This document shows positions 1 through 48,252 of a stretch of DNA of 48,252 bases, piece after piece (positions within the stretch are counted from its first letter, which is position 1; every line of letters begins with the position of its first letter). Both the position numbers and the translations under genes were made by a program. This DNA is from Fidelibacterota bacterium (GTDB lineage Bacteria > Pseudomonadota > Alphaproteobacteria > Rhodospirillales > Rhodospirillaceae), in assembly GCA_947476065.1 (NCBI GenBank), contig CANJPG010000019.1, positions 1-48,252 of the forward strand, read 5' to 3'. The notes below the pieces were generated by a model. The model saw nothing but the letters and a program-made list of their open reading frames with translations, made no database searches and had not been told where the DNA came from.

Positions 1-380
1 CCGCGCCGCTTCTGGCGGCGGTGCTGCCGCTGCTCGACCGAGAAGGATGGACGAAAAGTCCGGTGACCTTGGTGGAACAGGGCCGCGTCGCTATCGGCGA
101 CGAGATTGGCGTTGCGCTGTCTGCGCAGCTGGCCGTCGTGCTCATCGGCGAGCGGCCGGGTCTGTCGTCACCCGACAGCCTGGGCGCTTACATCACCTGG
201 CAGCCGCGGCCCGGACGGAAAGATGCCGAGCGCAACTGCATCTCCAACATCCGCCCCGAAGGTTTGGGATACGCCGACGCCGCGGCAAAGCTGGTGTATC
301 TGCTGACCGCCGCCCGCCACCGTCAGCTGAGCGGTGTTCTGCTCAAGGACGACACCGACGCCCAAAAAGCGCTTACCTAA
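1..380 (+). CDS. eutC: Ethanolamine ammonia-lyase small subunit, C-terminal part (5' end outside window)
   Basis: This is the light chain of the adenosylcobalamin-dependent lyase that splits ethanolamine into acetaldehyde and ammonia. Only the last ~125 residues are here, read from base 3 and open to the left edge. The family signature is clear: [20 protein letters not shown], then [20 protein letters not shown], then a terminal SGVLLKDD. The stop at 378-380 overlaps the end of convergent xerD by 8 bp. The large subunit eutB would be expected just upstream, outside the window. The cobS and cobT genes in this window are consistent with endogenous synthesis of its cofactor. Confidence 0.95.
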
Positions 381-1275
381 GCCGCTTCAGTTTGGCCAAG
401 GGATGGCTGCTCTGCACCAGATGCTTCAGGCGCTCATCGAGCACGTGGGTATAGATTTGCGTGGTCGAAATGTCGGCGTGGCCCAGCATCTGCTGCAAAC
501 TGCGCAGATCAGCCCCATGGGCCAGCAGATGGGTGGCGAAGGAATGGCGCAAGACGTGCGGCGAGACCCGCGAGGGCGGCACCCCTGCGCGCACGGCGAT
601 ATCTTTGAGCAAATTCGAAAAGGCCGCGCGCGTCATATGTCCGCTGCGCCCGTCCGAGGGAAACAGTCGCGGCGAGGTTTTGACCTTGGCCGGAATGAAA
701 GCATCGCGCACCTCGAGGTAGGCCGCTACCGCCACGCGGGCCTCGCCGCCGATGGGCACCATGCGCTCCTTGGCGCCCTTGCCGCGCACGATCATGGCAC
801 TTTTGCCGCGTACGGCCGCCAGCGGCAGCGACACCAGCTCCGAGACCCGCAAGCCCGCGGCATACAAAAGCTCCAGCAGCGCCGTCGCGCGCAGCCCCTT
901 GATGCCCTCGATCTCGCGCGCCGCGGCCAGCAGTGTCTCGACCTCTTTCTCGCTGAGGAACTTCGGCAGCGGACGGCCAAGGCGCGGGCTGTCCAGCGAC
1001 GCCGTGGGATCGTCGGTCCGCAGGCCTTCGCCGTAGAGGAATTTGTAAAACTGGCGCAGGCACGACAGCCGGCGCGACGCCGTGCGCGGGGCTAAGGCCT
1101 GTTTTTTCATCCGCGCGAGATAGCCGCGCAGATCGTCGGGCGAGGCCTGCGCCGCATCGCCTTTGACGAAGCCTGAAAAATCCGCGAGGTCGCGGCCATA
1201 GGCTTCCAGCGTGCGCGGACTGGCGCCGCGCTCGGCCGCCATCATCTCAAGAAAGGTCTCGATGTGTCGGCCCAT
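373..1275 (-). CDS. xerD: Site-specific tyrosine recombinase XerD
   Basis: XerD acts with XerC at dif to resolve chromosome dimers at division. The 300-aa length is normal. The N-terminal SAM-like core-binding domain covers about residues 1-90 and the catalytic domain about 105-295. All catalytic residues are visible: R143 in GLRVSEL, K166 in RGKGAKE, H240 and R243 in [11 protein letters not shown]266 in LGHADIS and the nucleophile Y275 in IYTHV. It converges on eutC with a short overlap. XerC versus XerD cannot be proved by eye, but the neighbouring aroK-aroB cluster is the usual alphaproteobacterial setting of xerD. Confidence 0.93.
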
Positions 1276-1301
1276 GGATGAGCCTTATGTCCCGAGGAGC
1301 G

Positions 1302-3182
1302 TCAGAGTCCCAGCACCAGCGCCGCTTCAACCGCCAGGGCCCGCGCGTCATCAACCCGGCCCGCGAGCCGCAGGGATTCGATGACGTGCTGCAAGGCCGG
1401 CATCGCCGCCCGCGCTGGACTGTCTTCGCCGACTGCGACCAGCGCAAAGGCCGCCGTTTCACCGGCCCGATTGCCTTTGGCGGCCAGTGTCAGGCCGTTC
1501 CACAGCTGGGGCGCCAGAATGACGACGTTGTCGAGCACCGGGCTGCCGTTCATCGCACTCAGCCAGTCCGGCACGGCGACCGGCTCACCGACAGCCATCA
1601 ACAGGCTCAGCATGACGCCTTGTTTGGCGGCGATGACCGCCGCCGGCGTGGTCGGCGGCAGCGAGCCCACCCAGCCGCGCACGGCCTGGGGCGGCAAGCG
1701 CGAGGCGGCGCTTTCGGTCATCATCGCTTCGATCGGCCACAGGCCGTCAGCGATCTGCCCGGCCTCGCGCGAGGTGCGGCCCATGTTGCGCGCGAGATCC
1801 AGCCAGCCTTTGGCTTTGCTCAGCGCCGCCTTGTCTTCAGGTCCCGCCGCCAGCAGCGCACGAGCCGCCGTGCCGGCAAACCACACCAGATCGCTGGTCG
1901 GCTCCATCTCGCCGATCACGTCGGCATAGACTGGACCCATGACTGTGAGATCGGGACCGGTTTCGCCGCGGTCGGCGCGCACCAGGTCAAGCGCCAGCGC
2001 CACCACTTCCGCGCGCGCCGTCGGCACCGTCTGCGCCAGCGCCGACTGATACAGCAGCGCCCGGCCGCGCACGTCGTCGGCCTTGATTTGGGTCAGGGGC
2101 GGCGGCGCGGGATTTTTGGTGTCGATGCTGCGGTAAGCGGCGCGCAGCACGCTGGCATTGAGCGTGCCGGCCCTGACCGCGCGTTCGGCCAGCAGCAGCC
2201 GTGCATCTTCCAGGGCACGGCGGCGGGCAATGCGCGTGGCCGGCGGCGTTTTGTCGCCTTTGGCGGCGGTATCGTCGGCGAGGGGCAGACCGGCGAGCCA
2301 GCCCAAGGTCGCAGGATCGGCGATCTTGGCCTGCACGTCGGCGATATTGGCGGGCAGCGTGGCCGCCGCCTTGCGCAGCATGGCGTAGTGCAGCGGCTCC
2401 AGTTTGGTGAAGCCCGCCGGCAGCGGCGCACTCGCCCCGCCCAGCACATCGGCAGCCCAGAAGAACGCCGGGTCTTCGATCTTCTGTTCGCGCAATAGCG
2501 CCAGGCCAAGGCTGGCCGCGCTGCTTTGATTGATATCCAGCTGGCAGAAAACCTGGATCTTCTGCCAATAGGGATCTGGCGTTGCGTTCAAGGCCGCCTG
2601 GGTTTGCGAACAGGCATCGCTCACATGATTCGTGACGAGATTGGCTTCGGTCCTCAGACGTTTGAGGCTCTCGGTCATCTGATCGGCGGGCACCAGGTCG
2701 AGCAGCGCCTGCACTTCAACCCAGTCGCCGAGGCTGGCAAGGGCCGCCGCGCGTGTTTCCAGCAGCCATTGCGACGCGGTCAGCGTTTCGTTCGTCGCCG
2801 CCGGCGCATCGGTGATAGCCGCGACCGGTGCAGCCCCCGGCGACAACAGCAAATTCTTGGCCAGGCGGCGCAAGGCCGGCGATGGCGAACGCCGCGGCAG
2901 TTGCGGCAGCAGGACTTTCAAAAGTTCGAGGTCGGTGCCGCGCCACAGCTGCGCCGAAAAACCACCGGCGGCCGTATCGACCAAGCCGATGCTGTCCACG
3001 CCGGGCGCCTTGAGGTCGCCGACATCGATGCTGGGTTCCTGCGGGGCCGCGCCGGTCTCGGGTGCGGTCTGGGCCGGCAGGATGGAGATCGGGCCAGCCG
3101 GCGGCGGCGGCTGCGCCCCGAGCGGCAGCGCGAAGCCGATGACCGCCGCGGCCGTCAGCAGTGCTCTATTTGAAACGGTCAT
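1302..3182 (-). CDS. Large secreted alpha-helical protein of unknown function
   Basis: I do not recognise a functional family. The 626-aa product starts with a Sec-type signal peptide (hydrophobic stretch about residues 7-23, ending ALPLGAQ). A Pro/Ala-rich segment follows to about residue 50. The rest is Ala- and Leu-rich and predicted mostly helical, which could be a tetratricopeptide-like solenoid; residues such as WLDLARNMGRTSREAGQIADG look like helical hairpins. It is probably periplasmic. Its start overlaps the end of the 42-aa membrane peptide upstream by 17 bp, so the two are probably translated from one mRNA. Proteins of this kind beside xerD and aroK recur in alphaproteobacteria, as far as I recall, without an assigned role. 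Confidence 0.8.
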   Translation of the reverse strand: MTVSNRALLTAAAVIGFALPLGAQPPPPAGPISILPAQTAPETGAAPQEPSIDVGDLKAPGVDSIGLVDTAAGGFSAQLWRGTDLELLKVLLPQLPRRSPSPALRRLAKNLLLSPGAAPVAAITDAPAATNETLTASQWLLETRAAALASLGDWVEVQALLDLVPADQMTESLKRLRTEANLVTNHVSDACSQTQAALNATPDPYWQKIQVFCQLDINQSSAASLGLALLREQKIEDPAFFWAADVLGGASAPLPAGFTKLEPLHYAMLRKAAATLPANIADVQAKIADPATLGWLAGLPLADDTAAKGDKTPPATRIARRRALEDARLLLAERAVRAGTLNASVLRAAYRSIDTKNPAPPPLTQIKADDVRGRALLYQSALAQTVPTARAEVVALALDLVRADRGETGPDLTVMGPVYADVIGEMEPTSDLVWFAGTAARALLAAGPEDKAALSKAKGWLDLARNMGRTSREAGQIADGLWPIEAMMTESAASRLPPQAVRGWVGSLPPTTPAAVIAAKQGVMLSLLMAVGEPVAVPDWLSAMNGSPVLDNVVILAPQLWNGLTLAAKGNRAGETAAFALVAVGEDSPARAAMPALQHVIESLRLAGRVDDARALAVEAALVLGL

Positions 3183-3294
3183 TGGGAATGACTTTTTCCG
3201 TCACCGCCGACGGCGGGGGCATATCCCAGGTGGCAAGGAAGATGGTTCCGCCGACAATCACGGCAAGAACCAGCAGAATCAGGAGTTTAACCAT
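3166..3294 (-). CDS. 42-aa single-pass membrane peptide
   Basis: This is a short ORF with ATG at 3294 and TAG at 3166-3168. Residues 3-20 form one hydrophobic helix (LLILLVLAVIVGGTIFL). A Trp-Asp turn, a PPP run and a polar tail ending PNDRFK follow. It overlaps the start of the 626-aa secreted protein by 17 bp in another frame, which implies translational coupling. The membrane helix is well formed, codon use resembles the neighbours, and the tail looks constrained. I infer a real gene working with the downstream secreted protein, perhaps as its membrane anchor. No function is known to me. Confidence 0.7.
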   Translation of the reverse strand: MVKLLILLVLAVIVGGTIFLATWDMPPPSAVTEKVIPNDRFK

Positions 3295-3377
3295 GCTTTT
3301 ATTTGCTTATGTTGCTTCTATATAACGAAGACGCCAAAGGTCAGGGCAACGACACTACGCAAGGGCTGTGATAAAGT

Positions 3378-3392
3378 CCATTGAGCCAATGG
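3378..3392. repeat. Inverted repeat CCATTG-AGC-CAATGG upstream of aroK
   Basis: This is a perfect 6-bp inverted repeat with a 3-nt centre, 46 nt before the aroK ATG, in the 143-bp gap between the divergent 42-aa ORF and aroK. It may be an operator or a small hairpin. No family consensus is recognised. Confidence 0.35.
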
Positions 3393-3437
3393 GTTGCCTA
3401 TATTAAGGCAGCACCCACCGAGACAAGAACCAGTTTC

Positions 3438-4055
3438 ATGAACGAGCCGGCCAAACTTCCGCACGACGACCTGCCGCCCATCATCCCGGGCGATCCCTTG
3501 CCGCTGACCCGCACCATCGTGTTGGTGGGCTTGATGGGCGCCGGGAAAAGCTGCATTGGCCGGCGACTGGCCCAGCGCCTCAATGTCTCCTTCGTCGATG
3601 CCGACGCCGAGATCGAGCAGGCCGCCGGCTGCAGCATCGCCGAAATATTCGAGAAATACGGCGAGGCCGCCTTCCGCGACGGCGAGCGCCGCGTCATGAC
3701 CCGACTGCTGCAGGGCCCGCCCACCATCCTGGCGGCCGGCGGCGGTGCCTTCATCGATCCTGAAACCCGCCGCCTGATCGGCGAGCAGGCGATTTCGGTC
3801 TGGTTGCGTGCCGACCTCGATACCCTGTTCGCCCGCACCAAAGGCCGCGGCCACCGCCCGCTGCTCAATGCCGGTGATCCGCGCGAGACGTTGTCGAAGC
3901 TGATCGATGCGCGCTACCCGATCTACGCTGAAGCCAACATCACGGTTGATACCGGTGCCGACAATCCCAACGTCACTTGCACCCGCGTCATCGAAGCGCT
4001 GGTGCAGATCCGCGGCGACATCGTCGATGAGCGCACGCGCGTGGCGGCGCAATGA
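3438..4055 (+). CDS. aroK: Shikimate kinase
   Basis: It phosphorylates shikimate at the 3-hydroxyl with ATP in the aromatic amino acid (chorismate) pathway. The 205-aa product has a ~25-residue N-terminal extension, then Walker A GLMGAGKS (31-38), the shikimate-binding FVDADAEIE segment (52-60), R80 in FRDGE, and the GGGAF loop (101-105). The RGHRPLL lid segment follows. I prefer ATG 3438 over the in-frame TTG at 3381, because the extra 19 residues are unlike the family. The stop overlaps the aroB start in an ATGA arrangement, so aroK and aroB are translationally coupled. Confidence 0.96.
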   Translation: MNEPAKLPHDDLPPIIPGDPLPLTRTIVLVGLMGAGKSCIGRRLAQRLNVSFVDADAEIEQAAGCSIAEIFEKYGEAAFRDGERRVMTRLLQGPPTILAAGGGAFIDPETRRLIGEQAISVWLRADLDTLFARTKGRGHRPLLNAGDPRETLSKLIDARYPIYAEANITVDTGADNPNVTCTRVIEALVQIRGDIVDERTRVAAQ

Positions 4056-5203
4056 ACGCCGAAGCCGCCCGTCTCGTCACCGCTGATGCCGCCGTCACGG
4101 TCGCCCTGGGCGAGCGCGCTTACGGCATCCATGTCGGACGCGGCCTTTTGGCGCGGGCCGGCGAACTCTGCGCGCCGGTGTTGAAGCAGCGCCGGGTGTT
4201 CATCGTGACTGACAGCAACATAGCACCCCTGTATCTCGCGCCTCTCACGAACAGCCTCAAAGCCGCCGGCATCCGCGAGGACCACGTCATCGTCCCCGCC
4301 GGCGAAGCCAGCAAGGATTTCGCGCATCTCGAACAGGTCCTCGATGCCATGCTGGCCGCCAAATGCGAACGCGGCACCATGATCGTCGCCCTGGGCGGCG
4401 GTGTGGTCGGCGACCTCGCGGGCTTCGCCGCGGCGGTATTGTTGCGCGGCGTTGATTTTATCCAGATCCCGACGACGCTGCTCTCGCAAGTCGACAGCTC
4501 GGTCGGCGGCAAGACCGGCATCAACACCTCCGCCGGCAAAAATCTGGTTGGCGCCTTTCACCAGCCCAAACTGGTACTCGCCGACACCGACGTGCTGGGC
4601 ACACTGCCGCGCCGCGAGCTGCTGGCGGGTTATGCCGAAGTCGCCAAGTACGGCCTGCTGGGCGACGCGGCCTTCTGGGCCTGGCTCGAGACCAACGGCG
4701 CGGCCGCACTGTCAGGCGGCGATAATGCCCATCCGTTCCTGCGCCACTGCATCGTCGCCAGCTGCGAGGCCAAGGCGCGCATCGTCGCCGCCGACGAAAA
4801 GGAAAGCGGCGAGCGCGCCCTGCTCAACCTCGGCCACACCTTCGGACACGCCTTCGAGGCGGAAATGGGCTACGGCGGCGCCCTTCTGCACGGCGAGGCC
4901 GTCGCCATGGGCATGGTCATGGCCTTCGAGATCTCGGCGCGTATGGGGCTGGCTCTGGCTGCCGACGTCGCGCGCATCCGCGCCCATTTCGCCAAGGTAG
5001 ACCTGCCGGTGGCTCCGCCGAAACAAGGCCCGCGCGGCGCCATCACCCCGGCCATACTGATGGCGCACATGACCCAGGACAAAAAAATGAAGGACGGCAA
5101 GCTGACCTTCGTTCTTGCCCGCGGCATCGGCAAGGCCTTCCTCAGCAACGAGGTTCCCGCCGTGATGCTGGAAGAGACACTTAGCGCCGCCCTCGGCGGC
5201 TGA
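4052..5203 (+). CDS. aroB: 3-dehydroquinate synthase
   Basis: This NAD- and metal-dependent enzyme converts DAHP to 3-dehydroquinate, the second step of the shikimate pathway. At 383 aa it has the usual length. Seen are the NAD-binding GGGVVGD (115-121), the substrate-binding DSSVGGKTG (148-156), and the three expected metal ligands: E196 in AEVAKYG, H262 in GHTFGH and H280 in HGEAV. The ATG overlaps the aroK TGA by four bases. The membrane protein gene begins 9 nt after the stop and probably shares the transcript. Confidence 0.97.
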   Translation: MNAEAARLVTADAAVTVALGERAYGIHVGRGLLARAGELCAPVLKQRRVFIVTDSNIAPLYLAPLTNSLKAAGIREDHVIVPAGEASKDFAHLEQVLDAMLAAKCERGTMIVALGGGVVGDLAGFAAAVLLRGVDFIQIPTTLLSQVDSSVGGKTGINTSAGKNLVGAFHQPKLVLADTDVLGTLPRRELLAGYAEVAKYGLLGDAAFWAWLETNGAAALSGGDNAHPFLRHCIVASCEAKARIVAADEKESGERALLNLGHTFGHAFEAEMGYGGALLHGEAVAMGMVMAFEISARMGLALAADVARIRAHFAKVDLPVAPPKQGPRGAITPAILMAHMTQDKKMKDGKLTFVLARGIGKAFLSNEVPAVMLEETLSAALGG

Positions 5204-5211
5204 AAATATAG

Positions 5212-6492
5212 ATGCTCATCACGTTCATCATCATCGTTTGTCTCGTCGCCCTGACGGCTGTCTTTGCCGCCGCCGAAACCGCGCTGACCGCCGTATCGCG
5301 GCCCGCCGTCTATCAGCTGGAGCAGGACGGCGACAAACGCGCCGCCAAGGTCAATCGCCTGCTCGACAGGCGCGAGCGGCTGATCTCGACGGTGCTGCTG
5401 TGGAACACGCTGATCAATATTCTGGCGTCTGCTTTGGCGACGAGTGCAATGATCGACGCCTTCGGCGAAAGCGGCATCGCCTACGCCACAGGAATCATGA
5501 CGCTGCTGATCCTGATCTACGGCGAGATCCTGCCCAAGACCTTTGCGCTGATGCACACCACCGCCACAGCCCTTAACCTGGCCGGCGTAATGACCGTGCT
5601 GGTGACCGTGGTGACCCCGATCAACACCGTCATCCACAGCATCGTCACCAATACGCTAAGGGTGTTCCGCATTTCGTCGGCGCGGCGGCGCACATCGGAG
5701 CAGGCAGTGTCGGAGCTGCGCGGCACCATCGAGCTGCACATGGCCGATGAACAAATTGTCCAGGGCGAGAAACACGAACACGTCATGCTGCGCAGCGTGC
5801 TCGACCTGGGCGACGTCACCGTCGGCGAGGTGATGATCCACAGGAAGAAGGTCGTCACCATCGACGCCGACCTGCCGATAGACGAAATTGTCGATCAGAT
5901 CGCCGCCAGCCCCTACTCCCGCGTGCCGTTATGGCGCGAGAAGCCAGATAACATCGTCGGTGTCATCCACGCCAAGGCTCTGTTGCGCGCCATCAACGCC
6001 AGCAGCCAGGTCGATATCCTGTCGGTGGCCGCGAAGCCCTGGTTCATTCCAGACAGCACGACGTTGCTCGACCAACTCAACGCCTTTCGCGAACGCCGCG
6101 AGCATTTCGCCATGGTGGTCGATGAATACGGCACGCTGCTGGGCGCCGTAACGCTCGAGGACATCATCGAGGAAATCGTCGGCGACATCCGCGACGAACA
6201 CGACATTCCATTGGTCGGCGTGCGTCCGCAGACCGACGGCTCCTATATCATCGACGGTGCCGTGACCCTGCGCGACCTCAACCGCGAATTCGACTGGGGG
6301 CTGCCCGACGACAAAGCCTCGACTCTCGCCGGCTTTGTGCTGCATGAGGCACGCACCATCCCCGACTCCGGGCAGCAGTTCCTCTTTCGCGGCTTTCGTT
6401 TCCAGGTTGTGCGGCGCACACGTAACCAATTGACGCTCCTGCGCGTAACGCCCCAGGACAATTCCGAGCCTGCTTTGGCCTCGACGGGCTGA
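5212..6492 (+). CDS. CorC/HlyC-family membrane protein (DUF21-CBS-CorC_HlyC)
   Basis: The 426-aa inner-membrane protein follows aroB by 9 nt. Residues 1 to about 190 form the DUF21 membrane domain with several hydrophobic helices, starting with LITFIIIVCLVALTAVFAAAE. A pair of CBS domains spans about 205-330 (VGEVMIHRKKVVTID and later HFAMVVDEYGTLLGAVTLED). The last ~85 residues (IIDGAVTLRDLNREFDW) are the CorC_HlyC transporter-associated domain. Related proteins (CorC, MpfA, CNNM) act in magnesium efflux or cobalt resistance. The old label haemolysin should not be taken literally. Linkage to aroB is a common alphaproteobacterial arrangement with no evident metabolic reason. Confidence 0.93.
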   Translation: MLITFIIIVCLVALTAVFAAAETALTAVSRPAVYQLEQDGDKRAAKVNRLLDRRERLISTVLLWNTLINILASALATSAMIDAFGESGIAYATGIMTLLILIYGEILPKTFALMHTTATALNLAGVMTVLVTVVTPINTVIHSIVTNTLRVFRISSARRRTSEQAVSELRGTIELHMADEQIVQGEKHEHVMLRSVLDLGDVTVGEVMIHRKKVVTIDADLPIDEIVDQIAASPYSRVPLWREKPDNIVGVIHAKALLRAINASSQVDILSVAAKPWFIPDSTTLLDQLNAFRERREHFAMVVDEYGTLLGAVTLEDIIEEIVGDIRDEHDIPLVGVRPQTDGSYIIDGAVTLRDLNREFDWGLPDDKASTLAGFVLHEARTIPDSGQQFLFRGFRFQVVRRTRNQLTLLRVTPQDNSEPALASTG

Positions 6493-6668
6493 TCCGCTCA
6501 TCAATCGAGCACCCGGAACTTGACCACCCCCCTTTGAGAGGATCACACTCTCTGCCAGAGGGGCCCTAAGGTCCCTGCTCTAGGTTGGAATTTGCGGCTG
6601 TTACCAGCCTTCCGCCGGGATTGCTCCGCGACTGTCGGCCCCTGACTCACACGGAAAGGGAGTGCGCC

Positions 6669-7118
6669 ATGATCCGGAAAATTGTACCCGATGTTATCAG
6701 CGGCCAGGCCTTGCAGCGCGTGACACCGCGCGACACGGCGCGCGCCGCCGCCAAACTGATGCGCGAGAAAAAGATCGCCGCCGTTCTGGTGATGGAAGGC
6801 GAGCGCCTCGTCGGCATCATCACCGAACGCGACATGACCTCGCGTGTTGTCGCCGCCGGCTTAAACCCCGAAACCACCAGCTGTGCCGAAATCATGACCG
6901 CGGGTCCCGACACGCTGGCGCCGGACGACACCGCCTCCGATGCGCTGGCGATGATGCGCGAGCGCAACTATCGCCACCTGCCGGTCGTCACTGGGGATCG
7001 GGTGGTCGGCATGGTCTCGGTGCGCGACCTGTATGCGGTCTACAAGACCGAGCTCGAGGAAGATCTGAAAGACCGCAACGCTTTCATCTACGGCGAAAGC
7101 TACGGCAGCATGGCCTAG
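6669..7118 (+). CDS. Twin-CBS-domain protein
   Basis: This 149-aa soluble protein consists almost entirely of two CBS repeats, about residues 10-65 (GIITERDMTSRVVAAG) and 75-130 (LPVVTGDRVVGMVSVRDLY). Such stand-alone pairs bind adenine nucleotides and act as energy sensors or regulators; the partner is unknown. The ATG at 6669 is favoured over an upstream in-frame start because a good ribosome site (GGAAAGGGAG) lies a few bases before it. It has its own 176-nt upstream gap and is probably transcribed separately from the CorC-like gene. It converges on bolA. Confidence 0.9.
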   Translation: MIRKIVPDVISGQALQRVTPRDTARAAAKLMREKKIAAVLVMEGERLVGIITERDMTSRVVAAGLNPETTSCAEIMTAGPDTLAPDDTASDALAMMRERNYRHLPVVTGDRVVGMVSVRDLYAVYKTELEEDLKDRNAFIYGESYGSMA

Positions 7119-7128
7119 ACCTCGGCGC

Positions 7129-7425
7129 CTAGGGCTCGCCCGGCGCGGAAAGCTTCAGCGACAACGCGTGCACGCGTTCCTTTAATTCGTCGGCCAGCAC
7201 CTGGTGCACCAGCCGCTGGCGCTCGACCCGGCCTTTGCCGGCAAAAGACGCGGACTCAAGGGCCACATTGAAATGCGTCTCGCCCGAGCCGTCGGGATGG
7301 GCCCCGGCATGACCGCGGTGGCTGTTGGAGTCGTCCACCACCTCGAGCCGCGTGGGCTGGAAGGCCGCGGTCAATTTGCTGTGAATGCGCTCGCTGTAAA
7401 CACCCATCCGCGGGCCCACTTTCAT
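7129..7425 (-). CDS. bolA: BolA-family protein
   Basis: The 98-aa product has the BolA/IbaG fold signature: an N-terminal helix IHSKLTAAFQPTRLEVVDDS, then the HxxHAGA-like segment NSHRGHAGAH, then THFNVALESASFAGK and RQRLVHQVLADEL. BolA proteins pair with monothiol glutaredoxins to bind [2Fe-2S] clusters; they also influence morphology and stress responses. The start at 7425 gives normal BolA length; the longer open frame upstream has no similarity to the family. It is divergent from the J-domain gene, with a 95-nt gap. Adjacency of bolA, a J-domain gene and cobST is a familiar alphaproteobacterial arrangement. Confidence 0.93.
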   Translation of the reverse strand: MKVGPRMGVYSERIHSKLTAAFQPTRLEVVDDSNSHRGHAGAHPDGSGETHFNVALESASFAGKGRVERQRLVHQVLADELKERVHALSLKLSAPGEP

Positions 7426-7520
7426 CACATATCCGGCACATGTTCGGTTGCGCCCAACATGCATATTTGCCGCGAAGAAACAAGATTGTGGCAACCAGGG
7501 TGCGGCCACATATTTGGCCC

Positions 7521-8135
7521 ATGCCCCAGGCCCACCACCATAACGCACATACCGCCTCGCCATGCTGCGCCTATGAAGGGTGCACGGGTGCGGGCGAATA
7601 CCGGGCGCCGAAGGACCGCTCGCTGTCGGGTTACCTGATGCTCTGCCTGGAACACGTGCGCGCTTACAATGCCAATTGGAACTTCCACGCCGGACTTTCG
7701 GTGCAGGAAATGGAAGCAGAAATCCGCAGCGCCGCCACCCGGGACCGCCCGACCTGGAAGCTGGGCTCGCAAGGGGCCACACCGCGCGGCAGCTTCCGTC
7801 ATGGCCGTATGCGGGTGGACGATCCCTTTGGTTTTGCCGAAGGCACGGATTTCGATCCCGTCGCCCAGCAAAAGCGCCGCGAAAAAAGCCACGAGAATGC
7901 CCAGGACGCCAATCCTCACGCCGCGCCGCCAGCCGCGCGCAGCAAGGCCTTGAAGATCCTCGAGTTGACCGCGCCGATCACGCTCGAGGCCCTGCGACGG
8001 CGCTACAAGGCGCTGGTGAAAAAACACCACCCCGATGCCAACGGCGGGTCGGCCGAAGCCGAAAGCCGCATGAAGGTCATCAACGAGGCTTACCAGACGC
8101 TGCGCGCCGGCCTGGTTCCGGAATCCGCGCCGTAA
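7521..8135 (+). CDS. J-domain (DnaJ-like) protein with C-terminal J domain
   Basis: The 204-aa protein carries its J domain at the C-terminus, about residues 147-196, with the essential HPD at 170-172 (KKHHPDANGG) and the helix-4 segment VINEAYQTLR. It should stimulate an Hsp70 (DnaK). The first ~50 residues hold C15, C16, C21, C42 and H45 in a CxxxxC...CxxH pattern, which may bind zinc (inference). The middle is polar and probably disordered. The ATG at 7521 is chosen because the upstream extension looks non-coding. It precedes cobS by about 140 nt. This is not canonical DnaJ, which has an N-terminal J domain. Confidence 0.88.
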   Translation: MPQAHHHNAHTASPCCAYEGCTGAGEYRAPKDRSLSGYLMLCLEHVRAYNANWNFHAGLSVQEMEAEIRSAATRDRPTWKLGSQGATPRGSFRHGRMRVDDPFGFAEGTDFDPVAQQKRREKSHENAQDANPHAAPPAARSKALKILELTAPITLEALRRRYKALVKKHHPDANGGSAEAESRMKVINEAYQTLRAGLVPESAP

Positions 8136-8273
8136 GTCCCCGCAGGCGGCGCGCGGCCGCGCCCGCATCGCTGATCTCATTGGAAAATTGATAGTTCCGG
8201 CCCAATTGCCCGGGTGGCGGCGGCATGTCATAACCAATTTAGTGCGTAACGTTTTGAGTTGTCTGGAGAACCT

Positions 8274-9272
8274 ATGAGCAAGCGCAGCGAACCCGTGCAG
8301 AGCGAAACGACGGTATCTGTTCCCGACCGCCAGGTTTCTGTGCGCGAGCTTTTCGGCTTCGCCAGCGACATGAAAGTGCCTGCGTTCTCGCAGCGCAGCG
8401 AACACGTGCCCGAGATCGACGAGGCCTACCGCTTCGATCCCGAAACTACGTTGGCCATCCTCGCCGGCTTTGCACACAACCGCCGTGTGCTCATCCAGGG
8501 CTACCATGGCACCGGTAAGTCGACGCATATCGAACAGGTCGCCGCACGCCTCAACTGGCCGTGCCTGCGCATCAACCTCGACAGCCACATCAGCCGCATC
8601 GATCTGATCGGCAAGGATGCGATTGTCCTGCGCGACGGCGTGCAGGTCACCGAATTCCGCGAAGGCCTCTTGCCCTGGGCGCTCCAACATCCTGTCGCCC
8701 TGGTGTTCGACGAATACGACGCCGGCCGGCCCGACGTGATGTTCGTCATCCAGCGCGTGCTGGAAGTCGAAGGCCGCCTGACCCTGCTCGACCAGAACAA
8801 GGTCATCCGTCCGCATCCGGCCTTCAGGCTGTTCGCCACTGCCAATACGGTTGGCTTGGGCGACACCACCGGCCTTTATCACGGCACGCAGCAGATCAAT
8901 CAGGGTCAGATGGACCGCTGGAACATCGTCGCCATGCTCAACTACCTCAAGCACGACGCCGAAACCAACATCGTCTGCGCCAAAGTGAAAGCCTACGACA
9001 CGCCAGCGGGACGCAAGATCGTCTCGGCCATGGTCAATGTGGCCGATCTCACGCGCGCCGGCTTCATGGCGGGGGACATCTCCACCGTGATGTCGCCGCG
9101 CACCGTCATCAGTTGGGCCGAGAACAACCAGATCTTCAACGACGTCGGCTATTCCTTCCGCGTCACCTTCCTCAATAAATGCGACGAAACCGAGCGCCCG
9201 GTGATTGCCGAGTATTTCCAGCGCAGCTTCGGCGAGGAAGTCAGCGGCGGCGTTATTGAAGCGGTCGCTTAG
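8274..9272 (+). CDS. cobS: Aerobic cobaltochelatase subunit CobS
   Basis: CobS is the AAA+ ATPase subunit of the CobNST chelatase, which inserts cobalt into hydrogenobyrinic acid a,c-diamide in aerobic cobalamin synthesis. The 332-aa protein has Walker A GYHGTGKS (76-83), Walker [10 protein letters not shown] (141-149) and a sensor region [15 protein letters not shown] 8274 is preceded by CTGGAGAA at suitable spacing, so I use it rather than the in-frame start 15 nt upstream. It is followed by cobT after 24 nt; the two form an operon. CobN is not in the window. Confidence 0.96.
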
Positions 9273-9296
9273 CCGCGCCCCGCGCGTGAGAGTATC

Positions 9297-11210
9297 GTGA
9301 AGCCGACCCACCAAACCCAAAGCGACAAGGGCGCCTCGCGCACCGAGACCTTCAAAAACGCCACCACCGCGGCGGTGAAGGCGCTTGCCGGCAAGCCTGA
9401 AACCACCGTCGTCTTCACGCCAATCGCCAACCAGAAGCCGGGCGTCGGCCCTAGCGGTACCGACGTACGCCTGCCGCTGCCGCCGCAGAAACTTACCCGC
9501 GAGCACATCACGCGCCTGCGCGGTGCGGCCGATGCCGCCGCGATGCGACTCAAGCATCACGACGCCGGCGTCCACGCCCGCCGGATGCCGCTCGGTAAGG
9601 ACGCCGTCGATGCCTATAACGCAATGGAACAGGCGCGTGTCGAGATACTCGGCGCTCAACAATTCTCCGGCGTTGGCCAGAACCTCGGCAATGCGCTGGA
9701 ACAGCGTCTGGCCGCCGAGGGCTACCACATGGCGCGCGATCTGGCCCACGTCGAGCGCGGCGATGCGCTCAAGGTGCTGGTGCACGGCCGCTTGAACGCG
9801 CTGACCTTGGGCGCCACCGGCAAGCACATCCAGAACATCCTGCGCACGCAGTTCGGCGAAAAGCTCGACAAGAGCCTCGACGACTTGGCCGCCAACGTGC
9901 AGGACCAGAAGAAAAGCGCCGACATCCTGCGCCGCCTGATCGAGGACATGGAGCTCGAGAAGGACAACGCCCAGGAGATGGATCGCGACGAGGACTCGGG
10001 CGACGAGGACGAGAACGCCGGCGACAAGGACGAGAACGACGACCGCGACCAGGACGGCACCAATACCGACGCCAAGGATCAGGACCAGGGCGACTCCGCC
10101 ACCACGCCGCAGGATGCCTCAAGCGAAGGCACCCAGGATCAGGAGGGTGAAGGCGAAGGCCAGCCTGCCATGGCTTCGGAAACCGACGACCAGAGCGACG
10201 CCAAACAGGCCCGCCCTCGCCCCGGCCACAACCAGCAAGGCCACGCGGACAAATACCGCATCTTCACCACCCGCTTCGACCAGATCGAAGAAGCCTCCGA
10301 CCTCTGCGATCCCGAAGAGCTGGCCCGGCTGCGCCTACAACTCGACCGTCAGCTCGCGCACCTGCAGGGCGTGGTCTCGCGTCTGGCCAACCGCCTGCAG
10401 CGCAAATTGATGGCGCAGCAGCAGCGCAGCTGGGAGTTCGATCTGGAAGAGGGTTTGCTGGATGCGGGCCGCCTCGCGCGCATCGTCACCAATCCCACCC
10501 ACTCGCTGTCCTTCAAGCGCGAGAAGGAGACCCAGTTCCGCGACACCGTCGTTACGTTGCTCATCGACAACTCGGGCTCCATGCGCGGCCGGCCGATCAC
10601 CATCGCCGCCATGACCGCCGACCTTCTGGCGCGCACGCTGGAGCGCTGCGGCGTCAAGGTCGAGATCCTGGGCTTTACCACCAGCCAGTGGAAAGGCGGC
10701 CAGTCACGCCGCCTGTGGACCGACAGCGGCAAGCAGCCCAATCCCGGGCGTCTCAACGATCTGCGCCACATCATCTACAAGTCCGCCGACATGCCCTGGC
10801 GCCGCGCGCGCCGCAACCTGGGCCTGATGCTGCGTGAAGGCATTCTCAAGGAAAACATCGACGGCGAAGCCCTCGCCTGGGCGCACAACCGCCTCGCGGC
10901 CCGCAGCGAGCAGCGGCGCATCCTCATGGTCATCTCCGACGGCGCACCGGTCGACGATTCCACATTGTCCGTGAATCCCGGCAACTACCTCGAGCAGCAC
11001 CTGCGCGAGGTCATATCCTTCATTGAAAACAATTCGGATGTGCAGCTGCTGGCCATCGGCATCGGCCACGACGTCACGCGCTACTACCGTCGCGCCGTCA
11101 CACTGATGGACGCCGACGAGTTGGGCGGCGCCGTCATGAGCCAGCTCACCGACCTCTTCGAAGAAGACATCGGCAGCGGCAACAGCTGGGCCGCACCGCT
11201 GGTGATGTAA
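9297..11210 (+). CDS. cobT: Aerobic cobaltochelatase subunit CobT
   Basis: CobT is the von Willebrand A partner that forms the hexameric CobST chaperone complex for CobN. The 637-aa protein starts at a GTG. It contains a long Asp/Glu-rich low-complexity linker at about residues 220-310 (for example [18 protein letters not shown]). The C-terminal VWA domain has the MIDAS motif DNSGS at 424-428. The acidic linker is typical for CobT and ChlD/BchD relatives and explains the shift in base use there. It is co-directional with cobS, 24 nt apart. The stop is 8 nt from the end of the convergent LysR gene. Confidence 0.96.
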
Positions 11211-11217
11211 GCCACGC

Positions 11218-12138
11218 CTACGCCGCCTGCACGACTTTCTTGCCCGTCAGCCGGCCGTGGTCCGCCCCAATAGCGTCGGCGAGGAAATCGTAGACCGCGC
11301 GGATGCGGCCGCTGCGCCGCATGTCGGCGTGGGTCACCAGCCAGACCTCCATGCGGTGGTCGAAATCTTCCGGCAGCACCCGGGTCAAGGTGGCGTCGGC
11401 ATCCGCCAGTACGCAGTCGTGTACGCCCAGTCCAATCCCCGCCTGCGTTGCGGTCAGCTGGCCGATGAAGCTCGATGAACGATGCACGATCTTTTCCGGC
11501 GAGAAACAGCGCTCGAGCCGCTGCACAGCTTTATTGCGCGTGCCCATGTTCTCGTCAAAGCCGACAAGAAAGTGACTCTTCAACTGCATCACCGTCGTCG
11601 GCGTGCCGTGTTTGGCGAGATAGTCCTTCGCGCCGTAAAGGCCCATCACCATCTCGCCCACATGGCGGGCGATGAGATCGGGCTGGTCGGGCCGGAATAG
11701 GCGGATGGCGATGTCGGCTTCGCGGCGCACGAGGTTGGCGGCGCGGTTGTCCACCAGCACTTCGACGCAGACGCCGGGATATTTGGCATGGAACGCGGCC
11801 AGGCGCTTGGGCAGCCACAAGGCGCCGATGCTTTCCGTCACCGACAGGCGCACGGTGCCGCTGAGACCTTCCTGCGCCGCATCGGCGCGGCGTTCGATGG
11901 CCAGCGCCTCTTCTTCCACACGGCGTGCACCGGCCAGCACATTCTCGCCGGCATCGGTCAGCAGCAATCCGCGCGGCGTGCGCTGGAACAGCGGCACTTT
12001 CAATTGCGCTTCAAGGGCGGCGATGCGCCGGCTCAGCGTCGGCTGGCTGACGCGCAACCGTCGCGCGGCCTGCGACAACCCGCCGGCCTCGGCGACCGCG
12101 ATGAAATCCCGAAGGATGCTCCAGTCCATACTGTTCAT
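11218..12138 (-). CDS. LysR-family transcriptional regulator
   Basis: The 306-aa protein has the N-terminal winged helix-turn-helix, residues about 5-65, with the classic segment SQAARRLRVSQPTLSRRIAALE. An effector-binding domain of the LysR_substrate type covers about 95-295. The second Met (residue 4) is an alternative start. The target is unknown. It is divergent from a small secreted-protein gene across a 127-bp gap that holds a perfect 14-bp palindrome 32 nt upstream of its start codon, a likely site for autoregulation. Confidence 0.93.
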   Translation of the reverse strand: MNSMDWSILRDFIAVAEAGGLSQAARRLRVSQPTLSRRIAALEAQLKVPLFQRTPRGLLLTDAGENVLAGARRVEEEALAIERRADAAQEGLSGTVRLSVTESIGALWLPKRLAAFHAKYPGVCVEVLVDNRAANLVRREADIAIRLFRPDQPDLIARHVGEMVMGLYGAKDYLAKHGTPTTVMQLKSHFLVGFDENMGTRNKAVQRLERCFSPEKIVHRSSSFIGQLTATQAGIGLGVHDCVLADADATLTRVLPEDFDHRMEVWLVTHADMRRSGRIRAVYDFLADAIGADHGRLTGKKVVQAA

Positions 12139-12169
12139 GTTGCGCTATGCATTTTGTTTGGTCTGTGTA

Positions 12170-12183
12170 TGTGGAATTCCACA
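12170..12183. promoter_or_regulatory. 14-bp perfect palindrome, candidate LysR operator
   Basis: TGTGGAATTCCACA is a perfect dyad between the divergent LysR gene (start 12138, minus) and the secreted-protein gene (start 12266, plus). Its position fits an autoregulatory site for the LysR protein (inference). A nearby repeat of the GGAATTCC/AATTCC core increases the local symmetry. Confidence 0.45.
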
Positions 12184-12265
12184 ATTCCATTCATAAATTT
12201 AGACGCTAACGTCCCACGCGTGAAAAGTGAACTCTTCGCGGGATTGATCCTGAGGGGTTAGTGCT

Positions 12266-12736
12266 ATGAAATTACAGACAATTTTACTGCTGACAATGCT
12301 CGGCGCGACTTTTGACGCCCGTGCCGGCGATGGGCCCGACTACGTGTGGTCGGCCCGAGCGCCACTGGTGAATCGCGCCACCGAAGCCCTCGCCACCGGG
12401 CATATGGCGCGCGCTGTACGCCTCGCCGCAGCCGCGCAAACCTCAGCGATCCACGCCGCCGACAAGCTAATCGCGGCGCACGACCTTTGCCTCGCTCTAA
12501 TGAGCCAGGGCAAAACTGCCACCGCTGCAGCTCCGTGCCGTACGGCGATCCACGCCGCGGCCACGTTGTCGCCAGCCGACGATGGCTTGGCCCATGACCG
12601 CGGCGCGCTCGTCTCCGGCACCGCCGGCGGCGGCGAGAGTCTCAGCCTCAGCGTGATCGTCCGCGACAACATTGCGCGTGCTTACGGTGCGCGCGTGGTC
12701 GATGATATGCGCGAAGACATAGCCTCGGTCTGGTAA
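12266..12736 (+). CDS. Small secreted protein of unknown function
   Basis: The 156-aa product starts with a signal peptide (MKLQTILLLTMLGATFDARA, cleavage probably after ARA). The mature part is Ala-rich and helical, with ATEALATGHMARAVRLAAAAQTSAIHAADKLIAAHDLCLALMSQGKTATAAAP read in two segments as paired helices like degenerate tetratricopeptide units. It has two cysteines (in HDLCLAL and APCRTAI) that could form a disulfide. No family is recognised. It lies divergent from the LysR gene and 8 nt before the next small gene, so it may be under LysR control and cotranscribed with that gene. Confidence 0.7.
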   Translation: MKLQTILLLTMLGATFDARAGDGPDYVWSARAPLVNRATEALATGHMARAVRLAAAAQTSAIHAADKLIAAHDLCLALMSQGKTATAAAPCRTAIHAAATLSPADDGLAHDRGALVSGTAGGGESLSLSVIVRDNIARAYGARVVDDMREDIASVW

Positions 12737-12744
12737 CATCACCC

Positions 12745-13140
12745 ATGTCCCGCGTTTCCATCACCCGCCTGCGAATCCGCAGCCTGTTCTATGAGCTGCC
12801 GTTCATCTGGCACGCCGTGCGCAGCCAGATGCAAGCCAAACGCGCCGACGGCTGCCAAGGCATGACTCTGCGCCGCACGCCGGGCGCTGTGTATTGGACC
12901 ATAACGATCTGGCGCGATAACGCCGCCATGCGCGCATTCATGCTCTCGGGCGCTCACCGCAAAGCCATGCCAAAGCTGGTCAACTGGTGCGACGAAGCCT
13001 CGCTCACCCACTGGCAGCAAGACACGGATGCGCTGCCAACTTGGGACGAAGCTGAAGAACGTTTAGGCCGCGAAGGCCGTACGTCGCTGGTGGCCAATTC
13101 CTCGCCGGCGCATCTCGCCGGCAAGACGCTTGGCGCATAA
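12745..13140 (+). CDS. Small protein resembling the dimeric alpha+beta barrel / DUF3291 type
   Basis: This 131-aa soluble protein begins 8 nt after the preceding stop. The segments GAVYWTITIWRDNAAMRAFM and SGAHRKAMPKLVNWCDEASL resemble the strand-helix pattern of DUF3291 and antibiotic-monooxygenase-like barrels, where a statement of effort such as Trp-x-Asp precedes a helix and a G(A/S)HR motif. The assignment is by eye and tentative. No catalytic residues can be named. A strong bidirectional terminator lies 20 nt after the stop, shared with convergent rpmB. Confidence 0.7.
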   Translation: MSRVSITRLRIRSLFYELPFIWHAVRSQMQAKRADGCQGMTLRRTPGAVYWTITIWRDNAAMRAFMLSGAHRKAMPKLVNWCDEASLTHWQQDTDALPTWDEAEERLGREGRTSLVANSSPAHLAGKTLGA

Positions 13141-13153
13141 AACTTGGCTCATA

Positions 13154-13184
13154 AAAAAAGCCCGCCATCTCTGGCGGGCTTTTC
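13154..13184. terminator. Bidirectional intrinsic terminator between rpmB and the small barrel-like gene
   Basis: A run of seven A (13153-13159) precedes GCCCGCC (13160-13166), a 6-nt loop and GGCGGGC (13173-13179), followed by TTTTCTT. The stem is perfect and has a U-tract in both directions, so it can end both convergent transcripts. Confidence 0.9.
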
Positions 13185-13205
13185 TTCAAATCAGATCGCG
13201 AAAGC

Positions 13206-13499
13206 TTAGGCGGCCTTTTTGGCCTGGGCTTTCTTCACGCGGCGCTTGAGCACTTGCGCTTCGGGCTGCAACTTCGCCGTCGGCGTGTTGAGCAGGAAGC
13301 TGTCGAGGCCGCCGCGCTTTTCAATGGTGCGCAGGCCGTTGCTGGTCACGCGCAGACGCACGTTCTGACGCAGCACGTCCGAGATCAGGGTCACCTGATG
13401 CAGGCTCGGCAGAAAGCGACGCCGCGTCTTGTTATTGGCGTGGCTGACGTTATTACCGGTCTGAACACCGCGACCGGTGGCTGCACAACGGCGCGCCAT
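13206..13499 (-). CDS. rpmB: Large ribosomal subunit protein bL28
   Basis: The 97-aa protein has the L28 signature [20 protein letters not shown] and the [12 protein letters not shown] segment, with a Lys-rich C-terminal tail ([12 protein letters not shown]). The ~97-aa form is usual for alphaproteobacteria, where L28 is longer than in E. coli. It is transcribed alone from a recognisable promoter 60-88 nt upstream and ends at the hairpin 13160-13179. The Cys near the N-terminus is a single residue, not a zinc knuckle. Confidence 0.97.
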
Positions 13500-13558
13500 G
13501 GCAAAATCCTTTCGAAATCAGGGCTTGGCACATGCTGCCGTAGCCCGAGAAGGTCGGG

Positions 13559-13587
13559 GTTTTACCTGCTGACCCCTCCAGGGTCAA
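13559..13587 (-). promoter_or_regulatory. Sigma70-type promoter of rpmB
   Basis: On the minus strand TTGACC (13587-13582) is followed after exactly 17 nt by TAAAAC (13564-13559). Transcription would start near 13552, leaving a leader of about 50 nt. The region also contains nested inverted repeats (GGTTTTA/TAAAACC outside, TGACCC/GGGTCA inside), which may be incidental to the promoter elements. Confidence 0.65.
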
Positions 13588-13654
13588 GGATAAAACCGGC
13601 TGCGACCCGCCAGGCTCAATGCCGAAAATTAAAGCCTTTTCAATGCCTTGAGCC

Positions 13655-14065
13655 TTAAGGCGGGGGCTTGCCCTTGGCCGCCTTGATGCCATCGCCGTCG
13701 GCGCCGACCCTTTTAGCGCCGGTTTTGCCGGAGTCCATCAGTCCTTTGACGCCCTTGAGCACTTTGGCGCGCTGGGAGTCGTCGGTCGCCACGCGCTTCA
13801 TGGCCAGCACCGCCTGGCGCAGGGTGAGCAGCCGGGTCATGCCGGCGATGTCGCTAGGCTTGGGCGGCTTGGCGATCATTGCCTTGAGGGCGTCTTCCAG
13901 CACGCCCTGGGCATGCCCGCGTTCACGCTGGTGGATTTCCATGGCCTCGGCCAGGAGGGCCGCGCGGTTGGACGGCGGATTGTAGCCTTTGCTGGCCACG
14001 GCTTTGCGGGGCGCGGCTTTGGCTTTGGCGCCGAGCAAGCCCTTGAGCTTGTCACCCCAGCCCAT
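13655..14065 (-). CDS. Basic, Lys/Ala-rich hypothetical protein
   Basis: I recognise no family in this 136-aa protein. It starts MGWGDKLKGLLGAKAKAAPRK and ends in a Lys/Gly-rich tail. The centre (ALLAEAMEIHQRERGHAQG and MTRLLTLRQAVLAMKRV) looks like amphipathic helices. No signal peptide or membrane segment is evident, and the high charge could suit nucleic-acid or membrane-surface binding (inference only). Its start lies 2 nt after the stop of the 269-aa membrane protein, so the two form one transcription unit and may work together. Confidence 0.7.
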   Translation of the reverse strand: MGWGDKLKGLLGAKAKAAPRKAVASKGYNPPSNRAALLAEAMEIHQRERGHAQGVLEDALKAMIAKPPKPSDIAGMTRLLTLRQAVLAMKRVATDDSQRAKVLKGVKGLMDSGKTGAKRVGADGDGIKAAKGKPPP

Positions 14066-14067
14066 GA

Positions 14068-14877
14068 CTAGGGCGCGGCCGCTTCGAGGCGCTCGCTCAG
14101 GCCTGCCAGACGCCGGCGCTCAAAGTCGTCATCGCCCGCGTCCTCATGGTCTTGCGGCGAGGCCAACTGCGCCGCCAGCGCATCGGCAGCCTTGAACAAA
14201 CGAAAGCCGCGGCCCAGGGCGCCGTCGTCGAAAATCTCCACCGCCAGCTTGTCGTCGGCGCTCAGCGACAGCAGGCGTTCGTAGCGCCGCACGAAAGACG
14301 CCAGCGCCGCGGCGGCAACCAGATCACGCGCCACCGCTTCTGCCATGCGCTCGGCCATATCCGGATGGGAGTTGGCGAAACTGAGGAAGGCCTGCACAAA
14401 TACCGACGTATCGCCATCGCCGTAACGGGCCCAGGCCGCGGCCGCCGCGTCGCGCTTGATCACGCCCAGGCGCTCAGCCAGCACGGCCGCGCTCGAGGCC
14501 ATATCGTTCAGCGCGAGCCGGCGTGTCTCCATCGCCTGAGCCCGCGCACCTTGCGCCTGCAGCTGCATCAGCGTGCGCGCCTGGCTTTCCGCCTGCTGCA
14601 AGCCCTGGCGGTTCTGCGCTGCCATTTCGCCTAGTCTGCGCGAGAACAGCACGACGGCGCGGCGCTGTTCGAGCATGGTGAAGATCAGCCACAAGGCCGC
14701 CAGCGGCGCGCTGGCCGCGGCGACCAGAATGGCAAGATCGAGCGGCCCCAGATCTTTCAGCCCCGCCCAGCCGCCATGCACGCTCACATAAGCCCACAGC
14801 ATGAACAGCCACAGCGTACTTGCGGCAACGGCAAGAATGAGCGCAAGGCGTTCACGTAGCTGCTGAAAGAATTCCAT
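14068..14877 (-). CDS. Membrane-anchored coiled-coil hypothetical protein
   Basis: The 269-aa protein has two membrane helices near the N-terminus (about residues 10-32 and 45-67). A heptad-rich, Gln/Ala-rich stretch then runs to about 130 (for example GLQQAESQARTLMQLQAQG), followed by a mostly helical soluble domain with an acidic segment near the end (EDAGDDDFERRR). No known family is recognised. It is the first gene of a two-gene unit with the basic 136-aa protein. The divergent DUF4743/Nudix gene starts 63 nt away. Confidence 0.75.
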   Translation of the reverse strand: MEFFQQLRERLALILAVAASTLWLFMLWAYVSVHGGWAGLKDLGPLDLAILVAAASAPLAALWLIFTMLEQRRAVVLFSRRLGEMAAQNRQGLQQAESQARTLMQLQAQGARAQAMETRRLALNDMASSAAVLAERLGVIKRDAAAAAWARYGDGDTSVFVQAFLSFANSHPDMAERMAEAVARDLVAAAALASFVRRYERLLSLSADDKLAVEIFDDGALGRGFRLFKAADALAAQLASPQDHEDAGDDDFERRRLAGLSERLEAAAP

Positions 14878-14940
14878 AACTGGATTCTAGGTGAGCCGAG
14901 TCCTATCGTCCATGCACCAAGTGAAGAACAAAGGCCGCCG

Positions 14941-15807
14941 ATGAGCTTTCTTAATAAAGTCGCGTTCTGCAACCGCCGCGACATGCGCCGTTTCGTGCCC
15001 TTCAGCGCAGGCGGCACGCAATACGGCTGGTTGACCCACGAACGCGCGGCGGCGGTGCTGGCCTTTCCTCGGGTGTTTCAAATTGAAAGCACCGGCGTTG
15101 CGCTCAATTCCGCACTGACCACACCGGCGGCACGCTCGAAAGCCATCGCCGACATCGCCCCAGCCCTTGCTGCCACCGGCCTGTTTCCAAAAACCCGCGG
15201 CGAGCTCTATGCCGTGCGCAATCACTGGAGCGATAAACCAGCTTTCAACATCGATCGCGCCCTCAATCCGGGTTTTGGCCTGCGCGCTTATGGCGTGCAC
15301 GCTAATGGCATCGTCGAGAAGCGAAGCGGCCCCCATCTCTGGATCGGCACCCGCGCTAAGAGCCTGCTGGTGGAACCGGGCAAGCTCGATAACATGGTCG
15401 CCGGCGGCCAGCCCGCCGGTTTGGGCTTGATGGAAAACCTGATCAAGGAATGCGGCGAAGAAGCCCACATCACGCCCAAACTCGCCCGCAGCGCGCGCCC
15501 TACCGGCGTCCTGAGCTATAGTTTCGAATCACCCCAAGGCCTGCGCTGCGACACCTTGTTCTGCTACGACCTCGTCGTGCCGCCGGCTTTCAAGCCGCGC
15601 GCTAGCGAGGAGATCTCGCGCTTTGAGCTGATGCCCTTGCCCAAGGTTCTAAAGCTGGTCGCCGGCACCCACCGCTTCAAGTTCAACGTCACTTTGGTGA
15701 TCATCGACTTCGCCATCCGCCACGGCTTCATCACCCCGGACACCGAACCGGCCTACGAGCGCCTTGTTGCCGGCCTGCACGAACACCCTCAACCTATTGG
15801 CGGATAA
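14941..15807 (+). CDS. DUF4743/Nudix hydrolase (Tnr3/TPK-like C-terminal Nudix family)
   Basis: The 288-aa protein has an N-terminal DUF4743 domain (about residues 1-105) and a Nudix domain (about 115-265). The Nudix box reads AGGQPAGLGLMENLIKECGE followed by EAHI. The metal-binding K/R-E-x-x-E-E core is present, but the first consensus Glu is Leu, as is normal for this subfamily. Eukaryotic relatives are fused to thiamine pyrophosphokinase and remove damaged (oxo- or oxy-) thiamine diphosphate analogues. A housecleaning role on thiamine derivatives is therefore likely by family knowledge, not proven here. It stands alone upstream of accA. Confidence 0.88.
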   Translation: MSFLNKVAFCNRRDMRRFVPFSAGGTQYGWLTHERAAAVLAFPRVFQIESTGVALNSALTTPAARSKAIADIAPALAATGLFPKTRGELYAVRNHWSDKPAFNIDRALNPGFGLRAYGVHANGIVEKRSGPHLWIGTRAKSLLVEPGKLDNMVAGGQPAGLGLMENLIKECGEEAHITPKLARSARPTGVLSYSFESPQGLRCDTLFCYDLVVPPAFKPRASEEISRFELMPLPKVLKLVAGTHRFKFNVTLVIIDFAIRHGFITPDTEPAYERLVAGLHEHPQPIGG

Positions 15808-15850
15808 AGATTTCTTACAGCTATATAAGGTGGGGGCAACCGTCACGCGG

Positions 15851-15902
15851 TTGACTTTTTGCGCCGCGGTAGGCATCAATGCTCCATTAAACTGCAGTTT
15901 AA
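15851..15902 (+). promoter_or_regulatory. accA promoter region with 16-bp perfect palindrome
   Basis: TTGACT (15851-15856) is a good -35. At 17-18 nt spacing a weak -10 (CATCAA or ATCAAT, about 15874-15880) follows. TTAAACTGCAGTTTAA (15887-15902) is a perfect 16-bp dyad where transcription would begin, 47 nt before the accA ATG. This position suits a repressor operator acting on fatty-acid synthesis (inference). Confidence 0.5.
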
Positions 15903-15948
15903 GGTCCTGGCCTCAGTCGGACCTGGCCGATTTAACGTACGGGCAAAC

Positions 15949-16905
15949 ATGCATTTTCTCGATTTTGAAAAGCCGATCGCCGAACTCGAAGGCAAGATCA
16001 CCGAGCTCAAGCACCTGTCCGACAGCGACGGCCTCAACATCGCCGAGGAGGTCAGCCGCCTGCAGATCCAGGTCGACCGGAACCTGCGTTCGGCCTACGG
16101 CAAACTGAGCCCCTGGCAGAAGGCGCAAGTCGCCCGCCACCCTGACCGGCCGCACGCCCTCGACTACATCAAGGCGCTGATCGAAGATTTCATGCCGCTG
16201 GCCGGCGACCGCCTGTTCGGCGAAGACTCCGCCATCGTCGGCGGCCTCGGCCGCTTCAAGGGGCGCTCAGTGATGGTCATCGGCATCGAAAAAGGCCGCG
16301 ACACCGAAACCCGCATCAAACACTCGTTCGGCATGGCGCGCCCGGAAGGCTACCGCAAGGCGCGGCGCCTGATGGAACTGGCCGACAAGTTCGGCATTCC
16401 CGTGGTCACCCTCGTCGATACCGCCGGCGCTTATCCCGGCGTCGATGCCGAAGAGCGCGGCCAGGCCGAAGCCATCGCGCGCTGCATCGAAACCTGCCTC
16501 AACATCCGCGTGCCGCTGATCTCCCTAATCATCGGCGAAGGCGGATCGGGCGGCGCTATTGCACTGGCCACCGGCAATGTCGTGCTGATGCTGGAGCATT
16601 CCGTCTATTCCGTCATCTCACCCGAAGGCTGCGCCTCGATCCTGTGGCGCGACGGCAAAGAAGCCAGCGTCGCCGCCGCAGCTTTGAAGATCACTGCCCA
16701 GGACCTTGAGCGCCTCGGCGTCATTGACGGCATCATCCCCGAGCCCATCGGCGGCGCCCACCGCGCGCCGCAAACCATCTTCAAGGCCGTCGGCGATACG
16801 CTGGAGATGCACTTGGGCCAGCTGGCCCGCGTCGAAGCCGCCCAACTGCGCTTCCGCAGGCGCGACAAATTTCTGCAGATGGGACGCCAGGGACTGTCCG
16901 TTTAG
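15949..16905 (+). CDS. accA: Acetyl-CoA carboxylase carboxyltransferase subunit alpha
   Basis: AccA and AccD form the carboxyltransferase that moves CO2 from biotin to acetyl-CoA, giving malonyl-CoA for fatty acid synthesis. The start ATG 15949 gives 318 aa, the standard length, beginning [17 protein letters not shown]. Family landmarks are [15 protein letters not shown], the [19 protein letters not shown] segment, [10 protein letters not shown] and the oxyanion/[10 protein letters not shown] region. An in-frame extension to 15859 lacks similarity and would run through the palindrome. The asd leader ORF begins about 40 nt after its stop, so part of the asd transcription may come from accA read-through. 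Confidence 0.97.
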
Positions 16906-16945
16906 GACTTTACTTCCCGTCGCCGGCCGCTGTATGAACCCGCCC

Positions 16946-17023
16946 ATGAACCTCGCCACCAAAACCACCGCCATTATTAAAACGACCACCAAGATCGGTG
17001 GGGCGGCGAGGGTGTGCGCGTAA
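16946..17023 (+). CDS. Putative Thr/Ile/Lys-rich leader peptide of asd
   Basis: This is a 25-codon ORF between accA and asd, with a second in-frame ATG at 16934 that would add four residues. Codons 5-17 (16958-16996) read TKTTAIIKTTTKI: six Thr, three Lys, three Ile and one Ala. Thr, Lys and Ile are all products of the aspartate pathway that passes through Asd, whose gene follows 91 nt after the stop. Leader peptides such as thrL use the same logic. A Shine-Dalgarno site is not obvious, which is the main weakness. The codon run sits directly before mutually exclusive hairpins. Confidence 0.7.
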   Translation: MNLATKTTAIIKTTTKIGGAARVCA

Positions 17024-17080
17024 AACAAACGTGAGGTAAGCAAACTCTCAAGGCCCCACCAACCGGATGGGGCCTTTGTT
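16986..17080 (+). promoter_or_regulatory. Attenuator of asd: pause, antiterminator and terminator hairpins
   Basis: Three competing pairings are visible. CCACC (16986-16990) can pair with GGTGG (16997-17001) inside the leader ORF. GGTGGGGC (16997-17004) is exactly complementary to GCCCCACC (17053-17060), forming an 8-bp antiterminator. GCCCCA within that same downstream segment is the 5' arm of the terminator (17050-17058 with 17068-17076). A ribosome stalled on the first Thr/Lys/Ile codons would cover CCACC and leave GGTGGGGC free, favouring readthrough into asd. A ribosome reaching the stop codon at 17021 would favour termination. Confidence 0.7.
17050..17080 (+). terminator. Intrinsic terminator in the asd leader
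   Basis: AAGGCCCCA (17050-17058) pairs perfectly with TGGGGCCTT (17068-17076), followed by TGTTAT. The 9-bp stem ends 39 nt before asd, too close to be only the accA terminator without also controlling asd. Confidence 0.8.
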
Positions 17081-17114
17081 ATATGGGCGCCCACCCCCAA
17101 CAGGAGAAGCGTCT

Positions 17115-18128
17115 ATGCCGTCCCCATCCCCGAAGACCGTCGCCATCGTCGGCGCCACCGGCGCTGTCGGTATCGAGTTCCTGCGCTGCCTGACCGCGCG
17201 CAACTTCCCGGTCAAGGAATTGCGCCTGCTGGCCTCGGCACGTTCGGCCGGGAAGGAGATAGCGTTCAAGGAGCAGACTCTGCGCGTGCAGGAACTGACC
17301 GAAGACAGTTTCAAGGGCGTCGATATTGCGCTGTTCTCGGCTGGCAGCGGCATCGCCAAAAAGTTTGCGCCCGCCGCCATAAAGGCCGGCGCGGCGGTGG
17401 TCGATAATTCATCGGCCTTCCGCATGGATGCCGATGTGCCGCTGGTCGTGCCGGAGATCAACGCCGGCGAGATCAAGCGCCACAAAGGCATCATCGCCAA
17501 TCCGAACTGTTCGGCGATCATATCCATCACGCCGCTATGGCCGATCCACAAGATCAATCCCATCCGCCACATGAATATCGCGACCTATCAGGCCGCGTCG
17601 GGGGCAGGTGCTGCCGCCATGGAAGAGCTGGTGGAATCGACGCGGGCCTCGCTCGAGAACCGCGCATACGAACCGAAGGTGTTGCCGCACCCTTACGCCT
17701 TCAATCTGTTCAGCCACAACGCCGACATCGACCCGGCGACGGGCTACAACGGCGAGGAAAGTAAAGTCATCCAGGAGACCCGCAAGATTTTCGGCGACCC
17801 TGATGTGCGCATTTCGATCACCTGCGTGCGCGTGCCGGTGCTGCGCGCCCATGCCGTGGCCGTCACCTTCACCTGCGAGCGGCCCATCACCGAGCAGGAG
17901 GTCCGCACCATCGTCGCCAAGGCCCCGGGCGTGCGCCTGGTGGACGACCGCGCGCGCAATTATTTCCCGATGCCGCGCGATGCCTCGGGCCAGGACGACA
18001 TTCTTGTGGGCCGCATCCGCCAGGATATCGGCGACCCGTCGGGCCACAGCATCTCGCTGTTTTCCGCCGGCGATCAGTTGCTGAAGGGCGCTGCGCTGAA
18101 CGCAGTACAGATCGCGGAGTATCTCTAG
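17115..18128 (+). CDS. asd: Aspartate-semialdehyde dehydrogenase
   Basis: Asd reduces L-aspartyl-4-phosphate to aspartate semialdehyde with NADPH, the branch point for Lys/diaminopimelate, Thr, Ile and Met. The 337-aa protein shows the dinucleotide motif GATGAVG (13-19), the catalytic C132 in NPNCSAI and H246 in LRAHAVAV. ATG 17115 is preceded by AGGAGA. The upstream leader ORF rich in Thr, Ile and Lys codons and the terminator at 17050-17080 suggest attenuation control. It is followed convergently by pgk with a 20-nt gap. Confidence 0.97.
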   Translation: MPSPSPKTVAIVGATGAVGIEFLRCLTARNFPVKELRLLASARSAGKEIAFKEQTLRVQELTEDSFKGVDIALFSAGSGIAKKFAPAAIKAGAAVVDNSSAFRMDADVPLVVPEINAGEIKRHKGIIANPNCSAIISITPLWPIHKINPIRHMNIATYQAASGAGAAAMEELVESTRASLENRAYEPKVLPHPYAFNLFSHNADIDPATGYNGEESKVIQETRKIFGDPDVRISITCVRVPVLRAHAVAVTFTCERPITEQEVRTIVAKAPGVRLVDDRARNYFPMPRDASGQDDILVGRIRQDIGDPSGHSISLFSAGDQLLKGAALNAVQIAEYL

Positions 18129-18148
18129 CCCAGCGCCTTCACGCCCGC

Positions 18149-19345
18149 CTAGGCCGCGCTCAGCGCGGCCACACCGGGAAGCTCCTTGCCTTCCATCCAC
18201 TCGAGGAAGGCGCCGCCGGCCGTGGAGACATAGGTCAGATCGTCGGCGACGCCGGCAGCATTGAGCGCTGCTACGGTGTCGCCGCCGCCCGCCACCGACA
18301 CCAGCGCGCCGGCCTTACTCACCTTGGCCACGTGCTTCGCGATTTCGAAGGTCGCTTTATGGAAGGGCTTTATCTCGAAGGCGCCGAGCGGGCCGTTCCA
18401 CAGCAGCGTCTTGCAGGCATCGATGCGGTCACGCAGCAGCTGAACCGTATCCGGTCCAACATCGAGGATCATCATGTCCTCGGGCACCATGTCGACAGGG
18501 CGCTCGTGAATTTCAACGCCTTCCTTCAGCGCAGTCGCGCAGACCACGTCCGTCGGCAGCAGCACTTCGCAGCCGCTTTCCCTGGCGGTCGCAAGAATTT
18601 CGCGCGCGGTATCGGCAAGATCGCGTTCGCAGAGCGACTTACCGATGTCGATGCCTTGGGCATTGAGGAAGGTGTTTGCCATGCCGCCGCCGATGACAAG
18701 GAAGTCGACCTTGCGCACCAGGTTGTTGAGCACGTCAAGCTTGCTGGAAATCTTCGAGCCGCCGACGATCGCTATTACCGGCTTCTGCGGCTGCTCAAGG
18801 GCCGCCGTCAAAGCCTCTAACTCCGCCTGCATCTGACGCCCGGCATAAGCCGGCAGCAGATGGGCAAGGCCTTCGGTCGAGGCGTGGGCGCGGTGGGCCG
18901 CCGAGAAGGCGTCGTTGACGTAGATGTCACCCAAAGCCGCCAGCGCCTTGGTGAAGTCCTTGTCGTTGGCTTCTTCGCCGGCGTGATAGCGCAGGTTCTC
19001 GAGTAACGCGCATTGGCCGGGCTTCAGCGACGCCACCACGGCTTCCGCCGCCGGGCCGATGCAGTCGTCGGCGAAGACGACGTCATGGCCGATGGCCTTG
19101 GCCAGCGCCGGCACGATGGGCCGCAGCGACATCTCGGGCACCCGCTTGCCCTTGGGCCGGTCGAAGTGCGACAGCACGATGACCTTGGCGCCGCGCAGCA
19201 AAAGGTCGGTGATCGTCGGCGCCAGCCGCTCGATGCGCGTAGCGTCGGTGACGTGGCCATCCTTCACCGGCACGTTGAGGTCGGCGCGCACGAGCACGCG
19301 TTTGCCGCCGACGTCGGCCTGACCCAGGGTCTTGAACGTGGTCAT
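18149..19345 (-). CDS. pgk: Phosphoglycerate kinase
   Basis: Pgk transfers the acyl phosphate of 1,3-bisphosphoglycerate to ADP in glycolysis, or the reverse in gluconeogenesis or the Calvin cycle. The 398-aa protein has the N-terminal substrate-binding [11 protein letters not shown] (20-30), the hinge region and the nucleotide-binding GGGDTVAA (353-360). It is 12 nt downstream of gap, in the usual gap-pgk order, and both are probably expressed from the gap promoter. Confidence 0.97.
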
Positions 19346-19357
19346 GACAACTGGCGC

Positions 19358-20380
19358 TTAGAGCAGCTTGCCCATGGCGTTCAGCGTATCGAGCATGCGG
19401 TTCGAGAAACCCCACTCGTTGTCGTACCAGGACAAGACGCGCACGAAGTTGTTCGGCATCACCTTGGTCTGCGTCGCATCGAAGGTGGAGGACGCCGGGT
19501 TGTGGTTGAAGTCGATCGACACCAGCGGCGCGGTGTTGACTTCCAGAACGCCCTTCAGCGAGCCGCCAAACGTTTTGCCGGCGGCCGCATCGGTCATGGC
19601 CTGGTTGATCTCGGCTTCGGTCGCGGGCTTGGACAGCACGCACTTCAGGTCCACGACGGACACGTTGGGTGTGGGGACGCGCAGCGAGGTGCCGTCCAGC
19701 TTGCCTTTCAGCTCAGGCAGCACTTCACCGACGGCTTTCGCCGCTCCAGTGGAGGTCGGGATGATGCTGAGAGCTGCCGCGCGGGCGCGGCGCAGGTCCT
19801 TGTGAAGCGTGTCCACGGTCGACTGGTCGCCGGTATAGGCGTGGATCGTGGTCATGTAGCCCTGCTCAATGCCCCACAGCTTCTGCAGCACGTAGGCCAC
19901 CGGCGCCAGGCAGTTGGTGGTGCAGGACGCATTGCTGACAACAAGGTGGTCCTTGGTCAGCTTGTCGTGGTTGACGCCGTAAACCACGGTCAGGTCGGCG
20001 CCGCCCGAGGGGGCCGAGACCAGCACGCGCTTGGCACCCGCACCCAGGTGGACTTGGGCCTTGTCCTTGTCGGTGAAGATGCCGGTGCATTCGGCGACGA
20101 TGTCGATCCCCAGATCCTTCCAGGGCAGCTTGGCCGGGTCGCGTTCCTTGAAGACTTTCACGTCCTTGCCGTTGACGGTCATGACGTCGCCGGCCACCGA
20201 AATGTCGGCCTTGAGCGGTCCGTGGACCGAGTCCCACTTCAAGAGGTGGGCATTGGCGTCGGCCGGCCCCAGGTCGTTGATCGCTACAAATTCAATATCC
20301 GAGCGTTTGGCTTCGACCATGGCGCGGAAAACCATGCGACCGATACGGCCGAATCCATTGAGGGCGACACGAACTGTCAT
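19358..20380 (-). CDS. gap: Glyceraldehyde-3-phosphate dehydrogenase
   Basis: It oxidises glyceraldehyde 3-phosphate to 1,3-bisphosphoglycerate. The 340-aa type I protein has the NAD-binding NGFGRIG (8-14), the catalytic C153 in SNASCTTNCLAP and H180 in TTIHAYTGDQ. The Asp in AINDLG, after the second strand, suggests NAD rather than NADP preference. It is first gene of the gap-pgk unit. The 137-nt gap to the divergent PPK2 gene should hold its promoter, but I cannot point to clear elements. Confidence 0.97.
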   Translation of the reverse strand: MTVRVALNGFGRIGRMVFRAMVEAKRSDIEFVAINDLGPADANAHLLKWDSVHGPLKADISVAGDVMTVNGKDVKVFKERDPAKLPWKDLGIDIVAECTGIFTDKDKAQVHLGAGAKRVLVSAPSGGADLTVVYGVNHDKLTKDHLVVSNASCTTNCLAPVAYVLQKLWGIEQGYMTTIHAYTGDQSTVDTLHKDLRRARAAALSIIPTSTGAAKAVGEVLPELKGKLDGTSLRVPTPNVSVVDLKCVLSKPATEAEINQAMTDAAAGKTFGGSLKGVLEVNTAPLVSIDFNHNPASSTFDATQTKVMPNNFVRVLSWYDNEWGFSNRMLDTLNAMGKLL

Positions 20381-20517
20381 GGGAATTACGCTTCCTTCTC
20401 TAGAGTGGGGCGGGACCCGCTGGGACCAACAAAAGCAACGCGAAGCGGGTCAAAGATTGCTGGGGGAGATACAATAGTCTTAACCGGATTCCAAGCGCGG
20501 CATTCAATAGGGAAAAT

Positions 20518-22056
20518 ATGGCGAAAACGAGCCTTTTTAAGCGGGCGGAAGCCGGCCAGACGCTGAGCGACGGCGCCTTTCGGGCGGTTCGGGACCAATT
20601 GCGCTTCGAACTGGTCGACCTGCAGCAGCGCTGCCGGCTGAATGGCGCCTATCCGGTGATCATCGTGCTCTCGGGCGTCCAGGGCGCCGGTGTGGTCGAC
20701 AGCACCAATCTGCTGAACACCTGGATGGACCCCCGCTGGATCCGCACCCATGCCTTCGACACCCCCAGCGATGAGGAGCGCGAGCGCCCGCTGTTCTGGC
20801 GCGCCTGGCGGTCCTTGCCCGCCGCCGGCACCATCGGCCTTTACCTGGACGGCTGGTACGGCGAGGCCGTAACCGCCCATGCCCGCGGACGCACCTCGCC
20901 CGCGGTCTTTGCCGACCACCTCGCCCGCATCAAAATCTTCGAGCGCGCCCTGACCGACGACGGCGCGCTGATCGTCAAGATCTGGCTGCACCTCAGCCAG
21001 AAGGGCCATCGCCAGTGCGCCGATGCCCACCATGACGATCCGGTGTTTGGTTTCCGGGCCAGCGATGATTCCTGGCCCCAGCCGGCGTCCTATCCCAAGT
21101 TCACCGCGATTGCCGCCAAGGGCATCAAAGCCACCGACACCACAGAGGCCCCCTGGAGCATCGTCGACGGCACCGACGACAACCACCGTCGCGCCCAGGT
21201 GTTGACGATCCTGCGCGATGCCATGGCGGCCCATGAAAAAGCCTGGCTGGCAAAATCCAAGGCGGCGAAGAAATCCATCAAACGCGCGATCAAGGCCGAC
21301 AATAAAAACCCGCTGCCAAAAAAGAAAAAAATCGGCGCGCTCGCTAAAGTGGATTTCAGCAAGACGCTGGGCGACGACGCCTATGCCAAGGCGTTCCACA
21401 CACGCCAGGCGCGGATTTACGATCTGCAGAAAAAAGCCCGCGCGGCGGGGCTGTCGACCATCATCGCCTTTGAAGGCTGGGACGCCGCCGGCAAAGGTGG
21501 CGCTATCCGCCGTCTCACCTATGCCCTGAGTGCGCGCAACTACAAAGTCGTGCCCATCTCCGCCCCCAGCGACGAAGAGCGCGCGCACCATTACCTCTGG
21601 CGCTTCTGGCGGCACCTCAGCCGCGACGGCCACATCACGCTGTTCGACCGCTCCTGGTACGGTCGCGTGCTGGTGGAACGCGTTGAACATCTGACCGCGG
21701 AAAATGCCTGGACGCGCGCCTACGACGAGATCAACGCCTTTGAGGCCGAACTCGCTGCCCACGGCACGCTGCTGCTCAAGTTCTGGCTGCACATCGACAA
21801 CGATGAACAGCTCAGGCGCTTTAAAGAACGCGAAAAGACGGCATATAAAAGGTGGAAAATCACCGACGACGATTGGCGCAACCGCGAGAAGTGGAATCGC
21901 TCCTGGGTTGCGGTTGATGAAATGCTCGCGCGGACGTCCACGCCAACCGCGCCTTGGCACGTCATTCCCGCCAACGACAAAAGCTTCGCGCGCATCAAGA
22001 TATTCGATATTGCTATCAAGGCCTTGGAAACCGCCTTGAAGGGCCGCAAAGCATAA
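20518..22056 (+). CDS. pap: Two-domain PPK2-family polyphosphate:AMP phosphotransferase
   Basis: The 512-aa protein consists of two PPK2 domains in tandem, the layout of class II enzymes that make ADP from AMP and polyphosphate. The C-terminal domain is intact: Walker A EGWDAAGKGG (319-328) and Walker B DRSWYGR (377-383). In the N-terminal domain the same positions are degenerate: SGVQGAGVVDS (52-62), lacking the P-loop Lys, and LDGWYGE (110-116). This is the expected pattern, in which only the C-terminal copy is catalytic. A Lys-rich linker lies around 246-272 (NPLPKKKKIG). It is divergent from gap. Confidence 0.92.
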   Translation: MAKTSLFKRAEAGQTLSDGAFRAVRDQLRFELVDLQQRCRLNGAYPVIIVLSGVQGAGVVDSTNLLNTWMDPRWIRTHAFDTPSDEERERPLFWRAWRSLPAAGTIGLYLDGWYGEAVTAHARGRTSPAVFADHLARIKIFERALTDDGALIVKIWLHLSQKGHRQCADAHHDDPVFGFRASDDSWPQPASYPKFTAIAAKGIKATDTTEAPWSIVDGTDDNHRRAQVLTILRDAMAAHEKAWLAKSKAAKKSIKRAIKADNKNPLPKKKKIGALAKVDFSKTLGDDAYAKAFHTRQARIYDLQKKARAAGLSTIIAFEGWDAAGKGGAIRRLTYALSARNYKVVPISAPSDEERAHHYLWRFWRHLSRDGHITLFDRSWYGRVLVERVEHLTAENAWTRAYDEINAFEAELAAHGTLLLKFWLHIDNDEQLRRFKEREKTAYKRWKITDDDWRNREKWNRSWVAVDEMLARTSTPTAPWHVIPANDKSFARIKIFDIAIKALETALKGRKA

Positions 22057-22156
22057 CCGCAGGTATAGCCCGCTTGCGCGACTTTTAGCTAAGACGCGAT
22101 ACGCCCGGCGTTGCAACGGGTGTGCCGGGGCGAGCGTTTCTAGGCATCGGGGTCGT

Positions 22157-22206
22157 GGTTAGACCTTGGTTTTATAACATTTTCTAACCGCTCCGGGTGC
22201 TATGAT
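22157..22206 (+). promoter_or_regulatory. Inverted repeat and extended -10 before the DUF1800 cassette
   Basis: GGTTAGA (22157-22163) and TCTAACC (22183-22189) form a perfect 7-bp inverted repeat with a 19-nt AT-rich spacer. TGCTATGAT (22198-22206) is a good extended -10 element. Together they suggest a regulated promoter for the three-gene unit starting at 22334. The -35 is weak. Confidence 0.4.
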
Positions 22207-22333
22207 CGGCGCCCTGAGAACAGGCCCTGGGCGCGGGGGATATTGCGCCAACCGCCTGATCGCGGTGCTCGGATGGGGGACGAAAAATTTGTGCACCATG
22301 TCTGGTCTCACCGCGCTGTAGGGAGGAGCAAGA

Positions 22334-23935
22334 ATGCTTCCCGCTAAGGCCGACTCTTTGCGTATCGCGCTGAACCGCGTGACCTTCGGCGCCCGCGATA
22401 CTGATGTCGCGCTGGCGCAAGCGTCGGGTTGGACGGCGTGGCTCGAAGATCAGCTGGCGCCGCCCGCCGGTGACGACAGTTCCGTCACCTCGCACCTCAA
22501 TACGCAAATCATGCACATTGAGTACGCCGCATCGAACCCCGCACAAACCAACGGCACTTGGGCCGCCGTCAACGAGGACCGCGGCCTGAATTACCTCAAC
22601 GCCGCCACCCCCATATTGTGGAACCTCGCCAGCAAGGCCGGCGTCACCGTCGCCTTCAACGAACGCACGCGCATTCGCCAGGAACTTGCCGCCGCCACGT
22701 GGATCCGCAACACCCACAGCCGGTATCAGCTGCGCGAGTTCATGGTCGATTTCTGGCACAATCATTTCAACATCGGCAAAAATGAGAACGAGTTGGCCAC
22801 GGCGCTGCTGCCGGTCTACGACCGCACAGCGATCCGCCCGTTTGCCTTCGGGAACTTCCGCGCCATGCTCGAGGCCAACGCCACCTCGTCGTCGATGATG
22901 CTCTATCTCGACAACTGGGTGAGCAACGCCACCACGCCCAACGAGAATTACGCCCGCGAGATCATGGAGCTGCACACCCTGGGCGGCACCAGCTATCTCG
23001 GCACCGTCGACCCGACGACTGTGCCTTTAGGGTATAACGGCGTCGCCGTTGGCTTCACCGACGGCGACATCGTCCAGGCGTCGCGCGCGCTGTCCGGCTG
23101 GACGGTGCAAGCCGGCCAGCGCTTCGGCGGCGTTACCTTGCCCTCGACCGGCGAGTTCACCTTCAATCCGCCGCAGCACAATACCCAGGCCAAGACGCTG
23201 CTCGGCCTCAACATCGCCACCGCGGTCAACGACATGAACCAGGGCCGCATGCTGCTCAACATGCTGGCCTATCATCCGGCGACGGCCTCCTTTGTCGTCG
23301 GCAAGCTGGCGCGGCGCATCTTCGGCGACACGCCGCCGCAGGCGGTCATCGACCGCGGTGTGAAAGCCTGGCTTGCCAATCAGGTCGCGCCCGATCAGAT
23401 CGCCCGCGTGCTGCGCGCGATGCTGCTGGACGGCAGCGAAGTCTCCACCGCGCCGGTGGACAAGGTCCGCCGCCCCTATGAGCGCATCTTGGCCCTCTTC
23501 CGCACCACCGACATTATCGTGAACGCCTCGCCGTCCATGACGACTTTGCTGGATGCGTTGAACGACGGCCTCTTCGCCTGGCAGGCGCCCAACGGCCGGC
23601 CCGACACCAATGCCTATTGGCTGGCGACGGGGGCTACCGTCGCCACCTGGAACCAGCTGTTCCAGCTGCTCTCCAACACCGCCATCGTCACGGCCCTCAG
23701 CGCCCAGACGCCGCAAACCGCGCGCGGCTCGGCGACCGGCGTCGTCGAATATTGGGTGGGCCGCATGGTGGGCGCATCGCTGTCCAGCACCGCCATGAAC
23801 GCCCTCGTCGCAGACCAAGCCACCAGTTCCGGCGTGACTGCCGCGTTCATGGGCAACAATTCGACCACCATCGAAAACGCTCACCGGCGCCTGGTGAGCC
23901 TGATCGCCACCACCGAAGAATTCACATTGCGCTAG
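22334..23935 (+). CDS. DUF1800 family protein, first copy
   Basis: The 533-aa protein is a DUF1800 member, recognised by the N-terminal LNRVTFGARDTDVALA, the central FMVDFWHNHFNIGKNENELA and NENYAREIMELHTLGG segments, and QASRALSGWTV. DUF1800 proteins regularly occur beside DUF1501 proteins; their biochemical role is unknown to me. No signal peptide is visible after the ATG at 22334, which follows a strong GGGAGGAGCA site. The gene directly precedes the DUF1501 gene (22 nt gap). A second, clearly homologous DUF1800 gene follows that. Confidence 0.9.
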   Translation: MLPAKADSLRIALNRVTFGARDTDVALAQASGWTAWLEDQLAPPAGDDSSVTSHLNTQIMHIEYAASNPAQTNGTWAAVNEDRGLNYLNAATPILWNLASKAGVTVAFNERTRIRQELAAATWIRNTHSRYQLREFMVDFWHNHFNIGKNENELATALLPVYDRTAIRPFAFGNFRAMLEANATSSSMMLYLDNWVSNATTPNENYAREIMELHTLGGTSYLGTVDPTTVPLGYNGVAVGFTDGDIVQASRALSGWTVQAGQRFGGVTLPSTGEFTFNPPQHNTQAKTLLGLNIATAVNDMNQGRMLLNMLAYHPATASFVVGKLARRIFGDTPPQAVIDRGVKAWLANQVAPDQIARVLRAMLLDGSEVSTAPVDKVRRPYERILALFRTTDIIVNASPSMTTLLDALNDGLFAWQAPNGRPDTNAYWLATGATVATWNQLFQLLSNTAIVTALSAQTPQTARGSATGVVEYWVGRMVGASLSSTAMNALVADQATSSGVTAAFMGNNSTTIENAHRRLVSLIATTEEFTLR

Positions 23936-23957
23936 AAGCGCGCACAGGAGCCGACCG

Positions 23958-25175
23958 ATGAATATGCCGCACATGCCCCTCTCCCGCCGCCGCCTGCTGG
24001 CCGGCGCCGCCCTGGCCACCATCGCGCCGGGCCTGCGTGTGTCCCTGGCTGCCGATGTGACCACGCCGCGCGACATTCTCATCGTGCTGTTCCAGCGCGG
24101 CGCCTGCGACTGGCTGCAGATGCTCTCGCCGGCCGGCGATCCGGCTTACATCGCGGCGCGGCCAAGCATCCGCATCCCAACGACGGGCACCAACGCCGGC
24201 ATCGGCCTGGGCTCCATGGGCACTACGGATTTCTATCTGCCTGCTGTCGCCACGGATTTGAAGGCCCTCTACGACGCCGGCGATCTGGCCTTCGTGCACG
24301 CCACCGGCATCCATACCACCGACCGCAGCCATTTCACCTGTCAGGACATGATGGAGAAGGGCAACGCCGACGCCGAGACTGAACAGCATGTCGGGTGGCT
24401 AACCCGCCATATCGCGTCGGCCGGCGACGGCGGACATGCTCTCTCGACGATGGCTGTGGCCGCCACTAACCCAGCCGCCCTGCTGGGCGACGGCGGGGCC
24501 ATCGCCATCGGCAATGCCGACAACTTCAACATCAGCGGCGGGACCGCCAACGCCAATGTCATCCGCGCCATGAATACCGGCACCAGCCCCTATCAGAGCG
24601 TCGCCACCGCCGCGCTCAATGCCGTCAACGACGTGCAGGCCGGCCTGAAAACCATTACCGACACCTCGGCGACCGCCGGTTACACCGGCGGCTCACTCAG
24701 CCAATCGCTGCGGTCCCTGGGCAAGATGATCAAGATGAACGTCGGCGTCGACATCGCCACGGTCGATTTCGGCAGCTGGGACATGCACAACAGCCTGGTC
24801 AGCGAGTTCAACACCCGCACCACGGAATTCAGCCGCGCTATCGGCGCCTTCTGGAAAGATATGGCCGACTACCAGAACCGCATCACGCTGGTGACAATGA
24901 CCGAGTTCGGCCGCCGTGTGGTCGAGAACGCGAGCCAGGGCACGGACCACGGCTCGGGCTCGGGCATGCTGGTGCTGGGCGGCAACGTCAACGGCGGCAA
25001 GATTTACGGTACGTGGCCGGGGCTGGGCACGGCACAGCTCACCACCGGCGACCTCACCGTCACCACCGACTATCGCCAGGTGCTCTCCGAGATCCTGGTG
25101 AAACGCCACGCCGAGAAAAAGCTCGCCAGCGTATTCCCGACCGTGAAATACGCCCCGCTTGGCCTGACCGCCTAA
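23958..25175 (+). CDS. DUF1501 family protein with Tat signal
   Basis: The 405-aa product carries a twin-arginine signal (LSRRRLLAGAALATIAPGLR, cleavage probably after SLA), implying folding before export. The DUF1501 fold is related to sulfatases and alkaline phosphatases. Characteristic segments are DILIVLFQRGACDWLQMLSP near the start, FVHATGIHTTDRSHF, and TMTEFGRRVVENASQGTDHG, the last being the usual metal-site-like GTDHG. Sandwiched between two DUF1800 genes with short gaps (22 and 42 nt), it belongs to the same operon. The substrate is unknown. Confidence 0.92.
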   Translation: MNMPHMPLSRRRLLAGAALATIAPGLRVSLAADVTTPRDILIVLFQRGACDWLQMLSPAGDPAYIAARPSIRIPTTGTNAGIGLGSMGTTDFYLPAVATDLKALYDAGDLAFVHATGIHTTDRSHFTCQDMMEKGNADAETEQHVGWLTRHIASAGDGGHALSTMAVAATNPAALLGDGGAIAIGNADNFNISGGTANANVIRAMNTGTSPYQSVATAALNAVNDVQAGLKTITDTSATAGYTGGSLSQSLRSLGKMIKMNVGVDIATVDFGSWDMHNSLVSEFNTRTTEFSRAIGAFWKDMADYQNRITLVTMTEFGRRVVENASQGTDHGSGSGMLVLGGNVNGGKIYGTWPGLGTAQLTTGDLTVTTDYRQVLSEILVKRHAEKKLASVFPTVKYAPLGLTA

Positions 25176-25217
25176 CACCGGCGCCGCGAACGGCTCCGAT
25201 CACATAAAGAGGCAAGA

Positions 25218-26828
25218 ATGCTGCCCGCCACATCCAGTCCCATTCGTACCGCCCTCAACCGCGTCACCTTCGGTGCACGCGACACCGACGTCGCCATCGC
25301 CGATAACATCGGCTGGGGGGCGTGGGTCGACGACCAGCTCAGACCGCCGGTGGGCGACGATCCGGCGCTGGCCAGCCACCTCGCCCGCCAGACCATGAAG
25401 ATCAAGTACGCAGCACCTGCCGAGAACGATACGCGCGGCCAGTGGCTCGCCACCGACGAAGACCGCACGCTCAACTATATCAACGCCGATACGCCGACCC
25501 TGTGGAACATCACGCGCAACGCCGGCTCCTTGTTCTCGAACGCCGAGCGCACGCGCATCCGGCAAGAATTGGCCGCCGCCACCTGGATCCGCAACGGCCA
25601 CAGCCGCTATCAGCTGCGCGAGTTCATGGTCGATTTCTGGCACAACCACTTCAACATCGGCAAAAACGAGAACGAGCTGGCCACCTCACTGCTGCCGGTC
25701 TTTGATCGCGCCACCATCCGCCCCAACGCTTTCGGCAATTTCCGCACGCTGCTGGAAGCCACGGCGACGGCGCCTTCGATGCTGATCTATCTCGACAACT
25801 GGGTCAGCAGCGCCACCACGCCCAACGAGAACTACGCCCGCGAGATCATGGAGCTGCACACCCTGGGCGGCACCGCCTATCTCGGCACGGCGAGCCCAGC
25901 CACCGTCGCCATGGGACCTAATGGACTGGCCGTTGGCTTCACCGATACCGACGTCATCCAGGCCTCGCGCGCATTGTCCGGCTGGACGATCGGCTACGGA
26001 CAGGCCGCGACCACCGGCACCATGCCCAACACCGGCGAGTTCGCCTTCAACGCCCGCCAGCACAATAAACAGGCCGGTGCGATCTTGGGGTACAACGTCA
26101 GCTCGGCCTTGAACGACATGACCCAGGGCCAGCGTCTGATCAACATCCTGGCCTATCATCCCGCCACGGCGTCCTTCGTCGTTGGCAAGCTGGCGCGGCG
26201 CATCTTCGGCGATACGCCGCCGCAGGCGGTCATCGACCGCGGCCTGGCCGCCTGGCTCGGCAACCAGATGGCGCCGGACCAGATCGCCCGCGTGCTGCGC
26301 GCCATGTTGACCGAGGGCACCGAGGTCATGACAGTTCCGCCCTCGAAAGTGCGCCGTCCTTACGAACGCATCATCGCCATGGCCCGCACGACCGAGATGA
26401 TCTTCAACGCCGGCACCTTCATGACCAGCCTGCTCGACGGCTTGAACGACGGCCTGTTTGCCTGGCAGGCGCCCAACGGCCGCCCCGACGTCAACGATTT
26501 TTGGCTGGCCACGGGCGCTACCATCGCCACATGGAATCTGCTGTTCCAGGTGCCCAATTTCACCGAATTCACCGCCGCCTCGCTGACCATGCAATCGCCG
26601 CAGGATGCGATGACCAGCCCCACCGCCATCACCGAATACTGGGTGGGCCGCATGGTCGGCCACCAGTTGAACACCGCCGCGATGACCAGTCTCGTCGCTG
26701 ATCAGGCCGGCAGCAACGGCGTGCCGGCCATCGTCAAAACGCGCAACGTCACGGCGGCGCGCATTGAAACCGCGCATCGCCGCCTGATCAGCCTGATCGC
26801 GACGTCGGAAGAGTTCAGCCTGCGTTAG
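25218..26828 (+). CDS. DUF1800 family protein, second copy
   Basis: The 536-aa protein is a close paralogue of the DUF1800 protein encoded at 22334-23935. Long identical stretches include LNRVTFGARDTDVA, ERTRIRQELAAATWIRN, FMVDFWHNHFNIGKNENELA, NENYAREIMELHTLGG and FVVGKLARRIFGDTPPQAV. Well over half of all residues match. As in the first copy, no signal peptide is visible at the start (MLPATSSPIRTALNRV). The end overlaps the end of the convergent cytochrome c-FTR1 gene by 14 bp. Confidence 0.9.
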   Translation: MLPATSSPIRTALNRVTFGARDTDVAIADNIGWGAWVDDQLRPPVGDDPALASHLARQTMKIKYAAPAENDTRGQWLATDEDRTLNYINADTPTLWNITRNAGSLFSNAERTRIRQELAAATWIRNGHSRYQLREFMVDFWHNHFNIGKNENELATSLLPVFDRATIRPNAFGNFRTLLEATATAPSMLIYLDNWVSSATTPNENYAREIMELHTLGGTAYLGTASPATVAMGPNGLAVGFTDTDVIQASRALSGWTIGYGQAATTGTMPNTGEFAFNARQHNKQAGAILGYNVSSALNDMTQGQRLINILAYHPATASFVVGKLARRIFGDTPPQAVIDRGLAAWLGNQMAPDQIARVLRAMLTEGTEVMTVPPSKVRRPYERIIAMARTTEMIFNAGTFMTSLLDGLNDGLFAWQAPNGRPDVNDFWLATGATIATWNLLFQVPNFTEFTAASLTMQSPQDAMTSPTAITEYWVGRMVGHQLNTAAMTSLVADQAGSNGVPAIVKTRNVTAARIETAHRRLISLIATSEEFSLR

Positions 26829-28788
26829 TGGGCGACGGCGCGGTGGGCGTGCCGCGCGTGTTCCAGAGGTAGCCCGCGACGGCCACCACCAGCACAAACG
26901 CCTGGGCCGCCAGCGGCAGCATCGACGGATATACACCCAGCGCTTCGACGCGGGGGCCATTGACCGCGATGGCCGGCACCAGACCCGCCTCCTGCAGCGC
27001 GGCGAAGCCTTTGCCGGCGAGAACCACAGCCAGCGCGGCGATCAACAGCGAGCTCCAGCCGAAAAACTGTGCGATGGGCAGTCGGCGGCTGGTGCGCAGC
27101 AGCACAGCGGCGATGATTGCCAGCACGACGATGCCGGCGATGAGCCCGGCCAAGATCGAGCCTCCGTTCCCGCGTGTCCACAGCGCGATATAGAACAGGA
27201 TGGTCTCGAAGACTTCGCGGTACACCGTGATGAAGGCCAGTGCGAACAGAAAAAACGCCGAGCTCTTGGTCAAAGCCGCCGACAGTTTTTCCCTGATGTA
27301 GACCTGCCAGCGTCCCGCAAGGCTTTTGCCGTGCATCCAGATGCCAACGCCCAACAGGACGACAGCGGCGAACAGCGACGAGACGCCCTCGGTCAGCTCA
27401 CGGTGCGCTCCGCTGATGTCGATAAAATAGGCCGCAACGCCCCAGGTGGCGGCACCAGCCACCAGCGCCAGTATCCAGCCGGCGTGCACATAGGGCAGCA
27501 CGTCGCGGCGTTCGACCTTGCCCAGGAAACTGATCATCGCGACGACCACCAGCAGCGCTTCGACGCCCTCGCGCAGCAGGATGGTGAAGGCGCCAAGGAA
27601 TGTTGCCGTCGCATCCTGATCACCCGCTAGTGCGGCGCCTGTCTGATCGAACAATCCGTTCAGCACGGCTGCTTGTGCCGCGACGTCGGCCTTCGGCGCG
27701 CGGGCAGTGATGCGGCTGCGGTATTCGATCATGGCGGATTCAACATTGGCCAGCAGGTCGGCATTGGCTGCGCGCAGCATACCCTCGACCGGCTCGAAGC
27801 CGTCGAGGTACGCCGACAGCGCCAGCGTACCGGCTACCCGCGCGTCGCCGTCTTCGTAGGCCTTCAGGCTTTCGCCCAACCGTGCACGTGCCAGCGCCAA
27901 ACCATCTGCGCTGCTGTTCTGGCCGACGACATTTGGATTGGCGCGCAAATAGGCCATCACCGCGCGGGCCTTGTCGTCGCCGATGTCCGCCGCGAGACCT
28001 GACTCAATCGTGCGCACCAGCACTTCGATAGTGGGGATGCGCCCGCGCAAGGTCGCGTCGGCCTTCCACAGCGCTTCGCCGGCAGTACGCAGCTCGGGTG
28101 TGGCGGAATAGGTCGAGGCCTGGAAAGCCACCGCCCAGCGCTCGTCCTCGGACAGTTCGGGCTGGAAGCCGGCCATGGCGGTGTCGGCCAGACCCTGGCT
28201 CACCACTTCGAACAGCGAGAACAGGCTGCGCTGCCGGGCGCGCTCATGATCGGTGAAAGCAATCGGCGGCGGATCGAGCAGCTTGCCGGTTTCGCCGTCG
28301 GCGTTGCCCGTCAAGCCGTGACAGCCGGCGCACTTCTCGGCGTAGAGCGCAGCACCGCGCGCAAGATCAGGCGCGCTTCTGGGCGCAATCGGTACGGGAT
28401 ACGTCGCAAGCAGCATATCGGCGACGCTGTGGGCAAGGCGCGCGACCTCGGGCGGTGCCGTCAGCGACGTAATCGCCGCCTGCAATTGCGCGCCCTGTCC
28501 GACCAGCGCGCGCTGGCCGTCGCGCGGCGGCAAATCCGTCAAGCGGGCGAGCGCGGTGTTGGCGAACTCCTTCATCTCGGCATATTCGCTGTCGCTCGCG
28601 ACAGCGCCGTCTTTCACCGCGCCGCTGTAATCCACCGCCAGGTAGTCGAGCAGTTTCCAAATCTGGCGCACTTCGGCATCGGGCGTTGCCGCCGCGTCGG
28701 CCGCCAACACCGGACCCACGCCCAAGAGCGCCGTCAGCACGACGGCAGCGCGCGCGATTTTTACAAGCGATTCGGAAATCTGTGACAT
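26815..28788 (-). CDS. Cytochrome c-FTR1 iron permease fusion
   Basis: The 657-aa protein has a signal peptide (about 1-30), a periplasmic helical region, one cytochrome c domain with heme motif CAGCH (153-157) and a probable axial Met at 205 (AMAGF), then an FTR1 permease domain from about 395. Both iron-binding glutamate motifs are present: REGVE (406-410) and REVFE (524-528). FTR1 takes up iron after oxidation of Fe(II) to Fe(III); the heme domain probably carries out or accepts that electron transfer. It has its own promoter with an FNR-type site at 28886-28899. No efeO/efeB partners are nearby. Confidence 0.93.
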   Translation of the reverse strand: MSQISESLVKIARAAVVLTALLGVGPVLAADAAATPDAEVRQIWKLLDYLAVDYSGAVKDGAVASDSEYAEMKEFANTALARLTDLPPRDGQRALVGQGAQLQAAITSLTAPPEVARLAHSVADMLLATYPVPIAPRSAPDLARGAALYAEKCAGCHGLTGNADGETGKLLDPPPIAFTDHERARQRSLFSLFEVVSQGLADTAMAGFQPELSEDERWAVAFQASTYSATPELRTAGEALWKADATLRGRIPTIEVLVRTIESGLAADIGDDKARAVMAYLRANPNVVGQNSSADGLALARARLGESLKAYEDGDARVAGTLALSAYLDGFEPVEGMLRAANADLLANVESAMIEYRSRITARAPKADVAAQAAVLNGLFDQTGAALAGDQDATATFLGAFTILLREGVEALLVVVAMISFLGKVERRDVLPYVHAGWILALVAGAATWGVAAYFIDISGAHRELTEGVSSLFAAVVLLGVGIWMHGKSLAGRWQVYIREKLSAALTKSSAFFLFALAFITVYREVFETILFYIALWTRGNGGSILAGLIAGIVVLAIIAAVLLRTSRRLPIAQFFGWSSLLIAALAVVLAGKGFAALQEAGLVPAIAVNGPRVEALGVYPSMLPLAAQAFVLVVAVAGYLWNTRGTPTAPSPTNAG

Positions 28789-28885
28789 TTGCCCTCAACG
28801 ATCAGAGCTCCTGTTTATTGCAATTAAGAATAGATCGCAAGTTAAAAGGTGCCCGGGGACAATGCCTGATCTGAGACTTAAGGCT

Positions 28886-28899
28886 ATGATTTAGATCAA
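28886..28899 (-). promoter_or_regulatory. FNR/FixK-type binding site upstream of the FTR1 gene
   Basis: On the minus strand the sequence is TTGATCTAAATCAT, matching the FNR/FixK consensus TTGAT-N4-ATCAA at 9 of 10 positions. It lies about 98 nt upstream of the iron permease ATG, on the promoter side of the terminator that ends the preceding gene. This spacing is suitable for activation under low oxygen. Confidence 0.5.
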
Positions 28900-28921
28900 G
28901 AAGTGACGGTAGCTTAAAATA

Positions 28922-28949
28922 ACGTAGGGGCCCCGTTGGGCCCCTACGT
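28922..28949 (-). terminator. Intrinsic terminator of the small secreted-protein gene
   Basis: ACGTAGGGGCCC (28922-28933) and GGGCCCCTACGT (28938-28949) form a perfect 12-bp stem with a 4-nt loop. In the minus direction it is followed by TATTTTAA, a modest U-rich tail, so it ends the transcript from 29395 before the FTR1 promoter. Confidence 0.8.
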
Positions 28950-28969
28950 AAGCCGCGATTTGGATGTGT

Positions 28970-29395
28970 TTACTGCTGCGGCTGGGCCGTGGTCGGCTTG
29001 CAGGTCTGGCTCCAGGTCATCACCTCGTCGCCATCCTCGCGCACGATCTTCAGCGCCATCGAGGCACGGTCGATGCTGCCCTCCCAATGGGCGGTCTGCG
29101 AGCCGATACCCTTGCCCACGTTCACCCAGGTGATCTTCTTGGGATCGAAGGTGGTGGTCGAGATCAGGTCGAGGCTTTTGCGCGTGGCGGAATATTTGTA
29201 CAGCGCGCGCACGTCGTCGTTATAGGCATAGATGTCCTTGGCGGCAGCCGAGGTCGGCGCACCGGCGCCCTTCTTGGTGGCGACGGTGCCGTCGCAGGCA
29301 ATCCAGGTCTCGGCGGCCAGCGCAGGTGCGCCAACCGCAGCCAGCGCCATACCCAACGCAAGCGCGCGCAATATGGAATGATTTGAATTTTTCAT
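28970..29395 (-). CDS. Small secreted protein of unknown function
   Basis: The 141-aa product has a Sec signal peptide (MKNSNHSILRALALGMALAA with cleavage probably after ALA). The mature protein has two cysteines, C34 and C132, placed near both ends, a likely disulfide, and a beta-rich pattern of alternating hydrophobics (KSLDLISTTTFDPKKITWV). No family recognised. The start at 29395 is fixed by a good AGGAGG site; the longer open frame upstream has no signal peptide. It is transcribed alone and ends at the 28922-28949 hairpin. Confidence 0.8.
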   Translation of the reverse strand: MKNSNHSILRALALGMALAAVGAPALAAETWIACDGTVATKKGAGAPTSAAAKDIYAYNDDVRALYKYSATRKSLDLISTTTFDPKKITWVNVGKGIGSQTAHWEGSIDRASMALKIVREDGDEVMTWSQTCKPTTAQPQQ

Positions 29396-29623
29396 GGCTG
29401 CATCCTCCTCTTCTTGGGCCACAAACAACAGCGAAGGATTTAACCCCCGGTGGCCCGATTTCAAGGGAAATTTTGCGATCGTCAGCCGCGCGTCAGAGGA
29501 CGTCTGCTGCGGCCGCGAAAACCCTTTCAGCCGGCGATCAGCTTGGCCCATGCTGGCGCGCCGCCGGAACGGCTGCCACAATCGCCGGCGAACCGGGAAT
29601 AGCCATGCGCCGGCGATACGCCC

Positions 29624-29782
29624 ATGACCGGTAAATGGCTGCGGAGCGGCGAAGAACTGACGATGATCGAACAGGGTCTCAGCTACCGCACCGAAATTCT
29701 CAAACTGACCGCAGGCGAATTCCGCATCCGCAGCTACAATCCCGGCGATCCTGTCGAGATCGGCATGGTAAGAGCGGAGTAG
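29624..29782 (+). CDS. Small ORF (52 aa) leading the oxoprolinase operon
   Basis: Running from ATG 29624 to TAG 29780-29782, it ends 2 nt before the 5-oxoprolinase start codon. The sequence includes SYRTEILKLTAGEFRIRSYN and PGDPVEIG, which look like short strands with a balanced, gene-like composition. An internal Met at residue 14 (29663) is an alternative start. No strong ribosome site precedes 29624. It may be a small independent protein or a leader for coupled translation. I do not recognise it. Confidence 0.5.
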   Translation: MTGKWLRSGEELTMIEQGLSYRTEILKLTAGEFRIRSYNPGDPVEIGMVRAE

Positions 29783-29784
29783 GC

Positions 29785-33293
<3,509 letters not shown>

Positions 33294-33297
<4 letters not shown>

Positions 33298-34367
33298 CCG
33301 CGCTCGCCAGCGTTCCCAGCGCCGATGCTTTCTACATGCCCGCGGACGCCTGCCGGCAAGCCCGCCTCTGGCTGCCGTGGCCCGCCGAGGACGCGGCCTT
33401 GCAAGCCGCCGTCGGCGAAGTCGCGCGCGCGGCGGCCGCCTTCGAGCCGGTTGCCTTGCTCACGGCGCCCGGCGGCGAACAGGCGGCCCGCGCGGTGTGC
33501 GGCGAGGCACTCAGCGATATCTTTCCGCTGGCCCCCACAACGTTGCACCTGCGGGGCACAGGTCCGACATTCCTGGTGGACGGCAAAGGCGGATCGGCCG
33601 CCGTCGATTGGCGCTTCAACGGATGGGGCGGACGCGGGCCCGATGCCGACGCCGGCCTCGCGCACTCACTGTTGGGTGTCGCCGAAGTGCGCCGCTTCCG
33701 CGCACCTTTGACGCTCGAGGGCAGCAGCGTCGTCGCCGACGGGCGCGGCACTGTGTTGGCGCTTGAGCCCGCGGTCTTCGACCCACTACGCAATCCGGGC
33801 CTCACCCCGCTGCACGCCTTCGGCATTTTCCAGGACTGGCTGGCCGCGGCGCGCGTGGTCTGGATCGGCCCCAGCCATCCCGGCGATGGTTTGGTCACTG
33901 ACATACGCGCTTGCGCCGCCTTCGCCGCGCCGGGCCTTGTGGCGATAAACGATCCCGCGGCCCATCCCAGCTTTGCCAAAATATCCGAGACCCTCGCGCG
34001 CACGCGCGATGCGCAGGGCAAGCCCTTTGAGTTGATCTCGCTGCCTGCGCCGTCGTCGGAGCATGTGATGTCATACACCAACGTCCTGCCGGTGAACGGC
34101 GGCCTGCTGGTGCCGGCCTTCGACCTGCCCAGCGACGCCCGCGCCGCCGATCTGCTCGCCGAGGTTTTCCCGGAACGCATCATCCGCCCGGTGCCCGCCC
34201 GTGGGCTGGCCATGACCGGCGTGACGCTTACCGCGCTGACCTTGCCCCATCCCGCGCGGCTATTGGAACGCGACCGCGCCAAGGTGCTGCCGCGCTCGGC
34301 ATGGTCACGGCCGACACCCGACGCCGAGGCGCTGCTGCAGCACTACATCGATTTAGCGAAAGACTGA
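33294..34367 (+). CDS. Agmatine-deiminase-like protein lacking catalytic residues
   Basis: The 357-aa sequence follows the peptidyl-arginine/agmatine deiminase family along its length: FNGWGG (109-114), LEGSS (141-145), NPGL, a VNGGLLVPAFD segment and a VFPER near 291. But the active-site residues are changed. The usual RD(T/S)GP is RGTGP (87-91), the usual DGH is DGL (198-200), and the nucleophilic Cys of HCIT is Ala314 in TALT. Only the Glu of LEG (142) survives. It is probably a non-enzymatic homologue, translationally coupled to the oxoprolinase gene by a 4-bp overlap. Confidence 0.85.
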
Positions 34368-34373
34368 GACGCG

Positions 34374-35618
34374 CTACGGCGCGGACTTGGCGGGCACTGC
34401 CGACGTCCCTGGAGCATTGAGCAACTGCCAAAAGCGGTTGCGCAAGGCGACGGCTGCGGGCGGCGGTGAAATTTCATCGATGGCGCGCACCTTGGTCAGA
34501 TCGGGCACCAGCGCCGCATCGGATTTGATCTCGGGCTTCACATACAGCGCCGAGCCCTGAATGGCGTTAGCGAAGCCTTTGGCATTGGTCATGCGCGCCG
34601 CCACTTCGGGGCGCAGCAGGTAGTCAATCAAGCGGCCCGCATTGGCGACGTTGGTCGCGGCTTTGGGAATCGCCAGCATGTCGTACCACACCACCGTGCC
34701 TTCCTTCGGCAGCGCGTAGCGGATGTCGTGAGCCAGACCGGCGGTGCGCGCTTTGCCGCGCGCCTGGTAGGCGTCACCCGACGTCGCCACAGTCAGGCAC
34801 ACCGCACCGGCTGCGAGGTTGTCGACGATATCCTGACTCGAGAACTTGTTGATTGAGGGGCGGATCGCTTCCCACAAACGTGTGGCGGCGTCGGTGTCCT
34901 CGACCTTCACCGATTCCGTTTGCAATCCGAGGTAACTGAGTGCGATCGGAAAGACACCCGTCGGACTATCGGTCACCTGAATGCCGCAATCGGCCAGCTT
35001 GGCCGCGTTCGCCGGATCGAACAGCACCGACCAGCTATCGACCGGCGTATCGGCGCCTAGGCGCTCGGCTACTTTGGCGGCGTTGAAACCAAGCCCGATG
35101 GTGCCCCACAACACCGGCACCGAATGCGCGTTGCCAGCATCATAGGTCGCCGTGCGCGCCGCCAGCGCGGGATCGACGTTGCGGATATTGGCCAGACTGT
35201 CGCGCGGCAAGGTCTGCAGCAGATTTTGATCGGCCAGCGCCTTCAGCCCCACGCCCGATACCAGCACGACGTCGTGGGCGATGGCGCCGCTCTCGGCCAG
35301 GGCCAGAAGCTGCTCATTGGTGTCGTAGCCGTCCACGACCACCTTGAGGCCGGTGTCGGTGGCAAAGCCCGCCAGCACATCGGCGTCGATGGCGCTGCGC
35401 CAGGCCAGCAGGCGCACTTGGTTGGTCGGCTGCGTGACTGGTTCGGGCGCCGGGGTCACCGAGGCCGAGGGCGGCGGCAGAACTTCCGGTGCGGGCGCCA
35501 CGGCCAGGAAGGTCGCCCAGCCGGCAACCAGCACCAGGCTCAGAACCACGGCCAGCGTCCAGCTGCGCAGGCGGCGGCGCGGCGGTGGGCCGGGTTGAAG
35601 GGAGGAGGGCTCGCTCAT
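34374..35618 (-). CDS. PotD/PotF-type polyamine-binding periplasmic protein, membrane-anchored
   Basis: The 414-aa protein is an ABC-type substrate-binding protein of the spermidine/putrescine family. It has one N-terminal hydrophobic helix (about 18-42, LAVVLSLVLVAGWATFLAVA), then a Pro-rich tether (to about 68), then the binding domains. Family landmarks are VPVLWGTIGLGFNAAKV and ALPKEGTVVWYDMLAIPK, followed by ANAGRLIDYLLRPEVAARM. No permease or ATPase genes are adjacent, so it is an orphan. It is convergent with the degenerate agmatine deiminase, with 6 nt between stops. The polyamine theme is shared but unproven. Confidence 0.88.
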   Translation of the reverse strand: MSEPSSLQPGPPPRRRLRSWTLAVVLSLVLVAGWATFLAVAPAPEVLPPPSASVTPAPEPVTQPTNQVRLLAWRSAIDADVLAGFATDTGLKVVVDGYDTNEQLLALAESGAIAHDVVLVSGVGLKALADQNLLQTLPRDSLANIRNVDPALAARTATYDAGNAHSVPVLWGTIGLGFNAAKVAERLGADTPVDSWSVLFDPANAAKLADCGIQVTDSPTGVFPIALSYLGLQTESVKVEDTDAATRLWEAIRPSINKFSSQDIVDNLAAGAVCLTVATSGDAYQARGKARTAGLAHDIRYALPKEGTVVWYDMLAIPKAATNVANAGRLIDYLLRPEVAARMTNAKGFANAIQGSALYVKPEIKSDAALVPDLTKVRAIDEISPPPAAVALRNRFWQLLNAPGTSAVPAKSAP

Positions 35619-35754
35619 TTGGGCAACCTTTTCCCGGTTTTGGGCTGGGGCTGCAAGTAAAACGGTTGAGATAGCGAAATGGTTCGGCGCAACTTTAGCG
35701 ATCCGGCCCCGCCGGGGCTTGTGCCTGACGCCGCCCCTCGCTACCTACACATTC

Positions 35755-36525
35755 ATGGCGACCTTCACCCCCACCATCACCCACACCACCGCGCTGATCA
35801 CGGGCGCAGGACGGCGCATTGGCCGCGCCCTGGCCGAGGATCTGGGCCGGGCGGGCTGGAGCGTGGCCGTGCATTATCATCACTCGGTCGAAGAGGCCGA
35901 AGAGGTTGTCGCGGCGGTTACAAAGAACGGTGGCAAGGCCGCCGCGGTGCAGGCCGATCTCGGCGACGCGGCTTCGGTGGCCGGCTTGGTGCCAGCGGCG
36001 GTGAAGGCCTTGGGCCCGCTCGGCTGCCTGATCAACAATGCCTCAATCTTCGAGCGCGACGACATCGCGTCGGCGACGCTTGAGTCCTGGAACAGCCACA
36101 TCGCCATCAATCTGCGGGCGCCGTTTTTCCTGACGCAGGCTTTCGCCGCGCAAGTAGAAGGTGACGCCCGCGCCGCCATCGTCAACCTGATCGACGAGCG
36201 CGTCTGGCATCTCACGCCGCACTTCGCCTCCTATACCGTCAGCAAAACCGGGCTTTGGACGCTGACCCAGACCCTGGCCATGGCGCTGGCGCCGCGCATC
36301 CGCGTCAACGCCATCGGCCCCGGCCCGACCCTGCCCAGCCCCTATCAGACCCAAGAACAGTTCAATGCCCAATGCGCGGGCATGCTGCTGGGCCACGGCA
36401 CCAATCCCGCCGAAATCTGCGCCGCGGTTCGGTTCATCCTGAGCGCTCCCGCCATGACCGGGCAGATGATCGCCCTTGACGGCGGCCAGCACCTGGGATG
36501 GGGTCAAGTCGCAACAGCGGAGTGA
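35755..36525 (+). CDS. folM: Pteridine reductase-like SDR (FolM/PTR1 type)
   Basis: This 256-aa short-chain dehydrogenase has the cofactor motif TGAGRRIG (16-23), NNAS (92-95) and YTVSK with Y158 and K162. The usual catalytic Ser is replaced by D145 in LIDERVW, thirteen residues before the Tyr, the same spacing as the Asp-Tyr pair of pteridine reductase PTR1. That and the adjacent folB, 6 nt downstream, support a role in reducing dihydropterins or dihydrofolate. ATG 35755 is preferred over an upstream TTG. The two genes form an operon. Confidence 0.85.
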   Translation: MATFTPTITHTTALITGAGRRIGRALAEDLGRAGWSVAVHYHHSVEEAEEVVAAVTKNGGKAAAVQADLGDAASVAGLVPAAVKALGPLGCLINNASIFERDDIASATLESWNSHIAINLRAPFFLTQAFAAQVEGDARAAIVNLIDERVWHLTPHFASYTVSKTGLWTLTQTLAMALAPRIRVNAIGPGPTLPSPYQTQEQFNAQCAGMLLGHGTNPAEICAAVRFILSAPAMTGQMIALDGGQHLGWGQVATAE

Positions 36526-36531
36526 GTCGCC

Positions 36532-36957
36532 ATGAGCAAAGCCGTCGTTGAACCCTTAAAGATCGCCGATGCCGCCGCCGGCTTGCGCCACGTCTTCGTG
36601 CGCGACCTCGTGCTCGACTGCAACATCGGCGTCCACCAGCATGAAAAGGGCCGCGTTCAGCGGGTCCGGATCAACCTGGACCTCGGCGTCTGGGAAGGCG
36701 ACGGCATCCACAACGACCGGCTGGAAAACGTCGTCTGCTACGAGGACATCGTCAAACGGGTCCGGGCCATCACCGCCGACGGCCACGTCAATCTGGCCGA
36801 GACCCTGGCCGAGCGCATCGCCGCCCTGTGCCTGCAGGACCCTCTATGCCGTTCGGCACGCGTGCGGATCGAAAAATTGGACGTTTTCGACGACGCCGGC
36901 AGCGTCGGGGTCGAAATCGAGCGCACCTCGACCTTGAGGCCGCGCCCCCGCGTCTAG
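36532..36957 (+). CDS. folB: Dihydroneopterin aldolase
   Basis: FolB cleaves 7,8-dihydroneopterin to 6-hydroxymethyl-dihydropterin and glycolaldehyde in folate synthesis. The 141-aa protein has the family pattern FVRDLVLDCNIGVHQHEKG near the start, then CYEDIVKRVRAITADGHVNL, LAERIAALCL and the RIEKLDVFDDAGSVGVEIER end with the conserved Lys. It is 20 residues longer at the N-terminus than E. coli FolB. It follows the FolM-like gene by 6 nt. Confidence 0.94.
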   Translation: MSKAVVEPLKIADAAAGLRHVFVRDLVLDCNIGVHQHEKGRVQRVRINLDLGVWEGDGIHNDRLENVVCYEDIVKRVRAITADGHVNLAETLAERIAALCLQDPLCRSARVRIEKLDVFDDAGSVGVEIERTSTLRPRPRV

Positions 36958-37174
36958 GCTCCGGCTGCAATTCACAAGTGCCCTGCTGGGGAATTGTGAC
37001 GGTTAGAGCCATAAAACATCACGATTTCTGCCATCGAATCGCGCCCGATTCATTTCACCCGAAGACCTGTCAAGCAAAGTTGTTCACATGGACGCTGCTA
37101 TTGGCCCGCCGGAGGTTAGACTTTCGTGGCCTCGCAGCGGATTTGCTGCCGTAGGGCGGCCTTTCCTAAAAAAT

Positions 37175-37188
37175 TTTGATTAATCAAA
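37175..37188. promoter_or_regulatory. 14-bp perfect AT-rich palindrome
   Basis: TTTGATTAATCAAA is a perfect dyad 266 nt upstream of uvrC, in the most AT-rich part of the gap. It resembles an FNR site but has a 2-nt centre instead of 4, so it is not called one. Confidence 0.4.
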
Positions 37189-37280
37189 GACATAGATTTT
37201 ATGCCTGAAAAACAGGCACAGGCGGCGAACTCTAGATTCTGCGCCACATGGGGTTGGATGACCGCCCGTTTTCAACAGAC

Positions 37281-37289
37281 TTATCCACA
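37281..37289 (+). other. Consensus DnaA box
   Basis: TTATCCACA matches the DnaA consensus TTATNCACA exactly. A GANTC site starts 2 nt after it (37291). Single boxes occur by chance, so its meaning depends on the rest of the region. Confidence 0.5.
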
Positions 37290-37453
37290 GGATTCGTGGA
37301 TATCCTGAAGCCTCGTGGGGTCGGACGGATCGCGATGATTATGTCATCGGGATGAACGCGCCATGACAGCGGCGCGGCGCCGAAATCTGCCCCATTTTCA
37401 ATGCTCACGGCGGGTTCGTTGACGATGCACACCAAAGGTTCCACATAGGGCCC

Positions 37454-39361
37454 ATGAGTTCCGACACCGCCGATACCCCACCAGCAACGGTTGAGGACGC
37501 CACCGTCCCGGCTGCGCTCCCGAGCGGGCTCGCCGTGCTGACGGGCTTTGTGAAAAATTTTCCGCAGAAGCCCGGCGTCTACCGGATGATCAATGCCGCC
37601 GGCGACGTGCTCTATGTCGGCAAGGCCAAGAACCTCAAAAAGCGCGTCAGCTCCTACCTGCAGATCGAGCGCATGCCCATGCGCCTGCAGCGCATGGTTT
37701 TCGATACCCACGTCTGCGAAGTGGTCATCACGCACACCGAGGCCGAGGCACTGCTGCTCGAGAGCAATCTGATTAAGCAGCTGAAGCCGCGCTACAACAT
37801 CCTGCTGCGCGACGACAAGTCATTCCCCTACATCATGATTCCGGGCGGCCACGACTACCCGCGCATCGTCAAACACCGCGGCGCGCGCACCAAGGGCAAC
37901 GAATACTTCGGACCCTTTGCCTCGGCCGGCGCGGTCAACGGCACGCTGGCGACGCTGCAGAAAGTGTTTCTGCTGAGAAGCTGCAACGACACGGTCTTTG
38001 CCAACCGCTCGCGCCCCTGCCTGCTGTATCAGATCAAGCGCTGCTCGGCCCCTTGCGTTGGCCTGATCAGCCGCGAGGACTACGCCGAGCTGCAGCACGA
38101 AGCCCGCGAGTTCCTGACCGGCGACAGCCGCGCGGTCCAGACTGAGCTGGCGCGGCGCATGGATGAAGCCGCGGCGACGCAGCAATACGAAGCCGCCGCC
38201 ACCTTCCGCGACCGCATCCGCGCCATGACCTCGGTGCAGGCGCACCAGGACATCAACATCATGAACCTGGGCGAAGCCGACGTGATCGCGCTGCATCGCG
38301 CCGGCGGATCGTCTTGCGTGCAGGTGTTCTTCTTCCGGGGCGGCCAGAACTTCGGCAACCGCGCCTATTTCCCGTCCCATGCCGCGGACGACAGCGACGG
38401 CGACATCCTCGAGGCCTTCATCGGCCAGTTCTATGATTCCTTCACCCCGCCCAAGGATATCCTGCTCAACGGTCCCACGCCCAACCAGGACATCCTGGCC
38501 GAGGCTTTGACCATGAAGGCTGGCTGCGCGGTCAATATCGCCGTGCCCCAGCGCGGCGACCGGAAACAACTCGTTGATCACGCCGAAATCAATGCCCGCG
38601 AAGCCCTGCTGCGCCGCATGGCCGAGAACACCGCCCAGCGCAAATTGCTGGAAGGCGTCGCCGAAGTATTTACGCTGGCGGCGCCGCCCGAGCGCATTGA
38701 GGTCTACGACAACTCGCATATTTCCGGCACCAACATGGTCGGTGCCATGATCGTCGCCGGCCCCGGCGGCGCCATGAAAAACGCCTACCGCAAATTCAAC
38801 ATCAAGACCGTCGACCTCGCCCCCGGCGACGACTACGGCGCCATGCGCGAGGTGCTGACGCGCCGCTTTGCCCGCGCGCAGAAGGAAGACCCCGAGCGCA
38901 AACTCGGCCAGTGGCCCGACCTGGTGCTGCTCGACGGCGGTTTGGGTCAGCTCAACGCCGGCCTCAAGGTGCTGGCCGATCTTGGCATCAGCGATTTGTG
39001 CGTGGCGGGCATCGCCAAAGGCCCCGACCGCAACGCCGGACGCGAGCAGTTTTTTATGCCGGGCCGCGAACCTTTCACACTGCCCCACAATCACCCGGTG
39101 CTCTATTTCCTGCAGCGCCTGCGCGACGAGGCCCATCGGTTTGCCATTACAGCGCACCGTGCCAAACGTTCGAAGGCTATCGGGCAGTCGCTCTTAGATG
39201 AGGTCACCGGCATTGGTGCCGCGCGCAAGAAGGCACTTTTGCGTCATTTCGGCTCGGCCCGCGACGTCGCCGCCGCCGGCCTCAAGGACTTGAGCTTGGT
39301 GCCAGGGATCAACGCCGCGACGGCAAAAAAAATCTATGACCACTTCCATCCGGACGGCTAA
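37454..39361 (+). CDS. uvrC: Excinuclease ABC subunit C
   Basis: UvrC makes both incisions in nucleotide excision repair. The 635-aa protein has the N-terminal GIY-YIG nuclease (GVYRM 41-45, YVGKAKNLKKR 54-64). A UVR domain (EAAATFRDRIRAM) lies near 245. The RNase H-like C-terminal nuclease (IEVYDNSHISGTNMVGAMIV and LLDGGLGQLNAG) covers roughly 410-555, and tandem helix-hairpin-helix motifs end the chain (GAARKKALLRHFGS, VPGINAATAKKI). It leads an operon with pgsA (30 nt gap) and moaD. Confidence 0.97.
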   Translation: MSSDTADTPPATVEDATVPAALPSGLAVLTGFVKNFPQKPGVYRMINAAGDVLYVGKAKNLKKRVSSYLQIERMPMRLQRMVFDTHVCEVVITHTEAEALLLESNLIKQLKPRYNILLRDDKSFPYIMIPGGHDYPRIVKHRGARTKGNEYFGPFASAGAVNGTLATLQKVFLLRSCNDTVFANRSRPCLLYQIKRCSAPCVGLISREDYAELQHEAREFLTGDSRAVQTELARRMDEAAATQQYEAAATFRDRIRAMTSVQAHQDINIMNLGEADVIALHRAGGSSCVQVFFFRGGQNFGNRAYFPSHAADDSDGDILEAFIGQFYDSFTPPKDILLNGPTPNQDILAEALTMKAGCAVNIAVPQRGDRKQLVDHAEINAREALLRRMAENTAQRKLLEGVAEVFTLAAPPERIEVYDNSHISGTNMVGAMIVAGPGGAMKNAYRKFNIKTVDLAPGDDYGAMREVLTRRFARAQKEDPERKLGQWPDLVLLDGGLGQLNAGLKVLADLGISDLCVAGIAKGPDRNAGREQFFMPGREPFTLPHNHPVLYFLQRLRDEAHRFAITAHRAKRSKAIGQSLLDEVTGIGAARKKALLRHFGSARDVAAAGLKDLSLVPGINAATAKKIYDHFHPDG

Positions 39362-39391
39362 CATCCCCCCGCCCCCCGGGAGAGTCGCGTT

Positions 39392-39961
39392 TTGTTGAAT
39401 TTGCCAAACATTCTGACGCTATCGCGCATCGTCATCATTCCGCTGGTGGTGGCGACGTTCTTCTTTGACAGCAACACCATGCGCTGGACGGCCTGCGCAT
39501 TGTTCACCATCGCCGGCATCACTGACTTTTTTGACGGCTACCTCGCGCGCCGCGCCAACCAGGTATCTGCTTTTGGGCGCTTCCTCGATCCCATCGCCGA
39601 CAAGCTGCTGGTAGCCGCCGTGCTGCTGCTGATCGTCGCCTTTGACCGCGTGGGTCCGTGGTCTTACCTGCCGGCGCTGGTCATTCTGCTGCGCGAGATC
39701 ACCATATCGGGCTTACGCGAATACCTGGCCGAGTTGCGCGTCAGCGTGCCGGTGACCAAGCTCGCCAAGGCCAAGACCACGGTGCAGATGATCGCGCTCG
39801 GCTTTCTCATTGTCGGCTCGGCCTCGCCCTGGTGGATCCCGGCAGAGCTGATCGGCGAGATCGGCATCTGGATTGCCGCGCTGATCACCCTGATCACCGG
39901 CTACGACTATTTGAAGTCGGGCATGCGCTACATGGCCGGCAACCCGCCACCCACACCATGA
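39392..39961 (+). CDS. pgsA: CDP-diacylglycerol-glycerol-3-phosphate 3-phosphatidyltransferase
   Basis: PgsA makes phosphatidylglycerophosphate, the precursor of phosphatidylglycerol and cardiolipin. The 189-aa inner-membrane protein carries the full CDP-alcohol phosphotransferase motif: D45, D48, G49, A52, R53, G62, D66, D70 (DFFDGYLARRANQVSAFGRF then LDPIADK). Several hydrophobic helices follow. The start is a TTG at 39392 or the adjacent TTG at 39395, behind GGGAGAG. It is co-directional with uvrC and moaD. Confidence 0.95.
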   Translation: MLNLPNILTLSRIVIIPLVVATFFFDSNTMRWTACALFTIAGITDFFDGYLARRANQVSAFGRFLDPIADKLLVAAVLLLIVAFDRVGPWSYLPALVILLREITISGLREYLAELRVSVPVTKLAKAKTTVQMIALGFLIVGSASPWWIPAELIGEIGIWIAALITLITGYDYLKSGMRYMAGNPPPTP

Positions 39962-39977
39962 TCAAAAGAATTCGCGC

Positions 39978-40229
39978 GTGAACGTTCTGTATTTCGCCTG
40001 GGTCAAAGAGAAGATCGGCGTGGGCGAGGAAAGCGTCAGCCCGCCGGCTTCCGTTGCCACCGTCGCCGACCTGATGGACTGGCTGGCGGCCCGCGGCCAG
40101 GGCTACGCAGCGGCTTTCGCCGACCGCAAACTGGTCAAGGCCGCGGTCGATCAGGTGCATGTGCCGGCCACCACCGCCCTCGACGGCGCACGCGAAGTTG
40201 CCTTCTTCCCGCCGGTCACCGGTGGCTAA
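39978..40229 (+). CDS. moaD: Molybdopterin synthase sulfur carrier subunit
   Basis: The 83-aa ubiquitin-like protein carries thiocarboxylate sulfur on its C-terminal Gly-Gly, here VTGG, for MoaE. It begins at GTG 39978 (NVLYFAWVKEKIG) and has the usual FFPPVTGG end. It lies 16 nt after pgsA. In many alphaproteobacteria moaE follows directly; here an inverted TPR-methyltransferase gene separates the two subunits. Confidence 0.94.
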   Translation: MNVLYFAWVKEKIGVGEESVSPPASVATVADLMDWLAARGQGYAAAFADRKLVKAAVDQVHVPATTALDGAREVAFFPPVTGG

Positions 40230-40238
40230 AGGCTGCGG

Positions 40239-41564
40239 CTAAGCCGCCTTTATCAAATAAACATAGTGCGCATCGACCAGCTGATACGCTTCCTTGCGCA
40301 AGGGCGCGTCGACGGCGCGGGCGATCTGGAAACCAAGGCTGGTCGCCAGGCGTGCGATGTAGTTGCGGTTATGACGGTAGTGACCGTTGGCGGCGAGGTC
40401 GAAGTCTGCGGTCGGGCTAATCTCGACGCTGAAAGCAAAAACCGCATCCGGCTTCAACAGCCGCAGGACCTGGGTGAACACTGGCTCCAGGGACCCGGCG
40501 TATAGCAGCACGTCGGCGGCAACAACCAGATCGAACTGGTCATTACGCGCGGCCATCACGGCGACCGCATCGCCGGCTATCAGGTCGGTGTAGAGACAGC
40601 GCTTGGCGGCTTCGGCCAGCATTTTTTCCGAGATGTCGATGCCAACCAGCTGCGCGATACGGAACTTACCGGCGAGCGCCAGCCCGGCGAGGCCCGTGCC
40701 GCACCCCAAATCCAGCACGGCGGGAAACGCGTCCGGATCGCTGCGGAGTCCCAGCAAATCCTTGGCCAGCTGACCGGGCGCCGCGTAATTCAAGCGTCCG
40801 ACGAGATGCTCATCGAAGGTTTCGGCAAAGTTTTCGAAGAAATTCTTCGCAAAGGCGCCGGCGTATTCCTCGGTGATCTCGCCCTGGGCGGCGGCCAAAA
40901 GATGGCGCGCGACCTTGTCCGACGGATCTGCCGCAATGATCGCGCGGTAGCACGCTGCCGCCTGCGTGATGTCGCCCAAGCGCCGATAGGCGTGCGCCAT
41001 GTGCTGGCGCGCTTCGTTAAGCCCTGCCACCGGAACATCGGTGCGGCCTTCTAGGGCGGCGATGGCCTTGGCGCCGAGGGCCACGGCCTCGGTTTCGCGT
41101 TGAAGTTCCGTCAGGGTTTGGATCAACGCCGCCAGCGCTTTGACGTGTCCGGGTTCCGCCTTCACGGCGGCGGCGAAGGCTTCGGCCGCCTGGGCGCGAT
41201 CGTCACCGAGATAGGCAATACGCCCGAGATTGAAGGCCGATTCACCCATGGCCGGATCGAGCGCCAGCGCGCGCGTGAACAGGGCCGCAGCCCCTTCCAG
41301 ATCGCGTTTGCGCAACAGCACGAGCCCCAGCACCTGCGCACTTTCCGCATGCTCGGAATCCAGCGCGACGGCCTTGCGCCAGACGTCTTCGGCCTCGCCA
41401 AACCGTTTTTGCGAAATGAGAAGCTGACCAAGGGCCCGGGTCGCCCGCATATCGTCGGGGCTGATGGCAAGGGCTGCGCGCAAACTGCCCTCGGCTTCGG
41501 GCCAGCGGTTCTGGGCCGCGGCGGCCTTGCCCAGGTTCAACTGGGCTTCAAATTGGTCGGTCAT
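40239..41564 (-). CDS. TPR-repeat methyltransferase
   Basis: The 441-aa protein has about five to six tetratricopeptide repeats in residues 5-225 (for example AEDVWRKAVALDSEHAESAQ). A class I SAM-dependent methyltransferase domain covers about 245-441, with motif I LDLGCGTGLAGL (284-295) and a VAADVLLYAGSLEPVF motif. It is a COG4976-type predicted methyltransferase; the substrate is unknown, perhaps a protein held by the repeats. ATG 41564 gives the sharp repeat start; an alternative start at 41582 adds six residues. It is on the opposite strand, inside the moaD-moaE region. Confidence 0.88.
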   Translation of the reverse strand: MTDQFEAQLNLGKAAAAQNRWPEAEGSLRAALAISPDDMRATRALGQLLISQKRFGEAEDVWRKAVALDSEHAESAQVLGLVLLRKRDLEGAAALFTRALALDPAMGESAFNLGRIAYLGDDRAQAAEAFAAAVKAEPGHVKALAALIQTLTELQRETEAVALGAKAIAALEGRTDVPVAGLNEARQHMAHAYRRLGDITQAAACYRAIIAADPSDKVARHLLAAAQGEITEEYAGAFAKNFFENFAETFDEHLVGRLNYAAPGQLAKDLLGLRSDPDAFPAVLDLGCGTGLAGLALAGKFRIAQLVGIDISEKMLAEAAKRCLYTDLIAGDAVAVMAARNDQFDLVVAADVLLYAGSLEPVFTQVLRLLKPDAVFAFSVEISPTADFDLAANGHYRHNRNYIARLATSLGFQIARAVDAPLRKEAYQLVDAHYVYLIKAA

Positions 41565-41639
41565 GAGATACTTGCAGCGCATTTGCACGACTGCCGCAAG
41601 CGTCATATGGTTTGATGACCAGATTAGAGAAAGCGAACC

Positions 41640-42110
41640 ATGACTGAGATTCGCGTTCAGCGTGAAGCTTTCGATCCCGGTTCCGAGATCAATCGCTTTT
41701 GTGCATGCAACTCCACATCCGGCGGCATCGCCACCTTCATTGGACAGATGCGCGACTTCCGCGGGCCCAGCCGCGAAGCGGGTGAAATTGTCGCCGCGAT
41801 GACCCTCGACCACTATCCTGGCATGGCGGAAAAGCAGCTCAGCGATCTCGCCGCAGAGGCCTGTAAACGCTGGCCTTTGGACGATGTGCTGGTGATCCAC
41901 CGCGTCGGGCCCTTGGTACCCGGCGACGCGATTGTCCTGGTGGCGACTGCGACGGCCCACCGCGGCGATGCCTTTGCTTCGGCCGAGTTCCTGATGGACT
42001 GGTTGAAAACCCAGGCGCCCTTCTGGAAGAAGGAAACCACGGCTGAGGGTGCGACCTGGGTCGAAGCGCGCGCCGCCGACGATGCCCAAGCCGCCAAGTG
42101 GAAACGCTAG
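41640..42110 (+). CDS. moaE: Molybdopterin synthase catalytic subunit
   Basis: MoaE transfers two sulfurs from MoaD thiocarboxylate to cyclic pyranopterin monophosphate, making molybdopterin. The 156-aa protein has the family segments GGIATFIGQMRDF, LDHYPGMAEKQL, VIHRVGPLVPGD and HRGDAFASAEFLMDWLKTQAPFWKKE; the last includes the catalytic lysines K130 and K131. It is divergent from the TPR-methyltransferase (75-bp gap) and its stop abuts the stop of the convergent binding-protein gene. Confidence 0.95.
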   Translation: MTEIRVQREAFDPGSEINRFCACNSTSGGIATFIGQMRDFRGPSREAGEIVAAMTLDHYPGMAEKQLSDLAAEACKRWPLDDVLVIHRVGPLVPGDAIVLVATATAHRGDAFASAEFLMDWLKTQAPFWKKETTAEGATWVEARAADDAQAAKWKR

Positions 42111-43112
42111 TTAATTGGCGTCGAGCATCGCGCTCAACTGCTCCTGCGTCAGCGCGACATGGAAGAAGGTCTTGAAGAACTTCGCCGTCTCGCTGCGCAG
42201 TCCGGGCGCCGTCGGCTGGCCGTAGACCTTCGACGTCAGCCACAGCACGCCGAGCAGCCGCTGCACCGACGGCGGGTGGTCGGTCCAGCCCCACGGCAGG
42301 CGCGGCGTGGTGATGATTTTGCCTTCCTTGACCGCGCGCACATTGGCCCAGGCCGGCGTTTTGGCGGTGTCTGAAAATTTTGCCTCGAGCGAAACGATAA
42401 GATCGGGATCCCACATCGCCACCTGCGCCGCGGTCGCCTCGCGATACTCGGTGATATTCTTGAGACCCGCGGCGTCATAGACATCGCCGGCGTGGGTGCC
42501 GGGCATGGCCGACCTGTTGCCATCCGGCGAGCGCACGATGTAGACACGCACCGGTTTGCTTGCATGCGCGGCGGCGATTTTCTGCGCGCGCGCCAGGATG
42601 TCGGCGGCATAGGCGGCCAGCTCTTCGGCCCGCTGCATGCGGCCTGTCGCCTTGCCCAAGGTGCGAATCATCTCGGGTGTCTTATCGATACCCCCGTCCA
42701 GCAAGATATAGGGGATGCCGGTACTGTCCTGCATGCTGGCCGCGAGCTTGGTGTAACGCGGATCGACGTCACCATAGTCGAAGATCAACTGCGGCTTGGC
42801 GGCGAGGACCTGCGGCACCTCGGGCGAGTCACCCAGCATCGTCACACCGCCCAGCGTGGGTAAGGCCCGCGCTTCGGGCGTGATGAACTCGGCGACGCGC
42901 GGCGGCACGCCGCGCACCCAGCCCAGCATGGCGTCGGGTGCAAAAGCGTAAAGAAGAACTTCGGCCGGCGGTCCGGCAGCGGCGATGCGCGTAACGGGTT
43001 CGGCGACTTTTACCGTACGCCCGGAAGGGTCGACGATCTCACCCGCAGCGACTGAGCCCGCCAGCGCATATGCCAATACACCGATCCAGCGCGCTAGCTT
43101 GGAACCGCCCAT
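42111..43112 (-). CDS. ABC-type periplasmic binding protein (FecB/TroA class III), probably molybdate- or metal-related
   Basis: The 333-aa precursor has a signal peptide (MGGSKLARWIGVLAYALAGS, cleavage after VAA) and the class III binding-protein pattern: EPVTRIAAAGPPAEVLLYAF, KPQLIFDYGDVDPRY, a long helix and AWANVRAVKEGKIITTPRL. This class binds siderophores, heme, cobalamin, metals, and, in MolA of Haemophilus influenzae, molybdate. The start ATG 43112 sits behind AGAGGAAG. No permease or ATPase is adjacent. A ModE-like palindrome just upstream and convergent moaE favour molybdate or tungstate (inference). Confidence 0.85.
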   Translation of the reverse strand: MGGSKLARWIGVLAYALAGSVAAGEIVDPSGRTVKVAEPVTRIAAAGPPAEVLLYAFAPDAMLGWVRGVPPRVAEFITPEARALPTLGGVTMLGDSPEVPQVLAAKPQLIFDYGDVDPRYTKLAASMQDSTGIPYILLDGGIDKTPEMIRTLGKATGRMQRAEELAAYAADILARAQKIAAAHASKPVRVYIVRSPDGNRSAMPGTHAGDVYDAAGLKNITEYREATAAQVAMWDPDLIVSLEAKFSDTAKTPAWANVRAVKEGKIITTPRLPWGWTDHPPSVQRLLGVLWLTSKVYGQPTAPGLRSETAKFFKTFFHVALTQEQLSAMLDAN

Positions 43113-43128
43113 GGGGCTTCCTCTCATT

Positions 43129-43152
43129 CGATATATTTTAAAGGATATATCG
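43129..43152. promoter_or_regulatory. ModE-like operator
   Basis: CGATATAT (43129-43136) and ATATATCG (43145-43152) form a perfect 8-bp inverted repeat with an 8-nt spacer, 24 bp in all. ModE sites are inverted CG-n-TATAT half-sites of the same overall length. It starts 17 nt before the binding-protein ATG and would overlap a -10 region, the expected place for molybdate-dependent repression. Confidence 0.6.
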
Positions 43153-43204
43153 ACTCTCAGGGGCCTTCAACACCGTTGTATCCCTTGGAATATAACGACG
43201 GCGC

Positions 43205-43233
43205 AAAAAAAGGCCCGTCGCGAGACGGGCCTT
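43205..43233 (-). terminator. Intrinsic terminator of ilvE
   Basis: AAGGCCCGTC (43210-43219) and GACGGGCCTT (43224-43233) form a perfect 10-bp stem with the stable GCGA loop. In the minus direction a run of T (43211-43205) follows, ending ilvE transcription 21 nt after its stop. Confidence 0.92.
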
Positions 43234-43253
43234 CTTAGGTCGCGACGTTGTAA

Positions 43254-44150
43254 TTAGGCGGCGCTGGATTTCTGCACGCGTCCGACCATGGCGTCGAAAT
43301 CCGACATCAGCGTGCGGCAAACGTCGCCCGGCGCGAATGTGTAAGGGCCGACCTCGCGCACCGGCGTCACTTCGGCGGCGGTGCCGGTGAGGAAACATTC
43401 CTGCGCCTTGCCCATTTCCTCGGGCATGATCGCCCGCTCGATGACCTTGTATCCGCGCTTTTTCGCGAGATCGATCACGGAACGGCGGGTGATGCCGTCG
43501 AGGAAGCAATCAGGCGTCGGCGTATGGATCTCGCCATTGATGACGAAGAACACATTGGCGCCGGTGGCCTCGGCCACCTGGCCGCGGTAATCGAGCATCA
43601 GCGCATCTTCGTAACCGGCGCGCTCGGCGGCGTGTTTGCTCAGCGTGCAGATCATGTAAAGGCCGGCGGCTTTGGCTTTCACCGGCGCGCATTCGGGCGC
43701 CGGGCGGCGCCATTGCGACAATTGCAGGCGAATGCCTTTGAGGCGCGCCTCGATGGTGAAGTAGGACGGCCAGACCCAGCAGGCGATCATGACATTGATC
43801 TTGGCGTTCTGCGCCGTCACGCCCATCTGCTCGCTGCCGCGCCAGGCCATGGGCCGCACGTAGCCGTCGGTGATGTTGTTGGCGCGCAGCGTCTCGTAGG
43901 TCACCGCGTTGATCTGCTCGGGCGTATAGGGAATTTTCATGTCGAGCGTGACCGCCGAATAGAACAGCCGCTCGGTATGCTCTTCGAGCTTGAAGACCTT
44001 GCCGCCATAAGAGCGCTCGCCCTCGAACACGCTCGAGGCATAGTGCATGGCGTGGGTCAGCACATGGACCTTGGCATTGCGCCAGGGCACCAGGCCGCCA
44101 TTCATCCAGATGTAGCCGTCACGGTCGTCGAAGGTCTGCGGAGCGCTCAT
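43254..44150 (-). CDS. ilvE: Branched-chain amino acid aminotransferase
   Basis: IlvE is the PLP enzyme for the last step of Val, Leu and Ile synthesis. The 298-aa class IV aminotransferase has YIWMNGGLVPWRNAKVHVLT near the start, GVFEGE-like SSVFEGERSY, R63-region substrate motif, the PLP Lys at K160 in PVKAKAAGLY, and the cofactor-binding EATGANVFFV. It ends at a strong terminator. The promoter region is shared with the divergent MarR gene and contains the MarR-like operator. Confidence 0.95.
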   Translation of the reverse strand: MSAPQTFDDRDGYIWMNGGLVPWRNAKVHVLTHAMHYASSVFEGERSYGGKVFKLEEHTERLFYSAVTLDMKIPYTPEQINAVTYETLRANNITDGYVRPMAWRGSEQMGVTAQNAKINVMIACWVWPSYFTIEARLKGIRLQLSQWRRPAPECAPVKAKAAGLYMICTLSKHAAERAGYEDALMLDYRGQVAEATGANVFFVINGEIHTPTPDCFLDGITRRSVIDLAKKRGYKVIERAIMPEEMGKAQECFLTGTAAEVTPVREVGPYTFAPGDVCRTLMSDFDAMVGRVQKSSAA

Positions 44151-44217
44151 AGGGGTATTCCTGGGTTTGTAATTTTATTACTATCTTACCATCCGATTCG
44201 TAACATTCTGATGGTAT

Positions 44218-44245
44218 TATGTCAATGATGCTGACATATTATAAT
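44218..44245 (+). promoter_or_regulatory. MarR-type operator and -10 of the MarR-regulator operon
   Basis: TATGTCA (44218-44224) and TGACATA (44232-44238) form a perfect 7-bp inverted repeat with a 7-nt centre. A consensus -10, TATAAT, lies at 44240-44245. This is an expected layout for autorepression by the MarR protein encoded from 44283. Divergent ilvE could be affected too. Confidence 0.6.
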
Positions 44246-44282
44246 CCCAGCATAAACGCCACACCGACCGGGGCCGCGCAAC

Positions 44283-44771
44283 ATGGCTGAGCTAAAAAGC
44301 ATCGTCAATCCGCTGTTCCTGCGCGACGAGGACCTGCGCCAGGGCATCGAACTGCTGTTCTTCGCCTACCGCGATTTCACCGCCCGCGGCGACGCGATCC
44401 TCGCCAAACAGCACTTTGGGCGCGCCCATCACCGGGTGATCTATTTCGTCGGCCGGCACCCCGGAATCAGGGTCAGCGCCCTCCTCGACATCCTGGGCAT
44501 CACCAAACAAAGCCTGTCTCGCGTCCTCAGCCAGTTGGTGCGCGAGGACTACATCGTGCAGAAGACCGGCACCTCGGACCGCCGCCAGCGGCTTTTGCAT
44601 CTCACCGAAAAGGGCCGCGCCCTTGAACACGAGCTGACCTCGGAACAACAAACCCGCCTCGCCGCCGCCTACAAGGACGCCGGCGCCGTAGCCGTCGAAG
44701 GCTTCCGTAAGGTCATGCTGGGGGCCATGGACATGGGCTCGCGCAAGCATTTCCAGACCTCAGAGAAGTAA
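44283..44771 (+). CDS. MarR-family transcriptional regulator (PetP-like)
   Basis: The 162-aa protein has the winged-helix core at about residues 45-120: HPGIRVSALLDILGITKQSL is the helix-turn-helix, followed by SRVLSQLVREDYIVQKTGTS and the wing DRRQRLLHLTEKG. A MarR protein beside an OmpR-type regulator is the petP-petR arrangement described in Rhodobacter, where PetR is essential. The response regulator starts 36 nt downstream. The perfect inverted repeat in its promoter suggests autoregulation. Confidence 0.92.
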   Translation: MAELKSIVNPLFLRDEDLRQGIELLFFAYRDFTARGDAILAKQHFGRAHHRVIYFVGRHPGIRVSALLDILGITKQSLSRVLSQLVREDYIVQKTGTSDRRQRLLHLTEKGRALEHELTSEQQTRLAAAYKDAGAVAVEGFRKVMLGAMDMGSRKHFQTSEK

Positions 44772-44807
44772 GCCGCAACGCACGCAATCAGGTAGAATGG
44801 CGCCCTG

Positions 44808-45521
44808 ATGCAAAACCCGCAGGCCAATCCGCAGCCGACCTATCCGCCGCATATCCTGGTGGTGGACGACGACACGCGCATCCGCAATCTCTTGAAGAAG
44901 TATCTCGGCGACAACGGCTACATGGTCACCACCGCCGCCGATGCCGCCGAAGCGCGCCGGCACCTGACGGCGCTGCAGTTTGATCTGCTGGTGGTCGACG
45001 TCATGATGCCGGGCGAAGACGGCCTGTCGCTCACCCGCGGCATCCGCGAAACCAACACCGTGCCGATCCTCATGCTCACCGCAATGGGCGAGTCCGCCGA
45101 CCGCATCAACGGCCTTGAGACCGGCGTCGACGACTACATGGCCAAGCCCTTCGAGCCCAAGGAACTGGTGTTGCGCATCGGCTCGATCCTGCGCCGTGCG
45201 CCCGTGATCGAGGCCGACACCAAACGCGAACTGCGCTTCGGCGAATGCCGGTACGATCTCGCCCGCCAGAAGCTCAGCCGCGGGGGAATCCCCGTCCACC
45301 TGACCGCCGGCGAAGCGGAACTGCTGAAGGTGCTCGTGCAAAGTGCCAACACGCCGGTCGACCGCAGCCTGCTCGCGGTCGGCGGTGAGTCCGAAGCCAA
45401 CCCGCGCACCATCGACGTGCAGATCACGCGCCTGCGCCGTAAACTGGAGCCCGATTCACGCCAGCCGCGCTACCTGCAGACCGTGCGCGGTCTCGGCTAC
45501 ATGCTGCGGACGGACCCGTAA
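44808..45521 (+). CDS. OmpR-family response regulator (PetR-like)
   Basis: The 237-aa protein has a receiver domain (about 14-128) with acidic pocket D20-D22, phospho-acceptor D64 in LLVVDVMMPGEDG and K113 in MAKPF. The C-terminal OmpR-type winged-helix domain includes HLTAGEAELLKVLVQSA and the ending RYLQTVRGLGYMLR. The sequence around D64 (DVMMPGEDGLSLTRGIRETN) closely resembles PetR. The kinase gene begins 1 nt after its stop, so the pair is cotranscribed and cognate. Confidence 0.95.
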   Translation: MQNPQANPQPTYPPHILVVDDDTRIRNLLKKYLGDNGYMVTTAADAAEARRHLTALQFDLLVVDVMMPGEDGLSLTRGIRETNTVPILMLTAMGESADRINGLETGVDDYMAKPFEPKELVLRIGSILRRAPVIEADTKRELRFGECRYDLARQKLSRGGIPVHLTAGEAELLKVLVQSANTPVDRSLLAVGGESEANPRTIDVQITRLRRKLEPDSRQPRYLQTVRGLGYMLRTDP

Positions 45522-45522
45522 A

Positions 45523-46941
45523 ATGGACAAACCCGTCCACGAGCAGCCAAACCGCGGCGGGACCGAGCTGGTGCCGCCCGCGCCTGGTTTGCTTAAATGG
45601 CTGGAACCCGGCGCCCTCGACAAGGTGATGCCGCGCACCTTGATGGCCCGCGTCAGCCTGACCATCGTGGTGCCGCTGATTCTCGTGCAGCTGATCTCAA
45701 CCTATGTCTTTTATGACAACCACTGGGACATCATGTCGCGGCGCATGGCCGCCGACCTGGCCGGCGATATCGCCTCGGTGGAGGTTTTCCTGCAGGACTT
45801 CCACACACCCGAGCAGCGCGCCTGGCTGGCCGAGAACGCCAAACACACCATGGATCTCGATGTCTCCTTCACCGAGGGCGGCACGCTGACCGTCGGGCGC
45901 CGGCTGATCGACGATCCAGACGACGCCGCCGACGTGGTTGAAGAAGCGCTGTGGCAGGTGTTGCGCCGCCCATTCACCATCGACACCCTCAGATACCGCA
46001 CCGACCGGCTGGTCGCCATCCAGGTGCAAATGCAGGGTGGCGTTTTGCAAGTGCTGGTGCCGCGCAGCCGCATCTTCGGCAGCAACAGCACCTATGTCTT
46101 CGTCATCTGGATGGTGGGCTCGTCGATGCTGCTGTTCGGCGTGGCGACCGCCTACCTGCGCGGCCAGGTGCGCGCCGTTCGCCGCCTGGCGCAAGCGGCG
46201 GACTCTTTCGGCAAGGGCCGCGAAGTGCCCGACTTTCCGGCCGAGGGCGCCTTTGAAGTGCGCCAGGCCGCGCGCGCCTTCAACATCATGCGCGACCGTA
46301 TACAGCGCCAGATCGCCCAGCGCACCGACATGCTGGCCGGCGTCTCCCACGACCTGCGCACGCCTTTGACACGTATGAAGCTCCAGCTCGCCATGATGGG
46401 CGATGCTGCTGCCGAGGATGTCGCGGCCTTGCGCGAGGACCTCAGCGAGATGGAGCGCATGCTGGAAGCCTATCTGGCGTTTGCGCGCGGCGACGGCACC
46501 GAAGAGGCCGCCCTGACCGACGTCACGGAACTCCTCGAGAGCATCGTCGGACGCTTCCGCCGCGAGGGTGCGGCCATCAGCCTCAATACCACCGACTTGC
46601 CGGCGCGGGCCAAGATGAAGCCCATCGCCTTTGAGCGCTGCCTCAGCAACCTCATTGCCAATGCCGTTCGCTACGGCAAGACCGTCATTGTCAGCGCGGC
46701 CCACAGCGGCGGCATGCTGTACCTGACCATCGACGACGACGGCCCAGGCATCACCCCCGAAAAGCGTGAAGAGGCCTTCCGCGCCTTCCACCGCCTCGAG
46801 CCCTCGCGCAATCCCAAAACCGGCGGGATAGGTTTAGGTTTGACCATCGCCCGCGACATCGTGCGCGGCATGGGCGGCGACATCGCGTTGGACGAAAGCC
46901 CCGCCGGCGGCCTGCGCGCGATTTTGAAAATCCCGCTGTAG
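45523..46941 (+). CDS. HAMP-domain sensor histidine kinase
   Basis: The 472-aa inner-membrane kinase has two transmembrane helices (about 42-64 and 191-212), a periplasmic sensor of about 125 residues, then HAMP (213-265). The phospho-acceptor H276 is in GVSHDLRTPLTRMKLQLAMM. The catalytic domain has the N box CLSNLIANAVRYG, G1 DDDGPGI and G2 GGIGLGLTIARD. ATG 45523 starts directly after the regulator stop. The signal is unknown. The GNAT-TPR gene follows after 8 nt and may be in the same operon. Confidence 0.95.
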   Translation: MDKPVHEQPNRGGTELVPPAPGLLKWLEPGALDKVMPRTLMARVSLTIVVPLILVQLISTYVFYDNHWDIMSRRMAADLAGDIASVEVFLQDFHTPEQRAWLAENAKHTMDLDVSFTEGGTLTVGRRLIDDPDDAADVVEEALWQVLRRPFTIDTLRYRTDRLVAIQVQMQGGVLQVLVPRSRIFGSNSTYVFVIWMVGSSMLLFGVATAYLRGQVRAVRRLAQAADSFGKGREVPDFPAEGAFEVRQAARAFNIMRDRIQRQIAQRTDMLAGVSHDLRTPLTRMKLQLAMMGDAAAEDVAALREDLSEMERMLEAYLAFARGDGTEEAALTDVTELLESIVGRFRREGAAISLNTTDLPARAKMKPIAFERCLSNLIANAVRYGKTVIVSAAHSGGMLYLTIDDDGPGITPEKREEAFRAFHRLEPSRNPKTGGIGLGLTIARDIVRGMGGDIALDESPAGGLRAILKIPL

Positions 46942-46949
46942 AGCCCGCC

Positions 46950-48233
46950 ATGAAACTCGAACCGATCACCCTCGAGGGCCAGCATGTGCGGCTGGAACCT
47001 CTGACAACAGCCCACCTCGCGGGCCTGATCGCGGCGGGGCGCGATCGCGCGATTTTCCGCTGGATGCCCGTGCCCATTCGCACCGACGACGATATCGCCG
47101 CCATGCTCGAGACGGCCCTGGCCGATCAAGCCGCCGGCACGGCGGTGCCTTTTGCGACCATCGAACGCGCCACGGGCCGGGTCGTTGGCTCCAGTCGGTT
47201 CATGGCCATCGACACTGCCCATCGCCGTGTCGAGATCGGCTGGACCTGGATTGCGCCGGCCTGGCAACGCACCGCCGTCAACAGCGAAGCCAAGCGCTTG
47301 ATGCTGCAACACGCCTTCGAGACCTGGGGCTGCAATCGCGTCGAGTTCAAAACCGATTCCCTGAATGTGCGATCGCGCGCGGCGCTCACGCGCCTCGGCG
47401 CCGTCGAAGAAGGCACCTTCCGCAATCATATGGTTGTCGAGGGTGGGGCTCGTCTGCGCCACAGCGTCTATTTCAGCATCACGCCCGATGAGTGGCCGGC
47501 GATCAATGCGAAGCTGGCCGAGCGTCTGCAACCCGGGAGGCAACCCGACATAAGCGCGCGTAAAAAAAGCCTGCTCCATCACATCGGCGGGCGCATTCTG
47601 TTGTATGGCGCTCTGGCAGGGCTGATTTTCTACATCCAGCCGGCGGCGCGCTGTGTGCTGAACCCGCTACGCGAGGCCAATTTGCTGGCGCCCTGTCTCG
47701 CTGCCGGCAACATCTTGATCCTGCCGGCCAGCTCACGCGCTTATGCTTTGGTGCAGGCCGCATACGTCTACAAAGCGACTGGACAGAACGAAGCCGCCAT
47801 TACGACCAGCGAACGCGCGTTCGCGCTTGACCCGGCCATGGAAGGCGGCAGCTTTCAGATCATGGAGTTCCTGCTGGCCACCGGTCAGGCCAATGTCGAG
47901 CGCCGCGACTATGCCGCCGCCGAACGCTATTTTACCCGCGCCCTGGCGTACCAGCCGGCTCACGTGATGGCCCGCATCCGCCGCGCCGAAATCTATCGCG
48001 CATTGGAAAACCAACAGGCCGCGGCGGACGACTACACCGCGGTGATCGTCGATCTGGACAAGGCGATTGCCAAAGACGCCGGCAACGGCCTGGCCTACCG
48101 CTTTCGCGGCCTGGTCAAAGGCCGGTTGGGAGATGTGCGGGGTGCGCTGCTGGACATCGAGGAGGCCATTCTGCGCGGCACGCCCCAGGCGGCGGCAGAC
48201 AAGGTCATGCTATTAAAGCAGCTGGCGCCTTAG
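46950..48233 (+). CDS. GNAT acetyltransferase fused to a membrane helix and TPR domain
   Basis: The 427-aa protein begins with a RimJ/RimL-type N-acetyltransferase (about 1-185), recognised by LEPITLEGQHVRLEPLTTAH, EIGWTWIAPAWQRTAVNSEA, CNRVEFKTDSLNVRSRAAL and LGAVEEGTFRNH. A linker and one hydrophobic helix (about 211-228, LYGALAGLIFYIQ) follow. The C-terminal part (about 265-425) contains several tetratricopeptide-like repeats (RDYAAAERYFTRALAYQPAH). The whole frame is intact, so it appears to be one polypeptide. A membrane helix between a cytosolic enzyme and TPRs is unusual. It is the last gene in the window. Confidence 0.85.
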   Translation: MKLEPITLEGQHVRLEPLTTAHLAGLIAAGRDRAIFRWMPVPIRTDDDIAAMLETALADQAAGTAVPFATIERATGRVVGSSRFMAIDTAHRRVEIGWTWIAPAWQRTAVNSEAKRLMLQHAFETWGCNRVEFKTDSLNVRSRAALTRLGAVEEGTFRNHMVVEGGARLRHSVYFSITPDEWPAINAKLAERLQPGRQPDISARKKSLLHHIGGRILLYGALAGLIFYIQPAARCVLNPLREANLLAPCLAAGNILILPASSRAYALVQAAYVYKATGQNEAAITTSERAFALDPAMEGGSFQIMEFLLATGQANVERRDYAAAERYFTRALAYQPAHVMARIRRAEIYRALENQQAAADDYTAVIVDLDKAIAKDAGNGLAYRFRGLVKGRLGDVRGALLDIEEAILRGTPQAAADKVMLLKQLAP

Positions 48234-48252
48234 GCCTCAGCCTGCTCTGAGC

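Follow-up and report, generated by a model that had tools for sequence, protein, structure and literature searches.

Between accA (15949-16905) and asd, the 48,252-nucleotide stretch of DNA analysed here (the window) carries a short open reading frame (ORF) followed by a hairpin, which raises the question of whether asd is controlled through translation of this ORF. The biosynthetic routes to lysine, threonine, methionine and isoleucine branch at aspartate-semialdehyde dehydrogenase (Asd). An earlier note on the window had proposed a leader-peptide attenuator of asd. Our analysis supports this proposal through a conserved Thr/Lys run and through two exclusive and compensating pairings, the antiterminator 2:3 and the terminator hairpin 3:4. 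We consider it very likely that the asd leader is a ribosome-mediated attenuator; this rests on observations of the codons and the alternative pairings, of their conservation, of the spacing of the promoter and of the association with asd.

Sequence and translation confirm that 12 of 13 consecutive codons in the ORF specify Thr, Lys or Ile. The run at 16958-16996 reads T K T T A I I K T T T K I and is followed by the residues GGAARVCA, with segment 2 inside the ORF. Of the 74,745 stop-free 13-codon windows that the 48-kb stretch contains in six frames, it scores highest, and only four others contain at least ten T/K/I codons, all overlapping the leader run. A short ORF rich in codons for products of the pathway, as in ribosome-mediated (leader-peptide) attenuators, is present at this site (Table 1).

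Table 1 Features of the asd leader region in the window
Feature	Coordinates	Strand	Basis
Probable sigma-70 promoter of the leader	16909-16938	+	Score 8.7
Leader peptide ORF, MNLATKTTAIIKTTTKIGGAARVCA	16946-17023	+	Read from sequence, translated; Thr/Lys run conserved in 49 asd leaders
Sensor codons (Thr 6, Lys 3, Ile 3 of 13)	16958-16996	+	Sequence; folding model
Segment 2, 3' part of the leader ORF, 5' antiterminator strand	16996-17018	+	Duplex with segment 3
Segment 3, 3' antiterminator strand, holds the terminator 5' arm (17050-17058)	17039-17061	+	Duplex, hairpin
Terminator hairpin 3:4 and U-rich tail	17050-17084	+	Perfect stem, compensation
Shine-Dalgarno sequence AGGAG of asd	17102-17106	+	Sequence; not convincingly sequestered in the window genome
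asd, aspartate-semialdehyde dehydrogenase, regulated gene	17115-18128	+	NF011456 and TIGR01296 above cut-offs

Related loci were gathered by a protein search with the window's Asd and by whole-genome searches. After removal of duplicates, 49 distinct regions upstream of asd contain an ATG-started ORF with a Thr/Lys run and then a hairpin. The leader rule was at least five T/K in ten residues; L124 (four in ten) was retained by hand, L100 and L103, with short Thr/Lys ORFs before the common type of asd, were excluded, and the apparently degenerate leader L043 lies outside the count. Representatives were taken at <75% identity (38 leaders) and at <65% identity (19 leaders). The protein search gave 80 loci, some with little upstream sequence, and 21 of them have the leader; most of the other 59 are titled non-alphaproteobacterial, and titles of metagenome-assembled genomes (MAGs) can be unreliable. 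In the class-wide sample, 28 of 385 genomes encode a window-type Asd at E ≤ 1e-100: the leader is found in 19 (including L124), is absent upstream of the window-type asd in eight (L113-L115, L127, L157-L159, L161), and one (L164) is not assessable. The leader looks to have been lost, or to be absent, lineage by lineage. In relatives with the hairpin the Thr/Lys run is retained as well; a hairpin kept without the run was the outcome that the earlier note had named as speaking against its proposal. Two loci whose Asd is 82-84% identical to that of the window (L002, L003) carry Marinimicrobia titles, and some MAG titles look unreliable. Several of the genomes whose asd locus lacks the leader come from the same families (f75, f79).

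The probable promoter of the leader consists of TTTACT at 16909-16914, an 18-nt spacer and TATGAA at 16933-16938, which ends 7 nt before the leader ATG. Promoters of the TTTACA/TTGACG type score at least 8 in 30 of the 38 representatives, versus 5.7% of base-shuffled copies. In all 30 of these good-promoter representatives the first in-frame ATG after the -10 element lies 6-10 nt from it, a distance found for the leader ATG as first chosen in 23 of the 38. Six of the remaining eight representatives have a spacing of 7-8 nt via a weaker promoter, and L005 and L047 do not. With this spacing transcription would be expected to start at the ATG, so the leader transcript is probably leaderless, judging from its sequence. 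We agree with the earlier note that the leader ORF has no clear Shine-Dalgarno sequence, which would be expected of a leaderless transcript. The start at 16946 is preferred over the in-frame ATG at 16934, because the latter lies inside the probable -10 element.

The terminator stem AAGGCCCCA/TGGGGCCTT (17050-17058 and 17068-17076) is a perfect 9-bp helix, and GGTGGGGC (16997-17004) is the exact reverse complement of GCCCCACC (17053-17060), both as previously described. The antiterminator is longer than had been noted, with most of the ORF after the run (16996-17018) pairing with 17039-17061. The window's 2:3 duplex has an energy of -32.6 kcal/mol, which 0 of 100 shuffles reach; across the leaders, 2:3 pairing is better than that of dinucleotide shuffles at p<0.05 in 46 of 49, with the hairpin arms of L057, L162 and L166 set by hand for this comparison. 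When partners were swapped between leaders and the shared core excluded, a segment paired better with its own partner than with those of others, with z -7.7 for the 38 representatives and z -6.1 for the 19 at <65% identity (0 of 5000 permutations in each case), although the relatedness of the leaders inflates such permutation tests. Partner swapping replaced column-based covariation for the outer antiterminator. Column by column, 63% of the 2:3 cells are paired, the covariation score is reached by 2 of 500 shuffles and the number of pair types by 139 of 500; this weak signal arises, in our opinion, because bulges shift the register. For hairpin 3:4, the 13 double-change cells and the covariation score are each reached by 0 of 500 shuffles; the number of doubly changed pairs is reached by 118 of 500. 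The pairings that the earlier note had called mutually exclusive are indeed exclusive and compensate across relatives: two such hairpins are conserved, with modest column-wise support for 2:3.

An intrinsic terminator precedes the structural gene, its stem leading into the U-rich tail TTTGTTATAT at 17075-17084; the window's U-tract is imperfect, with five T in eight. A simple terminator scan with a loop limit of 8 did not list this hairpin, probably because its loop of 9 exceeds the limit. Folding of the complete 217-nt region shows no unusual stability (z -1.32, matched by 23 of 200 shuffles). No Rfam family reaches its gathering score in the window or in eight related loci. Six sub-threshold matches fall within 16900-17130, the best being RsmY (14.8 bits, cut-off 57); Phe_leader scores 14.4 bits (cut-off 55). 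A regulatory RNA already in Rfam, Thr_leader (RF00506) or another, was rejected as there is no match at the curated score.

In a folding model, the position of the ribosome decides which hairpin forms. The model assumes that the ribosome covers 13 nt from the first base of the A site and places it codon by codon. Before segment 4 exists, the predicted antiterminator probability averages 0.91 over the 38 leaders when the ribosome is placed at T/K codons, and 0.00 when it is placed at the stop codon; 37 of the leaders have at least one T/K codon with a probability of at least 0.5. For the window the model gives 0.91 at Ile 16994 and 0.01 at Gly 16997: the antiterminator can form wherever in the run the A site is placed, and is lost only at Gly 16997, so masking by late codons, which had been supposed, need not occur. 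When the full-length RNA is folded at equilibrium, only 20 of the 38 leaders have a T/K codon at which the terminator loses, and in the window it is disfavoured only with the A site at 16976-16984 (Ile, Lys, Thr); the full sensing range would therefore rely on co-transcriptional folding. With no ribosome, the antiterminator has a mean probability of 0.73. The value for the window is 0.24, and upstream sequence there competes for segment 2. The mean suggests that in other lineages readthrough would be frequent on untranslated RNA.

From these features we infer that the leader is translated, that ribosomes stall in it, and that termination responds to amino acids. Transcription would start at or adjoining the AUG at 16946. 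When charged Thr-tRNA or Lys-tRNA is scarce, the ribosome would stall in 16958-16996, leaving segment 2 free to pair with the emerging segment 3, so that no terminator forms and asd is transcribed. When Thr and Lys are both plentiful, the ribosome would reach the stop codon and cover segment 2; the hairpin at 17050-17076 could then form and transcription would stop.

The strength of the U-tract varies among the leaders. No more than two T are found in the 8 nt after the hairpin in 18 of the 49 (L044, L047-L050, L052, L053, L055, L089, L119, L121, L123, L125, L126, L162, L163, L165 and L166); in these weak-U leaders the following segment is often able to pair with the Shine-Dalgarno sequence of asd. 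It is plausible that in such lineages the asd ribosome-binding site may be hidden instead of transcription being terminated. Control could even be mainly translational, with the exclusive hairpins 2:3, 3:4, 4:5 and 5:6 freeing or hiding the asd Shine-Dalgarno sequence on stalling and no termination taking place, a reading that we regard as improbable. Own 5:6 partners do beat swapped ones in the group with at most two T (11 representatives, z -4.3, 1 of 5000 permutations; six representatives at <65% identity, z -2.7, 25 of 5000), and the group with at least five T shows no such preference (z -0.9). A weaker U-tract also goes with a stronger 4:5 pairing (rho 0.40, p 0.013, n=38; rho 0.66, p 0.002, n=19), but this correlation is non-significant after allowing for the distance to asd (r 0.25, p 0.13), and own 4:5 partners are weakly preferred in either group (z -2.0 with at most two T, z -2.2 with at least five). 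Against shuffles, p<0.05 is reached in only 16 of 49 leaders for 4:5 and 10 of 49 for 5:6. The window itself has a U-rich tail, and its 4:5 and 5:6 pairings (p 0.30 and p 0.41 versus shuffles) are no better than chance, which makes termination the likelier output there.

Attenuation of transcription at a terminator has well-known counterparts. The classical attenuator of the thr operon in gammaproteobacteria (RF00506) controls thrABC and combines codons for pathway products, in this case Thr and Ile, with exclusive antiterminator and terminator hairpins. The window leader shares the pathway-product codons and the exclusive hairpins, and differs in its asd target, its Thr/Lys codons and its probably leaderless transcript. 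The trpL attenuator (rnTrpL/peTrpL) of Sinorhizobium meliloti, also an alphaproteobacterium, is described as having a leaderless ORF that begins at the first AUG of the transcript, as the window leader probably has; as described, it carries Trp codons and controls trpE(G). The precedent of peTrpL, again as described, makes it conceivable that the leader peptide would act in trans after its release. We consider such an additional role very unlikely; it would in any case be compatible with attenuation and would not exclude it. An attenuation role is also proposed for an ilv leader and for a small ORF before trpS in Caulobacter (PMC4117421), likewise alphaproteobacterial systems with other genes and amino acids.

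The closest precedent is SEP5 of S. meliloti, described as a translated small ORF with six Thr and three Lys codons (Ribo-seq, Western blot), as possibly a leader peptide in the 5'-UTR of a gene named aspartate dehydrogenase, and as 'conserved only in Sinorhizobium' (PMC10117765). An ORF ending with six Thr and three Lys lies before the annotated asd of S. meliloti (L227:2205-2375) and, matched by that description, is very probably SEP5. Going by the same description, SEP5 and the window leader are alike in being small ORFs with a Thr/Lys run. The asd of L227 is 42% identical to the window's and belongs to a different Asd group, and its run is the last part of a longer ORF, adjoining the stop codon; this SEP5-type layout is not found in the window. 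Among the literature matches listed, there is no alphaproteobacterial asd attenuator beyond the SEP5 suggestion, although Vitreschak 2004 and Lopatovskaya 2010, on amino-acid and aminoacyl-tRNA operons, may cover it. The element is not restricted to the lineage of the window, and SEP5 is a related ORF for which a leader role had already been put forward.

The residues encoded by the sensor codons of the 38 representatives are 44% Thr and 20-21% Lys, together 321 of 505; each makes up about 4.5% of the window's Asd, and Thr accounts for 2% and 1% in the other two frames of the sensor region. Isoleucine contributes 29 of the 505 residues (5.7%) versus 8.6% in Asd itself, and the three-amino-acid Thr/Lys/Ile sensor suggested in the earlier note is therefore not general. 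In the eight representatives from the window's genus, Ile is more frequent than elsewhere (14 of 114 versus 15 of 391; Fisher p 0.002), as it is in the six closest representatives versus the rest (14 of 87 versus 15 of 418). All 14 same-genus Ile residues fall in five of the eight, with none in L003, L091 and L098. If real, Ile sensing would be an addition within part of the window's genus. As a two-amino-acid (Thr, Lys) switch, the element provides one way to explain small ORFs with Thr/Lys runs such as SEP5.

A covariance model built from the 38 asd leaders only was run on the 385 genomes of the class and on 73 genomes of the family. The class yielded 49 matches at E ≤ 1e-5, of which 23 lie before asd, 12 before thrS (threonine--tRNA ligase) and nine before other or unidentified genes; the remaining five (G520, G234, G572, G252 and G160) were left out of this sorting. 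From both searches together, 17 thrS leaders were obtained (L289, L237, L240, L269, L291, L243, L245, L295, L248, L271, L251, L272, L252, L254, L256, L301 and L299), three of them in the window's genus (L289, L291, L269). The genes of L289, L237 and L299 match TIGR00418 above cut-off, L254 has the synthetase core and anticodon-binding domains, and the other 13 assignments rest on shared N-terminal sequence. Most of these thrS genes encode about 400 residues, L299 being a long form, and in L289 and L254 Pfam sees only the synthetase core and the anticodon-binding domain. The thrS leaders resemble the window leader in layout, hairpin and Thr run, and differ in having almost no Lys codons. Their 2:3 pairing is better than that of shuffles at p<0.05 in 15 of 17. 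Thr makes up 45% of their sensor residues versus 44% in the asd leaders, and Lys 3.5% versus 20-21% (p 3e-8); 11 of the 17 contain no Lys at all, versus 1 of the 38 asd leaders. Codon identity thus tracks the gene, and the asd/thrS pair serves as a natural control in which codon content follows gene function.

These comparisons bear on whether the run is read by ribosomes at all. ACN, AAR and ATN codons all start with A, and the run could in principle be an untranslated, A/C-rich and unstructured spacer, with some other signal, a protein or a metabolite, switching the hairpins. Position 1 of the codons is nevertheless the least and position 3 the most variable (1659, 2759 and 3314 pairwise differences at positions 1, 2 and 3), while a noncoding control is flat (3001, 2970 and 2806). 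The near absence of Thr from the other frames and of Lys codons from the thrS leaders, together with the lack of any Rfam family at gathering score, also argues against a spacer, which we judge to be highly improbable.

The reading of the hairpin as a mere transcription terminator of accA beside a chance run of codons is rejected: the hairpin does lie 3' of accA in the window, but accA is directly upstream of the asd leader in only 5 of 37 assessable representatives, the run is both the extreme of all stop-free windows and conserved with asd, and a probable promoter separates it from accA. The element accordingly belongs to asd rather than to its neighbour.

When 18 Asd proteins were compared in pairs, they fell into four groups, with 59-85% identity within and 40-50% between them: that of the window, that of L129, L244 and L128, that of L303, L305 and L098, and the common alphaproteobacterial type, which includes L082 and L227. 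Leaders of the window layout precede members of the first three groups. The window genome contains a second, common-type asd copy (G000, contig C89:1900-2892; L082) that is about 45% identical to the first and has no leader by the rule of at least five T/K in ten residues. In L098 (G002), from the window's genus, the gene behind the leader encodes an Asd of a different group with 41% identity to the window's; L258 (G012), of the same genus, has the leader on a contig that stops short of the gene. Of 60 regions upstream of common-type asd genes, chosen by hand from a longer list, nine contain a Thr/Lys run of at least seven in ten (L171, L183, L185, L187, L197, L202, L211, L214 and L221), compared with 0 of 60 antisense controls and 0 of 600 shuffles. 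In these common-type leaders the run is at or near the end of the ORF, and terminator-like hairpins follow most of them, as judged by eye.

The mechanism, ribosome-mediated attenuation, is known, and the case for it here is well supported. What appears to be new is the asd target, the conserved sensing of Thr plus Lys, to which Ile is added locally, the probably leaderless transcript and the membership of a set shared with thrS. More tentatively, the leaders may form one modular family of alphaproteobacterial leaderless attenuators, placed before three mutually distant asd groups and before thrS, and perhaps also before genes for GNAT, ABC-transporter and DUF1127 proteins. Retuning would have affected the codon run alone, to Thr and Lys before asd, to Thr before thrS and with Ile added near the window's species, and in some lineages the output would have switched from termination to a hidden ribosome-binding site. 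If this were so, one RNA layout would have been re-tuned for several genes, and the evolution of attenuators would be directly traceable.

Further matches with the same hairpin lie before GNAT genes (L247, L290 and L298 by Pfam, L296 below cut-offs), an ABC transporter (L257; L297 is ABC-like by eye and further downstream), DUF1127 genes (L302, L304), a PNPOx-like gene (L273) and an unidentified gene (L300). These genes have no obvious link to Thr or Lys, and the short ORFs before them are without a long Thr/Lys run. A hairpin of the same type also occurs in L292-L294 and L274, before what appears by eye to be a small lipoprotein-like gene (no NCBIfam match for that of L292), and in L287, which lies in the window's own genome (C3:26336-26425). 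Among these five, a short ORF by the rule is present only in L292, L294 and L274.
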